A stretch of 59,888 bases of DNA from the IMG/VR virus record IMGVR_UViG_3300032797_000052, positions 1 through 59,888 of that record. One strand, given 5' to 3'. The position numbers were made by a program, and so were the translations under genes. Shown here in pieces: positions 1-59,888 of this stretch (position 1 is its first letter; the number at the start of each line of letters is the position of its first letter). The notes beneath the pieces were generated by a model, which searched no databases, had not been told where the DNA came from, and worked only from the letters and a program-made list of their open reading frames with translations. Source of the DNA: a virus.

Positions 1-108
1 AGCCGCCCAATCATCTACTGTATTATGAGTATCGAATTCACTTCCCCACAATGTATTTTGATAATCTCTTTCCTTGTTAATAGCCTCAAAAATTTGTTGT
101 CTATCCAT
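1..108 (-). CDS. Hypothetical phage protein, C-terminus outside window
   Basis: Only the first 36 codons are present; the frame is open to the window edge. The start ATG at 108-106 lies just downstream of the neighbouring gene's stop. The visible part is hydrophilic (MDRQQIFEAINKERDYQNTL) and reads like the N-terminus of small phage proteins whose early motif is ERxYQxxxWG. That resemblance is from memory and no function is assigned. Confidence 0.6.
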   Translation of the reverse strand, partial: MDRQQIFEAINKERDYQNTLWGSEFDTHNTVDDWAA

Positions 109-109
109 T

Positions 110-478
110 TTAAAACTCCGTTTCCTTTAGATTATATTGTTGTGCTCTCCAAACAGAAATCATATCTCTCATTACTTGGAATAAATTTTTAGATTTCTCA
201 AGTTCTCCAGTCTTTACAGCTATAGCTTCAAATAGTCTAGTAAGTCTATGTCTAGTATCATCATCATAACCAGTTTTATGATAAGTTGCCTCGATAAAAT
301 TAAATGCAGGTGGTTTATCTCCCTTAAAAAATGCAGAATCAGTTGTGACCTTAACAGTAATATCTGCTAGTAATACATCACGTTCATCCTTTAACATAAT
401 CAGACCTTTATTAAGATAACCTATTTCTTCCGCTAATTTAAACATATCATCAAAATCCGGCAAACGAATCGTATCCAT
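110..478 (-). CDS. Hypothetical protein
   Basis: A 122-residue charged protein with no family I recognise. The C-terminal half (about residues 75-110) is helical in character and could form a coiled coil; there is no signal peptide or membrane segment. Its start overlaps the end of the HNH gene by one base, so it belongs to the leftward replication operon and is probably translated by coupling. Function unknown. Confidence 0.7.
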   Translation of the reverse strand: MDTIRLPDFDDMFKLAEEIGYLNKGLIMLKDERDVLLADITVKVTTDSAFFKGDKPPAFNFIEATYHKTGYDDDTRHRLTRLFEAIAVKTGELEKSKNLFQVMRDMISVWRAQQYNLKETEF

Positions 479-873
479 TATCTTTCTCCTTTCTTATGTG
501 GACAAACTCCACCAAATCGTATAGCATTATTGCAATTATAGCAAAGAATTCTATATAAATCAGGTCTATATTCCTTCATGGCTATTTGATAAGCCAGCCT
601 GCCAGTTTTTTTTATCCTGGTCCCTTTTTGTCCATTAATATGATCTATAGTTAAGAATTCAATAAATATTTCTCCGCAGCAATTACATTTATTTCCGTAC
701 ATTAATAAAAATTGTTCCCTTATTTTTTGATTACGTTCTTTATCATGATCTTTATTATATTGTCTTTTATGTACTCTACATTTATCAGGATTATTCTTCT
801 GCCATTTTTTAGAGCGAAGTATTATCTTGCTTCTATTATTCTTATAATATTTCTTCTGAGAGGCGCTACCCAT
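478..873 (-). CDS. HNH-type endonuclease
   Basis: A 131-residue basic protein. The first 50 residues are very rich in Lys, Arg and Asn, as expected of a DNA-contacting arm. A zinc-knuckle-like CNCCGE at residues 63-68 is followed by the catalytic-type IDHING at 76-81, then CYNCNNAIRFGGVCPH at 111-126. That gives a Cys-Cys-DH-Cys-Cys-N-H arrangement typical of phage HNH and endonuclease VII-like enzymes. A GGAGGAG ribosome binding site sits four bases before ATG. It could be a free-standing homing endonuclease or a packaging or recombination nuclease; the sequence does not decide. It overlaps the upstream gene by 8 bp. Confidence 0.8.
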   Translation of the reverse strand: MGSASQKKYYKNNRSKIILRSKKWQKNNPDKCRVHKRQYNKDHDKERNQKIREQFLLMYGNKCNCCGEIFIEFLTIDHINGQKGTRIKKTGRLAYQIAMKEYRPDLYRILCYNCNNAIRFGGVCPHKKGER

Positions 874-1321
874 TTTTCTCCTCCCATTTATCTAGTAAAT
901 TTTTTATATTTATATATTTTTCTACATTATTAAAACATTTTTCCAATGAAAAAATTTCGGGACAAAAAGTAGTTACACCATTTAATTTAAGTTTCATATC
1001 CTGCACTGTCATGCCTTCTTTATAAATAACTAGAGGATCGAAATCTAATGTTGAATCCATACAATACATTCCCCATATCTTTGCTACTCTTCTGATCTCA
1101 TATGGAGAAATGTTTAAATATTGAGATATATATCCTACCTCATATCCTCTAGCAAGCATTTCTAACAGTTGAATATCAGAAAGAATCCAAATAACACAGG
1201 GTTCTATATTCCCTTTTGCAGACAAGTATGCAACAATAACATCCCATAAAGTAGCATCTTCATTAAGATTATAGATTCTTGTTGCTATTTCATTCAATTC
1301 TTTATCAGCTATTTTTAGCAT
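866..1321 (-). CDS. Hypothetical protein, possible helix-turn-helix
   Basis: A 151-residue protein of unknown function. Residues about 58-82 (around YEVGYISQYLNISPYEIRR) have the spacing of a helix-turn-helix that could bind DNA; this is pattern reading only. It overlaps both neighbours by 8-17 bp inside the leftward replication operon, which would suit a small regulator or replication accessory. Confidence 0.6.
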   Translation of the reverse strand: MLKIADKELNEIATRIYNLNEDATLWDVIVAYLSAKGNIEPCVIWILSDIQLLEMLARGYEVGYISQYLNISPYEIRRVAKIWGMYCMDSTLDFDPLVIYKEGMTVQDMKLKLNGVTTFCPEIFSLEKCFNNVEKYINIKNLLDKWEEKNG

Positions 1322-1745
1322 TTTCTAATTTCTCCACCATTTCTACATTTTCATCATATAGTTTCTCTACATATTTTAATAAATCAAACCATGCTTGAAA
1401 ATCTAAAGCCATAAAATATCTCACACCTTCTCTAGCACCATCAAATTTTATAATTACACAAGGAATATTGCTAAAATTTTCCTCTGCCTCTTTTCTAATC
1501 TTATCAAACCATTCCTTGTGGATAGTCATATCTTTTCCACCATAACCTACTTTACACTCTCCCCTAAAAACGAAAGGAATAAATTCATATCTTCCTATCA
1601 AATCTCCAGTAAGATGCGGAATTTCTACAATCGTTCCTATAGCTCCAGACCCAGGTATTCGTTTCCAAGTATCAGGGAACATATTATTCAATTGATCTCT
1701 TGCATCATATTCCCATCTCTTACCCTTCTGTTTGCTGTTTGGCAT
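1305..1745 (-). CDS. PD-(D/E)XK nuclease, resolvase-like
   Basis: 146 residues from the chosen start. A basic N-terminus (SKQKGKRWEYDARDQL) resembles archaeal-type Holliday junction resolvases of the Hjc kind. PGSGAIGT is followed by GDLIG, supplying the metal-binding Asp, and then by GECKVGYG, which holds the E-x-K catalytic pair. This order matches the PD-(D/E)XK fold. Probable role: cutting branched DNA during replication or before packaging. Start choice: three ATGs in a row follow a GGAG, and the one at 1745 has six bases of spacing; the longer frame from 1781 has no ribosome binding site. It overlaps the helicase gene by 26 bp. Confidence 0.75.
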   Translation of the reverse strand: MPNSKQKGKRWEYDARDQLNNMFPDTWKRIPGSGAIGTIVEIPHLTGDLIGRYEFIPFVFRGECKVGYGGKDMTIHKEWFDKIRKEAEENFSNIPCVIIKFDGAREGVRYFMALDFQAWFDLLKYVEKLYDENVEMVEKLENAKNS

Positions 1746-3066
1746 CATCATCTCCAAATTTAAAGATTTTATTTCTATCATCTACTATACTAACAATTTC
1801 TTTATTAAACATTAAATTATAAATACCAATAGGTCCATTTCTTTGTTTAAGTATGCAGAATTCAATCCTTCCATCTGATTCAGGATTTTTATTATATACT
1901 TCATCTCTATATAAACCTATTACTATGTCAGCATCCTCTTCCAGATTTCCACTTTGTCGTAAATCGGAGAGAATTGGATGTTTATCTTCTCTTGATTCTA
2001 ATAGTCTATTTAACTGAGATGCTACAATCGTAGTAAGATTCAGATCAACTGATAGAAGTTTAAACATTCTAGAAATCCTACCAAGTTCTGCCGTCTGATC
2101 TCCATCCCTTTCAGCCAAGAGTTGAACATAATCAACTCCAACTATTTTAATATCATGTAATCTTTTATATTTTCTTATGACTCCTGTTACATAATTAATA
2201 TCGCCAAAAATATTTGAGTCAATATAGAATGGTAATTTCTTTAGACGATTATATGAACGCTTTAATTTTCGTAATGCTGTATCATCAAGGCGACCATATC
2301 TTATATTTGAGTATGGTATTCTTGTATCCATAGCCAACAATCTTTCAATAAGGTCTTGGTTTGACATCTCTCTATTGATTAAAAGAGATGGTTGATCTGC
2401 CTCTGCTGATGATTTTAGCATAGATAACAGAGTTGTAGTCTTTCCCATTGATGGTCTGGAACCTATAATCCATTCTGTTCCAGGCGTCATTCCTCCTGTT
2501 GCCTCATCAAGCGTTGGCAAACCAGTTGTAATACCACTGATACCAGGAGTTTCTGTTCTTTTTTGAATCTTGTCAAATGTAACATTCAGGATTTCATCAA
2601 GAGAGTGAATTCCATTTTGTAATCCAGAACCGCTAAGATTATCTATCATCTGTTTCATATTTCCAATGATACTATCAATATCAGAAGTGTTCTGTACAGT
2701 AGCAGGAAGATTAGCTGCTAGATTAAGTAATGTTCTCCCCTTATAAGCATCTCCTAAAGCTTTCAAATATAAATCAAAAGACTTTTCTTCTGTCTCCATA
2801 TTGGAAAGCATATCAATATAATCGGGACCACCAGTTTTATCGTGTAATTTATGTTGTTCAATATAAATCTTTAAATTACTTGGACTAAGAGATACATTAT
2901 CTTTCACAAGTCCAGTCATAGAATTATAAATTGCTCCATGAATTGATGCACTAAACATTTCTCCTCGAATAGAATCCATTATACTAAAAATTCTATCGGG
3001 TGTTTTCAAAAGTAATGCAAGTATAGTTAATTCTGTGTCGTGATTAAATAATTGATTTTCTGGCAT
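1720..3066 (-). CDS. dnaB: DnaB-like replicative helicase
   Basis: 448 residues. The N-terminal ~150 residues match the DnaB N-terminal helical domain (ENQLFNHDTELTILALLL at the start). The RecA-like motor has Walker A GSRPSMGKT at about residues 202-210, Walker B IVGVDYVQLL at about 308-317, and the C-terminal LRQSGNLEEDADIVIGLYRD and KQRNG elements characteristic of DnaB. It unwinds DNA ahead of the phage polymerase. No primase gene is visible here, so priming may be host-supplied or encoded elsewhere. The start at 3066 is set by AGGAG five bases upstream; the upstream GTG at 3081 has no such site. Confidence 0.95.
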   Translation of the reverse strand: MPENQLFNHDTELTILALLLKTPDRIFSIMDSIRGEMFSASIHGAIYNSMTGLVKDNVSLSPSNLKIYIEQHKLHDKTGGPDYIDMLSNMETEEKSFDLYLKALGDAYKGRTLLNLAANLPATVQNTSDIDSIIGNMKQMIDNLSGSGLQNGIHSLDEILNVTFDKIQKRTETPGISGITTGLPTLDEATGGMTPGTEWIIGSRPSMGKTTTLLSMLKSSAEADQPSLLINREMSNQDLIERLLAMDTRIPYSNIRYGRLDDTALRKLKRSYNRLKKLPFYIDSNIFGDINYVTGVIRKYKRLHDIKIVGVDYVQLLAERDGDQTAELGRISRMFKLLSVDLNLTTIVASQLNRLLESREDKHPILSDLRQSGNLEEDADIVIGLYRDEVYNKNPESDGRIEFCILKQRNGPIGIYNLMFNKEIVSIVDDRNKIFKFGDDDAKQQTEG

Positions 3067-3184
3067 TCTTTCTCCTAGCACGTTTATTTATAATATCTCT
3101 AATAGTAAATACAGACTTACCAGATACTCTCATCCGATTTCTTTTCTTTTCTAATTTATTCTCACGCCGTTCCCATCTACTCAT
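3044..3184 (-). CDS. Small, very basic protein (46 aa)
   Basis: A frame of 46 codons preceded by GAGGAG four bases before ATG at 3184, one of the best ribosome binding sites in the module. The product is about 40 percent Arg and Lys (begins MSRWERRENKLEKKRN, ends KSII) and overlaps the helicase start by 23 bp in another frame. Translation coupling to the helicase is likely. Size and charge suggest a nucleic-acid or helicase-associated peptide, but nothing in it identifies a family. Confidence 0.65.
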   Translation of the reverse strand: MSRWERRENKLEKKRNRMRVSGKSVFTIRDIINKRARRKNARKSII

Positions 3185-3317
3185 TTATCTCCTCGTTGAA
3201 TATAAGAATATAAAAAGGACCAAAACAAATTCTTGTCCAATATTCGTGTTCACTTATGGACCATTTCCATCCTAACCATACTCCAAACAAAATTCTTCTC
3301 ATTTTATTTCCTATAGA

Positions 3318-3390
3318 GTGGGGTAGGGATTTGCACCCATTTCCGCTGTAGGAGCCTCATAGAGGACTATAACGCCTGTTACGCTCCCAC
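3318..3390 (-). other. tRNA-like element, degenerate
   Basis: The only sizeable gap in the leftward operon (3185-3395) contains a 73-nt stretch that looks like a tRNA read on the minus strand. GTGGG at its 5' end pairs with CCCAC at its 3' end, GGG-TGCAAAT-CCC has the form of a T arm with the same T loop as the tRNA-Leu at 58443, and TAAC-AGGC-GTTA could be a short D arm. The central CCTC-TAT-GAGG hairpin does not give a normal 7-base anticodon loop and two acceptor pairs are missing. It may be a decayed tRNA or a tRNA-shaped regulator upstream of the helicase. Confidence 0.3.
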
Positions 3391-3395
3391 CCATT

Positions 3396-4274
3396 TTACT
3401 CTTCTGTTTCTGCTCCCTCAACACCCTCTATATCATCACCAAAGATTGCCTTCACTCTATCACTGACATCTGCTAACGAACCTTGTACTTCCTCAGCAAC
3501 TTCTGTTTCTGCCTCAGCCTTACGTTTCGCAAAGATGTCTGTAATAGATACTCCCTTGGTAACATCAATCATCTCATCTGCGGTTAATTGCATTCCTACA
3601 GATGATAGAACATATCTATCAAGGTTATTCTTCTCAATAATAGAAGTAACATCGTCATTGAATTGGGTCATAGGCATAGCCATAATAGTCATATCTTTTC
3701 CTGCTCCCTTGGTTGAAAGTTTAATATCAAAGGATGTTATTCCTCCTTTAACAACTTCGTTTCCAGTAGTAGGATCAATACTAAGATCAACAGTTTCACT
3801 ATGAATCATGGCTAATTGTTCAAACAATTCTCTACCACGTTCCAAAATTTTGATTGTATTAGATGGTTCAGGATCAATTCCCACTAGACATCTTTCACCA
3901 TCAGAAGTTGTAGTAGGGAATTTACCCTTAACTGCATAATACTCTTCTCCAGTTTCAGGGTCTTTAATGACTGGAGTTCTATCTAAAATATTTACCAAAT
4001 AGCGTCTGCTTCTATTGTAAAAACCTTTTGATTTCTTGTATGAATCTGGAAATTCTCTACGAAGCTCATCATTATGTAAACAGAGTGGACAAAGTTCTCC
4101 AATACATAACAGACTAGCATTAGCTTTTTGAATCCAGTGCTTTTCTACTGAATGAGCGGATTCATCTAGAATTCTAACTAAAACTGGACTACCTTCCTTG
4201 AAACGAAGATACTTTGGTCTAGTAAAATTAACATCTCCACTAGATTTATCTGGAAATTCTACAAATGGTTTCAT
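3396..4274 (-). CDS. Single-stranded DNA-binding-like protein
   Basis: 292 residues. The N-terminal part (YLRFKEGSPVLVRILDES) and the following Cys cluster CIGELCPLC around residues 57-65 recall the zinc-containing gp32-type ssDNA-binding proteins of large phages, and the C-terminus (GDDIEGVEGAETEE) is strongly acidic, as in gp32 and SSB, where the tail recruits partners. It lies directly downstream of the RecA-like gene in the same operon, the expected neighbourhood. A consensus promoter inside that gene (4632-4660) could give it extra transcription. It overlaps the next gene by 4 bp. The call is from motif layout and context. Confidence 0.7.
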   Translation of the reverse strand: MKPFVEFPDKSSGDVNFTRPKYLRFKEGSPVLVRILDESAHSVEKHWIQKANASLLCIGELCPLCLHNDELRREFPDSYKKSKGFYNRSRRYLVNILDRTPVIKDPETGEEYYAVKGKFPTTTSDGERCLVGIDPEPSNTIKILERGRELFEQLAMIHSETVDLSIDPTTGNEVVKGGITSFDIKLSTKGAGKDMTIMAMPMTQFNDDVTSIIEKNNLDRYVLSSVGMQLTADEMIDVTKGVSITDIFAKRKAEAETEVAEEVQGSLADVSDRVKAIFGDDIEGVEGAETEE

Positions 4275-4588
4275 TTTATTTCTCCTGTAGGCTTTTCATT
4301 TGCCATATTACTACTAATGAGTTCTTTAATGGACTTCATAGTTGAGCCTTTCATTTCTTCTAGAAGTGCTAAAGAATCTTCAAGTGATATTTCTCCCAAC
4401 TCTTTATTAATCTTTTGATATCTTCTATATTGAGATTCCACAGACAACAATAACATATAATAAATATTATTTATAACCTCCTCATTAAGAGCAAGATACT
4501 CTGGAATATCCTCTATCTCATCTGTTATCTTGATATTCTTAAACTGTCCCAAAAAAAATGTTCGTTCAACCTTAGCCAACCTATTCAT
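4271..4588 (-). CDS. Hypothetical protein between recA and SSB-like gene
   Basis: 105 residues from ATG at 4588, preceded by GGAGGAGGAAG; a longer frame upstream would run back into the recA-like gene without a ribosome binding site. The product is mostly helical in character with an acidic middle and no recognisable motif. It overlaps the recA-like stop by 8 bp and the SSB-like start by 4 bp, so all three are tightly coupled. Its position between a recombinase and an ssDNA-binding protein suggests a UvsY-like mediator, but no sequence feature proves that. Confidence 0.65.
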   Translation of the reverse strand: MNRLAKVERTFFLGQFKNIKITDEIEDIPEYLALNEEVINNIYYMLLLSVESQYRRYQKINKELGEISLEDSLALLEEMKGSTMKSIKELISSNMANEKPTGEIK

Positions 4589-5594
4589 CCACTTCCTCCT
4601 CCTCTGTAATTTTTGTCTTAATACCAACGATATTATAGCACTCTTTTACAATTTTGTCAAGTAGTTCTTTATCCTCCGCTAATCTAGCTAAAGCTTTTAC
4701 ATCTCCAAGTCCGAGTAATTCAGTACCAAAAGCTTTATAGGGACCTTTTGGTATTACTACCCCTAACATTGTAGAAAACTCTAGTAAATCTCTCGGATAA
4801 TCAATTCCTACTCCCCAAATAATAGGAAATCTTGCTTCCCTATGAGGAGGACCTATTTTATTCTTTTTGATTACAAATTTACTCCAATTACCAAATGCCG
4901 TACTCTTATCACTCTTCTTAGCTAATATATCTTCTGCATGAGTAAGCATAATCGTTAATGATGAGTAATGTTTTATTGCATATCCACCTGGAGTTTCCCA
5001 AGTCTTTATATATGCACCAATATTGGCTCTCACTTGATTCAGAAAGATAAATAAAATATTATTTGTTCTAACATCATATGCATTTCTACGCAAAAATTGT
5101 GTTGATAGTCTAGCAACTAAAGCAACATTAGAATCTCCAAAATCATCCTCTAATTCTTTCTCTGGTGCCAAAGCTCCTACTGAATCAAAAATTATAATTG
5201 AAAATTCATTACTATTAATTGCTTCTTCAGCAATATTAAATGCTTGTTCTGCTGTCTTTGGTTTTGCCACAACAAAATTATTATTAGATGCCAAATCTCC
5301 AAGAATTGATTGAATTAAACTATTATCCAAAGTTTGTTCAATATCTATAAATAGAACTCTTTTACCCTGTAGTAAAGCTTGTTTACTTACAGACAAAGAT
5401 AGAGTAGTTTTCCCACTTGAATCAGGACCAAAGATACTAATAAATCTACCAAGTGGGAAACCTCCAACTCCAGTAGATGCATCTAGAGATATGGAACCTG
5501 TACTGATAACATCAGTCACATCTGATGTTGATGTAAAAACTTTCTCTCCAAACTTTTCTCTAATAGCATCTAAAAATGATTTTTCTTTAGTCAT
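4581..5594 (-). CDS. recA: RecA-family recombinase
   Basis: 337 residues, close to bacterial RecA length. Walker A GPDSSGKT is at residues 56-63, the catalytic Glu lies in FIDIEQTLD (E87), Walker B is IIIFDS at 134-139, and the DNA-binding loop region FLNQVRANIGAYIKTWETPGG carries the glutamine sensor. It forms filaments on ssDNA for strand exchange in phage recombination and repair. The N-terminus lacks the long helical cap of E. coli RecA and the C-terminus is short and acidic (EEEEVDE). The ATG at 5594 overlaps the stop of a 29-residue membrane peptide (ATGA). Confidence 0.95.
   Translation of the reverse strand: MTKEKSFLDAIREKFGEKVFTSTSDVTDVISTGSISLDASTGVGGFPLGRFISIFGPDSSGKTTLSLSVSKQALLQGKRVLFIDIEQTLDNSLIQSILGDLASNNNFVVAKPKTAEQAFNIAEEAINSNEFSIIIFDSVGALAPEKELEDDFGDSNVALVARLSTQFLRRNAYDVRTNNILFIFLNQVRANIGAYIKTWETPGGYAIKHYSSLTIMLTHAEDILAKKSDKSTAFGNWSKFVIKKNKIGPPHREARFPIIWGVGIDYPRDLLEFSTMLGVVIPKGPYKAFGTELLGLGDVKALARLAEDKELLDKIVKECYNIVGIKTKITEEEEVDE
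4632..4660 (-). promoter_or_regulatory. Perfect sigma70 consensus promoter inside the recA-like gene
   Basis: On the minus strand TTGACA (4660-4655) is followed by a 17-bp spacer and TATAAT (4637-4632). Both hexamers and the spacing are exactly consensus. The site lies in the last codons of the recA-like gene and points at the 105-residue gene and the SSB-like gene. Confidence 0.7.
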
Positions 5595-5680
5595 TTATTA
5601 CTAGACCTCCCACTAAAATAACCAATAGCAGCGCAAATCACACAGGCTATAAAAGTTATAAACCATTCTGAGAATATCAT
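5591..5680 (-). CDS. 29-aa single-span membrane micropeptide
   Basis: ATG at 5680 is preceded by AAGGAG eight bases upstream. The product starts MIFSEWFITFIACVICAAIG and ends with a polar tail, so about 17 residues form one membrane span. It is linked by ATGA overlaps on both sides, to the 66-residue gene before it and to the recA-like gene after it. That placement argues for real translation. Function unknown; the N-terminus is probably periplasmic or very short. Confidence 0.6.
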   Translation of the reverse strand: MIFSEWFITFIACVICAAIGYFSGRSSNK

Positions 5681-5877
5681 CTATTTGTCTCCTTAATAGT
5701 TTCCCACCAATTAGGTTTGCACTTACAAGTCGAATTCATTGATCTTTTGATCCACTCTTCTTCTGATATTAATTCCTTAAACCAAGAGTAATTAAAATTA
5801 AGACGATTCCAACCATCAGGATCAATAACTATTATTTCAGAATGCTCTCGTTGCCACTCTGCACTAGTTTTTAACAT
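5677..5877 (-). CDS. Conserved small phage protein, DPDGW motif
   Basis: 66 residues with VIDPDGWNR at about 17-25, then NFNYSW and a basic C-terminal stretch with CKCK. Small proteins with a DPDGWDR and EW/EF-x-x-R pattern recur in many phage early regions; I know no established function. It starts only two bases after the polymerase stop region in transcription order and ends in an ATGA overlap with the membrane peptide. Confidence 0.7.
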   Translation of the reverse strand: MLKTSAEWQREHSEIIVIDPDGWNRLNFNYSWFKELISEEEWIKRSMNSTCKCKPNWWETIKETNR

Positions 5878-5879
5878 GT

Positions 5880-7814
5880 TTACTCCTTAGTCCAACATGA
5901 TGCTGTGGTTACTTTTACATCTACTGGAAGGGTTTTGATAAAAGTCTTTGCTGCTAAAATCATTTGATTTCTAACAAATTCTGCCGCATCTTTTGATATA
6001 TCCTTTTTTGCTAAAAGAATAATTTCATCATGAACTGTCATAATAAGTTTTAAAGATTTACCAAAAGGATTATCATAATAAATATTACACATTGCAAGTT
6101 TAGTTATATCAGCAGATGAACCTTGAATTACATGATTAAATCCTTCACGATATATTCTATATAAATATTTCCAATCTTTTTGTGTCCATTGAGCAGGAAT
6201 TATAAACCATCTTTTTCTTCCTAATAAAGTAGAAGAGTATCCTAGTTCTATAATTTTTTGATGCACAGCTTTCATAAATGTTGCCAAAATAGGATATGTA
6301 TTATTAAACGTCTCAATATATTTTTTAGCTTCGTCATCTGATACACTAAAATTATAAGCAATTCCTCTAGGAGAACTTCCATAAAGCATGGCAAAATTCA
6401 TACTCTTGCCTTTTGTATATTGTTCTACTGTTAATTGATCTACTGGAATACCACCATGAATACTGGATGCTGTGATTCCATGTAAACTAATGCCATCCCT
6501 CATAGCTCTAACCATAGTAGGGTCTTGACTTATTTCTGCTGCAAGAACCAATTCAATTTGAGTGTAATCGCCAGATAGCATATCCCAACCATCAGGAGCA
6601 ATGAAACAATTTCTATATTCAGAATTTTTTGGAATGTTTTGTAAATCAGGATTAAATGATGCATATCTTCCTGTTGCTGTTCCTCCCTGATGAAACTCTG
6701 AATGAAGTCTATGAGTTTTTTGGTTTATTTTATCAATAAAGTTTTTTCCAAAAGATGTAATTTTTTTAACCCATTCACGATATTCAGTCAGAAGTTTAGC
6801 AAAATCTATATCTTTGAAATCTTTCTTTAATTCTTTTGATGACGTTGTTTCAGATTGAATTCCTAGTTTATGAAGTAATCTTAGCATTTGTCTGTTACTG
6901 TCAGGATTAAAGTTTTTTTGAAATTCTACTAATATGTCATCTAAATTTTGAACAGATTCAAGATAGGCTATATTTTTTTTAGTTCCCTTATATGTAACAT
7001 AATAATAATCCAAAAGTTCTCTAGCATTTGAAAATTTCTTTTTATCCATTCTGGATTTTATTTCAATTACAACCACAGAATCAATTTCATTTTTGAGTTC
7101 ATTAGCATGTTGTTCAGCAACCTTAGATAAACTGTCCCATTTATTTACATCTAATAGAACTCCCTCGTGTTCCATTTCAACTGTGACCGGAAGTAGCTTC
7201 ATTTCTAGATTTATCACCGGAATTAATTTCCTTTTAGAAATCTTTTCCTCTTGAGCTTTATATAAAGGTTTTAGATATATAACATCTCTAATACAATAAT
7301 CAATTATATCAGGAGTAATTATAATATTAGGTTTGTTTATAAAATCTTTTCTTATTTCTTTGTCTATAGTAATGTTTAAATAATTTTTTAGTAAATCCTG
7401 ATATGAATAAAAAGCTTTATGCACTGACCTATTAGTAGTTTTACTAGTTTCCCCAATACCAGCATTAATAATGGTTTCAGCTAGCATAGTATCATAGATA
7501 TTCTTAAATATAATACCATATTTTTCAAGAATAAATTCTATATCAAATTTAATATTATGTCCTATAAGAAATTTATTTTCCAGTAGAGATAATATATAGA
7601 TAATATGATTTTTACTTATAGTTCTAACATCATACAGATAAACTATATTATCAAAACTAAACTGGATTAGAATAATATCATCTTTAAAATAATCAAGCCC
7701 ACTAGTTTCGATATCAAATTGGACTAATTTACCCAATTTTAATTTCAATATAGGTTCAATTGTTTTATAGAAAGAATCTTCGCTTGCTATGAATCTAATA
7801 TCAAGTTCATTCAT
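5880..7814 (-). CDS. polA: Family A DNA polymerase with 3'-5' exonuclease
   Basis: 644 residues. Exonuclease motifs: DIETSG at about 34-39 (Exo I), HNIKFDIEF at about 96 (Exo II), YCIRDVIYL at about 183 (Exo III). Polymerase: TGRYASFNPDLQNIP at about 391, motif A GDYTQIEL with metal-binding Asp 426, motif B KGKSMNFAMLYG at about 478-489, and motif C TVHDE at about 603-607. There is no 5'-3' exonuclease domain, as in T7-like and other phage enzymes. Motif A ends IELV where Arg normally follows IEL. The start at 7814 is fixed by AGGAGG four bases upstream; a longer frame to 7832 lacks one. Confidence 0.95.
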   Translation of the reverse strand: MNELDIRFIASEDSFYKTIEPILKLKLGKLVQFDIETSGLDYFKDDIILIQFSFDNIVYLYDVRTISKNHIIYILSLLENKFLIGHNIKFDIEFILEKYGIIFKNIYDTMLAETIINAGIGETSKTTNRSVHKAFYSYQDLLKNYLNITIDKEIRKDFINKPNIIITPDIIDYCIRDVIYLKPLYKAQEEKISKRKLIPVINLEMKLLPVTVEMEHEGVLLDVNKWDSLSKVAEQHANELKNEIDSVVVIEIKSRMDKKKFSNARELLDYYYVTYKGTKKNIAYLESVQNLDDILVEFQKNFNPDSNRQMLRLLHKLGIQSETTSSKELKKDFKDIDFAKLLTEYREWVKKITSFGKNFIDKINQKTHRLHSEFHQGGTATGRYASFNPDLQNIPKNSEYRNCFIAPDGWDMLSGDYTQIELVLAAEISQDPTMVRAMRDGISLHGITASSIHGGIPVDQLTVEQYTKGKSMNFAMLYGSSPRGIAYNFSVSDDEAKKYIETFNNTYPILATFMKAVHQKIIELGYSSTLLGRKRWFIIPAQWTQKDWKYLYRIYREGFNHVIQGSSADITKLAMCNIYYDNPFGKSLKLIMTVHDEIILLAKKDISKDAAEFVRNQMILAAKTFIKTLPVDVKVTTASCWTKE

Positions 7815-7840
7815 AGAACCTCCTATTTCCATTTTTAGAT

Positions 7841-7868
7841 ATTATACCATAGTTTTTCAGTTTGTCAA
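7841..7868 (-). promoter_or_regulatory. Sigma70 promoter for the polymerase operon
   Basis: Minus-strand TTGACA (7868-7863), 16-bp spacer, TATAAT (7846-7841), ending 27 bp before the polymerase ATG. The spacer begins AACTGAAAAA, and the AAC extension is shared with the promoters at 8410-8437 and 8455-8482. Confidence 0.75.
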
Positions 7869-7971
7869 TAGATCAAATGTTCTAATTTATCAAATTTAAA
7901 AAAAAATGTGAAGACCCCCTTTAAGATCTTTAACTCTTAAGAGTGTTAAAGAGGTAGATTCTAGATTAAAC

Positions 7972-8037
7972 GGCTTTATATAAAGCCTTATATAAAGCCG
8001 TATATAGGAGCTTTATATAAAGACATATATAAAGCCC
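7972..8037 (+). repeat. TATATAAAGCC iterons, candidate origin or control site
   Basis: Four copies of TATATAAAG(C/A)C occur in 66 bp, the first inside the perfect 16-bp palindrome GGCTTTATATAAAGCC (7972-7987). The surrounding gap 7869-8060 has no gene. It also holds a 12-bp palindrome ACTCTTAAGAGT within a larger CTTTA/TAAAG stem and an A9 run. Iterated AT-rich repeats next to the polymerase gene would suit a replication origin or an operator; the sequence alone does not say which. Confidence 0.55.
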
Positions 8038-8060
8038 ATAGAATCAGATAATATAGATAA

Positions 8061-8270
8061 TTAATCTCCCATAAATCTGTAATTATCTAAAGGTGTCCAT
8101 TCATCAGGATTAGTCTCAATCATACAACCACTCCAAAGACCCCAATGATGATCCATTCCTATATTAACTGTTTGAGCATTGCATGTAACTACGTCTAACG
8201 CAATAAAACCTCCAAAAAGACATGCCAAAACTAAAACAGTAACAAGAATCATAACTAAACTTTCGTCCAT
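8061..8270 (-). CDS. Small membrane or secreted phage protein
   Basis: 69 residues. A hydrophobic stretch at about 6-25 (VMILVTVLVLACLFGGFIAL) is a membrane anchor or uncleaved signal. The rest reads HHWGLWSGCMIE and ends WTPLDNYRF, a tail I have seen in small phage inner-membrane proteins of unknown role. GGAGG stands five bases before ATG at 8270. It is preceded by its own promoter and a structured leader about 110 nt long, unusual for so small a gene. Confidence 0.7.
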   Translation of the reverse strand: MDESLVMILVTVLVLACLFGGFIALDVVTCNAQTVNIGMDHHWGLWSGCMIETNPDEWTPLDNYRFMGD

Positions 8271-8289
8271 AGTATCCTCCTTAGATTTT

Positions 8290-8402
8290 AGGTTGGGCAG
8301 ACCAGCTTTCCTACTGGCTTGTTGTCGGCAGTTGCAGGCGGACGGACCACTATCTGTTATCTGCCCGTATCATAAGGGAGTATCTCACCTTCTGCCCAAC
8401 CT
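8290..8402 (-). promoter_or_regulatory. Structured 5' leader closed by a perfect 12-bp stem
   Basis: In the minus-strand transcript AGGTTGGGCAGA (8402-8391) pairs perfectly with TCTGCCCAACCT (8301-8290), enclosing about 89 nt. Inside are GCCAG/CTGGT closing TAGGAAAG, plus GGTGAGATACTCC and TGCAACTG. The stretch is GC-rich against AT-rich flanks, begins right after the promoter at 8410-8437, and ends ten bases before the ribosome binding site. This is the layout of a riboswitch or protein-responsive leader. The internal motifs loosely recall cobalamin riboswitch pieces, which I hold only as a hypothesis. Confidence 0.55.
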
Positions 8403-8409
8403 TGACCAA

Positions 8410-8437
8410 AGTATACTCCCATTTTGAAGTTTGTCAA
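8410..8437 (-). promoter_or_regulatory. Sigma70 promoter, leftward
   Basis: Minus-strand TTGACA (8437-8432), 16-bp spacer, TATACT (8415-8410). Transcription would start at the foot of the structured leader and read the 69-residue membrane protein. Confidence 0.7.
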
Positions 8438-8454
8438 CTAGAACATCTGTGCTA

Positions 8455-8482
8455 TTGACAAACCTTGAAACCATGCTATAAT
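8455..8482 (+). promoter_or_regulatory. Sigma70 promoter, rightward
   Basis: TTGACA (8455-8460), 16-bp spacer, TATAAT (8477-8482), about 21 bp ahead of the gene at 8504. It is back to back with the leftward promoter: GTTTGTCAA and TTGACAAAC form an inverted repeat between the two -35 boxes. Confidence 0.75.
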
Positions 8483-8503
8483 ACAACCAAAAGGAGGCCG
8501 ACG

Positions 8504-8929
8504 ATGACTGAGATGTTACTGTTGAGCAAACGTATCTTCTCCCTGATTGCGGAGTATAACGTCAACCCTCCGCCGCCGTTCTTCGTGGCGCACTCTGCTT
8601 GTCGGGCGCAGGCGTCGCGCTATCACGACGCGGCGATGGCGATTGTCCTGCCCATTGAGGACATGGAGAGGTGCATCGAGAACCTGGGGGACATATTGGA
8701 GACCTACGCTTACCGCTACGAAAAGATGGAAGATACCAAGGACGGCTACAAGGCGCTGTACGCAGATGCCCTCGCCCGCATCGAGGCGCTGGAGAAGGAT
8801 TATCACGAACTCATCTATGCCGTCGCCACAAAGTATGAGGGAGAGACAAGGCACCAAACAGCACTCCGCTACATCACAGAACGCGAGATGGGTGGCCTGA
8901 CTGCCGCCCTCGCAAAGGAGAAGCCATGA
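8504..8929 (+). CDS. Hypothetical protein, GC-rich foreign gene
   Basis: 141 residues from ATG at 8504, fixed by AAGGAGG six bases upstream; the frame open from 8465 begins inside the promoter. The protein is helical in character with an acidic, coiled-coil-like middle (YKALYADALARIEALEKDYH at about 83-102). Codons are strongly G/C-ending, quite unlike the AT-rich neighbours, which points to recent transfer. It is the first gene under the rightward promoter. Function unknown. Confidence 0.75.
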   Translation: MTEMLLLSKRIFSLIAEYNVNPPPPFFVAHSACRAQASRYHDAAMAIVLPIEDMERCIENLGDILETYAYRYEKMEDTKDGYKALYADALARIEALEKDYHELIYAVATKYEGETRHQTALRYITEREMGGLTAALAKEKP

Positions 8930-9027
8930 CTGAGACGGCGGTCGCCGTAATATTCTTTGTACTCGCCACTATCTTGATGATTGCGATGTTCATTGGATCA
9001 GACTGCGGTGGGGGGATGTGTCCATGA
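8926..9027 (+). CDS. 33-aa membrane micropeptide
   Basis: Starts with ATGA overlap on the previous stop and has the same GC-rich codon use. After MTETA, a span of about 17 hydrophobic residues (VAVIFFVLATILMIAMFIG) is followed by SDCGGGMCP. Coupled translation and a clear membrane segment support a real gene that came in with its partner. It may anchor or modulate something at the membrane; the function cannot be read. Confidence 0.55.
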   Translation: MTETAVAVIFFVLATILMIAMFIGSDCGGGMCP

Positions 9028-9060
9028 TTGATTTCATTGACGCAAAGAAGGATTGATGAT

Positions 9061-9369
9061 ATGATGGATAAATTTTTTGGCAAAAATGATATTAAAACAA
9101 GTGAACAAGGTATGTATTTAAAGCCAGTAGGCAAACCAGAGGATAATCCATTTCCTTCACCTTATCCAGAAACACCATTTGCAAATTGGGAGGAACTTCT
9201 TATTCCACAATGTAATTATGGAGTGCCAGCAAATACAGAAGAAGGTGTTATGGATTGTGGTGAACCTGCTTTATGGAGAGTTTGGTGGAAACCAGATGAA
9301 TCGGATTCAATGTTTGTCTGTGAGGAACATGCTAGAGTTATCGAAGAATCTGAGAGGAATAATAAATGA
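9061..9369 (+). CDS. Small zinc-binding-type protein
   Basis: 102 residues from ATG at 9061, chosen because AAGGA precedes it; the alternative frame start at 9028 has no site. Cys and His are spaced as C-(N5+)-C-GEPALWRVWW-C-EEH, a common small phage zinc-site pattern in which the last half is CGEPALWRVWW then VCEEHARV. AT-rich codons return here. It overlaps the next gene by 4 bp. Function unknown. Confidence 0.65.
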   Translation: MMDKFFGKNDIKTSEQGMYLKPVGKPEDNPFPSPYPETPFANWEELLIPQCNYGVPANTEEGVMDCGEPALWRVWWKPDESDSMFVCEEHARVIEESERNNK

Positions 9370-9566
9370 AATGTCCATGTTGTGAAGGAAAAAAAGGATG
9401 GTCTGAGGATTATGGGGAGGGAACAATTTTATGGGATAAATGTCCAATATGTCATGCCACAGGTAAGGTTGGATTTATGATATGGTTTTGGGGTAAAGCT
9501 CCTGCTAGATGGGTTGAATTGGTTGGAGACTTTCTAGATTGGCGGCATAAAAATGAATCTGAATGA
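9366..9566 (+). CDS. DnaJ-like zinc-finger small protein
   Basis: 66 residues. CPCCEGKKG at 3-11 and CPICHATGKV at about 26-35 form two CxxC-x-G halves, as in the DnaJ cysteine-rich domain, so it probably binds one zinc. The C-terminus is Trp-rich. Overlaps its neighbours on both sides by 4 and 14 bp. Likely a protein-interaction adaptor; role unknown. Confidence 0.65.
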   Translation: MKCPCCEGKKGWSEDYGEGTILWDKCPICHATGKVGFMIWFWGKAPARWVELVGDFLDWRHKNESE

Positions 9567-9744
9567 TTATATTGAAAAAATACTCAAACCAAGACGGGAT
9601 TTGTATTTAAACTATGCAAGAGATGCTGAAGTTTATAAATTAGAAATGTCACAGATGGCATGGATAAGTATGGCTGATGATATAGATACAACTATACATG
9701 AACTTCAAGATTTGGTTTTAAATTTTCCCACTGAACCGGAGTAA
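9553..9744 (+). CDS. Hypothetical small acidic protein
   Basis: 63 residues, helical in character (MNLNDYIEKILKPRRDLYL at the start), with no Cys cluster or membrane segment. It overlaps the previous gene and is three bases from the next, so it is part of the same rightward operon. No family recognised. Confidence 0.6.
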   Translation: MNLNDYIEKILKPRRDLYLNYARDAEVYKLEMSQMAWISMADDIDTTIHELQDLVLNFPTEPE

Positions 9745-9747
9745 ATT

Positions 9748-9990
9748 ATGGCAATTAAAACAGAAGAAGGTAAGTATCAATGTTTCTATTGTTTAAAACG
9801 ATTTAATAAATCAGAAGATGCAGATGAATGTAGAGAGGCACATGATCTAATTTATGTACCAATTTCTAGGGTTGATTTAAATAGACTGATTAATTTTATC
9901 ATGTATCCAGACATGAAATTATTAAAAGGTACAAGAATTATGGATATGTTATTTGACTATGCCAAAAAACCGAAACCAATTGAAAAATAA
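9748..9990 (+). CDS. C2H2-type zinc-finger phage protein
   Basis: 80 residues. YQCFYCLKRFNKSEDADECREAH at 10-32 gives CxxC followed by a downstream Cys and His, a single finger. The remainder (VPISRVDLNRLINFIMY) is a recurring phage sequence of unknown function. Possibly a small nucleic-acid or protein-binding early protein. Confidence 0.65.
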   Translation: MAIKTEEGKYQCFYCLKRFNKSEDADECREAHDLIYVPISRVDLNRLINFIMYPDMKLLKGTRIMDMLFDYAKKPKPIEK

Positions 9991-10165
9991 GTGTATCGTC
10001 TGTGAAGAAAAAATTCTTCCAGATGAGTCCTTATTTATGCTTGCTAGTGATTATCCATATAAAAATATCTATGTACATAGGATTTGTTTTCATTTAAAAA
10101 GTGATGATGAAATACAGAAAATCATTGAAAACAATCTAAAAACATCATTAATTGGCTATTTATGA
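9959..10165 (+). CDS. Hypothetical protein with CxxC motif
   Basis: 68 residues from ATG at 9959, overlapping the previous gene by 32 bp in another frame. CIVCEEKILPDE and a later VHRICFHLKS suggest one zinc site. The ribosome binding site is weak, so coupling to the previous gene is likely. Function unknown. Confidence 0.5.
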   Translation: MPKNRNQLKNKCIVCEEKILPDESLFMLASDYPYKNIYVHRICFHLKSDDEIQKIIENNLKTSLIGYL

Positions 10166-10187
10166 TAGAATGATGATGGAGGTAACA

Positions 10188-10379
10188 ATGGATAAACAGT
10201 GGTGGAAAACAATTTATGGTCCTCCTGAAGGAACACCAGTAGATGAGAATGACATTGACCCATCTGAGTTACTTGATATGGGTGGAGAGATATGTCCTAT
10301 CTGTTGTAATTTAACTTTGTTTAGAAATGGTAGATGTGTGATATGCAAAGCCTGTGGGCATAGTATGTGTGAAATATGA
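10188..10379 (+). CDS. Small zinc-ribbon protein
   Basis: 63 residues from ATG at 10188, set by GGAGG five bases upstream. The C-terminal half CPICCNLTLFRNGRCVICKACGHSMC is a zinc ribbon with five paired cysteines, like the C-terminal tails seen on ribonucleotide reductases and other phage-encoded proteins. Ends in an ATGA overlap with the next gene. Confidence 0.65.
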   Translation: MDKQWWKTIYGPPEGTPVDENDIDPSELLDMGGEICPICCNLTLFRNGRCVICKACGHSMCEI

Positions 10380-11038
10380 AAAGAAAACTAGAACCGATGA
10401 CTTACAAAAAGTCTCTTAATTTAACTCAATTTAGAGATTTAGGTGATTTAGAAGAAAAAAGTGATGCTGAGATCATAGAAGAAAGCCAAGAGGAACAGAG
10501 ATATGATCAAGAGGCCGAAATTCAAAAACGAATAGATGAATTTGGGAATGATTATGATTTAAGTGACATGAAAGTAAATGATAAAATAGTTATGCGCCAA
10601 TTAATTCAGGCTATTATATCACTTGAAAGCTTAGAAGATACTTTTATGGCAGAACGCACAGATGTTTCAGAAAAAAATATTCTTATAATGGATAGAATTG
10701 CATCTATAATGAATAAATTAAGAGCGGATATTTCTAGTATGCAAAATGATTTAAAACTAACAAGGAAAATTCGTAAGGAAAGTGTTGAAGAAAATTTTAT
10801 AACTTGGCTAGATAATACAAAGAGAAAAGCTGATACTTATTATAAACAAAAACATCTATTTATTTTTTGTCCAAAGTGCAAAGAACTTATAGCTACAGTA
10901 TGGTTACTCTATCCTAATTCATTAAATATATTACATGCAGACTGTGCTAATGAATTTTGTGGAAATAAATTCGATGTAGAACTTTCCAAACTTTATGATA
11001 CAGATAATAAGAATCTAAGTGAAGCGATAATACCATAA
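10376..11038 (+). CDS. Hypothetical protein with C-terminal zinc finger
   Basis: 220 residues. The first two thirds are charged and helical in character with likely coiled coil (about 85-150). FCPKCKEL near residue 168 and CANEFCGNKF near 200 form a CxxC plus CxxxxC site. It is the last gene before the sugar cassette and sits two genes from nothing like a recognisable small terminase; a packaging role cannot be excluded but is not shown. Starts by ATGA coupling. Confidence 0.6.
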   Translation: MKRKLEPMTYKKSLNLTQFRDLGDLEEKSDAEIIEESQEEQRYDQEAEIQKRIDEFGNDYDLSDMKVNDKIVMRQLIQAIISLESLEDTFMAERTDVSEKNILIMDRIASIMNKLRADISSMQNDLKLTRKIRKESVEENFITWLDNTKRKADTYYKQKHLFIFCPKCKELIATVWLLYPNSLNILHADCANEFCGNKFDVELSKLYDTDNKNLSEAIIP

Positions 11039-11061
11039 AAAGGAGATAGAAGGATAAAAAA

Positions 11062-11961
11062 ATGTTAAAGGATTTAGTTTTAGGCGCATCAGGGACAATA
11101 GGTAGATGGTTTATGGGAGATAATATTGTATCAGTAGATAAAGATATTCCAGAAAATCATATAGGTACTTATCTAATAACTGATCTCACTGATGAACATA
11201 AATTAATATCTATTTTTGAGAATCAATCTTATAATAAAGTTTTTCAATTTGCGGCTGATTCTGGAAAAATAGATTATCTTCTTTCCGCAGAACATTTTTA
11301 TGGCAATTCGACCCTTATTAATATCAATATACTAAAAGCACTCAAATGGGCCAAAAAAATCAATAAAGTTATTTGGCCTAGTTCTTTTTATAGATACGAT
11401 ATGTCTAGTCCATATGGATTAGAAAAAAAATATAATGAAGAATTATTTAAAAGAAATCTTTCTAAGGAAATAAAATTTATACTTCCTATTTTATGGCCTA
11501 CCTATGGACCATTATGTGATTTGACAATTAAAAATGAGAAAATAACAACTATGCTTTGTAGAAGAATTATAAAAGCCAATGATGGAGATATACTTGAATT
11601 AAAATTAAATCCACAGGAAGGTAGGTATTTTATCTATATTACGGATGCTATAAAAGCAATAAAATTAATGGCAGATTATGATGAGAATTTAATACTTGAT
11701 ATAGGAGGAGTTGAATTTATAACATTCGGAAATTTATTTAGAGAAATAGTAGAAATATCTAGAAAAGATATCTCAGTTTGTTATACCTCGAACATTGGTG
11801 AAAAAAGAATTACAAATAAATCTCCTGATCTAAAAACAACTTTATCAATTTTAGATTGGAATCCTGAGACATCTTTTCATAGGGGTATGGTAGCGACTTA
11901 TAGATTTATCGCAGAAACTTTGGAGGAATGGAATGCTTTATATAGAGCGGAACAATTGTAG
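11062..11961 (+). CDS. NAD-dependent epimerase/dehydratase family protein
   Basis: 299 residues of the extended short-chain dehydrogenase fold. The nucleotide-binding GASGTIG is at residues 8-14, the Ser of WPSSFYRYD matches the catalytic Ser, YGLEK gives the YxxxK pair at about 119-123, and PTYGP is the usual substrate-domain motif. Such enzymes change the sugar of a nucleotide-sugar. It is the first gene of the cassette and overlaps the C-methyltransferase gene, suggesting consecutive steps. Exact substrate unknown; it is more divergent than the second epimerase at 17098. Confidence 0.8.
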   Translation: MLKDLVLGASGTIGRWFMGDNIVSVDKDIPENHIGTYLITDLTDEHKLISIFENQSYNKVFQFAADSGKIDYLLSAEHFYGNSTLININILKALKWAKKINKVIWPSSFYRYDMSSPYGLEKKYNEELFKRNLSKEIKFILPILWPTYGPLCDLTIKNEKITTMLCRRIIKANDGDILELKLNPQEGRYFIYITDAIKAIKLMADYDENLILDIGGVEFITFGNLFREIVEISRKDISVCYTSNIGEKRITNKSPDLKTTLSILDWNPETSFHRGMVATYRFIAETLEEWNALYRAEQL

Positions 11962-13171
11962 AATTTCAGATTCAAAATTAGAAACAGTTTTAGATTTAGG
12001 TACAATTTATCCTTCTACCTTTGTTAAACCTGGAGAGGGATATGACTTTGAAAAAGTTCCACTTGAACTTTGTCGAGGAACGGAATCAAATCTTGTTCAG
12101 TTGAGACATACAGTTGATAGAGATTCACTTTATCGTCAATATTGGTATAAATCACAATTGAATAACACAATGGTTCACCATCTACAAGATATAGTAGATA
12201 ATATAACAGAAAGAATATCAATTCATCCTGGGGATGTTATTATTGATATTGGATGTAATGATGGTATAATGTTGTCAATGTTTCCAAAATATTGTTTTAA
12301 AATTGGAATTGATCCAGCTAATAATCTAAAAACCGTAGCATCTGGAAATTGTACTCTCTTTGTGAATGATTATTTTTCTAAAGAAGTTCTTCCACCAAAT
12401 CTACATGCTAAAATTATAACATCAATAGCCATGTTCTATGATCTTGATAATCCTAGAAAATTTATTGAGGATATTTTATCTGTAATGGATAGAGAGGGAA
12501 CATGGGTCATTCAAATGACCGATCTTTTTTGCATGTTAAGGGCTAATGCTTTTGATAATATTGTTCATGAGCATCTAGAATATTATTCTCTAGATGTTCT
12601 TATGAAACTATTATCAGAATATAATTTATTTATTTGGGATATTCAATATAATTTAGTAAATGGGGGAAGTGTCAGACTTTATATATCTCGCAGGGATTCC
12701 TCACATCGTCAATCAATAAATGTTCTAAGAGCATCATTTGTAGAGGATGAGTATTTAAGAGATGATCCATCACTAAAATTATTTAAAGATAGAATAGAAT
12801 CTATAAAATCAAAAGTCGTTAATTTTATCAGAAGAGAAAGAGATAGTTATAAATCAGTATATGGATTAGGAGCATCAACAAAAGGTAACACTCTACTTCA
12901 ATATTTTGGTCTTGACCATAATGATATCATTAAAATTGCTGAGATAAATCCTGATAAATATGGACTTGAAACCATAGGATCACGTATTCCAATAGTTCCA
13001 AATCTTTATGCCTTTGCTGAAAATCCTGATTATTTTCTAATTCTACCGTGGCATTTTGCACCTGATATTATTAGTAAATGCAAACTTTATATGAACAAAG
13101 GTATGAAATTTATTGTTCCTTGTCCAGAACCAATGATTATAGGGAGGTACGGATGCAAATTGATGGAGTAA
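11933..13171 (+). CDS. SAM-dependent C-methyltransferase-like protein
   Basis: 412 residues in the three-part layout of NDP-hexose C-methyltransferases. A shortened N-terminal region replaces the usual zinc domain, a class I SAM domain follows with VIIDIGCNDGIMLSMF at about 98-113, then HEHLEYYS near 212, and a C-terminal domain with GLGASTKGNTLLQYFGLD near 319-336. In that family the enzyme adds a methyl group to a sugar carbon next to a keto group, yielding branched deoxysugars. GGAGG precedes ATG. Whether the full substrate pathway exists in the phage is unclear. Confidence 0.8.
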   Translation: MLYIERNNCRISDSKLETVLDLGTIYPSTFVKPGEGYDFEKVPLELCRGTESNLVQLRHTVDRDSLYRQYWYKSQLNNTMVHHLQDIVDNITERISIHPGDVIIDIGCNDGIMLSMFPKYCFKIGIDPANNLKTVASGNCTLFVNDYFSKEVLPPNLHAKIITSIAMFYDLDNPRKFIEDILSVMDREGTWVIQMTDLFCMLRANAFDNIVHEHLEYYSLDVLMKLLSEYNLFIWDIQYNLVNGGSVRLYISRRDSSHRQSINVLRASFVEDEYLRDDPSLKLFKDRIESIKSKVVNFIRRERDSYKSVYGLGASTKGNTLLQYFGLDHNDIIKIAEINPDKYGLETIGSRIPIVPNLYAFAENPDYFLILPWHFAPDIISKCKLYMNKGMKFIVPCPEPMIIGRYGCKLME

Positions 13172-13404
13172 ATTTAAAAAGTATTGGAACTTTAATTGAT
13201 GAGCTATCAATTATAAATATTAGAATTTGGATGATGATAGACATTATAATGGGAAAGGATACAAGAAATCATACACAAGAAGAAATTATTAATGTCGCTA
13301 AAGAAGTTCAGAAATTAAATGCAAAGAGAACTAAAATCATACGAGCAATAGATGAGCGATTAGGAGATAAAGATTCTACTCCAGCCGAGAAATTGTATGG
13401 CTAG
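13153..13404 (+). CDS. DUF4254-like small protein
   Basis: 83 residues from ATG at 13153, set by GGGAGG five bases upstream. The sequence (IGTLIDELSIINIRIWMM, later LNAKRTKIIRAIDERL) resembles the DUF4254 helical family that accompanies glycosyltransferase genes in bacterial and phage clusters. It overlaps both neighbours. Role unknown; the context suggests a partner of a sugar-transfer enzyme. Confidence 0.65.
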   Translation: MQIDGVNLKSIGTLIDELSIINIRIWMMIDIIMGKDTRNHTQEEIINVAKEVQKLNAKRTKIIRAIDERLGDKDSTPAEKLYG

Positions 13405-14239
13405 TTATGGAGCAGTTATTATATCAAGAAATGATAATTATGGTGGAAATCTAGTAGAACGAGCTTCTTATTGTTTAAATTCATGTATTATTACTTTTGA
13501 TGAAATATTTTATATAGATTGGAACTCACCAGAGAAATGTCTTATAGAAGAAATAGAACCTAATCTATTAAAAACTGGAAAATTAAAATGGATACAAGTA
13601 ACACCAGAAGAACACAAACTTTTTACTAATAATGATGAAAGTGTACAAGTATGTTGCGAGGTTTTAGGAAGAAACATTGGAGTTCGTAGGCTTTCTACTG
13701 ATTTCATAGTCAGTACTAATATTGATGAAATATCTCCACCAAGACCACAACTTGAAACTCTCACATCTAAAACAACTTTTTATACAATCGCTAGACACGG
13801 TATTCAAGATATGAATATATTGCGTGGTGCTGGAAATTATCAGGAGATTGATAAAATAAGGGGAATTTTATTAGGAATGGGACTTCCTCAAGCATGGCCC
13901 GTAAAAATGTCATTGGAGGATGATTGGTCTTTAGTAGGATGGTGTGGAGATTTTCAGGTTGCTCATAGAAATGTCTGGTATAAGATTAGGGGATTTGAGG
14001 AGGTAATGTTAGGAAGAGGATTAGCAGATACATTTATTCAGAGAAAAGCAAAAGAGGAAGGATTTGAATTAAAACTTGTCTATGATGTACCTATATGGCA
14101 TATGGATCATGGGGCAGGTAGCGGTGGAATTGGGAGGAATAACAATCCTGAGACCTGGATTTATAAAGATTATAAAGGTACAACAAATTCTGAGGATTGG
14201 GGAAAACCAAATTATCCATTCGAGGTTCATACACTATGA
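13397..14239 (+). CDS. Glycosyltransferase-like protein (GT2-type fold)
   Basis: 280 residues. An early ISRNDNYGG and EIFYIDWNSP are followed by RNIGVRRLSTDFIVSTNIDEI at about 93-113, the position of the nucleotide-binding DxD in GT-A enzymes. The later GDFQVAHRNVWYKIRGF and WHMDHG match the acceptor-side motif of GT2/GT7-like transferases, where a Trp-Gly-x-Glu/Asp element is common. It probably transfers a sugar from a nucleotide donor; donor and acceptor are unknown. ATGA overlap with the next gene. Confidence 0.7.
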   Translation: MASYGAVIISRNDNYGGNLVERASYCLNSCIITFDEIFYIDWNSPEKCLIEEIEPNLLKTGKLKWIQVTPEEHKLFTNNDESVQVCCEVLGRNIGVRRLSTDFIVSTNIDEISPPRPQLETLTSKTTFYTIARHGIQDMNILRGAGNYQEIDKIRGILLGMGLPQAWPVKMSLEDDWSLVGWCGDFQVAHRNVWYKIRGFEEVMLGRGLADTFIQRKAKEEGFELKLVYDVPIWHMDHGAGSGGIGRNNNPETWIYKDYKGTTNSEDWGKPNYPFEVHTL

Positions 14240-15162
14240 ACAAATATATTGTAACTACAACAATACAACCTCCAACAGAAGCTACTTATAAATTCTCTGA
14301 AATGAAAGATTGGACTCTGATAATTGTTGGAGATATAAGAACTCCTCAAGAACAGTATAAATATGGTAACTGGATTTATTTATCTCCTGATTATCAGAAT
14401 CAACATTATCACAATGTAAGTGAGGCTATTGGTTGGAATTGTATTATGAGAAGAAATATAGGTTTTTTAGAAGCATATAAACTTGGAGCGGATATTGTTG
14501 CTAGCATAGATGATGATAATATTCCTTATGAAGATTGGGGAAAAGATTTAATAGTTGGAAAAGATATTGAGGTAGGACTTTATAATTGCGATGTTGGTAT
14601 TTTAGACCCAATGCAATTAACAAATCATCCTGAGTTATGGCATAGAGGTTATCCTATTGATAGACTTTATGAAAGAAAAAAAGTAAATTATCTTGAAAAA
14701 GTAATTAGGAAAGTTTTATTTCAAGTTAGTTTATGGAAAGGTGATCCAGATGTTGATGCTCTTTGTAGACTAATGTATAAACCTACAGATTTACAGTTAA
14801 CAGTTCGTGAGAAATTTTCATCTAATAATTTTATCCCATTTAACAGCCAGAATACATTTATTGACCGAAGTGCTTTATCTAGTTATATGGTTCTTCCATA
14901 TGTAGGTAGATCAGATGATATTTGGGGAGGATATATAGCTCAACATTTATTGAATACTCGCCCTGTATTTACTCATCCAACTGTTTATCAAAAAAGAAAT
15001 GACCAATCTATTTATAAAAATTTAGATGATGAGTTATTTGGTTATATGTGGACCAATAAATTTGTAGAAAATATAGAATATTTTGAGTATCGTCTTCCTA
15101 CAAAAACATTAAAAGCTTTTGATCTTTACAGGAAAGAATATGAAACCTTTAAAAATATTTAG
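14236..15162 (+). CDS. STELLO/DUF288-like glycosyltransferase
   Basis: 308 residues from the ATGA start at 14236. The opening KYIVTTTIQPPTEA, then LIIVGDIRTP, IYLSPDYQ, RRNIGFLEAYKLGADIVASI and DDDN (DxD-type) reproduce the order of the DUF288/STELLO family of putative GT-A glycosyltransferases known from eukaryotes and some bacteria and viruses. The DDDN should coordinate the metal and nucleotide. Its gene is coupled to the GT before it and overlaps the FkbM gene after it. Specific reaction unknown. Confidence 0.75.
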   Translation: MNKYIVTTTIQPPTEATYKFSEMKDWTLIIVGDIRTPQEQYKYGNWIYLSPDYQNQHYHNVSEAIGWNCIMRRNIGFLEAYKLGADIVASIDDDNIPYEDWGKDLIVGKDIEVGLYNCDVGILDPMQLTNHPELWHRGYPIDRLYERKKVNYLEKVIRKVLFQVSLWKGDPDVDALCRLMYKPTDLQLTVREKFSSNNFIPFNSQNTFIDRSALSSYMVLPYVGRSDDIWGGYIAQHLLNTRPVFTHPTVYQKRNDQSIYKNLDDELFGYMWTNKFVENIEYFEYRLPTKTLKAFDLYRKEYETFKNI

Positions 15163-15793
15163 AGATATAGATCGTCTTGTATATACTCAATTTATAGAAT
15201 ACTCATTTTGGATAGACACATTAAATTTTTTAAAAAAGAGAAATATAAGAACTATTGTAGATATAGGAGCATCATCTGGATTGTCTACTCTAATGTTTCT
15301 AGAACTGCCTGATTTAGAAAAGATATACTGTTTTGAACCAGACGAGATAAATTATGAAATGCTAATTGCGAATATGGAAGATTATAGAAATATAGTTGAA
15401 TTACATAATGTTGGAATATATTATGGAATAACAGAATCAAATGTAGTTGGAACAGGAGATAAAAGTCCTTTAGGATATATGGTAGAAGATGCTACCAAAG
15501 AACATAATTTTATATTTGGTACTATCAGATATGAAGGAAAAAAATTTAAACTGACAACATTAGAAAATATTATAAAAACTCCAGTAGATTTAATAAAAAT
15601 AGATGCTGAAGGTTCTGAATATAATATTATAGAAAATTCTAAGTTATTAAAAGAATCAAAAATTTTAATTATTAGTTTTCACAATCACCTAGAGAATTAT
15701 GTGAAAGATTTTATTTATAGAAATTTACCAAAATATGTACCAATAATAGTAGTAAGTTCTGGAGGGTACTCTGATGTTTTGTTGGAAAAATAA
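15140..15793 (+). CDS. FkbM-family methyltransferase
   Basis: 217 residues from ATG at 15140, preceded by AGGAAAG. TIVDIGASSGLSTLMFLE is the SAM-binding motif I, FEPDEINYEML the motif II region, and LIKIDAEGSEYNII the FkbM hallmark. FkbM enzymes O-methylate sugars and natural products. In this cassette the likely substrate is a sugar of the glycan being built, which would cap or diversify it. It overlaps the STELLO-like gene by 23 bp. Confidence 0.85.
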   Translation: MKPLKIFRDIDRLVYTQFIEYSFWIDTLNFLKKRNIRTIVDIGASSGLSTLMFLELPDLEKIYCFEPDEINYEMLIANMEDYRNIVELHNVGIYYGITESNVVGTGDKSPLGYMVEDATKEHNFIFGTIRYEGKKFKLTTLENIIKTPVDLIKIDAEGSEYNIIENSKLLKESKILIISFHNHLENYVKDFIYRNLPKYVPIIVVSSGGYSDVLLEK

Positions 15794-17095
15794 ATGAAAA
15801 TATTATTTATAGAAAAGAAACTAAGAACTGATAAATTAGGAATCCTTTATCTTTCCAGTATACTAAAAATGGCTGGACATGATGTTAATCTCCTACAATT
15901 TGATGTTGATAATATTCTTCTAAGATTAAAAGAGGATAAGCCAGATTTTATAATGTACTCAGTAATGTCTAGTGAGTATGAATGGTTTTTAGAATACAAT
16001 AGATTCTTAAAACTCAATTTTGATTTTATATCCGTAATGGGAGGACCACATTTTACTTTCTTTCCAGAACAAGGACTAGAGGATACTTATGTAGATTTTG
16101 TGATTCAAGGACCAGGAGAAGATATTATTTTAGGCATTGTTGAGGGAGAGTTAAAAGATAAATTAGTTGTGGGACATCTTCCAGATATCAATAAATTACC
16201 TCATCCAGACCGTTCTATTCTTTATAAATATGACGAGTTTGGTAAAGCTCGAATGAAAAGATTTATAGCAGGAAGATATTGTTTATATAGTTGCAAATAT
16301 TGTTTCAATCATTTATTTAAAAAGATTTATCAAACAGAGAAGAATCTGTTCTTTCAAAGAGTATGTCCTGACAAAATGATTGAAGAGATTGGAGAAGTAA
16401 AACATCAATATGGCCTAGAATTAGTGTATTTCAATGATGATGATTTGGCAGCAAATAAGGAATGGTTAATTGAGTTTTGTGATAAATACAAAGAAAGAAT
16501 TGGTCTTGATTTCTGTGGTTCTATTCGAGCATCTAGTGTTGATTATAATATATTAAAAATAATGAGGAATGCTGGATGTACTTTTCTGAATATAGCTCTA
16601 GAATCAGCTAATCCTGAAACTCAGAAATTTCTTCGCAGAGGATTTATTACTAATGACCAAATCAAATCAGCCTGTGATATTTGTAAGGAACTTGGAATTA
16701 AAGTTAGATTACAAAATATGATAGGTTTACCAGTTGATAACCCTCTTGAGGATGCTTTACAAACTCTTAAGATGAATCGAGAGATAAATCCAACAGATTC
16801 CTGGGCTGCTATTTTTCAACCTTATCCTAAAACAGATTTATGGAAATACTGTATTGATAAAGGTTTAATACAACCAGATACTCAAGCTGGAACTTTTTAT
16901 GAACATACTGTGTTAAATATAAAAGATGCTGATAAAATAAATAATTTACATAAATGGTGGTTCTTTGCAGTAAAATATCAATGGCCTATAGAGTTAGTAA
17001 GAATATTACTAGATACTACTTTGACAAAAGAACAAGGAATGAAACTTCAAGAGTATAGATGGGATGTAGCTAAAAATTTACTTTATGGGATGTGA
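15794..17095 (+). CDS. Cobalamin-type (class B-like) radical SAM enzyme
   Basis: 433 residues. The N-terminal ~130 residues have the Rossmann-like pattern of the B12-binding domain of class B radical SAM enzymes (GILYLSSILKMAGHDV, VMGGPHFTFFPE, DFVIQGPGE). RYCLYSCKYCFNH holds the CX3CX2C cluster motif at C163, C167 and C170, and LGIKVRLQNMIGLP is typical of the barrel. Relatives methylate or rearrange unactivated carbons. In the cassette it could install an unusual carbon modification on a sugar. Whether it binds cobalamin is not shown: the classical DxHxxG is absent, as in many relatives. Confidence 0.85.
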   Translation: MKILFIEKKLRTDKLGILYLSSILKMAGHDVNLLQFDVDNILLRLKEDKPDFIMYSVMSSEYEWFLEYNRFLKLNFDFISVMGGPHFTFFPEQGLEDTYVDFVIQGPGEDIILGIVEGELKDKLVVGHLPDINKLPHPDRSILYKYDEFGKARMKRFIAGRYCLYSCKYCFNHLFKKIYQTEKNLFFQRVCPDKMIEEIGEVKHQYGLELVYFNDDDLAANKEWLIEFCDKYKERIGLDFCGSIRASSVDYNILKIMRNAGCTFLNIALESANPETQKFLRRGFITNDQIKSACDICKELGIKVRLQNMIGLPVDNPLEDALQTLKMNREINPTDSWAAIFQPYPKTDLWKYCIDKGLIQPDTQAGTFYEHTVLNIKDADKINNLHKWWFFAVKYQWPIELVRILLDTTLTKEQGMKLQEYRWDVAKNLLYGM

Positions 17096-17097
17096 AA

Positions 17098-18069
17098 ATG
17101 AATGCTTTAGTATGTGGGGCTGGTGGATTTATAGGAAATCATTTGGTTAATAAATTAAAGCAAGAAGATTTTTATGTTGTAGGAGCAGATTTAGTTTATC
17201 CTGCATATAATAAAACAAATGCTAATGAATATCATTTATGTGATTTACGAGAACCAGATTGGTGTGATACTTTATTTGATAATTATTATGATGAAATATA
17301 CCAATTAGCTGCCGATATGGGTGGAGCAGAATATATTTTTACTGGACTGCATGATGCAGATATCATACATAACTCTGCACTTATAAATTTAAATATAATT
17401 AAAAGATGCGTTGATAATAAAGTTGGAAAAATTTTCTTTTCATCCAGTGCTTGTGTATATAATCAATATAATCAAATGTTTCCTAACAATCCATTGTGTA
17501 GAGAAGATTCAGCCCTTCCAGCATTTCCAGATAGTGACTATGGTTGGGAGAAATTATTTAGCGAGATACTCTACTTAGCATATAATAGAAATTATAAAAT
17601 TCCAATAGCAATTGCTAGATTTCATAATATTTTTGGACCTTATGGGGCATGGAATAACGGTAAAGAGAAAGCCCCTGCTGCTATCTGTAGAAAAGTTGCA
17701 TATGCTAAAGCAAAAGAACTTGATTCGATAGATATTTTTGGATATGGAAAACAAACCAGAAGTTTTCTTTATATTGATGAATGTTTAATAGGAGTTAGAA
17801 AGCTAATGGATTCTAATTTTACTGGACCAGTAAATATAGGTTCAGATGAGATGGTTTCTATAGATACTTTGGCTAAAATGATTATGAAAATTGCAGGAAT
17901 TAATTTAAGAATAAATCATATTGTAGGACCTACCGGAGTAAGAGGAAGAACATCAGATAATACTTTAATTGAACAAGAATTAAACTGGAGACCAACAACA
18001 AAACTTTATGATGGTTTAGTTTTATTATATAAATGGATAGAGGAGAAGGTCAATGAAACTATTCAATAA
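17098..18069 (+). CDS. GDP-mannose 3,5-epimerase-like NAD enzyme
   Basis: 323 residues from ATG at 17098; a GTG six bases upstream is the alternative. GAGGFIG near residues 7-13 binds NAD. QLAADMGGAEYI, SSACVY (catalytic-type Cys at about 119), SDYGWEKLFSE (Tyr 148, Lys 152) and FHNIFGPYG follow the GDP-mannose 3,5-epimerase pattern closely, including the cysteine that serves as acid/base in that enzyme. It should make GDP-L-galactose or a related epimer as a donor for the transferases nearby. Overlaps the next gene by 17 bp. Confidence 0.85.
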   Translation: MNALVCGAGGFIGNHLVNKLKQEDFYVVGADLVYPAYNKTNANEYHLCDLREPDWCDTLFDNYYDEIYQLAADMGGAEYIFTGLHDADIIHNSALINLNIIKRCVDNKVGKIFFSSSACVYNQYNQMFPNNPLCREDSALPAFPDSDYGWEKLFSEILYLAYNRNYKIPIAIARFHNIFGPYGAWNNGKEKAPAAICRKVAYAKAKELDSIDIFGYGKQTRSFLYIDECLIGVRKLMDSNFTGPVNIGSDEMVSIDTLAKMIMKIAGINLRINHIVGPTGVRGRTSDNTLIEQELNWRPTTKLYDGLVLLYKWIEEKVNETIQ

Positions 18070-18928
18070 TATTATATTTTATAATCATTACGGAGCGGGC
18101 GATTTATTAGAATCAAAAGAGTTTGTTAAGGCATATATAGAAAGATTACCTGCTGAAATTTATTCTTATGCTCATGGTAAAAATCCAAGAATGTTTGCTG
18201 ATATTCCAAATCTTCAAGCAATCAAAGTCGAAGATTGGATGCCAATGCGAACAGATACAGCGTATGTGAATGATAGAAATTTAATTATCAATACTTGGAT
18301 TGGAAGAGATTCTAAATATGTTCTTCCAGGGATAGGATGTACTATAGAGAAACTTTGTGAAATGCACAATGATATACTTTTTAAACTTAAAGTTTCTCCT
18401 TTGGAAAAATCAATAATTGATTATGCTCCACAAACCGACTGGAAATTTTTTAGAATTCAACCAGTTAAAAGTTGGTTGGAACAACATCCAGAAAGAAAAA
18501 TTCTAATCTCCAATGGTCCTGTTCAATCAAACCAAGCTGAAAATTTTGATATGACTTATGCTATAAAAATGTTAGCAGACCATTATAGACATATAACTTT
18601 TATAATTACACAACCTATAGATACGGATGCTGAAAATATTATTCTTTCTACAAATATAACAAATCCAAGTGACGGATTTGATTTGAACGAGATAGCATAT
18701 CTGAGTTTATCTTGTGATACCTTTATAGGACGAAATTCTGGACCTCATGTTTTTGCACAAAATTATTATAATTGGATAGACCCAAAAAAGGCAAGTTTAT
18801 CTTTTACTTATGAATCAATCGCATCACATAATTTCTATACTTCAGTTGTTCAAATGAAAAGATATTGGTGTAAAAAGACAGATACAAATAAAGTCTTTGA
18901 AGCATGTTGTAAGGTTATCGAGAGATAA
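18053..18928 (+). CDS. GT9-like glycosyltransferase
   Basis: 291 residues. The opening IIFYNHYGAGDLLESKEFVK has the glycine-rich donor-side loop of GT-B heptosyltransferase-like enzymes, and FIGRNSGPHVFAQ near residue 225 matches the C-terminal nucleotide-binding stretch (GxNSGPxH). It is shorter than bacterial GT9 enzymes. Role: sugar transfer with unknown donor. An AAGGTCAATG context with overlap to the epimerase suggests coupling. Confidence 0.65.
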   Translation: MKLFNNIIFYNHYGAGDLLESKEFVKAYIERLPAEIYSYAHGKNPRMFADIPNLQAIKVEDWMPMRTDTAYVNDRNLIINTWIGRDSKYVLPGIGCTIEKLCEMHNDILFKLKVSPLEKSIIDYAPQTDWKFFRIQPVKSWLEQHPERKILISNGPVQSNQAENFDMTYAIKMLADHYRHITFIITQPIDTDAENIILSTNITNPSDGFDLNEIAYLSLSCDTFIGRNSGPHVFAQNYYNWIDPKKASLSFTYESIASHNFYTSVVQMKRYWCKKTDTNKVFEACCKVIER

Positions 18929-18937
18929 GGAGATATA

Positions 18938-19840
18938 ATGAGTAAAACATTAATAGGTATGGTAACGTTTGGAAATTATCATTTTACAGAAATGACAATA
19001 AATTCAATTAAAAGAACTGCAAAAAATCCGGTTGATATATTAGTTATTGTCGGTAAACCATATGATGAACTTACTAAGTTACTTTGTGAAAGTAAGAATA
19101 TACATTATATATCACATGATCAAAATTATGGTTTTCCTTACTCTTGTAACGATATCTATGATTTTGCTTGGAAAGAACATGATTATGATAATTTAATTTT
19201 CATCGGAAATGATGTAGTTGTTTATCCTAATGCAATAGATATTTTAATAAAACAAGCAGAAACAACTGACTTTGAATGGATTGCAGGAGCACAATTTGAT
19301 TCTAGAAGTCTAATAAGAATGTATCCAGAAACAGAAACTTGGTTTCATGGAGATACTTTAAAATTTGATGCCTTTGATAAAAAACCTTGGGAGGCACACA
19401 AAGGATGGCCTAATAACCTGGATTTTGTACCTGATAGAATTCCTGATCTTCATAATTTCTGTCTACTCAAGAAATCAGTATTTGATAAGATAGGATATAA
19501 TGATGTGAGTTTTTATCCAGCATATTTTGAGGATAATGATTATGTGACAAGGGGTGTGAATGTAGGAGTTAATGCTTGTTATATGATTAATGCAGTTTTC
19601 TTTCATTTCTGGAGCAGAACAATCCATCAAGGAACTGGTGGTTCTGATCCTCATTTCTTTGAAAACAATAGACAATACTTTATTAGAAAATGGGGCGCAA
19701 CTCCTCCAACTACTCCATATAAAATTCCATTTAACGGAATTCCCTATAATTTAACAGAAGATATTATATTACCAGCAACTTTAAAAATAGATACAAGAGA
19801 AAATGAGAAAAAAATTATTGCTTATTGGAGAATGAAATAG
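18938..19840 (+). CDS. GT2-family glycosyltransferase
   Basis: 300 residues. GMVTFGNYHFTEMTINSI begins the GT-A fold. LIFIGNDVVVYPNAIDIL at about 88-105 takes the DxD position with an NDV sequence, NFCLLKKSVFDKIG near 176 and YFEDNDYVTRG near 206 are the acceptor-side motifs, where the ED pair is the probable base. Last gene of the cassette, directly abutting the terminase. AAGGAG precedes ATG. Confidence 0.8.
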   Translation: MSKTLIGMVTFGNYHFTEMTINSIKRTAKNPVDILVIVGKPYDELTKLLCESKNIHYISHDQNYGFPYSCNDIYDFAWKEHDYDNLIFIGNDVVVYPNAIDILIKQAETTDFEWIAGAQFDSRSLIRMYPETETWFHGDTLKFDAFDKKPWEAHKGWPNNLDFVPDRIPDLHNFCLLKKSVFDKIGYNDVSFYPAYFEDNDYVTRGVNVGVNACYMINAVFFHFWSRTIHQGTGGSDPHFFENNRQYFIRKWGATPPTTPYKIPFNGIPYNLTEDIILPATLKIDTRENEKKIIAYWRMK

Positions 19841-21421
19841 ATGCCTTTAGTAGAGAAAATATCTAAAGCTGATTTTTATCTTTTTGAGATAATCCGAAAT
19901 CCAGCATTATTTGGTGAGTTTGTTGCAAACTTTGATAAGACAGAGAGAGATGATGTCTGGAAATACTCAGATTATCAAATGGAATTCCTTTGTGATTATC
20001 AAACAAATGTATCAATTTGTTGTGGTCGTTCTGTGGGTAAAACTGTTTCATTATCAGATTTAATTATTTGGAATTTAATAAATAAAATTTTTCCTACAGA
20101 TTATTTGATATATACAGTCCCAAATAAAGCACATTTAGAACCAGTATTTACTAATCTTACAAGAATGTTTAGAGCTAATACATTCTTAAAACAGTTTATT
20201 GATCCAAAGAAAGGAATAAACTCAAGTGACCATACTATTAAACTTCTCAATCATACTAGTTTATTGTGCCGTATTGCTGGAACTACTGGCACTGGAGTTA
20301 ATGTTGTTGGCCTACATAGTCCTTTTGAAATTGTAGATGAGGCAGGATTATATCCGTGGGGAACGTGGGTAGAATTGCAACCCACTCTAAATACTTGGGA
20401 AAGAGGTCATAAAAGAATAGTATCAGGTGTTCCAACTGGACTTCGAGAAAAAAATGTTTTATTTTATGCAGACCAACAAGATGATAACTATAGTAAACAT
20501 AGAATTACAGCACATAGAAATCCAAGATACACAGATGCAGATGAAAAAGAGAACATAGAGAAATATGGTGGTACGGACAGTGAAGATTACATTCATTTAG
20601 TATTAGGATTACATGGAACTCCAGTCTTTGCTGTATTTGATAGAAACTTAATGGAAATTGAATCCTATCCAGTCTGGAAAGTCAAAGTGGATGGAATAAC
20701 CACAGCAGATGTTAGTCAGATTTATATGAAACTTGGGGCTTTACCAGCTATTACAGAAAGTTATGACTATACAGTTGTTGGCATTGATCTTGGATATACA
20801 GAGCCTACGGCAATTCATATACTATATTCTAAACATGGATTATTAAGATATCATGCTAGAATAGAACTTATCAAGGTTCCATATCCACTACAAAAGAAAT
20901 TATTTGATTTCCTTGATGATAAATTTAATAAATTTGACATTATAGGAGTTGACTTTGGTGGACCAGGAAAACCAGTAGTCCAAGATTGGCTAGAAGCAGA
21001 TGAGTATATTCATAAAGATTATAAGAAACGAATGATCCCAATTGATTTTTCAAGTTGGATAGTCTTAGGGGTTAATTCTGATGGGGAAGAGATAAAAACT
21101 AAAATGAAACCATTTGCAGTTTCATTAACTCAGGAATATACTAACTCACATAAAATTATTTATACAACAACTGATTATGATCTAATTGCAGAACTTGAAA
21201 GAACTACTTATACAAAAACTCCATCTGGAGAAGTTGTGTATAGAACATTGACTCCTAGAGGCGGAGAAAGAGGTGATGATCATAACACATCTGCACTGTT
21301 GATGGCTATGGTTGCTCATTATATTACAAAAGATGCCTCAATGAATAAACCAAAATCAAAAAGATTATATACACCAAGATGGTTAATCAGAGATCAAATT
21401 TCTGATTTAGGAGGAATGTAA
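19841..21421 (+). CDS. terL: Terminase large subunit
   Basis: 526 residues. ATPase: Walker A CGRSVGKT at 61-68, Walker B FEIVDEAG with D166 and E167, and the coupling motif region SGVPTG near 195. Nuclease: VVGIDLGYTEPTA (D316), IIGVDFGGPG (D371) and a C-terminal RGDDHNTSALLMAM with the last acidic pair, giving the RNase H-like three-metal-ligand layout. It packages and cuts concatemeric DNA at the portal. No small subunit could be recognised next to it. Starts one base after the preceding stop. Confidence 0.95.
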   Translation: MPLVEKISKADFYLFEIIRNPALFGEFVANFDKTERDDVWKYSDYQMEFLCDYQTNVSICCGRSVGKTVSLSDLIIWNLINKIFPTDYLIYTVPNKAHLEPVFTNLTRMFRANTFLKQFIDPKKGINSSDHTIKLLNHTSLLCRIAGTTGTGVNVVGLHSPFEIVDEAGLYPWGTWVELQPTLNTWERGHKRIVSGVPTGLREKNVLFYADQQDDNYSKHRITAHRNPRYTDADEKENIEKYGGTDSEDYIHLVLGLHGTPVFAVFDRNLMEIESYPVWKVKVDGITTADVSQIYMKLGALPAITESYDYTVVGIDLGYTEPTAIHILYSKHGLLRYHARIELIKVPYPLQKKLFDFLDDKFNKFDIIGVDFGGPGKPVVQDWLEADEYIHKDYKKRMIPIDFSSWIVLGVNSDGEEIKTKMKPFAVSLTQEYTNSHKIIYTTTDYDLIAELERTTYTKTPSGEVVYRTLTPRGGERGDDHNTSALLMAMVAHYITKDASMNKPKSKRLYTPRWLIRDQISDLGGM

Positions 21422-22974
21422 TGTCTAAGAAATCTACCACAAAAGCGGTAGTACAAAAAGAAACTGGATTAGCTAAAGCTTCTTATAGTGTTTGGGATAC
21501 ACCAGGATCAACTCATGGATCAGTTCCTTGGGCACCAAGCGATATTGATAAGTTTGAATTAAAACAAGATAAGTGGGAATTTATTGTAAACGATTGTCGT
21601 TATTATTATAAACGTGATCCCATTGCATCTATTGTTGTTAATAAAATAGTAGACTTAGCTATCAACGATATTCATTTAAGAGTTAAAACCGGAAGAAAAG
21701 TTTTTGAGAATATTTTTGAATCTATTAAACCAAATCTATTGCAATTTCTTAGAAGTTGTGGTTTGGAATTTCTAATCTCTGGACTTGTTGTTCCAGAGAT
21801 CGAATTTACAAAAGTTGGTAAAGATGATTTGGATATACTTGGTATTAAAAGATTTTCATCATTACTTCTTCCGACAGAAATGTGGCTTCGTGATCCGTCA
21901 CTTATCACAATTAATGATCCTTTAATTGGTGGGAAAGTATCATATTTCACAAAAATACCAGATAAGTTAAGATATTTTATTAATAATAATGGAGTATATG
22001 AAGATAATACAGAGGATAAACAATTATATACTAAATTAGTACAAGAACTGCCAGAATTTGTGGCACAAGTTAAAGAAGGAAAAGAAACAATTTTATTAGA
22101 TAATCCTCTTATAATAAGACATAACGTTATAACCGGAAGTCCTTATCCAGTTCCTTATTTATATCCAGCCTTGGAATCACTTAAGCATAAGAGAAATCTA
22201 CGTAGAATGGATTACTCTGTTGCATCAAGAGTCATTACAGCAATTCAGAAATTTACTATGGGCGATAAGGATTTCCCACTAACTGAAGATAATGAGGATC
22301 AATTACAAGAATTAAAGACACAAATGATGTGGAGAGAATCAACAGATAGTAGAAATGCAGAACGAATTTTTCAACTATTTGGAAATCATACTCTTCAAAT
22401 TGAGTGGATTGTTCCTCCAGTAGAAGCTTTATTAGATGATACTAAATACAAAAACGTCAATGGTGATATTGCAATGGCTCTTGGATTTCCTAGAATTTTA
22501 GTTACAGGAGAAACTGAACGCTCATTTACGTCTGATCCTGAGATTGCAACCCTTTCTCCTGCCCAAACAATGAAAAGAATGCAAGAAGTATTTTTACCTA
22601 TTGTAAGGCGGATTATTGATATAATAATAGTAGATAATAACTTAGGTGCTACAGATATATCTGTTCGTTTCCAACCAATCAATATGATTGGTGTTACTGC
22701 ATTTATGCAAGGATTACAAAGTCTATATGATACTGGTAATCTATCAAGAGAGGATTATGCTGCTGCCTTTGGTTTTGATGTCTATGACCAATTGGAGAAG
22801 CGTTCTGACGAAAAGGACATTTTGAAGGATTATGATTTGGAGGAATTTGCTCCAGTTCCACATAGTAATGTACCAAATGTCCCAGGAAAAACTACTCAAA
22901 AACCTACAAAACCAGTTGTAAAACCAACCGGAAAATCTAAGGCAGGAGGTAATGAAGATGCCGAGGGAATATGA
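21421..22974 (+). CDS. Portal protein
   Basis: 517 residues directly after the terminase (1-bp overlap), the standard position. Features: an early DPIASIVVNKIVDLAI helix, FLISGLVVPEIEF, LESLKHKRNLRRMDYSVASRVI and a late Pro-rich basic tail, all typical of phage portals. The dodecameric ring forms the DNA channel. Identification rests on position, length and general pattern. Confidence 0.85.
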   Translation: MSKKSTTKAVVQKETGLAKASYSVWDTPGSTHGSVPWAPSDIDKFELKQDKWEFIVNDCRYYYKRDPIASIVVNKIVDLAINDIHLRVKTGRKVFENIFESIKPNLLQFLRSCGLEFLISGLVVPEIEFTKVGKDDLDILGIKRFSSLLLPTEMWLRDPSLITINDPLIGGKVSYFTKIPDKLRYFINNNGVYEDNTEDKQLYTKLVQELPEFVAQVKEGKETILLDNPLIIRHNVITGSPYPVPYLYPALESLKHKRNLRRMDYSVASRVITAIQKFTMGDKDFPLTEDNEDQLQELKTQMMWRESTDSRNAERIFQLFGNHTLQIEWIVPPVEALLDDTKYKNVNGDIAMALGFPRILVTGETERSFTSDPEIATLSPAQTMKRMQEVFLPIVRRIIDIIIVDNNLGATDISVRFQPINMIGVTAFMQGLQSLYDTGNLSREDYAAAFGFDVYDQLEKRSDEKDILKDYDLEEFAPVPHSNVPNVPGKTTQKPTKPVVKPTGKSKAGGNEDAEGI

Positions 22975-23452
22975 ACATTGTAAACAAAGTGAATTAGATA
23001 GTGGAAAAAGTCTAAAAGATGCTAAAAGGATTTGTGCCATTAGATATTATAAGATACATGGACAAACTCCAATGCAAGCAGATAAAGAAGGAAAAGCAGC
23101 CGAAAAATCACAATATGATGATGATGAAATCAAGTTTTTTGAAATGCTTGAATTAATTGCTCCAATTGTTGATGCAGAGGCCGCAGTTTGGACTACAGCT
23201 TATATTAATGATCTGCCAGATTCATGTTTTTTATATGTTGAACCTGGAGAAAAGAAAGATGGAAAAACCAATCCTTTATCAAAGAGACATTTTCCATATA
23301 AAGATAAGAGTGGAAAAATTGATCTTCCTCATCTTCGCAATGCTATTGCAAGAATTCCACAAAGTAATGCTCCTGGTTTAAGTCCTGAGAAAAAGAAATC
23401 ATTACAAGAACGTGCCAGAAGATTACTTGGTGGTCAAAAAGACGAGGAATAA
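22958..23452 (+). CDS. Head-module protein with C-terminal conserved phage domain
   Basis: 164 residues from ATG at 22958 (AGGAGG eight bases upstream). The N-terminus has CKQSELDSGKSLKDAKRICA, and the C-terminal YINDLPDSCFLYVEPG, PLSKRHFPYKD, LPHLRNAIARIPQS and ARRLLGG are a sequence found near or within phage prohead maturation proteins. It lies between portal and protease/scaffold, so a head-assembly role is likely, with biochemistry unknown. Overlaps the portal end by 17 bp. Confidence 0.7.
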   Translation: MPREYEHCKQSELDSGKSLKDAKRICAIRYYKIHGQTPMQADKEGKAAEKSQYDDDEIKFFEMLELIAPIVDAEAAVWTTAYINDLPDSCFLYVEPGEKKDGKTNPLSKRHFPYKDKSGKIDLPHLRNAIARIPQSNAPGLSPEKKKSLQERARRLLGGQKDEE

Positions 23453-23464
23453 TAGGAAATTGAT

Positions 23465-24475
23465 ATGAAAATACACAATGTTATCTCAAATATTGTACAA
23501 TTAACATTAGAGGATAACGAGCAATATAAGGAACAAATGGCATCATTGTCTTTAAATAAGACAATCAAATGGGTTAAGTTTATCCTCACAGATGATCAAC
23601 CAAATATAAATAAACAACGAATTCCCAAGGGAGAGTTTCCAAATCTTGTAAAGTCAGGTATTTATATGCCAATCAAGATGGCCCAAGGATATATTCGAGA
23701 AGGGCATGAGTATTCTGTTCCTATTGGTACAATAACAAACCTAATAGAACGTGAACATAGTGTCGAGGGCATCGCCGCTTTGTGGTCAAAAGAATACCCT
23801 GATGAAGTTAAACTTCTCGAAGGAATGAGTTCTGCGGGTGAAAAGCCGCAAATCTCTTGGGAAATTATGTACTTGGACTCTGAGAAGAAGGATGAAATCG
23901 AAGAGTTTAAAGACGTTCAATTGGCCGCTGCCACAGTTGTTAGTTTACCAGCTTATAGTGGCAGAACTCCAATATTAGTGGTTGCATCAAAACAAACAGG
24001 AGGAATTACATCAATGGATGAGAAAGAGTTACAAGCACTCAAGGATTCCGTTGCAGCCCTTACTACAGACAAAAATACTTTAACAGAAAATGTTGCTACT
24101 TTAACTAAGCAAGTTGCAGATTTAACAAAAGAACGTGATGAACTTGCTACCTTTAAAGCCGAGGCTGATGCCAAAACTGAAAAGGAAACAAAACTTGCGG
24201 CAATTAAAAAAGTATTTGCTGATAACGAAGTTGAAATTCCAGAAGAGTATTTTGCTGATGAAGCTAAAGCTGCTAAACTTCTATCCATGAGTATTGAACA
24301 GATAGATTATATGATTAAAGAACTTGGAATTTTTGCTAAGAAAGAGGAAAGCACTGAAAAAGCATCAAAGCATATTGGTGCAAAAAATATTCCAAACCTA
24401 AAAGGTGAAAAACCAGTTCTTATGACTCCGCGAGAAATTGCAGAGAAGCTTCGTGAAGAAGCTAAAAAGAAATAA
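23465..24475 (+). CDS. Prohead protease-scaffold fusion-like protein
   Basis: 336 residues. The first ~175 residues form a folded domain (IPKGEFPNLVKSGIYMPIKM, EREHSVEGIAALWSKEYP, SWEIMYLDSE) and are followed by about 90 residues of heptad-like Leu/Thr/Lys coiled coil (KELQALKDSVAALTTDKNTL onward), a pattern of fused maturation protease and scaffold genes. Position just before the decoration-like and capsid genes agrees. I could not place catalytic residues with certainty, so it might be a pure scaffold. Confidence 0.65.
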   Translation: MKIHNVISNIVQLTLEDNEQYKEQMASLSLNKTIKWVKFILTDDQPNINKQRIPKGEFPNLVKSGIYMPIKMAQGYIREGHEYSVPIGTITNLIEREHSVEGIAALWSKEYPDEVKLLEGMSSAGEKPQISWEIMYLDSEKKDEIEEFKDVQLAAATVVSLPAYSGRTPILVVASKQTGGITSMDEKELQALKDSVAALTTDKNTLTENVATLTKQVADLTKERDELATFKAEADAKTEKETKLAAIKKVFADNEVEIPEEYFADEAKAAKLLSMSIEQIDYMIKELGIFAKKEESTEKASKHIGAKNIPNLKGEKPVLMTPREIAEKLREEAKKK

Positions 24476-24493
24476 TTAGGAGGATTTTTTACA

Positions 24494-25090
24494 ATGGAAA
24501 TCAATAAGTATAGTGATATCCTTGGGGTTGTGTGTTGTGAAGATATTGTCGAAGGTCGCTTCTGTCTCTTAACAACTAACCTTCCAGGGTCTTTTGATTT
24601 CGGCACTAGAACAGACCTTCCAGGGGTTATTAGACCTAAGACAGCCGCTCAGGGCTATCAAGCTAAATACCTTGTAACATGGATTGTTCCTAATCAAACA
24701 ACGCCAATGTATATACCTACACCTTCATTGGCCTATTCTTTGAGACATGGTGGATTTGATCAAGTTGGAAATCTACCTATGACTGGAACTACAATCCATC
24801 TAACTTGGCCTGGACAAAAACAAGCTGTCACTATTCCATCCGGCTATCTTGCTTTAGCATTTGCTGGAGGAGTATACACAATTCCGTCTGGTCAATTCAT
24901 TTATAACGTTGGATTGAGAACCCCAGGAACATATGTTATTGCCGCAGATGACGGTACTGATGGTGCTGGAAATGGTGGAATGGCTAAGATTTCTGCTGCT
25001 CCATTCACTCCAAGCGCAAACAATGTCGGTCTCGTTGAAAGATTTGATGTTGCTAACTGGGCATTACAAGTTAGAACATTTGCTCCATAA
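24494..25090 (+). CDS. Putative head decoration protein
   Basis: 198 residues, rich in beta-type Gly, Thr and Pro segments (SGYLALAFAGGVYTIPSGQF), without membrane or coiled-coil segments. It sits between scaffold and major capsid genes, where many phages encode a capsid-cementing protein. AGGAGG precedes ATG by ten bases, matching the capsid gene's site. Decoration is inferred from position. Confidence 0.55.
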   Translation: MEINKYSDILGVVCCEDIVEGRFCLLTTNLPGSFDFGTRTDLPGVIRPKTAAQGYQAKYLVTWIVPNQTTPMYIPTPSLAYSLRHGGFDQVGNLPMTGTTIHLTWPGQKQAVTIPSGYLALAFAGGVYTIPSGQFIYNVGLRTPGTYVIAADDGTDGAGNGGMAKISAAPFTPSANNVGLVERFDVANWALQVRTFAP

Positions 25091-25122
25091 GAGTAAGATA
25101 AACTAGGAGGATTTTTATTACC

Positions 25123-26031
25123 ATGAGCGAAAAAGATTATAAGGAAGCTTTGGCAGGAATGATGCGTGATCCCGATCAAAGAGAAGCATTTGCTCAGGTA
25201 TTGGTGGAATTTTTGCAACCAGGACATCTTACTACAGATATTATAAGTACACTTCTTGATACTCGTGCATTAGAAGCTGGTGACGTTCTTGTGAAGAAAG
25301 TTCGCAAGGGCATTCAAGTTAGATCATTAGTTCCTGGTGCCGTACACCTATCAAGTGAACTTACAATTGCTGATCGTATTAACTTCATACTCGACGGTGC
25401 TGATGTTAAAGTCACATACAATGAGTGGGAGTTAGAACGTGGTGAGATTGGTACAGTTGCATCCATCTCTGCCGAGATGAAAGCCAAACTTCGTGACTGG
25501 TTTGTATCTAAAGTTTTTACAGCCCTTTCTACAATTTGGACAGCCGGAAATACGCCGCTTAACTATACTGCGATGGGCGGAAATATTACAGCGGCAGCAT
25601 TAATAAATGCTATCAATAGAATCAATCTGTCAACAAGTGGAGCCAAAGTTATTATTGGTTCTAAAGCAGCCGTAACTCCAATCACCAGCTTTGCCGCTTT
25701 CTGGACAAGCGGAGCAAATGTTGGATATGATCCAGCATTGATCCGTGAAATTTGGCAAAACGGTTGGCTTGGACGCTTCTACGGTGTTCCAGTAGTTGCT
25801 ATTGATCAAGTTTACGACTATCCTGATACCTATGTTCCCCTAATCCCAACAGATAAAATTCTTGTCATTGGAGATAAAGTTGGAGAGTTTATTACCTATG
25901 GCGATGTTAAGACAAAGCAATGGGTAGATAATAACCCAACTCCTCCTCAATGGATGTTAGAACTTTATCAACAATTCGGAATGATTATAGATAATGCTTG
26001 GGGAATCTATGTTATTGGGCAAGTTTCATAA
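25123..26031 (+). CDS. Major capsid protein
   Basis: 302 residues, followed at once by a strong terminator. Charged helical N-terminus, then HK97-like features: LEAGDVLVKKVRKGI, SAEMKAKLRDWFVSKVF (long spine helix area), AALINAINRIN, VIIGSKAAVTP and a C-terminal QQFGMIIDNAWGIYVIG. The order fits an HK97-fold capsid. The strong ribosome binding site and the terminator suggest high expression. The N-terminus shows no long delta domain, consistent with a separate scaffold. Confidence 0.85.
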   Translation: MSEKDYKEALAGMMRDPDQREAFAQVLVEFLQPGHLTTDIISTLLDTRALEAGDVLVKKVRKGIQVRSLVPGAVHLSSELTIADRINFILDGADVKVTYNEWELERGEIGTVASISAEMKAKLRDWFVSKVFTALSTIWTAGNTPLNYTAMGGNITAAALINAINRINLSTSGAKVIIGSKAAVTPITSFAAFWTSGANVGYDPALIREIWQNGWLGRFYGVPVVAIDQVYDYPDTYVPLIPTDKILVIGDKVGEFITYGDVKTKQWVDNNPTPPQWMLELYQQFGMIIDNAWGIYVIGQVS

Positions 26032-26040
26032 TGATTTATA

Positions 26041-26075
26041 TTGAGGGGGAGATTAAGTTCTCCCCCTCAACTTTT
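26041..26075 (+). terminator. Rho-independent terminator after capsid gene
   Basis: TTGAGGGGGAG (26041-26051) pairs perfectly with CTCCCCCTCAA (26060-26070) across an 8-nt loop, followed by CTTTT. It lies between the capsid stop and the next ribosome binding site and probably trims downstream expression. Confidence 0.85.
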
Positions 26076-26092
26076 ACAATTTGGAGGTTACA

Positions 26093-26653
26093 ATGACGGA
26101 AAAGGTTAATCCAATGGTGTTTGATCCTATGAATGCTGCTACTTATTCAGCTATGCAAACGGGTTTACCATATAAGATTTATCAAAAGACAACTTTAGGA
26201 AAGGTTGCTGTAACAATTCTTAATCCTTTCTCTGGAGAACCAGAAGGGGTTATAATTGAGGGAGACCCATCACTTCCTCAAGATCAAGATAAAATAACAA
26301 TTAATATTTGGAACGCAAAAGAAGATGTATTCTTCAAAAGATTAAATAAAGCACATTTTGATGCTGGAAATTTAAGAGAAATCCCCGTTCCAAGACCAGA
26401 ACAAATAGCAGCAATTCCTCGTTCAATTAATGATATAACTGATGAGGAAATTTATGAGCTTCTTAGTAAGCCATTTTTAGCATTAAAAAATAAGCTCAAT
26501 AAATTCACCGCGCCTGCTCCAGTTATTCAAATCTTGAGAAAGGCTGAGGAAATGGAAAAATCAGAAAAAATTCTAAATGCATGTCGAGCTAGAATTAGTG
26601 AATTAGAGTTCTCAAATATTCCTAAAACAGAAAGTGGAGATAAAAAGGAATAA
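26093..26653 (+). CDS. Hypothetical structural protein
   Basis: 186 residues from ATG at 26093 (GGAGG five bases upstream). Beta-rich N-terminal part (KIYQKTTLGKVAVTILNPFS) and helical C-terminal part. Possibly a head completion or capsid-associated protein by position after the capsid gene. No family recognised. Confidence 0.6.
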   Translation: MTEKVNPMVFDPMNAATYSAMQTGLPYKIYQKTTLGKVAVTILNPFSGEPEGVIIEGDPSLPQDQDKITINIWNAKEDVFFKRLNKAHFDAGNLREIPVPRPEQIAAIPRSINDITDEEIYELLSKPFLALKNKLNKFTAPAPVIQILRKAEEMEKSEKILNACRARISELEFSNIPKTESGDKKE

Positions 26654-26656
26654 TAA

Positions 26657-27151
26657 ATGTCTTATTCAAATTTAGCGGAATACATCGAGCGTTTAAGACT
26701 TCACCTAGGAGATACAGATTCAACTGCTTATCGGTATATTGATATCTGGTTAAGTACAGCTTTATATGCTGCTATAGAAGTTCTTATGCCTAGATGGAAT
26801 TATAAATATTTAATAACAGAAGCTACTAACTTAGTTTATAGAAATCCTGCATCAACTTTCCTATTTCCAGAGCCTCCTATTATTGAAAGAGGAGATATTT
26901 GGCCTATAATCCTTCAAGCATCTATCATAATAAAAGAAGGTTCATTGGAAAATTCATCTTGGAATTTTGCCTCATGGCGTGATGCAGAGATATCATACTC
27001 AAATCTAGAATCCTCTCGCTCAAAGGATGCCTCGCTCTTGAGAGATATAGAAATGTTAGATACTATGTTGCCGTGGAGAGCGAAACGGCTAGCGGGCCCA
27101 ATAAAAGGGCATTTACCTGGATATCTTAGAAATGAGTATGAACATGACTAA
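26657..27151 (+). CDS. Head-tail connector-like protein
   Basis: 164 residues, helical: EYIERLRLHLGDTDSTAYRY at the start and many Trp-containing helices after. The opening LGDTDxxxYRYID resembles the start of phage head-tail adaptor proteins that bind the portal ring. Position after the capsid agrees. Assignment is tentative. Confidence 0.55.
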   Translation: MSYSNLAEYIERLRLHLGDTDSTAYRYIDIWLSTALYAAIEVLMPRWNYKYLITEATNLVYRNPASTFLFPEPPIIERGDIWPIILQASIIIKEGSLENSSWNFASWRDAEISYSNLESSRSKDASLLRDIEMLDTMLPWRAKRLAGPIKGHLPGYLRNEYEHD

Positions 27152-27205
27152 TAGGGACACTTATCCAAAAGGCTTACTAGGGCGATAGCGGTTTATGTCT
27201 CTATT
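27150..27205 (+). promoter_or_regulatory. Intergenic stem-loop with 10-bp closing stem
   Basis: AATAGGGACA (27150-27159) pairs with TGTCTCTATT (27196-27205) with a single G-U, enclosing 36 nt that contain CCAAAAGG and GCTTACTAGGGCGATAGC. It fills the gap before the next gene and has no U tract, so it is not a simple terminator. It may be an RNA processing or translation-control element. Confidence 0.45.
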
Positions 27206-27229
27206 AATCTTATTATATGGAGAGAATAA

Positions 27230-27802
27230 ATGTTAAGAAGCAAACCATTAAATTTTAGATCAAAAATTAAAGGTAAATTAACAGTAACAGTTTTTGGTCC
27301 CGATGGACAGATCAAAAGACGAGAACCCAATTTCTTCCAAAGATTGTTAGGATTGCCTGGAAGTAGAATGATTTCAGTTAATCACAATATTGTCACCGAT
27401 GAAGGTGATGCTATGATTGCTGATATTATGGCCCAAACACCTGCTAGAGTCAAAGTAGATAACACTAATGGTTATATTCAAGTAGGTACTGGTTGGACAG
27501 GTACTACTCCTAAAGCAAACACAGTATTAAATACTCCTACAGGTACACCAGAAGTAATGGATGCAACTTATCCTAAATTAAAGGGAGCCTTTGGTGCTGC
27601 CAATGATAATGTAACTCAATATAGATCGACTTTTGAGGCAGGAGATTTAAATATTACAGGAATTGATGAAGCAGGATTAGCAAATAATATTACTCCTGCA
27701 TCATGGGATTTACTTGCTTATGGTCAGATCACTCCAGAAGTTAATGTTACTACATCCGATACTTTACAGGTTGATTGGGAACTAACATTCTTAGGCGCAT
27801 AA
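27230..27802 (+). CDS. Phage structural protein, tail/fibre-associated
   Basis: 190 residues. NHNIVTDEGDAMIADIMAQ near 53-71 and a YIQVGTG element are shared by phage proteins that occur next to tail fibres and adhesins. It is beta-rich afterward. It opens a run of adhesin-like genes (to 32328). Exact position in the particle unknown. Confidence 0.6.
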   Translation: MLRSKPLNFRSKIKGKLTVTVFGPDGQIKRREPNFFQRLLGLPGSRMISVNHNIVTDEGDAMIADIMAQTPARVKVDNTNGYIQVGTGWTGTTPKANTVLNTPTGTPEVMDATYPKLKGAFGAANDNVTQYRSTFEAGDLNITGIDEAGLANNITPASWDLLAYGQITPEVNVTTSDTLQVDWELTFLGA

Positions 27803-27803
27803 T

Positions 27804-28121
27804 ATGACTGATACTTACAAGACTTTATACCAAGGTCAAGTTCCGGCCTCTGGTACTATACTTTATATAGTGGGTGCTGGAAAGTCAACTATTATTAAAC
27901 ATTGGACCGCAGTTAATCTTCTTCCAGCAGGATGTTCAATTAGAATGTGGAAGAATGGAGTAACTGATCCTTATGCTATTATGCCTACAATAACAATTCC
28001 GATGTCAGGATATGCTGAATGGGATGGAACTATGGCTATGGCAGCAGGAGAATGGATTGCAGCCCAAGCTGGAACAATAAATGCAATAACAGTTACACTT
28101 GACGGCGATGAGGTAACATAA
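27804..28121 (+). CDS. Small phage structural protein
   Basis: 105 residues, beta-rich, starting YKTLYQGQVPASGTILYIVG and ending VTLDGDEV. Small proteins of this shape often sit beside tailspike genes and resemble the 113-residue protein at 48115 in size and start. It ends in a 1-bp overlap with the tailspike gene. Confidence 0.6.
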   Translation: MTDTYKTLYQGQVPASGTILYIVGAGKSTIIKHWTAVNLLPAGCSIRMWKNGVTDPYAIMPTITIPMSGYAEWDGTMAMAAGEWIAAQAGTINAITVTLDGDEVT

Positions 28122-29926
28122 TGCTAACCGTATATGATAGCACTGGTAATATTAGAAACAGTAATGTTCCTGCTACTGGACTTCAAACAATTCTTAATGT
28201 TAAAGATTATGGAGCCGTAGGTGATGGTGTTACTAATGATACTACAGCAATTCAAAATGCCATTAATGCAGCACAAAGTCTTGGTACTGGTGGAAGAGGA
28301 ATAGATGTTTATTTCCCTGCCGGTGTTTATTATATAAATGCTACACTTACAGTATTACAAGATAATGTTAGATTAATTGGGGCTGGTAGAGGAAGCACAG
28401 TCATCTATCCTAACTTTGCATCTGGAGATATTATCCAATTTGGTAATGGGACAACTGCCAGAGCACAGCAAGGATTTTTGCACATGCAAATCTTTGCTCC
28501 GGCTGCAAGAACAACCGGAGTTGGAATTAATATTCAGTACTCTGCTGATTTCTTACTTGAAGATTTTGCAATGAATAATATGGTTATTGGAGTACAAATA
28601 GGTACTGCTGCTAATCCGTCATTAAAAGTTCATATTCGTAATGGAACTATTAATGCTTTATTAGTAACAACCGGAGTAGGAATTTATGTTCTAAATGGTC
28701 TAGGTGGAGATACTTATATAGAAGATATTGTTATGAGTAATGCCCCTGCCTCTAAACCAGCAGCAGGAATTCGTGTGACTCAAAGTGGTCACTGTTCTAT
28801 TCTTCGTACTAATGTTACAAGTTGTTTAATTGGATTGGATGTAAATCCTGGTGCTGCCCAAGATGTTTCTTATATGTTTATTGATCACAGTTTATTTGAC
28901 TCTTGTGGAACACATGGGGCTAGATTTTCTCCAACAGCCGCTACTGGTCGTATTCGTAATGTAATGTCTGTAAATTGTTGGTATTCAGGTTCATCAACTA
29001 ATTATGGTATTGAATTTGGTGGATCATCAGGAACACTTAATGCATTAAGTTTTATTGGTTGTCGTATTCTAAATAATTATAATCATGGTGTTTATATTTC
29101 ATATGCATCAGCAAGAAATATTAGTTTCACTGATTGTACTATTTCTGGTAATGGCACACAAACAACTAATACTTATGATGGTATTAATATAGTTGCAAAT
29201 GTTAGTGGATTATCAGTAGTAAACTGTAAAATTGGACAGGCAGGAACAGCAACAAGTATTCAAAGATATGCTATTAATATTGCAGCGGGAACAAGTGAAG
29301 ATATTCAACTTATTGGTAATGACTGTCAACCAAATGGAACAGTAGGAACACATGGATGTATTAATATTGGTACACTTACAGGCGGTGGGAATCAAATAAT
29401 TTTAAATAATCCAGCCGTTCCAGCAGGTAGTGGAGCATGTACTATTGCCGCATCTTCTGCTATTAACACAACTGAAACAGTTATTTCTTCCCCACTTCGT
29501 CTTGCAGCAAGTGGAATACGTGCTCAAACATTTTTTAGATTTGACATTACAGGTACATGCACTTCTACAGCACCAAATGTTTCAACATTTAGAGTTAGAC
29601 TAGGGACAGCAGGAACTACTAGCGATACAGCAATTGCTACCTTTGCAACTTTGGGAGCATCATCATCTGGAACAGCAATTCCATTCTCAATTGATATAGA
29701 AGTAGTTTCCAGAGTACCAGGAGCAGCAGGTACATTCTATGGTTCTTTGACTGTAACAAATCATGGAACTGCTGGTATTTCTCCTATACCAGTACAAGTT
29801 ATATTAGGATCAATGGCTACTGCAAGTACTCTAACTGCTGATTATATTACTTGTACTTATCAAAGTGCCGCAGCAACAACTACATCAACTTTCCAAATGG
29901 TTGCTACAGAAGTTAGTGTTGGATAA
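28121..29926 (+). CDS. Pectate-lyase-fold tailspike, possible depolymerase
   Basis: 601 residues. NVKDYGAVGDGVTNDTTAIQ at about 26-45 and YFPAGVYYI near 67 are the signature of the Pectate_lyase_3 domain that starts right-handed beta-helix tailspikes. Regular short beta runs with Asn, Gly and Ile ladders continue to about residue 440, then a separate C-terminal beta domain follows. Such spikes bind and often cleave host surface polysaccharide. The catalytic residues cannot be assigned from sequence alone. Confidence 0.85.
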   Translation: MLTVYDSTGNIRNSNVPATGLQTILNVKDYGAVGDGVTNDTTAIQNAINAAQSLGTGGRGIDVYFPAGVYYINATLTVLQDNVRLIGAGRGSTVIYPNFASGDIIQFGNGTTARAQQGFLHMQIFAPAARTTGVGINIQYSADFLLEDFAMNNMVIGVQIGTAANPSLKVHIRNGTINALLVTTGVGIYVLNGLGGDTYIEDIVMSNAPASKPAAGIRVTQSGHCSILRTNVTSCLIGLDVNPGAAQDVSYMFIDHSLFDSCGTHGARFSPTAATGRIRNVMSVNCWYSGSSTNYGIEFGGSSGTLNALSFIGCRILNNYNHGVYISYASARNISFTDCTISGNGTQTTNTYDGINIVANVSGLSVVNCKIGQAGTATSIQRYAINIAAGTSEDIQLIGNDCQPNGTVGTHGCINIGTLTGGGNQIILNNPAVPAGSGACTIAASSAINTTETVISSPLRLAASGIRAQTFFRFDITGTCTSTAPNVSTFRVRLGTAGTTSDTAIATFATLGASSSGTAIPFSIDIEVVSRVPGAAGTFYGSLTVTNHGTAGISPIPVQVILGSMATASTLTADYITCTYQSAAATTTSTFQMVATEVSVG

Positions 29927-29929
29927 TGA

Positions 29930-31099
29930 ATGCCTAGAAATGGATATGATTTTGCATCAGGTGCTCTCGGTAGTTTTGAAACCTTTGGCAAATTCCAAGG
30001 AGATAATTATCAAAGAACCTCTGGCGGAATTGCTGGATTTATCAGATCAATTACTGATTCAATAGGTATTACTACTACCTTATCAAAAATATATACAGGA
30101 ATTAGAAGTCTTACAAATATAGAAGGAATTACTACAACTTTAACAAAAATAGGAACCTTTTTCAAAAGTTTAACAAGTACAGAAGGTATCACAACAACTC
30201 TTACAAAAGTAGAAGGATTTTTCAAGAGTTTAACAAGCACAGTTGGAGTTACTACTACAACAACTAAGATTGTTAATTTCCTTAGAAGTTCAACAGCTAC
30301 AGTTGGTGTAACTACAACTTTAAATAAAATTGGAACTTATATAAGAAGTTTATCAGTTACAATAGGAATTACTACAACTCTTACTAAAATTGGAACTTTC
30401 TTTAAAAGTTTGATAAGCACAATAGGCATAACAACTACTGTGTCTAAGATAGGAACCTTTGTCAAGAGTTTAACTTCTACAGAAGGGATAACAGATGCTT
30501 TAACAAAAATAGGAACTTATATACGCTCTCTCGCCAGTACAACTGGAATAACTGATGTTCTTAGTTATATAAAGACTGGTTATGGCGCTGTTTATGCTTT
30601 CTTAACAGATACAGAGGCTATAACAGACAGCCTAACAAAAGTTGGAACTTACATAAGAAATCTTACATCTACAGAAAATGTCACAGATATTCTTTCTGAA
30701 GTAGGAACATTTATAAAGAGTTTATCAAATACAATTGGTATTACTTCAATCTTAACAAAAGCAGAAGGTTTTGTAATAAGTCTTTCAAACACAGTTGGTA
30801 TAACAACAGTCCTCTCTAAGATTGGAACCTTCTTTAAAACTATAACTGATATAGAAGGAATAACAACTGTACTTTCTGAGATAGGAACTTTCATAAGAAG
30901 TATTTCTACAATTGAAGGGATAACAACTAGTTTAGGGGCAATAAAATTAATACTGGTATCTCTTATGAGTACAGTTGGAATAACAGATTTCTTATCTGCA
31001 TTTAAATCAATATTTTTTGATACTACAAGTAAGATTATTACTTATGTAAGATTAACTGGTGGAAAGATTGTTACATATATATTTGGTAGAGATGATTAA
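29930..31099 (+). CDS. Tandem-repeat protein, sixteen 20-aa units
   Basis: 389 residues. After about 40 unique residues it consists of roughly 16 repeats of 20 residues with consensus near STxGITTTLTKIGTFFKSLT, then a short unique end (ITYVRLTGGKIVTYIFGRDD). Ile/Thr alternation and regular spacing suggest a solenoid or fibrous shaft, so it is probably an elongated virion fibre or stalk linked to the spike gene before it. One unit is longer (about 24 residues, with GYGAVYAF). No known family is recognised. Confidence 0.7.
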   Translation: MPRNGYDFASGALGSFETFGKFQGDNYQRTSGGIAGFIRSITDSIGITTTLSKIYTGIRSLTNIEGITTTLTKIGTFFKSLTSTEGITTTLTKVEGFFKSLTSTVGVTTTTTKIVNFLRSSTATVGVTTTLNKIGTYIRSLSVTIGITTTLTKIGTFFKSLISTIGITTTVSKIGTFVKSLTSTEGITDALTKIGTYIRSLASTTGITDVLSYIKTGYGAVYAFLTDTEAITDSLTKVGTYIRNLTSTENVTDILSEVGTFIKSLSNTIGITSILTKAEGFVISLSNTVGITTVLSKIGTFFKTITDIEGITTVLSEIGTFIRSISTIEGITTSLGAIKLILVSLMSTVGITDFLSAFKSIFFDTTSKIITYVRLTGGKIVTYIFGRDD

Positions 31100-31846
31100 A
31101 TGAGAAGAATCAAACATAAGAAAACAGCTACCATTAATCCTAGTATTAATTATACTGATTGGAATGATTGGCTTGTTGATGAAAACAATAATATTATTGA
31201 TTTGGATCAAGTAACTGATGATTTTCTAAGTGGTGGAACAACAGCAGCCCTAAATGGATTACTTGGAACCTTAAGTTGGTCAATAACTCCTGGTACAGTA
31301 GCATCAAAAGCAGGAGAATTAAATCATCCAGGTATTGTATTGTTGGCAAGTGGCGCTACACAATATAATATTACTCGTTTATATCTTGCAACCAGTGCAA
31401 TAAATCCTTCAATGATGTTAGATAATATGACTTACATTGCATTTATTATTAGACCCTCTCTTGGAACAACTGTAATGTCGGTTAGAGCTGGATTTACCCA
31501 AAGTTTAACCACAACAGATGATGGAGCACAAGGAGCATATTGGTCTTTTAATACTCTTGTAGATAATTATTGGGGAAGTGTTACTAGAGATGCTGGTGGA
31601 ATTACACGAAATCCAACTAATATTCCATATGAACTATCAAAATGGTATTTATTAGAAATTAAACGTAATGGAAACAATTTAGAGTTTTGGTTAAATAATT
31701 CTTTAAAATTTAATCATTCAACAAATATTACTACATTAGGGTTATTTCCATTTATAGCAGTTCAAACAAATGAAACATCAAATAAAACTATTGATATAGA
31801 TTATTTTGCTATGAACACAATAATTAATGCGCAAAGATGGACATAA
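31100..31846 (+). CDS. Lectin-like (concanavalin A fold) structural protein
   Basis: 248 residues. A central jelly-roll-like sequence, YIAFIIRPSLGTTVMSVRAG and KWYLLEIKRNGNNLEFWL then KTIDIDYFAMN, is characteristic of LamG/concanavalin-like domains that bind glycans. It follows the repeat fibre with no gap and could be its tip. Binding residues cannot be assigned. Confidence 0.65.
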   Translation: MRRIKHKKTATINPSINYTDWNDWLVDENNNIIDLDQVTDDFLSGGTTAALNGLLGTLSWSITPGTVASKAGELNHPGIVLLASGATQYNITRLYLATSAINPSMMLDNMTYIAFIIRPSLGTTVMSVRAGFTQSLTTTDDGAQGAYWSFNTLVDNYWGSVTRDAGGITRNPTNIPYELSKWYLLEIKRNGNNLEFWLNNSLKFNHSTNITTLGLFPFIAVQTNETSNKTIDIDYFAMNTIINAQRWT

Positions 31847-31849
31847 GAT

Positions 31850-32038
31850 ATGGGATGGCCTGATGGAGATTGGCCCGATGGAAATTGGGCAGGCTGGAAA
31901 GATTTAGTTTTTGAAGAAATTCTTACTGAAGTCTATTTAGCTGATGGAAAAATTAACACATATTCTACTGAAAAAACTATTACTGAAACAACTAATGAAA
32001 ATGAATCAGGAATAGATACTTATACAGATATGGGATAA
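31850..32038 (+). CDS. Hypothetical small acidic protein
   Basis: 62 residues. Begins with a Trp-rich, repeated WPDG/WxDG stretch (MGWPDGDWPDGNWAGW), then a Thr/Glu-rich tail. Its place in the adhesin run suggests a virion minor protein or tip peptide. No family known. Confidence 0.5.
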   Translation: MGWPDGDWPDGNWAGWKDLVFEEILTEVYLADGKINTYSTEKTITETTNENESGIDTYTDMG

Positions 32039-32040
32039 AT

Positions 32041-32328
32041 ATGGAAACATCATTTGATCTAGGAGATTATGTTAAGATAGTAGGAGAATTTTATAGTAAT
32101 GATATTTATACAGACCCCGCGACTGTAGAAATAACTATAACATCTCCTACTGGAATAGTGTATTATTATATATATGGAGTAGGTACAGATATAAAAAAGG
32201 AAGGAATTGGAATTTATTACATAGAACTTGAAGGAACTGAATCTGGACTTTGGTATTATTATTGGAAAGCCACTGGAAATGTAAAAGGCACGGAGCCAGG
32301 AAAATTTTTCATAAGATATCTGGCATAA
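32041..32328 (+). CDS. Ig-like beta-sandwich structural protein
   Basis: 95 residues, alternating beta pattern: DYVKIVGEFYSND, VEITITSPTG, GIGIYYIELEGTESGLWYYYW. This fits a single Ig-like domain that may sit on the virion surface and bind carbohydrate. Two bases after the previous stop. Confidence 0.6.
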   Translation: METSFDLGDYVKIVGEFYSNDIYTDPATVEITITSPTGIVYYYIYGVGTDIKKEGIGIYYIELEGTESGLWYYYWKATGNVKGTEPGKFFIRYLA

Positions 32329-32350
32329 TATCACATAAGGAGATATTGAT

Positions 32351-33634
32351 ATGGTAAAATCAAAAGGAAAGGATAAAACAATTTTAGTTATTGGAGATGC
32401 TGTAACTCCAACAGGATTTGCAAGGGTACTTCATAGTTTATTTGTACCTTTATCAAAGAAATATAATATTCATCAGATTGGAGTAAACTATGCTGGCGAT
32501 CCACATAGTTTTCCTTACTCTATTTATCCAGCAATGCTTAGATATGATATCTATGGAGTAAATAGAATTGCGGAATTGGTTGATAGACTAAAGCCAGATT
32601 TAATTTTTATTCTTAATGATTTATGGATACATGCCGAGTATATGAAAGTCTTGAAGGACTATCTTAATAAAATAAAGATAGTCATGTACTCCCCGATAGA
32701 CGCAGGACCGATAGATTATAGATGGTTAAAAGAAATAAAAGATATTAATAGATTTATAGTATATACAGATTTTGCAAAAGATGTAATAGAAGATAGTTTA
32801 AGAACTTGGATTAAAAAAGAAGGGATTGATAAAGTTAGATTTCCTCCAATAAATATTCTACCTCATGGAATTGACACTAAGACTTTCTATCCATTTCCAG
32901 ATATAGAGGGAGTTAGCGGGAAGATTATAGCTAAGAAAGAATTACTTCCAAACAGGTCTGATTTCTTGGATTCATTTATTGTTTTGAATGCTAATAGAAA
33001 TCAACCAAGAAAAAGATTAGATACCACAATTAAGGGTTTTAAACTTTTTGCAGATAATAAACCAATAAATGTAAAACTTTATATGCATACTGGCATAGAG
33101 GATATGGGTTGGAATATTGTTAATTTATGTAATAGATATGATATAGATGATAGACTAATTGTATCAAGTATAAATCCTGGTGTTCAAACTGTTCCAGATA
33201 ATAGATTAAATCTTATTTATAATGCCTGTGATATAGGAATAAATACATCTGTTGGGGAGGGTTGGGGATTGTGCAATTGGGAACATGCAGCTACTAAAGC
33301 AGCACAAATTGTTCCTAATCACTCATCAAATACAGAATTATGGAGTAACAAAAGAGGAATATTAATGGAACCCTCTTTTAGTTTGACAAATGAAAGAGTT
33401 TTAACAGAAGGAAGATTTGTTACTCCAGAAACAGTAGCAGAATCTCTAGAATTACTTTATCAAGATAAGCAACTTAGAGATAAATTAGCTAATAATGCAT
33501 ATAAATATATTACTAAACCAAAATTTAATTGGAAAAATATATCTAAACTTTTAGATGATATATTAATAGAAGTTCTAGAAGAAGAGTTGCCAAAAGTCGA
33601 GGAACAAACAGATGGTAATATCGTGGCCCTCTAA
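32351..33634 (+). CDS. GT4-family glycosyltransferase in structural operon
   Basis: 427 residues, GT-B fold. GFARVLHSLFVPLS (donor/acceptor loop) near residue 21, LPHGIDTKTFYP near 171, LNANRNQPRKRLDTTIKGF near 214, and EGWGLCNWEHA near 303 with the E-x7-E type motif. It lies between adhesin genes and head-tail genes, far from the sugar cassette, so its acceptor is probably a virion protein or host surface glycan. AAGGAG precedes ATG by eight bases. Confidence 0.85.
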   Translation: MVKSKGKDKTILVIGDAVTPTGFARVLHSLFVPLSKKYNIHQIGVNYAGDPHSFPYSIYPAMLRYDIYGVNRIAELVDRLKPDLIFILNDLWIHAEYMKVLKDYLNKIKIVMYSPIDAGPIDYRWLKEIKDINRFIVYTDFAKDVIEDSLRTWIKKEGIDKVRFPPINILPHGIDTKTFYPFPDIEGVSGKIIAKKELLPNRSDFLDSFIVLNANRNQPRKRLDTTIKGFKLFADNKPINVKLYMHTGIEDMGWNIVNLCNRYDIDDRLIVSSINPGVQTVPDNRLNLIYNACDIGINTSVGEGWGLCNWEHAATKAAQIVPNHSSNTELWSNKRGILMEPSFSLTNERVLTEGRFVTPETVAESLELLYQDKQLRDKLANNAYKYITKPKFNWKNISKLLDDILIEVLEEELPKVEEQTDGNIVAL

Positions 33635-34055
33635 TACAGTAAATGTTATAGACGAGATTAGAGATGCTATAGGAAGAAATGTCATAATTAATATTCCTAT
33701 TACTGGAATTGCATGTACTAATCCATCTGACCATTTAGACCCTGTTACCAATCTATCTACTAATCAATTTTGTCCAACTTGTCACGGTGCGTATTGGCTA
33801 AATTCTATTTCTGGAGTTACTGTAATTGCTCATGTTACATGGAAACCAGCAGAAATTCCAATGTGGTATCCTGGTGGGCAGATTGTTGAAGGAGATTGTT
33901 TAGTTCAAATCAAATATACTGCATCAGCATATACTTATGTAACTGACGCAGAAAGTTTTATTGTAGATGGGAAAACACTAACAAAGAGAAATATTATTCT
34001 AAGAGGAGTACCACAGACAAATAGAATTCTTGTTGCGTTAGATCAACAAGAATAG
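33612..34055 (+). CDS. Putative head-tail or neck protein
   Basis: 147 residues, overlapping the glycosyltransferase end by 23 bp. An early CTNPSDHLDPVTNLST, FCPTCHGAYWL motif could bind a zinc. Beta-rich rest. Position before tail completion genes suggests a neck component, similar in place to phage head closure proteins. Assignment tentative. Confidence 0.5.
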   Translation: MVISWPSNTVNVIDEIRDAIGRNVIINIPITGIACTNPSDHLDPVTNLSTNQFCPTCHGAYWLNSISGVTVIAHVTWKPAEIPMWYPGGQIVEGDCLVQIKYTASAYTYVTDAESFIVDGKTLTKRNIILRGVPQTNRILVALDQQE

Positions 34056-34066
34056 GAGAGGAAACT

Positions 34067-34303
34067 ATGGTTAAGAGAGAAGGTCAAGTCGTTATTGATG
34101 GACTAGATATGTTTGATATAATCACCTGGATTAGTAAAAAAAATCGAAGATATATAGCAAATGGATTACGAGATTTGGAAGAAATTTTGGGTAAAGATAC
34201 AGAAGCATATGTAAGAGCAAGAAAATTATATCTAGATAGTTTCAATGATTATACTCGTTCTATTTTGATTACATTATTTGGAAACATAGAGGGATTATTC
34301 TAG
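34067..34303 (+). CDS. Hypothetical small protein in tail-completion cluster
   Basis: 78 residues, charged and helical (DIITWISKKNRRYIANGL). Ends one base into the next gene. It may form part of the neck, but no motif shows that. Confidence 0.55.
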   Translation: MVKREGQVVIDGLDMFDIITWISKKNRRYIANGLRDLEEILGKDTEAYVRARKLYLDSFNDYTRSILITLFGNIEGLF

Positions 34304-35199
34304 TGGCAAAGGATATAACTTCTGAGTATCTAATGGAACTTTCCAGAAATGCTGGAAAACTTGCTAGAGCGGCTGGAAAGGAAGGTATGACAGCAGATGA
34401 TATAGCAACAGCAGCGGCAGCGGCAATTCATGGCAACGCTAAAATGAAATTATTAGAACTTCTTGATGAGGCTATATCTGCCACTGAAGAATTTAATATA
34501 GGAGAATTTACAGGACCTTTACATAAATGTTTTAATGCAAAAGATATAATAACATATACTAGAAATGGTGCTCTTATAAATGCAAAAGAATTTGCAGGTA
34601 GTTATGAAGATTTAAGAGCAGGAATAGACGCAGCTAGAGCAGAATTAGGTATTGGAAAAACTCTATCTATAATAGATGCTTCAAGATTTTGGAAATGGAG
34701 AATTTATAAACCAGCAAGAGAAGGAGAAATTCCAAAAACATTTTCTGTATATAAATATAAAACTAAACTTTCTAGAGAAAAGACTAAAGAGAGAAAAGAA
34801 AATCAAACAGAAAAATTACTAGCATATGCAAAAGAAAAATATAAACTGACTATTACAGCTAGAAAAAGAGGATGGCAATTGGCTCCTTATTGGTTACTTA
34901 TAGATAATGGTAATAAAATAAATAATATGACGGGAGGACATCCATATCCAGAAGTTAAACCTCAAAGATTTACTTATAAAGCAAAACAAGCAATTAATAT
35001 ACTTTATAGAGATGCAATGGTAGCAGAGATAGAAAAATATGCAAAGGATTTATCTGAGGAAGTTCTTGAGTTTCTCTATAATCCAAAATCAGCAAGACCT
35101 GGAACGGCTTTAGGAAAAGTAAAAGCTAGAGGTAACAGAGTAAGAGATTTATTTGTAACACGCGCAGGATTATTAGGTTATAGAACTGTAGAGGAATAA
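34303..35199 (+). CDS. HK97 gp10-like tail completion protein (tentative)
   Basis: 298 residues from a GTG start. Charged, helical N-terminal third, a region YKLTITARKRGWQLAPYWLLIDNG resembling the core of tail-completion proteins, and a C-terminal helical part. The location one gene before the tail-terminator candidate and two before the tail tube is right for this family. Confidence 0.55.
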   Translation: MAKDITSEYLMELSRNAGKLARAAGKEGMTADDIATAAAAAIHGNAKMKLLELLDEAISATEEFNIGEFTGPLHKCFNAKDIITYTRNGALINAKEFAGSYEDLRAGIDAARAELGIGKTLSIIDASRFWKWRIYKPAREGEIPKTFSVYKYKTKLSREKTKERKENQTEKLLAYAKEKYKLTITARKRGWQLAPYWLLIDNGNKINNMTGGHPYPEVKPQRFTYKAKQAINILYRDAMVAEIEKYAKDLSEEVLEFLYNPKSARPGTALGKVKARGNRVRDLFVTRAGLLGYRTVEE

Positions 35200-35648
35200 T
35201 GCATCTTTTAAGAAAACAAGATTTAAGCATATATTATTGGCTCCAAAGTCTATTGTCGGCATATTCATTTGTGTCGGTAGAAGATGGATATCCAGATAAA
35301 ATTCTGGTTAATCCAACTGTCTCGATTGATGCGATGGATTTTCCTATCGTACCTTTCGAGTTAGGTAATAGAGTAGGACAAAGAAGGAGACCTTGGGCTA
35401 TAGATATATTTGCATTAAATAAGGCTCAGAGAGACGAGTTAGCTTATCTTATCATGGATGCCCTCGAAAACAGTATATCTGTCTACGACTATGATATAAA
35501 TTTCCCGCCTCCAACACCACCGCAAATTGGTGCATTAGAGCCGAGCGATATTGAGGTTAGAATAATTATGTCTTTTCCTAGTGGTTCAGAGGAAAAGTTA
35601 TTCTGGCGTTCCTCAATTCTGTTTATAACTACGTACCACCCAAATTAA
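35199..35648 (+). CDS. Tail terminator-like protein (tentative)
   Basis: 149 residues, directly before the tail tube gene. Pattern of mixed beta strands and helices (FVSVEDGYPDKILVNPTVSI, QRDELAYLIMDALE) as in small gpU-like terminators. 1-bp overlap with the previous gene. Call made from position and size. Confidence 0.5.
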   Translation: MHLLRKQDLSIYYWLQSLLSAYSFVSVEDGYPDKILVNPTVSIDAMDFPIVPFELGNRVGQRRRPWAIDIFALNKAQRDELAYLIMDALENSISVYDYDINFPPPTPPQIGALEPSDIEVRIIMSFPSGSEEKLFWRSSILFITTYHPN

Positions 35649-35666
35649 TTTAGGAGGAAATTTTAA

Positions 35667-36860
35667 ATGGCAACAAGACGAGTTTCAATTCCATCTAAGC
35701 ATGTCGAGCTTAAGTTAGTTGGCCCTCGTGATGCTTTACTTGTGCCTCGCGTTCAAAGATTAACTGCAAATGCTGATATTCCATCAACTTCAGTTGATGA
35801 ACTTGGAAATTCTCAGCACGTTGGAACTTCTAGAGATATGCCAAATGTTACTTTGACATTTCAAGCTATGGATGTTGGACATAAAATTGTATCTATTCTA
35901 ACTGGTACAAGTATGTCAGGATATCCTGGTGCTGGAATAAATATAACAGCATTGGCTAAAACATTTGACGCCGTTGGTCTAATTAAAGATGAGACGGTTG
36001 CTGATTATATTAAGACGATGCACTTAAGAAAATTGACTCTCCAAACAATAGCCTTAAATTACACTGTTGATGGTGATTCTACAGAAGAATACACAGCAAT
36101 TGGTTCTGCAAAGCGTTGGTTTACAAATGATGTTGTAGTTGAGAAATTTGCATCAGGTTCTACTGTTTTCACGCTTGCATACACACCTGTTGCCCTTAAA
36201 GATGGAAGTAAAGCTATATCAGTTATTAGAGATACTAACTACGATACAGAAGTATCTGGTGCACCTGGAGCCGGAGAATATAGAATTGTTACTACAACTC
36301 TTACTCTTGGAACCGCTATTACTTCCCAAGTTATCGTAGTCTACCAAGCTAACCCTGGTGGAAATAACTGGACAGATGTTAGTGATTTGACTCTTCCGTC
36401 ATCCATTAAGGGTAAAGATGTTCCATTGCTTATTCAAGCAAATAATATGGAAAGAGTGCAGTCATTAACAATTAATGCTGCGTTCAATCCTACTGCCGTT
36501 AGAGAAATGGGTAATAGAAATATAGTTGGATATACTTATCCAGTTCCAGATGTTACTGGTACTATTACAGTATTGGATACAGATACTCAACTTATTAGAT
36601 TATTCACTAGTGGTGGATTAGGCGATACAGAGTTCCAAAGTGGATTCTGTGCAGCTACAGGAATTTCATTGATTGTTAAATTGCTTGATCCTGCTTCATG
36701 CACTCCTCCATACAGTGTTCTTAAGACAGTTTACCTTGATAAGATTACAATTACAAGCGATGGATTTACATCTAATGTAAATGATAATGCTTCTCAAACA
36801 TTTGATTGGAGATCAGAGACAGGTAATCTAATTGTCTACTCAGGTGCAATGCCTGGATAA
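35667..36860 (+). CDS. Major tail tube protein
   Basis: 397 residues with AGGAGG seven to eight bases before ATG, the strongest site of this block. Beta-rich, starting MATRRVSIPSKHVELKLVG, with repeated short strands and a C-terminal FDWRSETGNLIVYSG. It is placed between tail completion genes and chaperones and followed by a terminator, as expected of an abundant tube protein. With no sheath gene nearby this favours a siphovirus tail. Confidence 0.7.
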   Translation: MATRRVSIPSKHVELKLVGPRDALLVPRVQRLTANADIPSTSVDELGNSQHVGTSRDMPNVTLTFQAMDVGHKIVSILTGTSMSGYPGAGINITALAKTFDAVGLIKDETVADYIKTMHLRKLTLQTIALNYTVDGDSTEEYTAIGSAKRWFTNDVVVEKFASGSTVFTLAYTPVALKDGSKAISVIRDTNYDTEVSGAPGAGEYRIVTTTLTLGTAITSQVIVVYQANPGGNNWTDVSDLTLPSSIKGKDVPLLIQANNMERVQSLTINAAFNPTAVREMGNRNIVGYTYPVPDVTGTITVLDTDTQLIRLFTSGGLGDTEFQSGFCAATGISLIVKLLDPASCTPPYSVLKTVYLDKITITSDGFTSNVNDNASQTFDWRSETGNLIVYSGAMPG

Positions 36861-36896
36861 TTATAACTAAATAATTTTGACAAAAGGGAGTATATT

Positions 36897-36963
36897 GAGG
36901 GGTCATACATAAAATTCTGGATTAATTTTAGAATTATGTAATTATGTATGACCCCTCGGTTTC
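36897..36963 (+). terminator. Rho-independent terminator after tail tube gene
   Basis: GAGGGGTCATACATAA (36897-36912) pairs perfectly over 16 bp with TTATGTATGACCCCTC (36942-36957) across a 29-nt loop, followed by GGTTTCTT. It should cut expression between tube and chaperone genes. Confidence 0.75.
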
Positions 36964-36978
36964 TTAAAGGAGGCTAAC

Positions 36979-37124
36979 ATGAACAAGCCGGGGAGTACCA
37001 AGTAGTTCAAGTGTACTGTGAATTTTGTGGCCGTTATATAAGAGTAGAACATGGAGATGATTGGTTAATTTGTCCAAACTGCGGTCAATTATTAATGTGG
37101 CATGTAGTTATGGATATAGGATAG
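36979..37124 (+). pseudogene. Zinc-ribbon microprotein with interrupted frame
   Basis: AAGGAGG precedes ATG at 36979, but that frame stops after eight codons (MNKPGSTK). In the -1 frame an intact zinc ribbon runs to the TAG at 37122-37124 with the core VYCEFCGRYIRV then WLICPNCGQLL. The two meet at CCGGGGAGT, where a P-site slip on GGGG would join them into a protein of about 48 residues. It may be programmed frameshifting, a sequencing indel or a recently broken gene. Only GTG at 37011 could start the second frame, without a ribosome binding site. Confidence 0.5.
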
Positions 37125-37133
37125 GAGAGGAAA

Positions 37134-37898
37134 ATGGATATCGAAAAAAATGATGTAAATCTTTCTAGTTTATTTAAATGGCAAACTAAAATAACAATTA
37201 AGGATGCTAATGGAAATGATGCAGCTTATGCTTTTATGAGATTGGTAGGAGATGCTGATTTAAATAGAGCTAGAGTTTTTGCATTAAGAGAAAGTTCTAA
37301 ATTGAGAAAGGCATTAAAAACACCTGGAACAGATGAGTATGAGGGATATATTGCTCAAATTAAAGAACAAGAAAAAGATATTTTAACAAGAGCAATCCTA
37401 TTGTTTGAGATAAATGAACTTTCTGAATCTGCTAGAAAAGATGTGGATTTAAAGTTTCCTATAGAACCAAAATCTGATGCCTCTCAAGAGGAACATGAGG
37501 AATACCAAAAAGAACTTGATGATTTTCCTAAAAACTTTGCAGATGCATCCGAAAAAATTTTGCGTAAAAGAATTAAACAAGAGGAGAAACGTCTGGAAGC
37601 AATGGAGGAACAAGATTTAAAAAAGGAGTATATTGCGGGATTTATAAATTATCTCTGCCAAGAAGAAATGACAAGAAAATTTATAGATTTTTGTGTGTAT
37701 CTTGGAACATTTAAAGATAAAAGATATAAGAATAAAGCATTTGAAAATTTTGAAGATTTTAATAACTCTGCTCCAGAATTAAAAGAACAATTGAAGAAAG
37801 AGTATAATGAACTTGAAATGAAGATACCAGACCTAAAAAAATTGCCAGAAGCAACGCAGTCTCAACCGCTTGGAGCGTTGCCCAAGGACAATGGATAA
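37134..37898 (+). CDS. Tail assembly chaperone, short form (G-like)
   Basis: 254 residues, charged and helical, directly before the tape measure. In lambda-like phages this position holds gpG, whose C-terminus is replaced by a -1 frameshift to make gpG-T. The required A AAA AAA heptamer is in frame at 37835-37841. It binds the tape measure during tail assembly. GAGAGG precedes ATG. Confidence 0.8.
   Translation: MDIEKNDVNLSSLFKWQTKITIKDANGNDAAYAFMRLVGDADLNRARVFALRESSKLRKALKTPGTDEYEGYIAQIKEQEKDILTRAILLFEINELSESARKDVDLKFPIEPKSDASQEEHEEYQKELDDFPKNFADASEKILRKRIKQEEKRLEAMEEQDLKKEYIAGFINYLCQEEMTRKFIDFCVYLGTFKDKRYKNKAFENFEDFNNSAPELKEQLKKEYNELEMKIPDLKKLPEATQSQPLGALPKDNG
37835..37841 (+). promoter_or_regulatory. 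-1 programmed frameshift slippery site
   Basis: The zero-frame codons read CTA AAA AAA TTG, so the run forms the X XXY YYZ heptamer A AAA AAA. After slipping, translation continues ATT GCC AGA AGC without a stop to 38143. This creates a 336-residue fusion (236 zero-frame residues plus 100). Confidence 0.8.
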
Positions 37899-38143
37899 AA
37901 TTATTTCCAGAATTTAAATCACCACTCGATATGCCTTGGCCTTACAGTTTTATAATAAGAAAAAGACAGCAAATAGATTCATTTAATGAGTTACCAAAAG
38001 AAAAAAGACCTCCCGAAAAAATGATTTGGTGGGGAACTCCAGAAAATATTGAAGAGTGGATGGAAAAAGTTTATCCTACAAGTGGTAAAAAAGAAGAACT
38101 TGATGGAATTAATATGATTATTGAGGATAATGAGATAGAATAA
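37841..38143 (+). CDS. Frameshift extension of tail chaperone (T-like)
   Basis: This frame has no start before the slip site. From the slip point it encodes 100 residues with AWSVAQGQWIKLFPEF, then MPWPYSFIIRKRQ and PPEKMIWWGTPENIEEW. An ATG-only reading from 37931 would miss 30 codons of clearly coding sequence. The fused product should act as the gpG-T equivalent, bridging tape measure and tail tube protein. Ends three bases before the tape measure start. Confidence 0.8.
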   Translation: MARSNAVSTAWSVAQGQWIKLFPEFKSPLDMPWPYSFIIRKRQQIDSFNELPKEKRPPEKMIWWGTPENIEEWMEKVYPTSGKKEELDGINMIIEDNEIE

Positions 38144-38145
38144 AA

Positions 38146-41100
38146 ATGCCATCTTTTAGTGAAATGTCTGCCAATATAACAATAGTAGAGAATGCAATAC
38201 GTGATCTTGCTGGTCAACTTAAACAATTAAGTTCAGCAGATATCAATAAACTTGCTATTCTTCGTGATACATTAAACTCTCTTAGTTCAGGAAAATTTAC
38301 AGCGGGTGGACCGACTCAAATGATTCAAACTTGGAGAGATATTGTAACTCAATTAAATTTAACTGAAGAAGCAGCTATAAGAGTTGAGGCAGCTTTACGA
38401 AGAGTTGGAAATCTAGGAATATCTAGTGGTAGGTTTACAGGAGTAACTAGTCCGGCCAGAGATTATGAATTAAATAATCAATTACGCGCTGATATTGAAA
38501 GATCAATAATGCAAAGATCAGTAACTACAGGACAAACAGGAACACCAGGATTAGAGAATGAATGGCAAAGTGTTATTAATCGAAGATTAAGACAAGTTAC
38601 TCGTGCCGGTATAAATGTTCCTATGGATGCAGAGCAAATAGCTGCTATGGAAGGTAGAGTCACAGAGGCACAACAAGCTACTGCTGATAGTCTAGCGAGA
38701 CAGATCGCTGACAGAGAGGCTAATTTAGCCTTAATGCAAAGGGAAGTAACAACAGCAGGACAATTAGCGGATGTAGAAAATAGAGGAGATCAGACAGGAA
38801 GAGGTGCAAATTTAACTCCTGCACAACAAAGAAATGCTAATAGATTAGAAGAAATTAGAACCTTGTTTACTACGGAGGCTCCTAAAGAACAAGTAGCTGT
38901 AATTCCTGGCGGTCAAGTTGCTATAGAGAATGTAAGAAAAAGTTTGCAAAATCTTGGTATGTCTTATGAGAATTTAAATAGAGTTCAAGTTGAAGCCTCG
39001 ACAAGCACAACTAGATGGTCTGCTAGTTTGACTGATCAAAACGGTCTTATCGTAAATGCTACTCTTACAACTGATAAATATGGTAATGTTCTTAAAGATA
39101 TGGGGACTAGATTTAGAGGATTCTGGTCTACGGTTAGCAGGGATATTGCAAAAGTTGCAGAATGGGGAATTGCTGTTTCTGTTATATATGGAACAATGCG
39201 AAAATTTAATGAACTTATTAAAGAAGCCATCGAGATTCAATCTAAATTAGCAGATGTTGAAATAGCATTAGCATCTAGTACGACAAATATAAATACCATC
39301 TTTGATACCGCTAACAGAGTTGCTAGAGAGTTTGGTACAAGTGTTACTGGTGTTATAGATGGTTATTTATTAGCATATAGAGCTACAGGAGAATATAGAT
39401 CAGAGGCAGAAAGAACAAGAGTAGCAACCATATTACTAAGTGATTCTATGATGTTGGCTAAACTATCTGGAATGGATCAAGCTGTTGCAATGGATACTTT
39501 AGTTGCTGCACTTAAACAAATGGGATGGGGATTAGATCGTGGGGGAGAATTACTTGATAAATGGGTGGCAGTTACAAGAGTTGCAAATGTTGATCTTAGA
39601 ACTCTTGCAACATCTTTCTCTATTGTGTCATCAGCCGCAGAAGGTGTTGGCATAGATGTTGATAAATTAAATGGTATTATTGCAGCTTTTGCTGAAGTAA
39701 CTCCATACAGTGCTGAGGAAGTTGCTAATGCTATTAGAGGTTTTGTTGCCGGATTCCAAAGTAGAGAAACCGAAGATGCTCTTGCAAGATATGGAATTTC
39801 TGTAAGAAATACGACAGGAGAATTAAGAGCTTTTGAAGAGGTTCTTACCGAGATTGCTTCTAGACGAGCACAAAATATTATATCAGAAGAGCAACTTTCT
39901 GCTATATCAAACATTATGGGTGGTGGTTGGAGACGTGGTGCTCAATTGAAAGCTATGCTTGAAAATTGGTCCAGAGTTAGTGCAATAACTGCTGTAAGTG
40001 CGGCTGCTAATGGAGAGGCACAAAGAGCTTTAGCTATTAAGATGGATACAGTTAAGACAGCTCTAACTAATCTAGCTAATGCATTTTCTAATTTAGCAAG
40101 AACACTTGGATATGAGGGAGGTTTTCTTGAGATAATTCAAAAAGGTGCAGAATTTTTAACTCGTCTTATTGATGGAATTACATCTCTAACTAGAGTTCTA
40201 GGAAGAGCCACTCCAGTTCTTATTGCTTTTGGAGCAGCTATGGCGTTTGTTAAATCAGAAATGTGGCAACAACAATTAACAATAATGTCTGGAGTAATGG
40301 GACAACAATCTTTAGCAACAAATCTTGATCCAACATTCCAACTTGGAAGACGTATTCAAGGACTTATACAAAAAATATCCTTACCCGTTCAAGGACTTTT
40401 GGGTGGAATTTTAGCTACTACATTAACAGGTGATCTCCAAAGAGCATTTAGAAGTGGTACTTCTGGAATTGAAAGAAGTCAGTCTTTTGCTAGAATTGGA
40501 GTTACAATAGCAGGAACATTATTTGGAACTATGTTAACAAAAAGTCCAATAATGGGATCAATGATAGGTACTGCTGCAAGTCAAGCATTAATACAGGAAC
40601 TTGGACAAAATATTGGTGGACTCCAAAATTTATTCGCTGGCCTTATTGCAAGTTCAATAGAAGAAGTTACTGGAAATCGTCCAATAGGTCCTAATGAACC
40701 AACTCCAGAAGAGGATTTAAGAACAAGAGGAAGAGCATTAATTGAAAATATTCCAATTATTTCACCTGTAATTGGTACTTTACTTACTCTTAATGCAGGA
40801 AGAGCTAGACGAGCTATAGCAAATGAAAGGGGAGTTCTGCCTGGAGAAGTTTCAGAACAAGATGTGCAAGAAGCTCAAACAATGGGAATTCTAGGTGTTC
40901 TTTCTGGAAGAACATCTAGAGCAGATGCACAAGCAATGTTTGGATATATGTTAGGGAATGCTTTATCAAATCTTCCTCAACAACCTGGAACTAGAGCATT
41001 AGCTGCCGCTATATTAGATGAAAGTACAGCTTTAGCCGCACAAACAATGTCAGAACAAGGGGCGTATCTACCAACAAGTCCATTCGGTAGAAGAATGCAA

Positions 41101-42702
41101 GCTACTGGTGGAATGGAAGGAATTGCTACTCAAAGAATTGAAGAAGAACGTCGTACTAGATTTTTACAAGCAACAAGAGGACAAATAACCACCGCTGATT
41201 ATCAAAGATTTTTAGATAATGCACCAACTATGATAGAAAGTATTAATGTAATGTATGCTGCTTTAGGAGATAGTGCCCAAGCAATTATGGGAGCAGATAG
41301 TGCAGCGGATGCTTATGGTAAACTAGTTGACGTTGTTATGGATATGCCAGCAGAACAATTAACCCAAATAGAAAGTGCTGCAAATGGAGTTGGAAGAGCA
41401 TTAGATACTTGGTCAACTGCACCTACCGCTGAAAATCAACAATTACTAAATGATGCATTAAGACAATACCAGGATTTAATGACAGCAACAGTACAAGGAC
41501 AGAGATATGCAGCATTTACTGCTCCACAAGCTGTTCTCGTTTCACCAGAGGCTACTCAGGCACAAATTGCAGCAGCAATTGCACAGGCTAGAGCACTTAC
41601 AGATGCTTGGGTGGAAGCTATGGCTCCAAATGATCCTGTAGCACTAAGAGATGGTTTTGAGGAACTGGCAATTTTAAATTCAGATACATATGCAAGAGCA
41701 TATTTGGAAAATATAAAAGATGTTATGCCAGATGCTTTGAATCAAATATTAGAAGAAATGAATATCGCAGGTCAGACAGGACCAATACCTATTAATTGGG
41801 AACAACCAGGAATACCATCCGCACAAATGCCAACTCAACAACAAGCAAATGCATTAACTGCATGGTTACAACGACAAGCACAAGCTCAGGGAGTGACTTG
41901 GACTCCTCATCCTGAGACTACCTTACTACTTGGAACAGATAAAATTGTTCGTGCTATTGATACAGATAGACTTGTTTTATCTATGCTCTTACAAGATATA
42001 AAGAACTTGGAGGAACAACAATTAGAAGGTGTATTCAATCTTCCAGCAGATATGGCTGCACTTGTTCCAATGACAGGTCGTTTATATTTCTCCACATCTC
42101 CAATTAATCAACAAGGAGGAGTGGGAGGATTTGATTGGGGAGATATATTAAATGAACCAGCAAATAATCTTGATAATGCTGGAGATAATTTAAATCTTGC
42201 TGCTGCGGCATTAATTAGAAATGCCCGTGGGTATTTATATCCAGAACAAGAAACAACTCGAAATCTGCGTGGATATAGATATCCAACTCAACAAATAGGT
42301 ATGGGAGCAGAGGAGGATTATGGAATAAGACATAGTAGAAGAGGGACAACAAGTATTGGACAAAGAGAGGATTTTGGAGTAAGACATCCAACTTTAGAAT
42401 CTTTATATCCTGCTGAAAGCATTTTGGATAGACTTCTAAAAGCTTTAAGTATAGTTTTAGGTAATATGGGTGGGATGATTTACAATCCCAATCCAATGCC
42501 TGAAACTGGAGGTAGAGGTCCTGGGTTACAAAATATAATGCCAGCCTCAATACCAATTACTAATAGAATTACTTTTGAAAATCAAAGCATTGTATATGTT
42601 GACGGACAGAAGATCGTTGATGTACTTTTGAAGAGAAACTTAATAGACTTTAAGACTGCTAAAAGAAGAACTGGAACAGTCGCTTACGATGTGAGTGCAT
42701 AA
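38146..42702 (+). CDS. Tail tape measure protein
   Basis: 1518 residues, the largest gene. Near 360-560 lies a TP901-type tape measure domain: EIQSKLADVEIALASSTTNI, VAREFGTSVTGVIDGYL, TVRVATILLSDSMML-like helices, and AITAVSAAANGEAQRALAIK near 615. A hydrophobic stretch at about 680-710 could enter the membrane. The C-terminal third is Gln/Ala-rich and repetitive. It sets tail length; by the usual relation of about 1.5 angstrom per residue the tail would be about 200 nm. Confidence 0.95.
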   Translation: MPSFSEMSANITIVENAIRDLAGQLKQLSSADINKLAILRDTLNSLSSGKFTAGGPTQMIQTWRDIVTQLNLTEEAAIRVEAALRRVGNLGISSGRFTGVTSPARDYELNNQLRADIERSIMQRSVTTGQTGTPGLENEWQSVINRRLRQVTRAGINVPMDAEQIAAMEGRVTEAQQATADSLARQIADREANLALMQREVTTAGQLADVENRGDQTGRGANLTPAQQRNANRLEEIRTLFTTEAPKEQVAVIPGGQVAIENVRKSLQNLGMSYENLNRVQVEASTSTTRWSASLTDQNGLIVNATLTTDKYGNVLKDMGTRFRGFWSTVSRDIAKVAEWGIAVSVIYGTMRKFNELIKEAIEIQSKLADVEIALASSTTNINTIFDTANRVAREFGTSVTGVIDGYLLAYRATGEYRSEAERTRVATILLSDSMMLAKLSGMDQAVAMDTLVAALKQMGWGLDRGGELLDKWVAVTRVANVDLRTLATSFSIVSSAAEGVGIDVDKLNGIIAAFAEVTPYSAEEVANAIRGFVAGFQSRETEDALARYGISVRNTTGELRAFEEVLTEIASRRAQNIISEEQLSAISNIMGGGWRRGAQLKAMLENWSRVSAITAVSAAANGEAQRALAIKMDTVKTALTNLANAFSNLARTLGYEGGFLEIIQKGAEFLTRLIDGITSLTRVLGRATPVLIAFGAAMAFVKSEMWQQQLTIMSGVMGQQSLATNLDPTFQLGRRIQGLIQKISLPVQGLLGGILATTLTGDLQRAFRSGTSGIERSQSFARIGVTIAGTLFGTMLTKSPIMGSMIGTAASQALIQELGQNIGGLQNLFAGLIASSIEEVTGNRPIGPNEPTPEEDLRTRGRALIENIPIISPVIGTLLTLNAGRARRAIANERGVLPGEVSEQDVQEAQTMGILGVLSGRTSRADAQAMFGYMLGNALSNLPQQPGTRALAAAILDESTALAAQTMSEQGAYLPTSPFGRRMQATGGMEGIATQRIEEERRTRFLQATRGQITTADYQRFLDNAPTMIESINVMYAALGDSAQAIMGADSAADAYGKLVDVVMDMPAEQLTQIESAANGVGRALDTWSTAPTAENQQLLNDALRQYQDLMTATVQGQRYAAFTAPQAVLVSPEATQAQIAAAIAQARALTDAWVEAMAPNDPVALRDGFEELAILNSDTYARAYLENIKDVMPDALNQILEEMNIAGQTGPIPINWEQPGIPSAQMPTQQQANALTAWLQRQAQAQGVTWTPHPETTLLLGTDKIVRAIDTDRLVLSMLLQDIKNLEEQQLEGVFNLPADMAALVPMTGRLYFSTSPINQQGGVGGFDWGDILNEPANNLDNAGDNLNLAAAALIRNARGYLYPEQETTRNLRGYRYPTQQIGMGAEEDYGIRHSRRGTTSIGQREDFGVRHPTLESLYPAESILDRLLKALSIVLGNMGGMIYNPNPMPETGGRGPGLQNIMPASIPITNRITFENQSIVYVDGQKIVDVLLKRNLIDFKTAKRRTGTVAYDVSA

Positions 42703-42705
42703 AAT

Positions 42706-43062
42706 ATGGCATCTATATGGAAACTTAATGGAATTGATATTTATGTAGATCAGTATGGAATAGCAGAATCTCCAACCATTGCTGAAATAAATCCAATCAA
42801 TTCTACCGATACAATCTTTCATTATATTAATACACCAGACAGTAAGGTAGAAATCCAAGGAATAGTTGTTGGGAGTGGAAACCTTGCATTAATAAGGGGA
42901 ACTGTAGCATCAGTTGTAACTTTAATTACTGATCTCGATAATGTTACAGTCTTAGTTTCAGATATAAAAGCTGAAAGACAATTAATTGTATGTCAACATA
43001 TTGATGAACTTCAATCAACAACCGCTCCAATTTATAGAGTAACAATAGCATTGAGACAATAA
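42706..43062 (+). CDS. Tail protein after tape measure
   Basis: 118 residues, beta-rich: SIWKLNGIDIYVDQYGI, KVEIQGIVVGSG, IYRVTIALRQ. Small proteins in this place are often distal tail or LysM-less baseplate parts. No specific family recognised. Confidence 0.6.
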   Translation: MASIWKLNGIDIYVDQYGIAESPTIAEINPINSTDTIFHYINTPDSKVEIQGIVVGSGNLALIRGTVASVVTLITDLDNVTVLVSDIKAERQLIVCQHIDELQSTTAPIYRVTIALRQ

Positions 43063-43063
43063 A

Positions 43064-44047
43064 ATGGTAGCAACTCCAAAGATTCTAACCAATACTGTTT
43101 CTAGTTGTACTGGATTAAAGTCAATTAGAGTAACAGAATCTTATAATGCTGCTCTTGCACAGACACAGATAGCCTGTTATGATACAACATTAAATCTAGG
43201 CGATGCAATAAATTTCGATATAGGTTATGTTGGGGATAGTGGAAAAGCCTTTCAAGGATATGTCAAACATATCGAGAAAAATCTTCCTGATTTAACTACT
43301 ACTGTTGTTTGTGAGGATGAACTAACAAAAGCTGTAGATTATTATATGGCATCTGATACTCCAGATAATCCATTCAGTAGATCAGATATACTTACTGAAG
43401 ATTTGGTTAGAGATATTCTTGCTGAGGCACAAATATCATCCTTTACATCAAGTATTCCTCTTGTAGTTTATTGGGGAACTCATGGAACAAGAGTTGAATT
43501 CAATCTTACAAATGCTTGGCAAGCAGCCAAATCTATTGTAGATGCTCTAGCTTGGCATCTTTACTGTGATAGAAATGGATTAGTTCATTTAACAGACGAT
43601 CATCCATATAAAGAGATTGGAGAGATTATTACACCAGATTTTACTTGGACCGATGCAACTCATAATTTAATAGCTCTCACTTCTTCAATTTCTGCTGAGG
43701 AATTAAGAAATAGAGTTGTAGTTTATGGAATAAATAATTTATCTGCTACAGCGTCAGCATCAAGTCCATATCTTCCACCAGGATTTTATAAAACAGCAGT
43801 AGTTGCAACTCCTATTATTACGAATACTGGACAGGCACAACAAGTCGCAGATTTGAACTTAGCTAGATTTAATAGACTAACTGAATCATTAAATATTGTT
43901 GTTGAGGGAGACTACGAGATTACTCCAAGAAAATGGGCTAATATAACTAATACATATCTAGGAATAAGTGGGGATTGGTTTATTTATCAAGTAGAACATA
44001 CATTTGATGATAGCGGTTATAAGTGTAATGTCATGGTAACGAGGTAA
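43064..44047 (+). CDS. Baseplate hub protein, late control D-like
   Basis: 327 residues. Opens with TPKILTNTVSSCTGLKSIRV and contains LGDAINFDIGYVGDSGKAFQGYVKHIEKN, the gpD-like hub pattern, then AWQAAKSIVDALAWHLYCDRNG and a C-terminal YLGISGDWFIYQVEHTFD typical of such hubs. It should form a ring that ends the tube. Confidence 0.7.
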   Translation: MVATPKILTNTVSSCTGLKSIRVTESYNAALAQTQIACYDTTLNLGDAINFDIGYVGDSGKAFQGYVKHIEKNLPDLTTTVVCEDELTKAVDYYMASDTPDNPFSRSDILTEDLVRDILAEAQISSFTSSIPLVVYWGTHGTRVEFNLTNAWQAAKSIVDALAWHLYCDRNGLVHLTDDHPYKEIGEIITPDFTWTDATHNLIALTSSISAEELRNRVVVYGINNLSATASASSPYLPPGFYKTAVVATPIITNTGQAQQVADLNLARFNRLTESLNIVVEGDYEITPRKWANITNTYLGISGDWFIYQVEHTFDDSGYKCNVMVTR

Positions 44048-44054
44048 GGATAAA

Positions 44055-46601
44055 ATGGATTTTCATATTCCAGACTATGTAAGGATTACAATAGCAGGAA
44101 ATAGTGTAACTCCTTACATTATAAGTTATAGTAGAAAAGATGACTTATGTGAATTAAGTGAATCTTTTGAACTTCAACTTAGTCTTACATGCCCATACAC
44201 TATCAATCCATATAATGATGTTTTGATTGAGGAATTATATAATGGTTCAACTGGTTATGTATTAAGAGGATATATAGTAGAAACTGATAAAAATTATGAA
44301 GAGGGAATACTTACAATTAGAGGATTAGATAAATCAGTATTATTAGATGATTATTTCATACCACAAAATTTAACTTCAACAGGACAAACAGTAGATTATT
44401 GGATTAATTATCTTATCAGTTTAACTGGATTATCGACTCACTTTGATGTTAGTAGTGTGTATATTGTCGAAAATGAAACTCCATTAGGATTTCAAACAGT
44501 CGCAGATGCAGTTATGAAACTAGAACGTCAAGCTGCATATTATATTAAGTATGATTCACAAAACGATTATATAAAAATTTTTAGATTAGGAAATAGTCAA
44601 ACAGTCTTAACAATCACTACAAATGATGTGGTTGATGCAAAAAGAAGCACTGGAACTGAGAATACTAGAAATGTAGTAAAAGTTTTTGGTGGATATAAAT
44701 ATAATATCCTAGATGGAAGTTCTACACAGGTTTTTGCAAAAGCAAGGAGCGGTATGCCAGAACTGCTTGTGGATAAAACTGCGGCTATAGTTTCTCCAGT
44801 TCTTAGAAGTCAAACATATGCTTATATTGTGGCTAATCGTATTCTAAGTGTTGTAAATGGTCTAGATGATGAACAACTTTATATGCTAGCAGGATTTTAT
44901 CCAACTGTTCATGTTGGAGAATGTGTTTATATTGATGTTAACTTTGCCAATTTAGAATTTCATGGAAATAGAATGATAACATCAATAGAAACTAATGTAA
45001 GTAGTGATGGTGCTTTTACGACTATTGGAGTGGGAAAGAAATGTCCTAGAATATCTATAAATCTTCCTGATCCTCCAGTTTTCGTAACTGATTCTGTAAA
45101 TGGAGTTGGTGTATCTTGGAATGGTGGAGATTCATTTTTACCCTCAAATACAGGATTAACAGGAGATGCTTTAGATGCTTATGGTATCGCTGTGAATCAA
45201 TGGGGACAATCTATGGTTCTTACCAAGGATGGATTATATAGAAGGTATGGAACAGGAGGAACTTGGTCAAAACTTTCAGAATTACCAGACCCAGTTAATA
45301 CAGCGGGGGATTATCCTACTCCAACAGTAGCATCTGGAATTACTTTCTTAAAAGTTGTAGATGAACCAACAGGATATGGAAAATTTCATGTTCTAGCTAG
45401 AGAAGATGCAGGACCATTAAGATCATGGATTTATACAACTAAAAATTTTGGTATGTCGTGGGATTCAGAGGAACTTTGGATTAATAAAACTCCTAGCGGA
45501 TATCTATGGAATATATATCCAATTGATATCGAAGTATCCCCAACTAATAATGTTTATACTTTAGTTAATGCTTCTCAACCTAAATCTGGAATTTATTATA
45601 CCCATCAAACATCTCCATACTCATTTGACTTGTGTACTTGGTCTAGTGAAACTGATCCAACGGTTAAACATACGATCTATGATTATGATGTATCTACAAG
45701 AAATTGTAGAATATACTCAATACCATATAATCGCAGAATAGCTTATGCAATTCAGGTTTTACTATTTCCAGCAGGATATTCTTGTGCTCGTATTAATATT
45801 CATAAAACAACTGATTTTGGAGATACTTGGACTGAGATATATAATCAAGTACCATCTTTACCTCTCCCAATCGAACCTGATACTTTTGTATACTATTATT
45901 CATGGCAACTACTTTTTGATACGTCATCCACCACAAATGAAATTAGATTTACACAACCTTTCAGTAGTAGTCATATAACTTCAATAAAACATACTAATGG
46001 AACAGTTTATTATACACATACACAATATTTCTACGATGGAGGATATACTTTTACTATAGATAGTTCTGGAAATGTAATTGAGGGTAGTTATGGTCCAACT
46101 TATAGTGGAAGTGAGACCTGGGAAACTTTAGATCAATGGGGAGCGGGTTCTGGTTATTTCGGACCAGGACCAGGACCTTATGGAACTTGGCCTATAAATA
46201 AATATTCTCCTACAGTGGGAGTAAGTTATGATTGGACTGATCCTTATTCTGGATATGAATATCCTCCAGGCGAAGATTATAGTTATATGCCTGATCCTAG
46301 AATTACTACTTATGATGTATATAGTGAGAATAATGCTAATTATATAAATAAAAACGATGGAACATTTAGTTATTTATCTGGAATGTCTGGTCTTAATATA
46401 AATTATGCATATGATGATGGTTATGCTTATAGAATATATTATGATACTGATGAATGGTGGTATTTTGGTTATGGTGATCCAGCAATTCCTATTACAGCAA
46501 TAGATGAACAAGTAGCTGGACCTTCTGATATTCCACTTGATCCTATACCTCCTTATGGACCTTATTCTGTTTGGGATATGGAAGTTGGAGACCCTGATTA
46601 A
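44055..46601 (+). CDS. Hub protein fused to beta-propeller-like region
   Basis: 848 residues. Residues 1-340 repeat the gpD-like hub layout (VRITIAGNSVTPYIISYSRK, LRGYIVETDKN, MKLERQAAYYIKYDSQNDY, ITSIETNVSSDGAFTTIGVG). From about 345 there are sialidase-type Asp-box elements: TKDGLYRRYGTGGTW, TKNFGMSWDS and TTDFGDTWTE, which suggest a beta-propeller. A Tyr/Pro-rich tail follows. The fusion would place a sugar-binding or glycan-cleaving propeller at the tail tip. Catalytic residues are not evident. Confidence 0.7.
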   Translation: MDFHIPDYVRITIAGNSVTPYIISYSRKDDLCELSESFELQLSLTCPYTINPYNDVLIEELYNGSTGYVLRGYIVETDKNYEEGILTIRGLDKSVLLDDYFIPQNLTSTGQTVDYWINYLISLTGLSTHFDVSSVYIVENETPLGFQTVADAVMKLERQAAYYIKYDSQNDYIKIFRLGNSQTVLTITTNDVVDAKRSTGTENTRNVVKVFGGYKYNILDGSSTQVFAKARSGMPELLVDKTAAIVSPVLRSQTYAYIVANRILSVVNGLDDEQLYMLAGFYPTVHVGECVYIDVNFANLEFHGNRMITSIETNVSSDGAFTTIGVGKKCPRISINLPDPPVFVTDSVNGVGVSWNGGDSFLPSNTGLTGDALDAYGIAVNQWGQSMVLTKDGLYRRYGTGGTWSKLSELPDPVNTAGDYPTPTVASGITFLKVVDEPTGYGKFHVLAREDAGPLRSWIYTTKNFGMSWDSEELWINKTPSGYLWNIYPIDIEVSPTNNVYTLVNASQPKSGIYYTHQTSPYSFDLCTWSSETDPTVKHTIYDYDVSTRNCRIYSIPYNRRIAYAIQVLLFPAGYSCARINIHKTTDFGDTWTEIYNQVPSLPLPIEPDTFVYYYSWQLLFDTSSTTNEIRFTQPFSSSHITSIKHTNGTVYYTHTQYFYDGGYTFTIDSSGNVIEGSYGPTYSGSETWETLDQWGAGSGYFGPGPGPYGTWPINKYSPTVGVSYDWTDPYSGYEYPPGEDYSYMPDPRITTYDVYSENNANYINKNDGTFSYLSGMSGLNINYAYDDGYAYRIYYDTDEWWYFGYGDPAIPITAIDEQVAGPSDIPLDPIPPYGPYSVWDMEVGDPD

Positions 46602-47176
46602 TGTCACTGGTAGTGTTGGAAAGTAGAGATTCTGTTGATAGTATTTCTCCAATATGGTCTGGAGCAACTCCATTTATTCTAAGTTACTTAAAATTATATG
46701 CAAATACTTTTGATACTTATATCTGTGGACCATATACACCTTTTGGTGGATATTTACTTAGAATAAATACATATAATGGTCTTTATACTGCAACAGAAGT
46801 TAGACCTCCAGTTGCATCAGGATTAGCAAGAGGACTCAGTGTATCACATTATTGGGGAGAAAATGGATATGCTGTTTATTCCGCAGCAGTTGAAACTTCT
46901 GGAAATAAGACTATGTTTTCTACAGCATATCCAGAAATATTGGGAGGCTGGACAACTTGTGCGCCTATATCTGGAATAGGAAATCCAATTGATATAGTAT
47001 TTCCAGATACACCAAATAGTCCTAGATTTTTAGTTGGAATAAGTACTCCAAATAGTCAGCATGTAGAAGTTGTTTTAGCAGATGATCCAGAATTAGTAAA
47101 TAGATATCCTACAGATTGGTCAGCTTTAGATAACACTGGTTCAGTCACCGATCTTGAATGTATGAGGTTTATATAG
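46601..47176 (+). CDS. Hypothetical tail-tip protein
   Basis: 191 residues, beta-rich with many Tyr and Gly residues (YICGPYTPFGGYLLRIN). It overlaps the previous gene by one base and precedes the collagen-like fibre by one base. Probably virion-associated; family unknown. Confidence 0.55.
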   Translation: MSLVVLESRDSVDSISPIWSGATPFILSYLKLYANTFDTYICGPYTPFGGYLLRINTYNGLYTATEVRPPVASGLARGLSVSHYWGENGYAVYSAAVETSGNKTMFSTAYPEILGGWTTCAPISGIGNPIDIVFPDTPNSPRFLVGISTPNSQHVEVVLADDPELVNRYPTDWSALDNTGSVTDLECMRFI

Positions 47177-48106
47177 ATGCCTACTATTACAAATGATTAT
47201 CATAGTGAACTTTTAAATACTATGAGAGACCTTGCAAGAGGTTCTAAGTGGTGGTCAGCACCTATTAATCTAGGAGGTGCTCCTGGTCCTGGCGGAGGAT
47301 CAGGTGTTCCTGTTGGCGGCATCTATGGACAATTAATTCAAACAAAAGTTGCTTATGATTCAAGTGAAGCCACTTATTCTGGTATTATAACTAATCCTCC
47401 TAGTGGAACTTTAGTTGATAATCTTGCACATCTCAGACAAAGACTTTATAATTTAGAAACGGGAAGTGGAACTTACAGTGGTAGCGGAATATCATCAATA
47501 GAAGTTAGAGATGATGGTGTATACAAAGGTAAAGTTACTGTTCTAGATTTTACTACAAATACAAATATTACGGTAACTGGTGATGTAGGTTATGTATCAT
47601 CAGAAGGTGGTGGTTATGGTATTTTAGGAACTTTAACATATGAAAATTTAACTCCTCAAATATCAGGCGTTACTCATTTTACTATTACTTATACAGCTAT
47701 TACTGGTTACTTTGGTGTATATCTAAATGGAGTTCGTCAAACAAATGACAGATATACAGTTGATCCAGGTAATCAAGGATTTGTAACTACATTTACTCCT
47801 GTAAGCGGTATTGATGTACTTTATGCTCAATATCTAACAATGTATGGGACTGTACAAGGTCCTACAGGTCCAACAGGACCTAGTGGGATAGGAAGTACAG
47901 GACCTACCGGAGCAACGGGTCCAATAGGGCCATCGGGGTCTCCTGGTGGAGCAACTGGACCTACTGGCCCTAGTGGGGCAAGCGGAGCAGTTGGAGCAAC
48001 TGGACCATCGGGAGCAGCAGGCGGACAAGGTAATACTGGAGCCACAGGTCCAACAGGACCTACTGGCCCAATAATTGATATTCTTAATCTTTTAATCTTT
48101 GTGTAG
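47177..48106 (+). CDS. Collagen-like tail fibre protein
   Basis: 309 residues. The first ~230 residues are a beta-rich fibre domain, and the region from about 231 on is made of Gly-x-y triplets, mainly GPT, GPS and GAT, about 22 in number, ending in a short hydrophobic tail ([11 protein letters not shown]). Such triplets form a triple helix. The GPT-rich type is known to be O-glycosylated on Thr in Bacillus BclA. Two glycosyltransferases are encoded in the same structural operon. Confidence 0.85.
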
Positions 48107-48114
48107 GTGAAATT

Positions 48115-48456
48115 ATGACTGTTTATACAAAAGAGTTCTTAAGTGGATCAACTAATGGTAAAGCAATTCAACTTCTAACAGTGACTTCACCAGGAACTTT
48201 GATTCATACAGCAGCTTCCACATCCAAAGATGAAATTTGGATTTATGCTGTTAATGATGATACTTTAACTCGTAAATTAACAATCGAGTGGGGAGGTACA
48301 ACTGTTGCAGATAGACTCGAAGTTGGAGTTGATGCAGAGGCAGGATTTGCACTAATTATCCCAGGCTTAATTTTAATAAGCGGATTAATAGTTAGAGCAT
48401 TTGCTGATGTAGCGAGTGGTGTTCTAATTGGTGGATTCGTTAATAGGATTACATAA
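48115..48456 (+). CDS. Small structural protein
   Basis: 113 residues, beta-rich (KEFLSGSTNGKAIQLLTVTS, IEWGGTTVADRLEV). Resembles small proteins found next to phage fibres; compare the 105-residue protein at 27804. Ends with ATAATG overlap. Confidence 0.55.
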   Translation: MTVYTKEFLSGSTNGKAIQLLTVTSPGTLIHTAASTSKDEIWIYAVNDDTLTRKLTIEWGGTTVADRLEVGVDAEAGFALIIPGLILISGLIVRAFADVASGVLIGGFVNRIT

Positions 48457-49223
48457 TGCCTCAATCCATTACTAATGCTCAACCTGCAAGATTTAGAAGC
48501 CGTCACCCAGGAAAAATTGATGCTGGAAACAGGAATCCCTATGATCCTGCTAGTTGGGGAACTTTATACTCCTGGTATAATGCTGACTATGGAGTTACCC
48601 TAGATGGAAGTAATAATGTTACAACGTGGGTTGATAAATCTGTAAATCATCATATAATGAATTCTTTAACCTCTGGTGACAGACCTGCATTTTTATCAAA
48701 TCAATTTGGTATACTAAATGAATTTTCAGGAATACAATTTGCTGATCCTGAATATTTATATGGCACTGATATTCCAGCTACAGGCAGTAGTAATAGAGCA
48801 ATTATTATTATTATAAAGGATGTTACTGAAAATGGGTCTGATCCTATGAATCATATATGTCATTGGGGAACCAATGCTAATGATCAATCATGGGGATTAG
48901 TTTCTAAAACTGGTGGTTCATTTGAATATGGAAATCACTATTGGGCCGATCATAGTCATAGTTTAATAACTCCTGTATCCTCTATAAAATGTATTATAGA
49001 GAACAAAATTGGAGATTATGAATATTGGTATCAAAATGGAGTTTTATCAACCTCAGTATATAAAGTTTGTAATACTGGAAGTACATATGGAATGCTCATA
49101 GGTTCTCGTATTGAGTCTCCCGCAGAAGGTGCCAATTTTTGTATTTGTGAACTTATGACTTATTCAAATGACATAGATGTTAATTCAGTTTGGCCGGTTA
49201 TTAAAGCACAATATGGTTTGTAA
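48456..49223 (+). CDS. LamG/concanavalin-like adhesin
   Basis: 255 residues. SWYNADYGVTLDGSNNVTTW and VDKSVNHHIMNS near 40-65, then IQFADPEYLYG, are the common opening of phage and bacterial LamG-type lectin domains (Trp-Tyr-Asn-Ala-Asp-x-Gly-Val). Likely binds cell-surface glycan. It stands between the two collagen-like fibres and next to a glycosyltransferase. Confidence 0.7.
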   Translation: MPQSITNAQPARFRSRHPGKIDAGNRNPYDPASWGTLYSWYNADYGVTLDGSNNVTTWVDKSVNHHIMNSLTSGDRPAFLSNQFGILNEFSGIQFADPEYLYGTDIPATGSSNRAIIIIIKDVTENGSDPMNHICHWGTNANDQSWGLVSKTGGSFEYGNHYWADHSHSLITPVSSIKCIIENKIGDYEYWYQNGVLSTSVYKVCNTGSTYGMLIGSRIESPAEGANFCICELMTYSNDIDVNSVWPVIKAQYGL

Positions 49224-49238
49224 TAAGGAGAGGATAAA

Positions 49239-50342
49239 ATGAGGTTTCATTTATTAGGACTTGCACATACTAAAACAAATAAAGATTTTATTTTGTGTGC
49301 ATATACTCAAAAAGTATATAAATTGGCAAGGATGCTCACAAAGTTAGGACATGAAGTTATTCATTATGGAGCAGACGGAAGTGATGTACCATGCGAGCAT
49401 GTGACTGTAATAACTGATGATGTCTGGAAACAATGTTATGGGGATTATGACTGGAGAAAAGAATTCTTTAAACATGATCCAAATGATTCAGCATATACTA
49501 CTTTTAATACAAATGCTATCAGAGAAATAAATACTAGGAAAAGAGATAAAGATTTTTTACTCGTTTCCTTTGGAAATTATCAAAAATCTATAGTAGATGC
49601 AGTAAATATTCCCCTCACAGTTGAAATGGGAATTGGGTATTCTGGAGTATTTTGTAAATATAAGATTTTTGAAAGTTATGCTTGGATGCATTATATTTAT
49701 GGACTTATAAAGCAAGATGATGGAATTTGGTATGATGCTGTAATTCCTAATTATTTTGATCCACATGATTTTATTTTCAAAGACAAAAAAGAGGATTATT
49801 TTGCCTATCTTGGAAGAATAATCTCAAGAAAAGGAATACAAGTAGCTGTGGATACAACAAAAGTTATAGGTGCAGAACTAAGAGTTGCTGGACAAGGTTC
49901 TTTGAAAGATTTAGGAATAACAGATAATCATGTAAATCATATCGGTTCTGTAAATACAGAAGAAAGAAAAGAATTTTTAAGTAACGCAAAAGCATTATTT
50001 GTTCCAACATATTACCTAGAACCTTTTGGTGGAGTTGCTGTAGAAGCAATGTTAAGTGGAACTCCTGTTATAACAACTGATTGGGGAGTATTTAGTGATA
50101 TAATAGATCATGGAGTGAATGGTTTTAGATGTAGAACTCTAGATGATTTTGTATTTGCTGCTAGACATATTGATGATTTAGATAAAAAATTGATTAGAAG
50201 ATGCGCTAAAAAGAATTATTCTATGAAACGAGTTTCAAAAATGTATGAGGAATACTTCACAAAATTGAGTGATTTATATAAAAAAGGGTGGTATGAAATT
50301 CATGATGATAGGCAAAATCTTGATTGGTTGAGGAAATACTAA
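49239..50342 (+). CDS. GT4-family glycosyltransferase in fibre operon
   Basis: 367 residues. The C-terminal half is a clear Glycos_transf_1 domain: [15 protein letters not shown] near 188, [16 protein letters not shown], and [12 protein letters not shown] near 265 with the E-x7-E pair, then [15 protein letters not shown]. The N-terminal half has a [16 protein letters not shown] start as in GT-B enzymes. Its place between a lectin-like adhesin and a collagen-like fibre suggests the fibre as acceptor. GGAGAGG precedes ATG. Confidence 0.85.
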
Positions 50343-51181
50343 TGACTGATAGAACTAGAGTAACTAATCTCGATATAAGTCCTTTGGGTGGTAATCAAGG
50401 AGATGTCCCAACTATTAGTGGATTATCTGTCTATTGGAAACCACCAACAGCAGCATCCGGTATTGCAGGAGCTACAGGACCAACTGGACCTACAGGAGAA
50501 AGTGGACCAAGTGGTTCTAGTGGTCCTACAGGGTCTAGTGGTCCTAGTGGAGCTACAGGACCAACTGGACCTTCTGGAGGGGGAAGTGGAAGTACATTAT
50601 ATGATACTAACTGGCCTAAAAGAACTGGTGCAACTGCTGACAGATGGTATTATGGAACTGCAAGTCCAAACGTAGCAGCAGCAGGAGGAAGTTTTACTTC
50701 AAATACATTATATGCTCATCCATTAATAGTTCCTGTAACTAGAACAATAGATAGACTATGTTTTACAATTACAACATCACAACCTAATTCTTTTGCACAA
50801 ATGGGAATTTATATAGATAATGGTTCTGGATATCCTGACGCTTTAGTTTATCAATCTGCACAATTTGATTGCACAACTGTTGTTAATAAAGTAGATACTC
50901 CAGGAACTCCTGTTACTGTTAGTGGAGGTTATTTATATTGGTTAGTTTACGGATGCAATAATGGTTCGGTCGGAATTAGACGTTTGCTTGGAACTAGTAT
51001 GGGAGATATTGGTATTTTGGGAATGGTCGCAGGTGGTGGGGTACCACAACCAGGATTCGGTTGGTATAAATCTTTTACCCTAATTAGTGGCGGAGCTTTA
51101 CCAAGTCCATATACAGTAGGAGGTACAATTGTAGGTACAGCATCTTATTTACCTTGTATATGGGTTAGATATGCAACATAA
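50342..51181 (+). CDS. Collagen-like fibre protein, second copy
   Basis: 279 residues from the TAATG start at 50342. About 40 N-terminal residues are followed by 15 or so Gly-x-y triplets ([16 protein letters not shown]) and a C-terminal globular beta domain of about 190 residues ([20 protein letters not shown]), as in many trimeric receptor-binding tips. GAGGAAA precedes the start. Triplets alternate Thr and Ser as possible glycosylation sites. The tip may be the receptor-binding part. Confidence 0.8.
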
Positions 51182-51209
51182 AATATTACATTTTGGAGAA
51201 TATATATTT

Positions 51210-51443
51210 ATGACAAAATTTTGGGAATTATTAGAAGAAAGTGTTATTGTGCAAGGACTTATGACTGTTGGAGTTTGGGCAGCGATTATCTATATGGCAA
51301 TATGTGGAAAACCTGTTCCAGATATTTTAACAGCGGGTGGAATGGGCATTTTAGGTTTTTGGTTTGGCAGTAAATCACAGATGGCTGCGGCAAGTGCTGC
51401 TAAAGCTGTAGTAACTGCCGCTGCAAAAAAACAAATAAATTAG
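51210..51443 (+). CDS. Holin-like small membrane protein
   Basis: 77 residues from ATG at 51210 (a longer frame begins inside the previous gene). One hydrophobic segment at about 12-31 (VQGLMTVGVWAAIIYMAICG) and a second at about 38-52 (ILTAGGMGILGFWFG), then an Ala/Lys tail. Two spans with a basic C-terminus fit class II holins. No endolysin is visible beside it, so the name is provisional. Confidence 0.6.
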   Translation: MTKFWELLEESVIVQGLMTVGVWAAIIYMAICGKPVPDILTAGGMGILGFWFGSKSQMAAASAAKAVVTAAAKKQIN

Positions 51444-51454
51444 GAGAGGACAAA

Positions 51455-51688
51455 ATGAGTAAGTCACATGAACATGATTATTGTGGTTGTAGTCATATAG
51501 TTGCATACTGTAAGCATTGTGATGTTTGTTATTGTACTTTATGTGGAAGAGAGTGGGGTTTTAGAACTTATAGAACTATATCTCCGTGGTATCCTAATAC
51601 TACTACACCATATTGGGGAACAATTACTTATAATTCACCTACCAATACAAGTGGATCAGTAGCAATCAATCACAACCATAATGAATAA
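51455..51688 (+). CDS. His- and Cys-rich small protein
   Basis: 77 residues. The first 40 carry HEHDYCGCSHIVAYCKHCDVCYCTLCGREW, seven Cys plus several His, a likely metal site. The rest is Tyr/Pro/Thr-rich and ends HNHNE. GGAGAGG precedes ATG. Possibly a virion minor protein or metal-stabilised tip; no family known. Confidence 0.6.
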   Translation: MSKSHEHDYCGCSHIVAYCKHCDVCYCTLCGREWGFRTYRTISPWYPNTTTPYWGTITYNSPTNTSGSVAINHNHNE

Positions 51689-51734
51689 AATTCATTATAA
51701 TTATACTAAAGTAACCAAAATTTAAGGAGATTCT

Positions 51735-52280
51735 ATGACTAAATACTATGTCGAAGTTTGGAATGATGACACTAAAAAGTTTGAAGTAATAGAGTTACCA
51801 ACTTCTTCAGAAACATCTATTGTAATGCCCACATCTACATGGCAAGATGTGACAAGTAAAGTTCTATTTGGGTTCAATGGTTTAAGACAATGGCCGAATT
51901 TAGGGGTGGGAGGAGAGTTTACAGCAGAAGCCTTCATCCAAAATAAAAAAGTTGATTTAAGAATATTTGGAAAAATTGGTACAGGGACTACATTCCCAAG
52001 TAATAGTGCATGGTACTTCTATATGTTAGCACCAGAATTACAGGCAAAGGATAGAGCAATAGGAACTTTGGCTATGTATCTAGATAACGGGGGATCATTG
52101 TTTGGGGATTGTCGTTTCTTGTACAAAGGTGATGCTAATCCTCCATATTATCCTTTGTGTCTATATTATGCTTCCACACTTCCAGCCGGTGCTGGCTATC
52201 TTACAAGTATCTATCCTTGGACTTGGGCCGAAAGACCTAACTCTTGGTTTTTGGCACAAATTACTTATAGAACAGTATGA
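51735..52280 (+). CDS. Hypothetical structural protein
   Basis: 181 residues, beta-rich with many aromatic residues (WYFYMLAPELQAKDRAIG, PPYYPLCLYYAS). Preceded by AAGGAG. It is the last long gene of the structural run and might be a minor virion component. Unrecognised. Confidence 0.6.
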   Translation: MTKYYVEVWNDDTKKFEVIELPTSSETSIVMPTSTWQDVTSKVLFGFNGLRQWPNLGVGGEFTAEAFIQNKKVDLRIFGKIGTGTTFPSNSAWYFYMLAPELQAKDRAIGTLAMYLDNGGSLFGDCRFLYKGDANPPYYPLCLYYASTLPAGAGYLTSIYPWTWAERPNSWFLAQITYRTV

Positions 52281-52474
52281 AGTCAGTTCAATTAATGTCT
52301 GGTGAAGAATGGATTGAACCATTAAACCGCGGAAAAGTTTGTGTTAGAATACAGTGTTGTGATTGTGGGTTAAATCACGATATTGAGTTTGAAGTAAAGG
52401 ATGATAAACTAAAAATGCGTTGGCATGAGAACCGAAAGGCTACAAGTGCAGCAAGAAGAAAACACTTGACTTAA
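52277..52474 (+). CDS. Conserved small phage protein
   Basis: 65 residues. RIQCCDCGLNHDIEFEV near 24-40 and MRWHENRKATSAARRK near the end form a short phage protein type in which CCDCGLxH is followed by a basic RNxxAT segment. Function unknown. It overlaps the previous stop by four bases. Confidence 0.65.
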   Translation: MKSVQLMSGEEWIEPLNRGKVCVRIQCCDCGLNHDIEFEVKDDKLKMRWHENRKATSAARRKHLT

Positions 52475-52494
52475 TCCCTTAAACATGATATAAT
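52466..52494 (+). promoter_or_regulatory. Sigma70 promoter for tRNA-Tyr
   Basis: TTGACT (52466-52471), 17-bp spacer, TATAAT (52489-52494), ending 9 bp before the tRNA. It overlaps the last codons of the preceding gene. Confidence 0.75.
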
Positions 52495-52503
52495 AGGGTA
52501 AAT

Positions 52504-52591
52504 GGGTGCATTGAGCAATCCGGTGTGCTCGCCTGACTGTAGATCAGGTTCCCAAAAAGACATGGTGGTTCAAATCCATCTGCACCCACCA
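52504..52591 (+). tRNA. tRNA-Tyr (GTA), CCA encoded
   Basis: Acceptor GGGTGCA/TGCACCC with discriminator A and encoded CCA. D stem GAGC/GCTC, anticodon stem CCTGA/TCAGG with loop CTGTAGA (anticodon GTA), a long variable arm, and T arm GGTGG-TTCAAAT-CCATC. The long variable arm is normal for bacterial tRNA-Tyr. It has its own promoter and terminator, so it is a single-gene transcription unit. Confidence 0.95.
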
Positions 52592-52597
52592 ATAAAT

Positions 52598-52627
52598 AAT
52601 AGGACCTTAATGGTCCTATTTCTTTTT
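52598..52627 (+). terminator. Terminator after tRNA-Tyr
   Basis: AATAGGACC (52598-52606) pairs perfectly with GGTCCTATT (52612-52620) over a 5-nt loop, followed by TCTTTTT. Confidence 0.85.
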
Positions 52628-52687
52628 CCGATACCGATTTCATTTTTTTGGTTAGTTTCTTTGATGTATACAGGGGGGTGGCGGCGT

Positions 52688-52720
52688 AAAAAAAACCCCT
52701 CCCTTTTATTAAGGGAGGGG
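52688..52720 (-). terminator. Terminator for leftward GC-rich gene
   Basis: CCCCTCCCTT (52696-52705) pairs with AAGGGAGGGG (52711-52720) over TTATT; the eight A bases at 52688-52695 give a U tract when read leftward. It ends the gene at 52739-53455. Confidence 0.85.
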
Positions 52721-52738
52721 GGTACTACTTTACAAAGT

Positions 52739-53455
52739 CTAGTATCCTCTCAAATTCGCCTCCTTCTTTCCCTTGACAACCTGGTACTGCCCACTCGCAA
52801 CAGCCTGGTTCACGATTGACTCCAGCTTCGCGACCTTCGAGATTACGGTATCGCGATTGTAGGAAACATCCCCTACATGTGCTGATTCCACTTTCCAGCC
52901 CGACCGTTCTAGCGTAGTGAGCGCAGCACCCTTAATGTTTCCCTCGTGTGGCATACTTTGACGCGCCTTGATTACTCCCAAGACACAGTATGCCGCGACC
53001 TCGAGGAGTGCGACTAGGGGAGGCGTGTGTACAAACAATCCGTTAATCCACGCGTCAAGCATGCCCGCTTGTCCGTTTTTGCAGAAGGCGCGGTGATTCT
53101 TTGCATCGCCTACAGCTTCATAGCATGGCCAGTAGTCCTCTAGCTTGACTACTGCCTTCTTGCCTTCGGGATTCTTGAAGGTGACTTCCCCCGTGACCCT
53201 GCTATTCGAGGCGAATTGTGCAACGGCATTTTGCACAAAGCGGTATGCTTTGACTCCTCTCCCCGTATCGCCCATACAATCCTTGGCAAGATTAGTATAG
53301 GCAAGCGTTTGCTTCTGTGACATTGCGGGGAGCGTGACTCCCTCTCCGATCACCTGGTAGTGCGTGGAGAGGGAAACATTCGCGCTTGCCAGCTTACTCT
53401 CAGCCTTGGGCGATGCTTCCTTGATTCGTTTTTGTAGCGCAACGCGTGTAGCCAT
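52739..53455 (-). CDS. Hypothetical GC-rich gene product, likely acquired
   Basis: 238 residues from ATG at 53455 (AAGGAG seven bases upstream; a longer GTG frame to 53539 lacks one). The sequence (MATRVALQKRIKEASPKAES) has no motif I recognise; a hydrophobic helix lies near residue 150 (LVALLEVAAYCVLGVIK). Codons are GC-ending and clearly different from the AT-rich neighbours, so it is a probable recent import. It is read opposite to the flanking genes, carries its own terminator, and is preceded by a long structured leader. Confidence 0.7.
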   Translation of the reverse strand: MATRVALQKRIKEASPKAESKLASANVSLSTHYQVIGEGVTLPAMSQKQTLAYTNLAKDCMGDTGRGVKAYRFVQNAVAQFASNSRVTGEVTFKNPEGKKAVVKLEDYWPCYEAVGDAKNHRAFCKNGQAGMLDAWINGLFVHTPPLVALLEVAAYCVLGVIKARQSMPHEGNIKGAALTTLERSGWKVESAHVGDVSYNRDTVISKVAKLESIVNQAVASGQYQVVKGKKEANLRGY

Positions 53456-53543
53456 TACAAGACTCCTTATGAAACGCAAAACGTAGCATATAGGCGCGAG
53501 CGTATGCCCACAATAGAGAATCCTCCTTCCTGCCCGCACGCGA

Positions 53544-53674
53544 TAGACTCACTTGACCTAACCCAAGCCAGCGGAGGGAATTGCCACACGGAGGACTATA
53601 TGCGGGCTGATTCCGCCGGAGCGCCGCGTACGGATTCCACAACGCTAGCCTGGGAGGGCTGGAGGGTGAGTCTA
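53544..53674 (-). promoter_or_regulatory. Structured GC-rich leader upstream of the 238-aa gene
   Basis: In the leftward transcript TAGACTCAC (53674-53666) pairs with GTGAGTCTA (53552-53544), enclosing about 113 GC-rich nt with further short inverted segments. The leader ends 88 bases before the start codon. A TATAAT-like -10 (GGGTTATAAT) lies about 20 bp upstream, though no good -35 is visible. It might be a riboswitch-like element or an RNA gene of its own. Confidence 0.45.
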
Positions 53675-54112
53675 CTGTAAAGGTACAAGAGCATTATAAC
53701 CCGGATTCTAGTATTCCAGCTTTACATAATAAAATTTAGGACTCTGTTCTATTTGTAGAACAAAACCTTAAATAATAGGGTTTCGCATAGCCAACTTCGG
53801 GTTTAGTACTCAGTACTCTGTACTCAAGGAGGCTATAGTAACAGGAACTTAAAACTAATTCGGAATCTGAGTAAGCGTAGAGTAAACTAAAAAAGGCGAG
53901 TACTTAGTACTCATTACTAATTTGGATAGAAAACATAACAGTTGCCCCCAAGTAATGCGGATTCTATCCAGTTGAGTACTCAGTATATAGTAATTAGTAC
54001 TCATTGTCGAGTAAACAAATCAGACTAATCTGGCCTAATTACTATATGCTACATACTCAATAGAAAGTAGAATAATAGAAAATTTATTAGTTTATTGAGT
54101 ATTTTAGGTTCT

Positions 54113-54145
54113 GAGGTAACGGAATTTGAATAGAAATCGGGTTTT
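54113..54145 (+). repeat. 33-nt conserved block, copy 1
   Basis: GAGGTAACGGAA, seven variable bases, AGAAATCGG, then a T-rich end. The second copy is at 59587-59619 in the same orientation with identical spacing. GAGGTAACGG also occurs in the structured element at 58034-58151. Confidence 0.65.
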
Positions 54146-54334
54146 CTGAGTACTCAATACTGATTGACTGGCGATTGAGTAAATTGTTGTCTTTTGAGTA
54201 GATAAATAGTGTGTTTGTACTGTACAAATTATATTTTTGAGGTTAAAGTGCTATTATACTGTATTGTGAGTAATACAGCCTTATAACAGCATCTAATAGG
54301 ATAATCAACAAATACTAAGATTTCTTTCAGTCAA

Positions 54335-54388
54335 AATCTTTAAGGTGCGATTCGGAGGGTCATGGTACAATCAAGGTGGCAGCCGCAC
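54335..54388 (+). promoter_or_regulatory. Leader RNA motif, copy 1
   Basis: AATCTTTAAGGTGCG is identical over 15 nt to a sequence in the leader at 59143-59199 (other strand). After it come CGGA, TGG-ACAAT, AAGG and TGG in the same order in both. GTGCG (54345-54349) pairs with CGCAC (54384-54388). The element ends 38 bases before the start of the 171-residue gene, so it is probably a conserved 5' leader. Confidence 0.65.
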
Positions 54389-54426
54389 GTCTAGACAAAG
54401 CTGAGTAATAGAAAAGGAGTACTGAA

Positions 54427-54942
54427 ATGGCTACAAATAAGAAAATCTCCTTTACACTGGAAAGTTCACCAAATAAGAATTATCGAGTAGGAAAATCTCT
54501 CCGATTTACATGGGCAGACTTGTTTTTAGCATTAGATACAGTAAAACCTCTTTGTTCGAGTAAAATCCTACGGGCGGTTATTCAATCTTTGCTGAATAGT
54601 GGCAAAGATTTTACTCATCAATATTTGTGGAAAGTAGTAGAAATGCTATACAAAGAGAAACTGTTAAAAACAAGCGATACAATGAAAGTATGCGTTTGGA
54701 TTATAGCAGCTTATGGGTACATGCACGGCTGTTCTACTGATGAATATGGTATAGGAACTTTCCCTCATCCATCGGGGCCGAGTAGAATCAAGAAAGTGAG
54801 GTTCACTGACTGGCGTGATAATCTAGTCTGTCCACTTTGTAGTAGAATCTACCATCCTAGAAAGGGCAGAGTAAATAAGGAGGTGATTGTAAAAGAATTT
54901 GGAGTATGGTTAGAAAATCATCTTACACGCGAACCACACTAG
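54427..54942 (+). CDS. Hypothetical early-type protein
   Basis: 171 residues with AAGGAG seven bases before ATG. An N-terminal beta-like start (KKISFTLESSPNKNYRVGKS), a helical middle and a CxxC (VCPLCSRIYHPRKG) near 138 that could hold zinc. It is preceded by the conserved leader and followed by the PC4-like gene. Function unknown. Confidence 0.65.
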   Translation: MATNKKISFTLESSPNKNYRVGKSLRFTWADLFLALDTVKPLCSSKILRAVIQSLLNSGKDFTHQYLWKVVEMLYKEKLLKTSDTMKVCVWIIAAYGYMHGCSTDEYGIGTFPHPSGPSRIKKVRFTDWRDNLVCPLCSRIYHPRKGRVNKEVIVKEFGVWLENHLTREPH

Positions 54943-54959
54943 ACAAGGAGAATAGTAAA

Positions 54960-55214
54960 ATGCCAAAGAATCCAATTACCTCAAATGGAATACTTACTCC
55001 GCCAACAGAGATTAGTTGTGTATCTGAATCACGTGACTTCTTGAAAGTAACCAAATCCTTCTATAATGGAAAGGAGCGAATAGATATTCGTTTCTGGTAC
55101 GTTGCAGCCGACGATGAAACTCTACTTCCTGGTAAAAGAGGAATCTCACTATCTCCTGAATCTGCTTTAGATGTGGCAAAGGCAATTCAGACAATCTTAG
55201 GGAGGAAAAAGTAA
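54960..55214 (+). CDS. PC4-like ssDNA-binding protein
   Basis: 84 residues from ATG at 54960 (AAGGAG nine bases upstream). SFYNGKERIDIRFWYVAADD, then LLPGKRGISLSPESALDV and AIQTIL reproduce the PC4/p15 core (beta strands with DIRxWY, then PGKKGISL and a helix). PC4 proteins bind ssDNA and act in transcription and repair in eukaryotes; bacterial and phage relatives exist. It may open or protect promoter or replication DNA. A terminator follows. Confidence 0.75.
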   Translation: MPKNPITSNGILTPPTEISCVSESRDFLKVTKSFYNGKERIDIRFWYVAADDETLLPGKRGISLSPESALDVAKAIQTILGRKK

Positions 55215-55229
55215 AAATAGTATAATACT

Positions 55230-55257
55230 AGAGGCCTCATTAGAGGCCTCTTTTTTT
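55230..55257 (+). terminator. Terminator after PC4-like gene
   Basis: AGAGGCCT (55230-55237) pairs with AGGCCTCT (55244-55251) over a 6-nt loop, followed by T7. Confidence 0.85.
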
Positions 55258-55299
55258 ATTTAAAGAAACTATCAATCTACTCAAAAGGAGAGTAAAACA

Positions 55300-55788
55300 A
55301 TGCTATCAAATAGAGAGGCACAGAATTTAGATAATTGGATCACTGGTCATCATGGAGAGGATCAATTTAGAGGATTATCTGATGTATTCTGTGCTGATTG
55401 TCCTCATGAAAGCGAGTGTGGTAGAGATGCCTATTGTAATAGTGAAGAAGAGAAAAAGGTATACTTGAGAAGTATTCAAGAAGTTGATTTTAGTGACGAT
55501 AAGTTTCAAAAAGAACTTTCTGAGGAAGTTAGGAAACTAGGTAAATATATTTATGAATGTCCTACACACGGCAGATTCTTTTTTGACAAACAAGGAGAAG
55601 AATTAGGTTGTGATTATTGTGGAATGATTCTTAGTGAACTTATTTGTTTTTGTGAGGATTGTGATACTAGAACCTCTGTTAAACCTATTGTCCTTTATTT
55701 TCCTAGATGTATAAATTGTGGAAAAGAAGTAAAAGTCTATAAAGAAGAGGAGATTGTTAGTTTACCATGCGACCCACATCCAGAATAA
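55300..55788 (+). CDS. Multi-zinc-site protein
   Basis: 162 residues. CADCPHESECGRDAYC near 31-46, then YECPTHG, CDYCGM, CFCEDC and CINCGKEV, about 14 cysteines in all. It is likely a multi-zinc adaptor. The upstream leader carries TACTC and GAGTA close to the AAGGAGAG site. Function unknown. Confidence 0.65.
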   Translation: MLSNREAQNLDNWITGHHGEDQFRGLSDVFCADCPHESECGRDAYCNSEEEKKVYLRSIQEVDFSDDKFQKELSEEVRKLGKYIYECPTHGRFFFDKQGEELGCDYCGMILSELICFCEDCDTRTSVKPIVLYFPRCINCGKEVKVYKEEEIVSLPCDPHPE

Positions 55789-56039
55789 AGCCATTACTTA
55801 AAAAGATAGAGGCTATTTGGATAAAACATCCTGATTTAAGATTGCTACAAATACTCCTAAATCTAACTGAAGATGATGTAGCATACTATATGGAGGATGA
55901 TGAACTAAGCAGACGATTAGATGAATTGTATAATAATATAAAGATGATCCCTGCTGATAAAGTAGTTTTGAGGAGAGCAGAGAAAAGTCTTAATCGCCCT
56001 GATTCAGTAAAGAAAAACAAGGATTATATATCACTGTGA
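55767..56039 (+). CDS. Conserved phage protein, HPDLR motif
   Basis: 90 residues. IEAIWIKHPDLRLLQILLNL near 14-33 and YMEDDELSRRLDEL near 41-54 match a small family seen in many phages, where the motif is IWxxHPDLRxxQIL followed by an acidic DDEL. No function known. Overlaps the previous gene by 22 bp in another frame. Confidence 0.7.
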   Translation: MRPTSRIKPLLKKIEAIWIKHPDLRLLQILLNLTEDDVAYYMEDDELSRRLDELYNNIKMIPADKVVLRRAEKSLNRPDSVKKNKDYISL

Positions 56040-56048
56040 AAGGATAAA

Positions 56049-56270
56049 ATGATTAGCAAAAACTTAATTAAAATAATTTTAGACTCTTTAGTGAAAGATA
56101 TAGTATTAATCACAGAAAACGGTATGTGTTTTAGTGATTACTTATTTTATATCCCCTGTAAGAATTCTTATTGTGTATATGATACTTACTTTAAAATTGA
56201 GGATGTTAGACTAATCGAAATAGGTGTTGAAAGGAGAGCTTGTATAATGCTCAAGGATAGAAGAATGTGA
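56049..56270 (+). CDS. Hypothetical small protein
   Basis: 73 residues, mixed beta and helix (DSLVKDIVLITENGMCFSDY), rich in aromatic residues and cysteines without a clear zinc pattern. AAAGGA precedes ATG. No family recognised. Confidence 0.55.
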   Translation: MISKNLIKIILDSLVKDIVLITENGMCFSDYLFYIPCKNSYCVYDTYFKIEDVRLIEIGVERRACIMLKDRRM

Positions 56271-56521
56271 ACATTCACTTTAAATGCCCTGTTTGTCATA
56301 AAAGAGATAAGAATAAAGTATATTACGATCCTCTCTATGAACTTGGTGATGTTGATTATCATAAATGCCCTAATTGCGGCTCTATGATAAATATCCAAGA
56401 ATATATGAAACTTGATATTTGGGATAAAGTATTGTTAGGTTTTTTTGTGTTATATTTAGTAATAGGTTGTTGTTATCTTATGTACCTGGCTACTCAGCAT
56501 ATTAATATTGTGATACATTAA
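56267..56521 (+). CDS. Zinc ribbon plus membrane anchor protein
   Basis: 84 residues from GTG at 56267 overlapping the previous stop. FKCPVCHKRDKNK and YHKCPNCGSMI give a zinc ribbon in the first 40 residues, and VLLGFFVLYLVIGCCYLMYL near 55-74 is a transmembrane helix. It would display a zinc domain on the cytoplasmic side of the membrane. Ends by TAATG overlap with the next micropeptide. Confidence 0.6.
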   Translation: MNIHFKCPVCHKRDKNKVYYDPLYELGDVDYHKCPNCGSMINIQEYMKLDIWDKVLLGFFVLYLVIGCCYLMYLATQHINIVIH

Positions 56522-56625
56522 TGATAGAAAATATATTTAGAATAGTTCAGATATTTCCTCTAATTGTTTTAATTGCTGCAATAATTATGCTCATTACTCA
56601 AATCAGAATGTGGAGGATAAAATGA
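56521..56625 (+). CDS. 34-aa membrane micropeptide
   Basis: TAATG overlap with the previous stop and ATGA overlap with the next start, so translation coupling is likely. MIENIFRIVQIFPLIVLIAA begins the product and the span runs to about residue 26, with a basic tail. Role unknown; perhaps a partner of the zinc-ribbon membrane protein. Confidence 0.55.
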   Translation: MIENIFRIVQIFPLIVLIAAIIMLITQIRMWRIK

Positions 56626-57032
56626 AATATTATAGTAGTTGGTTTTTGATTAGATATTACCACATTAAATATCGAATCAAGAGTCGATTTGCTAGTTTTC
56701 TTTTGAAAATAGCTTCTATTCTGCATAATATAGCATATATTATAGGCAGGATAGAGAACTCTATACTAAAACTTGGTAGAAAGTTTATGGATAAATCTAG
56801 TGAAATATCAATTAATGCCTTTGATATGTCTAATAGAGAATATGATGAGTTTATTAAGAAAATGGATTTAGATGTAAATAAGCATAAAATACTAGAAGAT
56901 ACAATAGAAGACTTAGAAGATATTTTAGACATAGTAGATGCAAATAAAACATTAGATGAATTATTACATCTACCGCCTACAATAGATAAAGATGAATCTC
57001 CTTTAACAATGGGTAACTGCCGTATAACCTAA
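56622..57032 (+). CDS. Hypothetical protein with acidic C-terminus
   Basis: 136 residues from ATG at 56622 (GGAGG five bases upstream). Basic amphipathic N-terminal half (YYSSWFLIRYYHIKYRIK) that could lie on the membrane, and acidic C-terminal half with an EDLEDILD run. No family recognised. Followed by a strong terminator. Confidence 0.6.
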   Translation: MKYYSSWFLIRYYHIKYRIKSRFASFLLKIASILHNIAYIIGRIENSILKLGRKFMDKSSEISINAFDMSNREYDEFIKKMDLDVNKHKILEDTIEDLEDILDIVDANKTLDELLHLPPTIDKDESPLTMGNCRIT

Positions 57033-57043
57033 CAAAACTACAA

Positions 57044-57074
57044 GCAGAGAGGCCAAAAACCTCTCTGCTTTTTC
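57044..57074 (+). terminator. Terminator after 136-aa gene
   Basis: GCAGAGAGG (57044-57052) pairs perfectly with CCTCTCTGC (57060-57068) over a 7-nt loop, followed by TTTTTC. Confidence 0.9.
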
Positions 57075-57089
57075 TATTTAATCTATCAG

Positions 57090-57184
57090 TACTCAGATTT
57101 GGGTACTCAGATGATGAGTAGGCCAAGAGTAGAGAAAAAACTTGAGTACCGAGCAGCAGTTTGAGTACTCAGTAATTAATACTC
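57090..57184. repeat. GAGTA/TACTC motif array, block 2
   Basis: About eight GAGTA or TACTC copies in 95 bp without a gene, ending in TTGAGTACTCAGTAATTA, which is nearly the same as 53972-53985 and its downstream sequence (ACTCATTGT and ACAAAC also shared). It lies between two converging terminators. Confidence 0.75.
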
Positions 57185-57197
57185 ATTGTAGACAAAC

Positions 57198-57232
57198 AAA
57201 AAAATTAGGAGAGGAGGATTATCCTCCTCTCC
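57198..57232 (-). terminator. Terminator for leftward gene at 57263
   Basis: GGAGAGGAGGA (57208-57218) pairs perfectly with TCCTCCTCTCC (57222-57232) over 3 nt; A-rich 57198-57204 gives the U tract when read leftward. Confidence 0.85.
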
Positions 57233-57262
57233 TCTTGCCGTGACTAAATACAACGGCAAGTA

Positions 57263-57847
57263 TTACAATGCAACACTGACTTCTGCCTCAGTAATTTTAC
57301 TATTGCGAGCCTTGGGTTCATTTGCTTGTCGAGGATAACGCTTGAATGATTCTCTAGCAGCATTTGTCTTAATGCCACACATTGTAATCAAATCCTTAAC
57401 ATTGAATATCATCATGCCACCGCGTGCAGCATAATTAACTATTACATTATAATCAGCAGGTTCTTTACTAAATCCTAATTGTTTGAATTTTGACGCAACT
57501 TCATTCACCCAAGCAGCAAATCCTAATTGTCTAGCACCACGCGCTGTACCACTACCACCGACAATTGCATTGAAAAGGAATTCTGCTTGATTAGGATTTA
57601 ATCCATTAATGAACTGAGATTCAGCATAGATTAAAAGTGGATTACCCTTACCGGCCACTTCTACTGAAATCTCATTAATCTGACCTTTTTCAACACTTGT
57701 GGCAATAGGTAATGTACTGCCAAAAGCTTTTAGACTAGGAAGAGTCAGTAAAGTAACTTTCTTTGTATTAGAAGTAGGCTTACTAATAGGTTTCTGAGGA
57801 ACTTTACTATTAGCTATTCTATTGTGCAGTTCCTTTTTACCAGTCAC
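57263..57847 (-). CDS. Hypothetical protein
   Basis: 194 residues from GTG at 57847, favoured by GAGG eight bases upstream; an alternative GTG at 57868 adds seven residues but overlaps the previous stop and lacks a site. A Lys/Pro-rich N-terminal tail (about 30 residues) is followed by an alpha/beta domain with VSVEVAGKGNPLLIYAES and a helical GTARGARQLGFAAWVNEVAS. No family recognised. It is the last gene of a leftward unit with the 46-residue gene. Confidence 0.65.
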   Translation of the reverse strand: MTGKKELHNRIANSKVPQKPISKPTSNTKKVTLLTLPSLKAFGSTLPIATSVEKGQINEISVEVAGKGNPLLIYAESQFINGLNPNQAEFLFNAIVGGSGTARGARQLGFAAWVNEVASKFKQLGFSKEPADYNVIVNYAARGGMMIFNVKDLITMCGIKTNAARESFKRYPRQANEPKARNSKITEAEVSVAL

Positions 57848-57860
57848 TTTATTTTCCTCG

Positions 57861-58001
57861 TTACTCACATACTTGCTTTAAGACTTTAACAGGAATTCTA
57901 ATCTTATCCGGGTTTCTAATAATTCTATCTTTACGCTTAGTTATCACTTTAACAGATTCATTACTAATATGGAACCTAATTCTTATATCATATGTTCGCA
58001 T
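57861..58001 (-). CDS. Small basic protein (46 aa)
   Basis: ATG at 58001 is preceded by AAGGAG six bases upstream. The product begins MRTYDIRIRFHISNESVKVI and ends LKQVCE; it is rich in Arg, Lys and Ile in beta-like alternation. It lies just downstream of the structured element at 58034-58151 and before the 194-residue gene, so it may be the controlled first gene of that unit. Confidence 0.6.
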   Translation of the reverse strand: MRTYDIRIRFHISNESVKVITKRKDRIIRNPDKIRIPVKVLKQVCE

Positions 58002-58033
58002 TGTAGGCTCCTTGACTATGCTATTAAAATGAA

Positions 58034-58151
58034 AAATGCTACTCAGATAAGAGTAGTAGAGGGTTTAAGAGGTAACGGCGAGACCTCTCATATTATAATG
58101 GCCGTTTCGATAATGATAAAAGTCTCTACTACTCATATCCGAGTAGCATTT
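58034..58151. ncRNA. Long stem with pseudoknotted hairpin, candidate structured RNA
   Basis: AAATGCTACTC (58034-58044) pairs with GAGTAGCATTT (58141-58151), GATA with TATC, and GAGTAGTAGAG (58051-58061) with CTCTACTACTC (58124-58134): 26 of 28 positions pair. Inside, AGAGGT/ACCTCT (58068-58073, 58083-58088) closes a 9-nt loop whose AACGGC (58074-58079) is exactly complementary to GCCGTT (58101-58106), which allows a pseudoknot. The fold works on either strand; being upstream of a leftward gene favours the minus strand, as a leader or a processed RNA. Confidence 0.65.
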
Positions 58152-58163
58152 CATTTATTTTAG

Positions 58164-58235
58164 TACGCCTACGAGGAATTGAACCTCGATCAATAGATTA
58201 AAAGTCTACTGCACTATCCTTTGTGCTATAGGCGC
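58164..58235 (-). tRNA. tRNA-Lys (TTT)
   Basis: Acceptor GCGCCTA/TAGGCGT with one G-U, D stem GCAC/GTGC, anticodon stem GTAGA/TCTAT with loop CTTTTAA, T arm GAGG-TTCAATT-CCTC and flanking pair. CCA is not encoded, so it must be added by the host enzyme. First-processed end of a three-tRNA leftward cluster. Confidence 0.93.
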
Positions 58236-58246
58236 ATGATTCTGAG

Positions 58247-58319
58247 TGGACTAGGGTAGACTCGAACTACCAGCCGACCGCTTATAAGACGGTTGCACGT
58301 ACCATCGTGCTGCTAGTCC
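58247..58319 (-). tRNA. tRNA-Ile (TAT)
   Basis: Acceptor GGACTAG/CTAGTCC with discriminator A; anticodon stem ACCGT/GCGGT with loop CTTATAA, so anticodon TAT for AUA codons; T arm GTAG-TTCGAGT-CTAC. Bacteria normally read AUA with a lysidine-modified CAT anticodon; a TAT isoacceptor supplies it without that enzyme. CCA not encoded. It lies 11 bp from tRNA-Lys. Confidence 0.9.
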
Positions 58320-58442
58320 AAAGATGCTGTAGTTTATTGGCTTTTATCCTACAGCGTATCCTGCCTGTAACTACTAACAGGTTGTCTTTTGGTGCCCACC
58401 TATTAGGTGCTCACCGCAGAGTAGTTTTAAGCCACAGGATAG
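58320..58442 (-). other. tRNA spacer with three hairpins
   Basis: Between the Ile and Leu tRNAs lie 123 nt with three stems read on the minus strand: GGTG-AG-CACCT/AGGTG-GG-CACC, CCTGT/ACAGG closing 8 nt, and GCTGTAG/CTACAGC. ATCCTGT and GCAGGAT could close the first two like an acceptor stem. The middle lacks a normal D arm and anticodon loop, so it is not called a tRNA. It may be a processing spacer or a decayed tRNA. Confidence 0.45.
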
Positions 58443-58526
58443 TCCCACCACCGAGATTTGCACTCGGACGCCATTACTGGCTGTGGATTTTAAGTCCACT
58501 ATGTCTGCTAGTTTCATCATGGTGGG
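58443..58526 (-). tRNA. tRNA-Leu (TAA)
   Basis: Acceptor CCCACCA/TGGTGGG with discriminator A; anticodon stem GTGGA/TCCAC with loop CTTAAAA (TAA, for UUA codons); long variable arm GCCA-GTAA-TGGC typical of Leu; T arm CCGAG-TGCAAAT-CTCGG. CCA not encoded. UUA and AUA codons are frequent in this AT-rich genome, which fits the isoacceptors carried. Confidence 0.92.
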
Positions 58527-58534
58527 AGTAGTGG

Positions 58535-58540
58535 ATTATA
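58535..58540 (-). promoter_or_regulatory. Probable -10 element for tRNA cluster
   Basis: TATAAT on the minus strand, 8 bp before tRNA-Leu. At -35 there is no TTGACA; instead CTGAGTA, a copy of the GAGTA motif, covers that position. Confidence 0.5.
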
Positions 58541-58617
58541 CTGTATAGATGCGAATACTCAGGCGGATACTCACTGGCGAGTACTCCGAACCACTTTACA
58601 TCGTACTCTCAGTATAA

Positions 58618-58682
58618 CCCACTGTTCTGAGTATAAATGGAAGTTTCTCTTACTTCAGTACATTTATACTCAGAACAGTGGG
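58618..58682. repeat. Perfect 22-bp inverted repeat
   Basis: Positions 58618-58639 are the exact reverse complement of 58661-58682, with a 21-nt loop. Each arm contains a GAGTA or TACTC copy. It lies between the leftward gene at 58714 and the tRNA cluster. No U tract follows either way, so it is not a standard terminator. It may be a regulator-binding site or an RNase III-cut hairpin. Confidence 0.7.
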
Positions 58683-58713
58683 GGAGAGGGCGAACCCGAT
58701 AGACTAGACTAGT

Positions 58714-59097
58714 CTAGGATACTGTGGGAACGGGTAGAAGAATACTGATCTGTTTAACGGATTCAACATCCGTTATAACAGGCAATTCTACCACGTTCTC
58801 CACTATCTTTTCGGGCTGCATCAAAAGGGCGAGAGCCATTTGCCTCAGATCACCCTGATGCTGGTATCCGCGTAGATTTGTCTTTACTGGTACTATATTC
58901 CCATCATACGGGAGGAGGATAATCCAACGATCATCCTCAGTACCCTTCTCCCATCCAGTATTCAAGAACATGAGGGGAATATGGCGAAGTCCCTTACACA
59001 TCGCCCGAATTTCTGTACCAGATTTTCCGTATCTACTCGGACGTTGAGGCTCACCGGCTGAACCAGATGTATCAGGCTTCCCTGTTTTAGGGGTCAT
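58714..59097 (-). CDS. Hypothetical protein
   Basis: 127 residues with AAGGAG nine bases before ATG. A basic, Ser/Gly/Pro-rich N-terminus (TPKTGKPDTSGSAGEP) and then an alpha/beta domain (DDRWIILLPYDGNIVPVK, LRGYQHQGDLRQMALALL). Base composition is somewhat richer in G and C than its AT-rich surroundings. Its leader shares a motif with the unlinked gene at 54427. Function unknown. Confidence 0.65.
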   Translation of the reverse strand: MTPKTGKPDTSGSAGEPQRPSRYGKSGTEIRAMCKGLRHIPLMFLNTGWEKGTEDDRWIILLPYDGNIVPVKTNLRGYQHQGDLRQMALALLMQPEKIVENVVELPVITDVESVKQISILLPVPTVS

Positions 59098-59142
59098 GGA
59101 GTATTACTCCTTTTTGGGTACTATGTACCAGCCTGCCCATCA

Positions 59143-59199
59143 GGCGCGCCCTCTCCAGCCTTATTGTCCCACAGATTCCGAAAACGCACCTTAAAGATT
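59143..59199 (-). promoter_or_regulatory. Leader RNA motif, copy 2
   Basis: Read leftward, AATCTTTAAGGTGCG is followed by CGGA, TGGGACAAT, AAGG and TGG as in copy 1 (54335-54388). GGTGCG pairs with CGCGCC; the position that is U-A in copy 1 is U-G here, so pairing is kept with a changed base. It lies 46 bases before the 127-residue gene. Confidence 0.65.
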
Positions 59200-59237
59200 C
59201 CGAATGAAAATAATTTTATTATTTGATGGAATTTAGG

Positions 59238-59358
59238 TACTCAAGTGTTGAGTAAGCGGAGAGTAAAAGAGAAATCTTGAGTAGACAAAGAGTAAAATTG
59301 AAGAATTTAGTAGTTAAAACTTTTGAGTACTCAGTAAAAAGTAAAGGAATTTGGAGTA
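59238..59358. repeat. GAGTA/TACTC motif array, block 3
   Basis: About eight copies in 121 bp without a gene, including one TTTGAGTACTCAGTA palindrome (from 59321). The rest of 59200-59429 is plain AT-rich DNA with no gene that I can support. Confidence 0.7.
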
Positions 59359-59429
59359 AAAAAAATTATATTTAGTCCTAATATTCTATTATATATATTT
59401 ATTCTACCATAATTTGTTACTTTAAACAG

Positions 59430-59463
59430 AAAAAAGGGATAACCGCTTTTTTACGGTTATCCC
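59430..59463 (-). terminator. Leftward rho-independent terminator
   Basis: GGGATAACCG (59436-59445) pairs perfectly with CGGTTATCCC (59454-59463); A6 at 59430-59435 gives a U tract leftward. It ends transcripts from the right edge of the window. Confidence 0.85.
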
Positions 59464-59562
59464 TCTCTTCTTTAGAATAGAAACTTTAGCAATTTACAAC
59501 TATTTTTAGTTCATGTTTATCCTCCTAGATATATCATTTTGTTATAAGTTAGAATTTAGAGT
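59430..59562 (-). ncRNA. Short leftward transcript ending in terminator, candidate sRNA
   Basis: A TATAAT (59572-59567) is followed by about 125 nt and a terminator. The RNA would contain AGGAGGATAAAC, a strong ribosome binding site, followed by ATG AAC TAA, a two-codon reading frame. No longer frame follows. It may be a small RNA, a start-stop ribosome trap or the remains of a gene. Confidence 0.4.
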
Positions 59563-59566
59563 AATT

Positions 59567-59572
59567 ATTATA
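59567..59572 (-). promoter_or_regulatory. -10 element with conserved block at -35
   Basis: Minus-strand TATAAT. The conserved 33-nt block (59587-59619) covers the -35 position, with GTTACC 16 bp upstream of the -10. Confidence 0.4.
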
Positions 59573-59586
59573 CTTATATGCTCTCC

Positions 59587-59619
59587 GAGGTAACGGAAAA
59601 TTTTTAGAAATCGGAAATT
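59587..59619 (+). repeat. 33-nt conserved block, copy 2
   Basis: Shares GAGGTAACGGAA and AGAAATCGG with the block at 54113-54145, with the same 7-nt spacing between them. Confidence 0.65.
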
Positions 59620-59623
59620 TTTA

Positions 59624-59719
59624 TTACTTTATCAATATCCAAAATACTATAATAATTGTTAAACAAATTATAGTAGCCATTATAATACCTGTAATTTGTT
59701 CTCCGTTTAAAAGACACAT
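59624..59719 (-). CDS. 31-aa membrane micropeptide
   Basis: ATG at 59719 follows a weak GGAT site. Product MCLLNGEQITGI then a hydrophobic stretch of about 17 residues (IMATIICLTIIIVFWILI) and a final Lys. It lies 12 bp after the stop of the partial gene at the window edge. Evidence is the clear membrane span and the tight spacing only. Confidence 0.45.
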   Translation of the reverse strand: MCLLNGEQITGIIMATIICLTIIIVFWILIK

Positions 59720-59731
59720 AGGATATCCAAA

Positions 59732-59888
59732 TTATTTGCCTACTTTCTTTACAATCATCTTTGGACGAAACTTATCAATCTCTTTCCTAATAGCATTAAA
59801 TGTATCCCAATCAATTAAATAAGCATTGTTAAGAGCATCATCAACATCAACATAATCCTCACCGCTAGGAGAATAAATAACACCACTA
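59732..59888 (-). CDS. Hypothetical protein, N-terminus outside window
   Basis: The last 51 residues are present (beginning SGVIYSPSGEDYVDVDDALN and ending KVGK). It is acidic then basic at the end, with no motif. Open at the right edge and read leftward. Confidence 0.55.
   Translation of the reverse strand, partial: SGVIYSPSGEDYVDVDDALNNAYLIDWDTFNAIRKEIDKFRPKMIVKKVGK

Follow-up and report, generated by a model that had tools for sequence, protein, structure and literature searches.

The small gene and its promoters

The window analysed here is a virus record of 59,888 bases taken at its full length, in which the main minus-strand genes left of ~8.3 kb encode a DNA polymerase, a RecA-like protein and a helicase, and plus-strand genes lie right of 8.5 kb. 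A 69-codon gene occupies 8270-8061 on the minus strand, beginning with an ATG at 8270 and encoding a protein with an N-terminal hydrophobic stretch. The promoter that the original prediction had claimed at 8410-8437 proved to be near-consensus on the minus strand (TTGACA-16-TATACT at 8437-8410, 11/12 consensus), serving the small gene and its leader. A divergent promoter for the rightward early genes lies at 8455-8482 on the plus strand and the DNA polymerase gene has a separate minus-strand promoter at 7868-7841, both matching the consensus at 12/12 positions. Exact TTGACAAAC...TATAMT sites occur three times in the whole contig, and the three are the rightward, small-gene and polymerase promoters (TATAAT or TATACT).

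Searches with the 69-residue protein gave phrog_9067 as the best PHROG match (E 0.0024), which is weak and of unknown function, and a single sub-cutoff Pfam match to OppC_N (E 0.33). PADLOC and NCBIfam held nothing above cutoff, no transporter or cobalamin family was above cutoff in PHROG, Pfam, PADLOC or NCBIfam, and homologue searches with the protein returned none.

Over 7841-7901 and 8422-8483 the three promoters are near-identical, and two of them, the polymerase and rightward promoters, have TAGAACATNTG upstream, possibly as a shared operator; counted at one mismatch, this motif is at chance level. Direct and inverted repeats of the TTTATATAAAG type cluster at 7967-8040, in the gap that separates the polymerase gene from the small gene, near the cumulative GC-skew minimum; they may mark a replication origin, and the matching gap of a related locus (L053, described below) carries GTACATATAT repeats.

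A structured leader at the predicted transcription start

The leader of the small gene is GC-rich, as had been proposed (53% G+C vs ~30-40% in most 500-nt stretches of the contig). A perfect 12-bp closing stem with an 89-nt interior had also been proposed, and both were found as stated: the arms AGGTTGGGCAGA (8290-8301) and TCTGCCCAACCT (8391-8402), each of 12 nt, are 100% complementary with 89 nt between them. All three internal motifs quoted in the original prediction are present as well. The 5' strand of this helix, P1 (8391-8402, minus strand), begins at about +1/+2 as one half of the perfect 12-nt inverted repeat, and its 3' strand (8290-8301, minus strand) is assigned from the inverted repeat and pair probabilities. 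The Shine-Dalgarno sequence AAGGAGG follows on the same strand at 8276-8282, so that the stem does end close to the ribosome binding site (RBS), the measured spacing being 7 nt to AAGGAGG and 9 nt to GGAGG and not the ten bases claimed. With AAGGAGG and the ATG at 8270 following it, the assignment of a structured leader to the gene of a 69-residue membrane protein was upheld.

For the 122-nt transcript segment, the minimum free energy (MFE) structure of -48.3 kcal/mol is identical to the centroid, with pair probabilities mostly >0.9. The leader is predicted to form a four-way junction closed by the 12-bp P1, in which the 5' end would be trapped. Eleven pairs of P1 have probabilities of 0.82-1.0, while for the twelfth, at 8391, the MFE gives the base to P2 instead. 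MFE and centroid agree on the three minus-strand elements inside P1, namely hairpin P2 (AGGUGAGAUACUCCCU, 8375-8390, pair probabilities 0.95-0.99), the long interrupted hairpin P3 (8327-8365, 0.90-0.98) and hairpin P4 (GCCAGU-AGGAAA-GCUGGU, 8301-8318, 0.87-1.0). P4 abuts P1 directly and both compete for base 8301. A predicted transcription start at 8402-8404 leaves 0-2 unpaired nucleotides before P1, which, with this predicted start site, is the small number expected of a leader that stabilises its transcript by sealing the 5' end.

Shuffled versions of the leader had a mean MFE of -31.5 (sd 3.8), placing the leader at z -4.4, and none of 200 shuffles was as stable. A closing helix as long with a span of at least 50 nt was found in 1.8% of 600 shuffled leaders. 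Of 4,000 150-nt pieces drawn at random from the contig, 101 contained a closing helix with 11 bp or more and a span of 80 nt or more. In genomes simulated with matching dinucleotide content, perfect 11-mer inverted repeats carrying at least 6 G/C and lying within 150 nt averaged 0.075 per genome. The real contig has several other GC-rich perfect inverted repeats, many of them presumably terminators, and the leader falls outside the top 40 most stable among 5,978 GC-corrected 120-nt windows. Since GC-rich inverted repeats occur elsewhere in the contig too, what is notable is the position of P1 at the promoter. Together, the data confirm that a structured leader is present at the predicted transcription start. 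The top window of the contig for GC-corrected stability contains a long perfect inverted repeat at 58618-58683.

The cumulative GC-skew minimum at ~8.5 kb and the repeats at 7967-8036 would suit a DNA element, for example part of a replication origin, instead of an RNA. We consider this extremely unlikely, as the skew also follows gene direction, which flips here, as the plus strand folded as single-stranded DNA is much less stable (z -2.4), and as one related phage (G008) has the divergent promoters and no leader.

Riboswitch signatures and homologues of the leader

The leader had been likened to a cobalamin riboswitch, with which it shares a multi-branched structure upstream of a gene and superficial short motifs. 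A cmscan of 8200-8520 against all 4,227 Rfam families at E<=10 yielded no match to cobalamin or any other Rfam riboswitch family, and no Rfam ribozyme match. Two hits were obtained, both far below threshold: a C. elegans snoRNA fragment (E 0.29), which lies outside the leader, and a fragment of the JPX_1 lncRNA family (E 6). Over the whole contig, Rfam at gathering thresholds found only three tRNAs; ARAGORN assigns a tRNA-Leu at 58442-58526 that Rfam at the gathering threshold missed. An attC-like integron site, a candidate prompted by the letters of the inverted repeat, was set aside on account of a core order reversed relative to the attC consensus.

Cobalamin riboswitches control genes for B12 transport, synthesis or B12-independent enzymes. 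Downstream of the leader there is no B12-related gene, the 69-residue protein being without an above-cutoff match to such a family. The cobalamin-type radical SAM enzyme that had been brought in as a possible partner is a real gene (a B12-binding radical SAM protein at 15794-17095 on the plus strand; PF02310 E 5e-18, PF04055 E 1e-16), but it lies 7 kb off, on the other strand and among glycan genes, and offers no connection to the leader. Unlike cobalamin riboswitches, therefore, the leader has no covariance-model match at E<=10, no expression platform and no B12-linked downstream gene, and the resemblance to this class failed the Infernal/Rfam check. The glutamine riboswitch encoded by phage Melnitz (PMC9004378) is alike in being a regulatory RNA with structure that a phage genome carries; whereas the Melnitz RNA resembles a known family, the leader of the window matches none in Rfam.

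Folding of partial transcripts suggests one possible intermediate. In transcripts of 80-100 nt the 5' arm is predicted to pair with the first CUGCC, since GGGCAG and CUGCC are each present twice, and P1 wins by 110 nt. At 150 nt the competing P1' fold carries a penalty of 10.7 kcal/mol; given this penalty and the perfect 12-bp P1, the full-length RNA is expected to occupy one dominant state. RBS accessibility is equal in the main and competing folds (0.70/0.69 at 150 nt, 0.15/0.15 at 165 nt and 0.15/0.14 at 200 nt) and, combined with the 10.7 kcal/mol gap, indicates that nothing points to switching. When the whole P1 5' arm was held single-stranded, RBS accessibility at 150 nt was 0.46 instead of 0.70; at 165 and 200 nt, where the RBS pairs with the coding sequence regardless of the leader, it did not fall. 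The leader contains no terminator, and its complementarity to the RBS reaches at most 5 bp, so that no longer anti-RBS helix is possible. With P1 as the dominant fold, and with neither a terminator nor an anti-Shine-Dalgarno platform, the riboswitch reading of the leader is not supported. The helix predicted in the 80-100-nt transcripts before P1 forms at 110 nt could still serve an orphan switch, either a riboswitch or one that binds a protein, whose class is undescribed and which senses during co-transcriptional folding. We regard such a switch as quite unlikely: P1 looks too stable for ligand gating, the leader shows no terminator, pairs with the RBS over at most 5 bp and leaves it equally accessible in both folds, opening the P1 arm affects the RBS at 150 nt alone and not at 165 or 200 nt, and there are no homologues and hence no covariation.

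The search for homologous leaders that accompanied the original prediction was run by sequence and with an RNA model, and no homologue of the RNA was found. Comparison of the leader region with phages by blastn gave four partial matches at chance level (E 0.2-0.8), and a 911-nt query against plasmids gave four short pieces (E 0.07-0.9) that we took as chance. E. coli genomes had no leader match, and exact leader patterns were found in neither viral contigs nor genome contigs. BLAST of the leader returned none in five related records and five chance-level matches in five further records (2 MAGs), all in one MAG (best E 1.54), while local blastn against the collected loci gave only 12-22-nt matches (best E 1.2). 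The RNA model, R1, is a single-sequence model, as the leader was entered in it twice. Run over the window and 30/56 collected loci, it recovered the window itself and a 20-nt match inside an open frame (E 3.5); with filters off, three loci gave 22 matches taken as chance (best E 0.28), and nine records gave none at E<=1. With no homologues there is no alignment from which covariation could be read. A printed description of the leader was likewise sought by title and abstract, and no paper was found.

Leaders of related phages and a putative stabilising role

Related phages were sought through conserved proteins. A polymerase query gave one distant match, and 24 distant loci came from one degenerate polymerase pattern and none from another. 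Two useful records were reached through a RecA pattern. A terminase alignment led to two MAG contigs, and another 397 and 391 genomes from the two phyla concerned added nothing. The MAG labels, Bathyarchaeota and Brevinema, are bin names and were not taken as hosts. Terminase relatives at 68-69% (L003-L006) stop short of the early region. Three related lineages were recovered with the polymerase gene: G006/G007 (terminase 56%, polymerase 35-36%, RecA 43%, helicase 38%), G008 (polymerase 43%; its terminase contig 58%) and one that is unreadable. G009 was left out of the comparison on account of a tRNA-like stretch and a masked run upstream of its polymerase. In G006, G007 and G008 the polymerase adjoins an oppositely directed operon, and the shared genes are recognisable.

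At the G008 locus (L053) the divergent promoters are kept, the small gene and such a leader are absent, and the polymerase leader has no 5'-sealing stem. The G006 locus (L035) has a leader of ~430 nt, with no open frame of at least 40 codons on that strand before the polymerase. Its closing stem, AAGGAUAGAAGCU / AGCUUCUUAUCCUU, opens at the predicted start and spans 92 nt; it counts 13 bp with one bulge (14 pairs by script), and 1.8% of 600 shuffles had one as long. Since the G007 locus (L036) is near-identical to it in the leader region, the two were counted as one. Taken as a whole, the L035 leader folds weakly (z -0.5 over 150 nt, -1.9 over 93 nt and -2.5 over 101 nt) and its centroid differs from its MFE. 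A second block at 436-566 forms a similar cloverleaf but was given no weight because of its z of -1.25 (-0.36 over 430-572). By RNA model or BLAST, the window and the L035 leader have no sequence similarity.

The test for a 5'-closing helix covered seven leaders, all given here; each start was placed by eye relative to the -10 element. Two of the seven, the small-gene leader of the window and the L035 leftward leader, are closed by a helix of 11 bp or more, which is only modestly above the background of 2.5-3.7%. The L035 rightward leader has 10 bp (8.5% of shuffles as long) and the others have 5, 2, 0 and 0; the rightward promoter of the window (8455-8482) is followed by a short leader with no closing helix or 5'-sealing stem. 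Given that a 5'-sealing helix of such size occurs in ~2-4% of controls, the agreement of the two leaders is suggestive only.

We tentatively propose, at a little under even chances, that the leader is a lineage-specific, constitutive 5'-end-sealing stabiliser of the ompA type on an early accessory gene. It would form the 5' untranslated part of a short transcript, made early, from which the 69-residue membrane protein is translated, and would act constitutively and in cis. The 0-2 unpaired 5' nucleotides may hinder 5'-end-dependent decay by pyrophosphohydrolase, RNase E or RNase J, the RBS would stay just outside the fold, and a strong promoter combined with a sealed 5' end could yield a long-lived mRNA. 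The start site, expression in early infection, the stabilising effect and the absence of a ligand are all what we infer. In support of this proposal, P1 is paired from +1/+2 for a start at 8402-8404 and the fold lies far below the shuffles; the sequence-unrelated L035 leader appears likewise 5'-sealed at its predicted start, which is suggestive. Against it, a single short hairpin would suffice, making a 113-nt four-way junction excessive, and the leader is not conserved, with G008 lacking a 5'-sealing stem and R1 finding nothing convincing in the relatives.

The ompA, papA and aprE stabilisers are simple stem-loops. Like them, the leader of the window carries a stem at, or directly beside, its 5' end, with an exposed RBS downstream; unlike them, it is a 113-nt four-way junction and its stabilising effect is putative. 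Titles cited in PMC3997798 refer to 5'-terminal stems protecting the papA and aprE transcripts, and a title cited in PMC8835761 to the ompA 5' stem-loop as a stabiliser. According to PMC3997798, B. subtilis RppH requires at least 2 unpaired 5' nucleotides. In phage SW1 a long 5' UTR alters transcript stability (PMC4762005), and P22 pid also has a long 5' UTR, yet it is the 3' terminator loop that PMC8835761 names as the stabilising part.

If the leader stabilises an early phage mRNA, it would be one more case of a known trick, and would carry more weight if unrelated leaders across the phage group all seal the 5' end. Such group-wide sealing, if true, would point to selection, in early infection, for escape from the 5'-end-dependent RNA decay of the host. 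That a sequence-variable but recurrent, promoter-flush, 5'-sealed junction heading the leftward early transcript constitutes a new RNA class seems distinctly improbable; leaders of such a class would target either RNA polymerase or the decay machinery of the host.

On the sense strand, the polymerase leaders of the relatives carry the strings TGCTCTTTA, CGCTCTTA and TGTTCTTTA (L035 535(-) and 436(-), L053 6901(+)), which are boxA-like by the boxA consensus; they are possible antitermination sites. The leader of the window has no boxA-like match. The nearest positional analogue of this leader is putL of HK022, likewise an early-promoter-proximal phage RNA with its first pair near +3; PMC9378689 describes a putRNA of ~70 nt that has two stem-loops and pairs from nucleotide 3. 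As there described, putRNA differs from the four-way junction closed by a 12-bp stem, and two ~70-nt stem-loops directly past the early promoter are not what the window leader presents. A put-like antitermination RNA, in which the nascent leader binds elongating RNA polymerase and causes readthrough of terminators within the leftward early region, would fit the position directly after a strong divergent promoter and the sense boxA-like 9-mer in the relatives' leaders (L035 535-, L053 6901+). It is nevertheless distinctly unlikely, given the closed junction, the lack of a boxA-like match in the window leader, the consensus promoter of the polymerase itself at 7868-7841, which makes readthrough unnecessary, and the presence downstream of only one weak terminator-like hairpin (7987-7972).

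The compact fold, paired ends and strong promoter, together with the ~430-nt G006 leader that lacks a frame of at least 40 codons before the polymerase, could also be explained by a trans-acting RNA, in which case the leader would be released, or would work as a small RNA or a decoy, with the gene incidental. A good RBS and an open frame directly follow the leader, however, with no terminator between, which makes this very unlikely. Finally, the leader may be a neutral GC-rich insertion that arrived with the accessory gene and provides spacing only. The contig is AT-rich with a GC-rich patch within 8001-9000, G008 is without the leader and no homologues were found, but the alignment of a perfect 12-bp stem to the predicted start and the z of -4.4 speak against neutrality, and we consider it unlikely. 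Also in this part of the AT-rich contig lies a rightward gene of 141 codons and ~55% GC (8504-8929), which weakly matches Synechococcus phage S-CRM01 and an uncultured podovirus (the latter at 35%, E 4e-6).

Follow-up and report, generated by a model that had tools for sequence, protein, structure and literature searches.

Gene-free gaps between 53.8 and 59.4 kb of the 59,888-nt stretch of viral DNA analysed here (the window) carry dense arrays of the short motif GAGTA/TACTC, and these arrays probably represent sites for a sequence-specific, most likely phage-encoded DNA-binding protein that controls the promoters of an early region. This reading draws on the enrichment of the motif, a bias in its spacing, its restriction to one region, the conservation of array position with drift of the motif in related phages, and sites locked to promoters in one relative. 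Because similar arrays lie in the same place in distant relatives, those of the window are probably landing sites for a promoter-switching phage protein.

Density of the half-sites

Intergenic DNA between 53.5 and 59.9 kb (2,544 nt) contains 54 copies of GAGTA/TACTC, a density of 21/kb (21.2/kb right of position 53451). The remaining intergenic DNA, to the left of 53451, holds 4.3/kb, and coding DNA holds 2.4/kb on the left and 3.1/kb on the right. The 6-mers TGAGTA, TACTCA, GAGTAC and GTACTC occur 57 times on the right versus 3 times on the left, the two sides having almost the same total length of intergenic DNA. Within 1,433 nt of selected array gaps, GAGTA was observed 45 times against 5.1 expected from 300 dinucleotide shuffles (shuffle maximum 12), and TGAGTA 31 times against 1.3, with z-scores for the arrays of ~15-23. 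Neither shuffled sequence nor coding DNA comes near this density, and the enrichment in gene-free gaps is confirmed as real. The arrays are restricted to 53.8-59.4 kb, intergenic DNA to the left being near background.

The hand counts made in the first-pass annotation agree almost exactly with ours: 20 half-sites in 53807-54421, 8 in 57090-57184, 4 in the element at 58034, 7-8 in 58526-58671 and 8 in 59238-59358. Its description of the motif as often TGAGTACTCA, with an emphasis on palindromes, was overstated: full palindromes number four, GAGTACTC five and TTGAGTACTCAGTA three, and what actually repeats is the half-site (T)GAGTA, in any orientation. Shine-Dalgarno sequences (AAAAGGAGTA) include at least two copies (54417 and 59099/59105); an origin of the arrays as tandem repeats or Shine-Dalgarno sequences was rejected, as it explains only a few copies.

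Organization of the arrays

Four clusters were delimited, each with half-sites on both strands. C1 (53807-54272; 18 half-sites in both orientations) lies upstream of a 171-aa gene and includes palindromes at 53973 and 54147 and a trio spaced by 7 bp (53807/53814/53821). C2 (57090-57184; 8 half-sites) lies between two convergent terminators, C3 (58556-58671; 7 half-sites) upstream of the tRNA cluster, and C4 (59238-59358; 8 half-sites) upstream of a 127-aa gene, with 11-bp direct pairs at 59250/59261 and 59279/59290 and a palindrome at 59324. Across the window, a spacing of 11 bp, or about one helical turn, was found for 8 pairs of half-sites versus 2.0 expected (P <=0.0005), the helical phasing of adjacent half-sites that is looked for in the operator arrays of a regulator.

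Two inverted repeats lie on the minus strand. The longer one (58034-58151) has arms of 33 nt that are 88% complementary, with a TACTC-N6-GAGTA pair in each arm and, in its loop, a promoter-like TTATCA-N16-TATAAT that faces 48-aa and 201-aa genes; its predicted RNA hairpin has a z of -8.9. The second, a perfect inverted repeat of 22 nt (58618-58682; predicted hairpin z -9.1), lies downstream of the 127-aa gene and has no U-run 3' of the stem. A second motif family, GGATTC/GATTCC (GAATCC), is interspersed at 53520-53960 and is densest upstream of a 266-aa gene, and the element GTAACSG-N8-TAGAAATYGG has plus-strand copies at 54116-54140 and 59590-59614. A search of the array gaps with Rfam 15 returned tRNAs only, with no other family above the gathering score.

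Arrays in related phages

On sequence comparison, the decisive evidence is that of two relatives, retrieved through structural proteins only. G006, a circular genome of 96.7 kb whose TerL is 61% identical to that of the window phage, encodes homologs of four of the local genes. Its gaps with arrays lie around those of the 171-, 201- and 127-aa genes. GAGTA reaches 13.5/kb in the G006 array versus 1.8/kb in its remaining intergenic DNA, and AGTAC 9.5 versus 2.2/kb. In G005, a closer relative, the corresponding place next to the counterpart of the 266-aa gene is occupied by an array whose motif has drifted to AGTAC (19 observed versus 3.6 in shuffles). Preferred half-site spacings vary among the phages, at 11, 13-15 and 19. 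This conservation of position with a drifting motif supports the first-pass proposal of a phage-specific regulator site rather than a tandem repeat, as do the sites that three G006 promoters contain at a constant distance from their -10.

Beyond these genomes, the exact 14-mer TTGAGTACTCAGTA occurs in at least 120 stretches of IMG/VR; among the matches listed, the stretches examined contained no comparable array, the densest having 8 sites in 600 nt, where the window has 19. In L054, one of these stretches, the sites lie outside any evident gene-free gap. Scans of genome contigs gave no match. The phage group has hardly any relative among ~50,000 deposited phage records, and the closest deposited phage, GX15bay (TerL 31%), was set aside as too distant.

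Promoters and a model for regulation

The three G006 promoters share the module ACTCACTTTGGC-TACTC-NN-TTGNGG-TACTC-N12-TANNAT, that is, TACTC-N8-TACTC with the -35 in between, followed by N12 and the -10. The module has these three matches genome-wide and no others; one of the three lies in a distant early region. In the window, as the first-pass annotation had noticed, a TACTC (58556-58560) overlaps the -35 position of the tRNA cluster promoter, whose -10 lies at 58535-58540 on the minus strand. A fixed position of sites relative to promoters, as anticipated for operator arrays, was thus found for the three G006 promoters and the tRNA promoter of the window.

Promoters of the early region have a good -10 and a poor -35 (TTGNGG, TTAAGG). 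The promoter-like element of the 171-aa gene (54337-54371, plus strand; weak -35 AAGGTGC, -10 TACAAT) resembles both that of the 127-aa gene (59163-59199, minus strand; AAGGTGC, N17, GACAAT) and two promoters of the relative, and the two elements can be aligned across the window phage and G006. The promoter of the DNA polymerase operon is a consensus TTGACA-N17-TATAAT; in the window it is without GAGTA sites.

Each GAGTA would then be a half-site for the protein, which would bind cooperatively, along a single face of the DNA, to neighboring half-sites separated by one turn of the helix (11 bp in the window, 13 bp in the relative). Where sites flank or overlap the -35 or lie upstream, the protein may occlude, loop out or activate promoters; the same options would apply at the 58034 element, where the sites are symmetric about a promoter and ~90 bp apart. 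Early or host-takeover genes and the tRNAs would form one regulatory domain under this control. We infer the protein, its cooperativity and the sign of regulation, for which repression is slightly preferred over activation because sites cover the -35. Several observations run counter to the operator reading, however: C2 lies between its terminators with no clear promoter in the window, the sites at the 171- and 127-aa gene promoters of the window lie upstream, not on the -35, the preferred half-site spacings vary from phage to phage, and profile searches with the four conserved local proteins pointed to no binder.

Candidate DNA-binding proteins

Candidates for the putative binder are the proteins of 171 residues (54427-54942, plus strand; conserved at 39-40% in the relative), 201 residues (57263-57868, minus strand; 44-45%), 127 residues (58714-59097, minus strand; 31-35%) and 266 residues; the last is encoded by a GC-rich gene at the array edge (52739-53539, minus strand) with homologs in both relatives (45% and ~21%). 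None of these four conserved proteins matched a profile in PHROGs, Pfam or PDB, and comparing their profiles did not indicate paralogy between the 266-aa protein and any of the 201-, 127- and 171-aa proteins, nor between the 201- and 127-aa proteins. Single-protein scans found no match in IMG/VR for the 171-, 127- and 201-aa proteins, nor in deposited phages for these three and the 266-aa protein. The predicted models of the 171- and 201-aa proteins (pLDDT 45 and 57) are too poor and therefore unfit for a fold search. The PC4-like gene (54906-55214, plus strand; PF02229, E 1.9e-11), whose product the first-pass annotation had suggested as a binder, is an unlikely candidate because G006, a complete relative with arrays, has no match to it at E<1.

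Alternative explanations

The arrays could instead serve replication, the other role proposed in the first-pass annotation, as iteron-like sites for an origin initiator or as a fork barrier or terminus, with secondary effects on transcription; this is unlikely, yet deserves some weight. Numerous short half-sites in AT-rich non-coding DNA would suit such a role, GTAACSG-N8-TAGAAATTG is repeated within these regions in three phages, on a constant strand regardless of gene direction, and the array start coincides with the cumulative GC skew maximum in G006 and lies near it in the window. However, the clusters span 6-8 kb, with another ~20 kb off on the G006 circle at promoters, and neither the replication genes nor the skew minimum, which usually marks the side of the origin, is located here. 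The skew here also follows gene direction, and profile searches found no Rep-like or initiator-like gene locally, the local proteins being uncharacterised.

Somewhat more doubtful still is a reading in which all clusters, C2 and the paired inverted-repeat sites included, form one nucleoprotein domain over a 6-8-kb accessory early region rather than single-promoter operators. A phage-encoded, sequence-specific silencer or bridging protein would build this domain, with a motif that drifted along with the arrays (GAGTA, AGTAC) and a second interleaved set (GGATTC, GTTCTA) beside the 266-aa gene family.

There is a small chance that the sites act in RNA, GAGTA and TACTC being hairpin arms in leader or intercistronic transcripts. 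Very stable hairpins are predicted at 58024-58160 and 58610-58690 (z ~-9), and three more in the same G006 interval (z -8.7, -3.1 and -8.7), all with or beside the motif; 53960-54070 has a z of -5.9. Yet the first stretch of C1 (53800-53930) has a z of -0.1 and C4 just -2.5, the 11-bp direct repeats are unable to pair with each other, the promoter-locked G006 sites lie upstream of transcription, and palindromic half-sites inflate the pairing.

A lysogeny repressor with operator or stoperator sites, like those of cluster A mycobacteriophages or SPbeta, is improbable. Numerous dispersed intergenic sites, some at promoters, would fit, as would the motif drift among relatives, which has been reported for stoperators too (PMC6550527), but neither an integrase nor a repressor was found in the subset of ORFs searched against PHROG and Pfam, and the sites lie in one region rather than genome-wide. 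That the arrays are without function, products of short-motif amplification or mutational bias, would suit a short motif with a few copies supplied by Shine-Dalgarno sequences, but is scarcely credible given the excess over dinucleotide shuffles and near-background counts in other intergenic DNA, and is already contradicted by the comparative data, namely the conserved position in relatives and the fixed -10 distance in three promoters.

Comparison with known systems

In site layout, the operator arrays that we favor resemble OmpR/PhoB-type 11-bp direct repeats and lambda CII (TTGC-N6-TTGC), in which roughly one turn of the helix separates half-sites close to or around the -35. The likeness is one of layout only, and no OmpR/PhoB- or CII-type protein was found here. 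Dense regulatory arrays point to an undescribed early regulator in phages of poorly known biology, and such a regulator would be a first starting point for studying how early transcription is controlled in this group. With drifted versions of the arrays at the same location in three related genomes, it is possible to look for the binder through co-variation and to test it directly with matched probe sets.

Among phage repeats, the stoperators of cluster A mycobacteriophages (L5/Bxb1 Rep sites) are asymmetric 13-bp sites of temperate phages, up to ~30 per genome and mostly in one orientation relative to transcription (PMC6550527, PMC9283540). The arrays resemble them in having a short site with many copies per phage, many of them intergenic, and a motif that varies among relatives, but comprise ~50 sites that have a core of 5-6 bp, occur in every orientation and cluster within 6 kb, and so share neither the single orientation nor the genome-wide distribution. 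SPBRE of Bacillus phage SPbeta, a 15-bp element at ~ten promoters along the prophage that is bound by MrpR (PMC10516654), is likewise a promoter-region repeat, detected in silico long before its protein, but lacks the dense half-site clusters seen here. The 21-nt intergenic repeats of the T1-like phage TLS, proposed to be stoperators or enhancer sites (PMC11447400), are also phage intergenic repeats, but are long, direct, upstream of start codons and always oriented along transcription. The general kind is known from L5 stoperators, SPbeta SPBRE and T1/TLS repeats, whereas the family and the site design described here appear to be new.

Density and layout of the half-sites

The GAGTA/TACTC arrays occupy gaps between genes at 53.8-59.4 kb, and the hand counts of the first-pass annotation for five stretches there were reproduced as 20, 8, 4, 7-8 and 8. 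In 1,433 nt of gaps, GAGTA occurs 45 times, against 5.1 in dinucleotide shuffles (300 shuffles, maximum 12); the rate in the first 52.5 kb would predict 3.5. Similar excesses over shuffles hold for TGAGTA (31 versus 1.3) and GAGTAC (22 versus 0.9). On a gene map made by hand, intergenic DNA carries 21.2 half-sites per kb to the right of 53451 (54 in 2,544 nt) and 4.3 per kb to the left (11 in 2,583 nt), compared with 2.4-3.1 per kb in coding DNA, and extended 6-mers number 57 and 3 on the two sides. The possibility, raised in the first-pass annotation, that shuffled or coding DNA is equally dense in the motif is thus not borne out. The proposal that sites are often palindromic was too strong, as palindromes exist (TGAGTACTCA four times, GAGTACTC five times, TTGAGTACTCAGTA three times) but form a minority. 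A few GAGTA copies are Shine-Dalgarno sequences.

A T precedes GAGTA in 33 of 49 aligned sites, and the flanks are otherwise nearly uninformative. Pairs spaced by 11 bp, of the forms GAGTA-N6-GAGTA and TACTC-N6-GAGTA, number 8, whereas randomising the positions inside each cluster gives 2.0 (P ≤ 0.0005). One cluster (C1, 53807-54272) lies upstream of the 171-aa gene (54427-54942, plus) and another (C4, 59238-59358) upstream of the 127-aa gene (58714-59097, minus), while C2 (57090-57184) is flanked by convergent terminators, one on the plus strand (57042-57070) and one on the minus strand (57233-57207). The third, C3 (58556-58671), runs into the tRNA cluster promoter, whose -10 lies at 58535-58540 and whose -35 position is covered, as originally noted, by a site (TACTC, 58556-58560). 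An inverted repeat (58034-58151, minus) has 33-nt arms that each contain a TACTC-N6-GAGTA pair, and its loop contains TTATCA-N16-TATAAT.

Arrays in related phages

Two relatives were reached through TerL and tail proteins. The closer, G005 (38,703 bp; TerL 79%), has a homolog (45%) of the 266-aa gene (52739-53539, minus), beyond which its last 1.4 kb or so is mostly non-coding and contains 19 copies of AGTAC; shuffles give 3.6, and the rate in its structural genes predicts 2.2. This motif is related to that of the window but has drifted (GTACTTAGTA, TACTAAGTA). The second, G006 (96,729 bp; TerL 61%), is circular or terminally redundant, because its first and last 100 bases are equal at 99 positions, the other being N; no terminal repeat was found in the window, whose 59,888 bases make up a complete IMG/VR record. 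In G006, the 171-aa (39%), 201-aa (57263-57868, minus; 44%) and 127-aa (35%) genes have homologs, and the 266-aa gene has a weak one (21%). Its intergenic DNA at 83.7-92 kb carries 13.5 GAGTA and 9.5 AGTAC per kb, versus 1.8 and 2.2 elsewhere, and three gaps hold 26 GAGTA against 3.9 in shuffles. The 171-aa gene is the first of a block that is encoded on one strand in the window (54427-57032) and on the other in G006 (stretch L139 6561-10577), with the same two arrays on either side; the remaining genes of the block have no recognisable homology.

Promoters and a candidate regulator

In the window, the 171- and 127-aa genes have similar promoters (repeat I1), both with weak -35s, which can be aligned with those of G006; all four promoter regions end in the ribosome-binding site AAAAGGAGTA. 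Three minus-strand promoters of G006 (89678, 91392 and 9637) have in common ACTCACTTTGGC-TACTC-NN-TTGNGG-TACTC-N12-TANNAT, with no fourth match elsewhere in that genome, and this identical layout places TACTC sites 13 bp apart on either side of the -35. Read directly, the promoters of the DNA polymerase operons of both phages match the consensus, TTGACA-N17-TATAAT, and carry no sites. Between that promoter and the polymerase gene start, G006 has an AGTAC/AAGTACTTAA cluster (L137 10920-11010; 5 AGTAC in 191 nt), which the window lacks at this position.

The first-pass annotation had suggested a site for a phage-specific regulator or a replication protein. The former fits: cooperative binding by a phage-encoded transcription regulator would account for half-sites that share one helix face, that flank or cover weak -35s with constant spacing to the -10, that are restricted to one regulatory region and that drift between relatives. 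Such a protein would be slightly more likely to repress, by covering the -35, than to activate these promoters with weak -35s. C2 resembles the G006 site adjoining the 201-aa terminator (GAGTAGGCCAAGAGTA versus GAGTAGCCAAAGTGAGTA), which there serves as the 171-aa gene's promoter, and as the 171-aa operon runs in opposite directions in the two phages, C2 may be the remnant of a promoter region.

A role in replication or recombination would also be possible in view of another element, GTAACSG-N8-TAGAAATTG, of which the array regions of all three phages have copies, always on the plus strand, whatever the gene direction. It occurs with one substitution each at 54116-54140 and 59590-59614 of the window, and exactly in relatives' DNA at L130 1915 and 2484 and L139 6511 and 12754. 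Weaker copies (L139 6131, 6329; L136 10052) count for little, because about 3.5 chance matches are expected at up to 3 substitutions in the window, L139 and L130 together.

As for the binder, four proteins encoded next to the arrays are conserved (171, 201, 127 and 266 aa); PHROGs, Pfam and PDB profiles place none of them in a recognisable family, and structure models of the 171- and 201-aa proteins, from two-sequence alignments, were too poor to help. The PC4-like protein (PF02229), an earlier candidate, is unlikely, because it has no match in G006, which carries arrays.

Other features of the region

Another set of motifs, GGATTC/GATTCC or, in G006, GTTCTA/TAGAAC, is concentrated upstream of genes of the 266-aa family (window 53520-53960, 59170-59200; L130 1260-1790; L139 5370-6700). 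Its density per kb is 11.3 and 10.7 in the two relatives and about 4 in the window, against a background of 0.3-1.1. In both the window (58024-58160, 58610-58690) and G006 (L139 11400-11540, 11660-11750, 11760-11870), the interval between the 201- and 127-aa genes holds long inverted repeats that form highly stable hairpins (z as low as about -9) but share little sequence between the phages; they are possibly RNase III substrates, small RNAs or cruciforms. Genes at 8500-8930, 52739-53539 and 58714-59097 are visibly G+C-richer than the phage (34% overall); the 266-aa gene is not a recent insertion, since its position is conserved in two relatives. A tRNA-like sequence, possibly a degenerate tRNA, was seen by eye at 3313-3393 (minus), called neither by ARAGORN nor by Rfam at gathering score.

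Comparison with known systems

Recurring sites for a phage regulator in intergenic DNA are known in kind, with stoperators (PMC6550527, PMC9283540), SPBRE/MrpR (PMC10516654) and TLS repeats (PMC11447400) as examples. Unlike all three, the GAGTA arrays have their own half-site design and density, are confined to one region and follow no fixed orientation; thus, they would belong to a general kind already known, but are a member of none of the stoperator, SPBRE and TLS families.

What the first reader, a model, noticed from the sequence alone, without database searches (positions are those of the whole stretch)
58034..58151. Candidate new structured RNA: 28-position stem plus pseudoknot
26 of 28 stem positions pair, an internal hairpin has a 9-nt loop, and six loop bases are perfectly complementary to a downstream segment. 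The stem arms contain four GAGTA/TACTC copies. It sits between the tRNA cluster and a gene with a strong ribosome binding site. I know no Rfam family of this form.
Basis: seen in the sequence. Interest (0 to 1): 0.75.

Follow-up and report, generated by a model that had tools for sequence, protein, structure and literature searches.

The report
Conserved pseudoknotted phage leader RNA
A newly seen virus of bacteria carries, between its tRNA genes and the next gene, an RNA folded into a 28-base-pair rod with a knotted tip; a distant relative keeps the same shape in the same place with different letters, so it is very likely a real RNA, probably one that ends or cuts the transcript there, though its job is untested.

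Summary
Window 58034-58151 holds the strongest inverted repeat of this 59.9-kb phage record (28-nt arms, 26 Watson-Crick pairs, fold z about -9), an inner 6-bp hairpin with a 9-nt loop, and a 6-bp loop pseudoknot. No Rfam family matches. A second phage (IMG/VR 3300009034_000007, terminase 61%) has homologues of both flanking genes. Between them lies the same architecture: 29-nt arms, 63 interior nt (window 62), a 6-bp hairpin, a 9-nt loop whose last six nt form the pseudoknot, and 6 nt to the stem. The letters differ, with compensatory changes. This pseudoknot geometry arises in 0.16% of shuffles of the relative's interior. A scan of 0.8 Mb of related phage DNA found only these two with a long stem. 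The RNA strand is most likely minus: DNA mismatches mostly become G-U pairs there, and neighbouring genes and tRNAs are minus. In both phages the 3' arm alone is a terminator-like hairpin plus U-run. Best reading: a cis-acting terminator/attenuator and processing element in the leader of a conserved gene of unknown function. Structure rests on two sequences; function is inferred. The GAGTA/TACTC copies belong to a regional repeat shared by both phages.

The parts
58124..58151 (-). 5' arm of the long stem P1 (RNA read on minus: AAAUGCUACUCGGAUAUGAGUAGUAGAG)
58034..58061 (-). 3' arm of P1 (CUCUACUACUCUUAUCUGAGUAGCAUUU); on minus 27 of 28 pairs incl. one G-U, one U-U mismatch
58101..58106 (-). 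5' strand of the pseudoknot (AACGGC)
58083..58088 (-). 5' strand of inner hairpin P2 (AGAGGU)
58074..58082 (-). 9-nt loop CUCGCCGUU; last six nt (58074-58079) are the 3' strand of the pseudoknot
58068..58073 (-). 3' strand of P2 (ACCUCU), directly after the pseudoknot strand
58039..58056 (-). local hairpin CUACUC-UUAUCU-GAGUAG inside the 3' arm, with U-run at 58032-58036: terminator-like on minus
   Evidence: the relative has UCUGGCU-ACU-AGCCAGA + U7 at the same place
58008..58013 (-). ribosome binding site AAGGAG downstream of the element
   Evidence: sequence
57861..58001 (-). 46-aa ORF following the element
57263..57868 (-). conserved gene downstream (P0001, function unknown), 44-45% identical homologue in the relative G006
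58163..58235 (-). tRNA-Lys(ttt), upstream neighbour on minus (tRNA-Ile 58246-58319, tRNA-Leu 58442-58526)
58618..58682 (-). second long hairpin, 22-bp perfect arms, just after the stop of P0002; counterpart of 23 bp in the relative
58714..59097 (-). conserved gene upstream (P0002, function unknown), 31% identical homologue in the relative

Best explanation
A cis-acting structured leader RNA read from the minus strand. A 28-30-bp stem P1 encloses an A/U-rich strand and a compact pseudoknot (hairpin P2 whose 9-nt loop pairs through its last six nt with an upstream strand). It closes a non-coding/tRNA segment and precedes the conserved gene P0001. Shown by sequence: architecture, position, conservation by compensatory change, and a 3' arm that alone is a terminator-like hairpin with a U-run in both phages. 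Inferred: it ends or attenuates transcription from the tRNA/P0002 side so that only part of the RNA polymerase reads on into P0001, and its double helix of more than two turns is an RNase III-type cleavage site that frees the upstream RNAs. The knotted cap would hold the two arms together or be the binding site of a regulator.
For: Same locus, same gene order, same size and same pseudoknot geometry in the relative G006 with different letters. The relative meets the geometry predicted from the window; 32 of 20,000 shuffles do so by chance. In 0.8 Mb of related phage DNA only these two loci combine the pseudoknot with a P1 of 11 or more unbroken pairs (others 9; shuffled sequence also gave one hit in 0.44 Mb), and long arms occur among the relatives only there apart from a divergent-promoter pair and an A/T-rich repeat. 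Three of the four DNA-arm mismatches (window 1 of 2, relative 2 of 2) become G-U pairs on minus, none on plus. Terminator-like hairpin and U-run at the 3' arm in both. In the window only about 30 nt separate the U-run from the next start codon, so P0001 transcription has to come through the element or start within it. Arms of 28-30 bp, and the second hairpin of 22-23 bp, are at or above two helical turns, the size of RNase III substrates (general knowledge).
Against: No transcript data. The whole stem also abuts the U-run, so pairing of the arms need not prevent termination and real switching is unproved. A promoter-like TTATCA-16-TATAAT lies inside the element on minus and could serve P0001 instead, but none is reported at that place in the relative. 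P0001 has no known function and its structure prediction failed (pLDDT 46). Only two sequences. Host unknown.
Confidence: 0.45

Rival explanations
1. A stable trans-acting phage small RNA: the element is cut out (or made from its own promoter) and works as a free RNA, or as a double-stranded-RNA decoy for a host enzyme.
For: Compact fold with a long stem; more structured RNA in the same interval: a pseudoknotted 84-nt RNA between tRNA-Leu and tRNA-Ile (0.24% of shuffles) and several hairpins in the relative.
Against: No accumulating transcript known; strict position just before P0001 in both phages fits a cis role; no trans target visible.
Confidence: 0.25
2. Riboswitch- or protein-controlled attenuator: a ligand or P0001 binds the knotted cap and decides between the long stem and the local hairpins of each arm.
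For: Each window arm can form its own hairpin; in the relative the 5' arm can instead pair for 15 bp with a sequence just upstream, freeing the 3' arm to form its terminator.
Against: A 28-30-bp P1 is far more stable than the alternatives; the 15-bp upstream competitor is absent in the window; no conserved nucleotide core can be seen with two sequences.
Confidence: 0.15
3. A DNA-level element: two palindromic operator-like sites (TACTC-N6-GAGTA) of a phage DNA-binding protein, or a cruciform, with the RNA fold a by-product.
For: GAGTA/TACTC is enriched several-fold in this region of both phages and arranged in arrays at 53800-54280, 57090-57190 and 59100-59360.
Against: Does not explain the conserved pseudoknot inside, the G-U pattern on one strand, or arm pairing that continues beyond the motif; the relative's arms share only part of the motif.
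Confidence: 0.12
4. Chance inverted duplication or a miniature mobile element.
For: A hairpin with inverted ends is the shape of such elements.
Against: No other copy in the window, in 0.8 Mb of relatives or in viral contigs by exact patterns; no target-site duplication seen by eye; conserved position and geometry in a relative with diverged proteins.
Confidence: 0.03

Closest known systems
Intrinsic terminator / transcription attenuator leaders
   Same: 3' arm is a hairpin followed by a U-run, upstream of a gene, in both phages
   Different: 62-63-nt pseudoknotted cap and a 28-30-bp stem; ordinary terminators have short stems and small loops
RNase III processing hairpins of phage transcripts and of pre-rRNA (general knowledge)
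   Same: Double helix of more than 22 bp placed between transcribed units
   Different: Conserved pseudoknot inside; cleavage untested
Pistol self-cleaving ribozyme (Rfam RF02679, number from memory)
   Same: A hairpin loop forms a pseudoknot with a distant strand
   Different: Pistol has three stems with the pseudoknot in the P2/P3 junction and 10 highly conserved nucleotides (PMC4604425); no Rfam match here
Purine / 2'-dG riboswitch aptamers
   Same: Basal stem enclosing hairpins held by loop pairing
   Different: The third helix is chance-level in the window (P 0.51), P1 is far too long, no Rfam match
HK022 put RNA
   Same: Phage cis-acting RNA element in an early transcript
   Different: put is about 70 nt with two stem-loops and causes antitermination (PMC9378689); here a single long stem ending in a terminator-like hairpin

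Membership tests
Any Rfam family | Score above the family's gathering threshold | tested here: not met
   Searches (window; relative): only tRNA passes; miRNA-precursor hits are far below threshold and reflect a long hairpin
Pistol ribozyme | Three stems, pseudoknot between P1 loop and P2/P3 junction, 10 conserved nucleotides | tested here: not met
   No Rfam hit at E up to 10; layout differs (PMC4604425)
Intrinsic terminator | Hairpin with G-C pairs directly followed by a U-run on the transcribed strand | tested here: met
   window 58056-58039 minus, relative 6420-6404 minus; weak in the window (6 bp, 6-nt loop, 2-nt gap before five U)
Intrinsic terminator | Transcripts end there | not testable with these tools
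   no RNA data
RNase III processing site | Near-perfect RNA duplex of about two turns | tested here: met
   27 of 28 pairs in the window, fully paired in the relative on minus incl. G-U
RNase III processing site | Cleavage by RNase III | not testable with these tools
   needs enzyme assay or 5'-end mapping
Purine riboswitch | Three-way junction with conserved junction bases and kissing 7-nt loops | tested here: not met
   no Rfam match; third helix not above chance in the window

The most novel reading that the evidence does not exclude
A new class of phage regulatory RNA: a knotted cap on a two-to-three-turn RNA rod that senses a protein or ligand and controls read-through into a conserved phage gene, or acts as a free double-stranded-RNA decoy, in an uncultivated lineage of phages.
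Probability: 0.3. Interest if true: 0.75.

Novelty: new variant of a known kind. Interest (0 to 1): 0.55.

Why it matters
It is a candidate new RNA family supported by compensatory change in a diverged relative, found from raw sequence by eye. Phage tRNA clusters are known to host RNAs of unknown role (general knowledge); here the element persists in a phage whose syntenic interval has no tRNAs, which ties it to the neighbouring protein genes rather than to the tRNAs. It gives a defined 118-nt object with clear point-mutation tests.

Tried and rejected
Exact DNA patterns of the hairpin and arm in viral contigs: none. Element against phages by blastn: none. P0001, its homologue and P0002's homologue in phages or plasmids: none. 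P0001-family scans of viral and genome contigs gave only G006 or nothing. DNA polymerase as bait: one distant hit without the locus. Large relatives G007, G008, G009 (77-80 kb) lack matches to P0001, P0002 and the element. A hairpin next to a tRNA in G009 looks like two divergent sigma-70-type promoters. The repeat of GAGGTAACGG at 54113 and 59587 was considered as a link to the inner hairpin; too short to mean much. A third helix enclosing the pseudoknot strand (making it a kissing loop) is suggestive in the relative (P 0.015) but chance-level in the window. AlphaFold of P0001: pLDDT 46, not used further. A terminase relative in a Bathyarchaeota MAG is probably a misbinned phage contig and its genome has no P0001 match. 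Covariance model not built: only two sequences, and MAFFT misaligned them.

Full report
What is there. The window is a linear virus record of 59,888 bp of a tailed phage: terminase, portal, DNA polymerase, DnaB helicase and RecA genes are recognisable. Close relatives are absent from named phages; the terminase finds only a 31% match in phage GX15bay. Near the right end, on the minus strand, the order is P0002 (58714-59097), a 22-bp perfect hairpin (58618-58682), tRNA-Leu, a structured stretch, tRNA-Ile, tRNA-Lys, the element (58034-58151), a 46-aa ORF with a good ribosome binding site, and P0001 (57263-57868).

The decisive test. An alignment of terminases brought in 22 related loci. One record, G006 (96.7 kb, terminase 61%), carries homologues of P0001 (44-45%) and P0002 (31%) in the same order and strand. 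Between them, without any tRNA gene there, lie two long inverted repeats at the matching places: 29-nt arms at 93% with 63 nt between, before P0001, and 23-nt perfect arms after P0002. Read on the minus strand, the interiors are: window ACUUUUAUCAUUAUCGA [AACGGC] CAUUAUAAUAUG [AGAGGU] CUC [GCCGUU][ACCUCU] UAAACC; relative GAUAAUUCGAUAAU [UCCGCG] CUAAGUGUUAUUGAAA [CUCUAG] UUA [CGCGGG][CUAGGG] AAAACU. In both, hairpin P2 has 6 pairs and a 9-nt loop, three loop nt stay free on the 5' side, the last six form the pseudoknot, no nucleotide separates pseudoknot and P2, and 6 nt follow before P1. The window's geometry, taken as a prediction, is met by 32 of 20,000 shuffles of the relative; the equal 6-nt tail was not part of that test. 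All six P2 pairs and four of six pseudoknot pairs changed on both sides; 12 of 28 P1 pairs did, 12 are unchanged, among them a GAGUA run in the same register. A scan of 0.8 Mb of related DNA for pseudoknot plus enclosing stem gave these two with stems of 30 and 11 unbroken pairs (the window's continues to 28 with a mismatch); the other three hits have 9, and shuffled sequence gave one hit in 0.44 Mb.

Which strand. The RNA is most likely minus-strand: neighbouring genes and tRNAs are minus, and of four arm positions that do not match as DNA, three are G-U pairs on minus (the fourth U-U), none on plus. Folding of the relative is better on minus (-69.2 against -59.5 kcal/mol). With four positions this is an indication, not proof.

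How it may work. In both phages the 3' arm by itself is a terminator-like hairpin with a U-run on minus: window CUACUC-UUAUCU-GAGUAG CAUUUUU, relative UCUGGCU-ACU-AGCCAGA UUUUUUU. The next start codon in the window is about 30 nt beyond. So transcription of P0001 either reads through the element or starts inside it. The stem length suits RNase III (general knowledge). I therefore favour a terminator/attenuator and processing element at the boundary of a non-coding RNA segment and P0001. Termination, cleavage and regulation are inferences. In the relative the 5' arm can alternatively pair for 15 bp with a segment just upstream, which is the anatomy of an attenuator, but the window lacks this segment, so it cannot be a required feature.

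What the GAGTA copies are. GAGTA/TACTC occurs 198 times against 109 expected in the window, with the densest bins in the last 8 kb; the syntenic end of G006 has the same (92 against 15 expected), other relatives do not show such density. The arms share in this regional vocabulary; it is not specific to the element.

Limits. Two sequences are few; the relative was found through its genes, not by searching for the RNA, which makes it an independent test, but significance rests on one comparison. Three other relatives of 77-80 kb lack matches to the genes and the element. No expression data and no host are known.

Noticed in passing
53800-54280, 57090-57190, 58550-58690, 59100-59360: Arrays of GAGTA/TACTC, some as GAGTACTC palindromes, in intergenic DNA; the same enrichment at the syntenic end of G006 (L039:1-8000). 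Perhaps binding sites of a phage regulator or an origin.
   Followed up: partly
58355-58438 (minus): Between tRNA-Leu and tRNA-Ile: tRNA-shaped RNA with 7-bp UAUCCUG/CAGGAUA ends, a CCUGU/ACAGG arm directly before the 3' end, and a 7-bp pseudoknot AACUACU with its 8-nt loop (0.24% of shuffles).
   Followed up: partly
58618-58682 and L039:6770-6860: Perfect 22-24-bp hairpins right after the stop of P0002 in both phages, each with a GAAG...CUUC inner hairpin and a purine-rich loop; no U-run.
   Followed up: partly
54110-54154, 59584-59628, L039 near 7752: Similar non-coding GTAACGG...TAGAAAT element upstream of P0002 in both phages and once more in the window.
   Followed up: no
L039:6560-6745 (minus): In the relative, in place of the tRNAs: two hairpins whose loops are complementary (CACUCG/CGAGUG) and a GAGUAGUAG stem enclosing a possible pseudoknot.
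   Followed up: no
L039:10525-10644: A further imperfect inverted repeat with 29-nt arms and 62 nt between in the relative (z -4.5/-5.3), without the pseudoknot geometry.
   Followed up: partly
L064: Terminase relative (58%) on a contig filed under a Bathyarchaeota MAG; probably a misbinned phage.
   Followed up: partly
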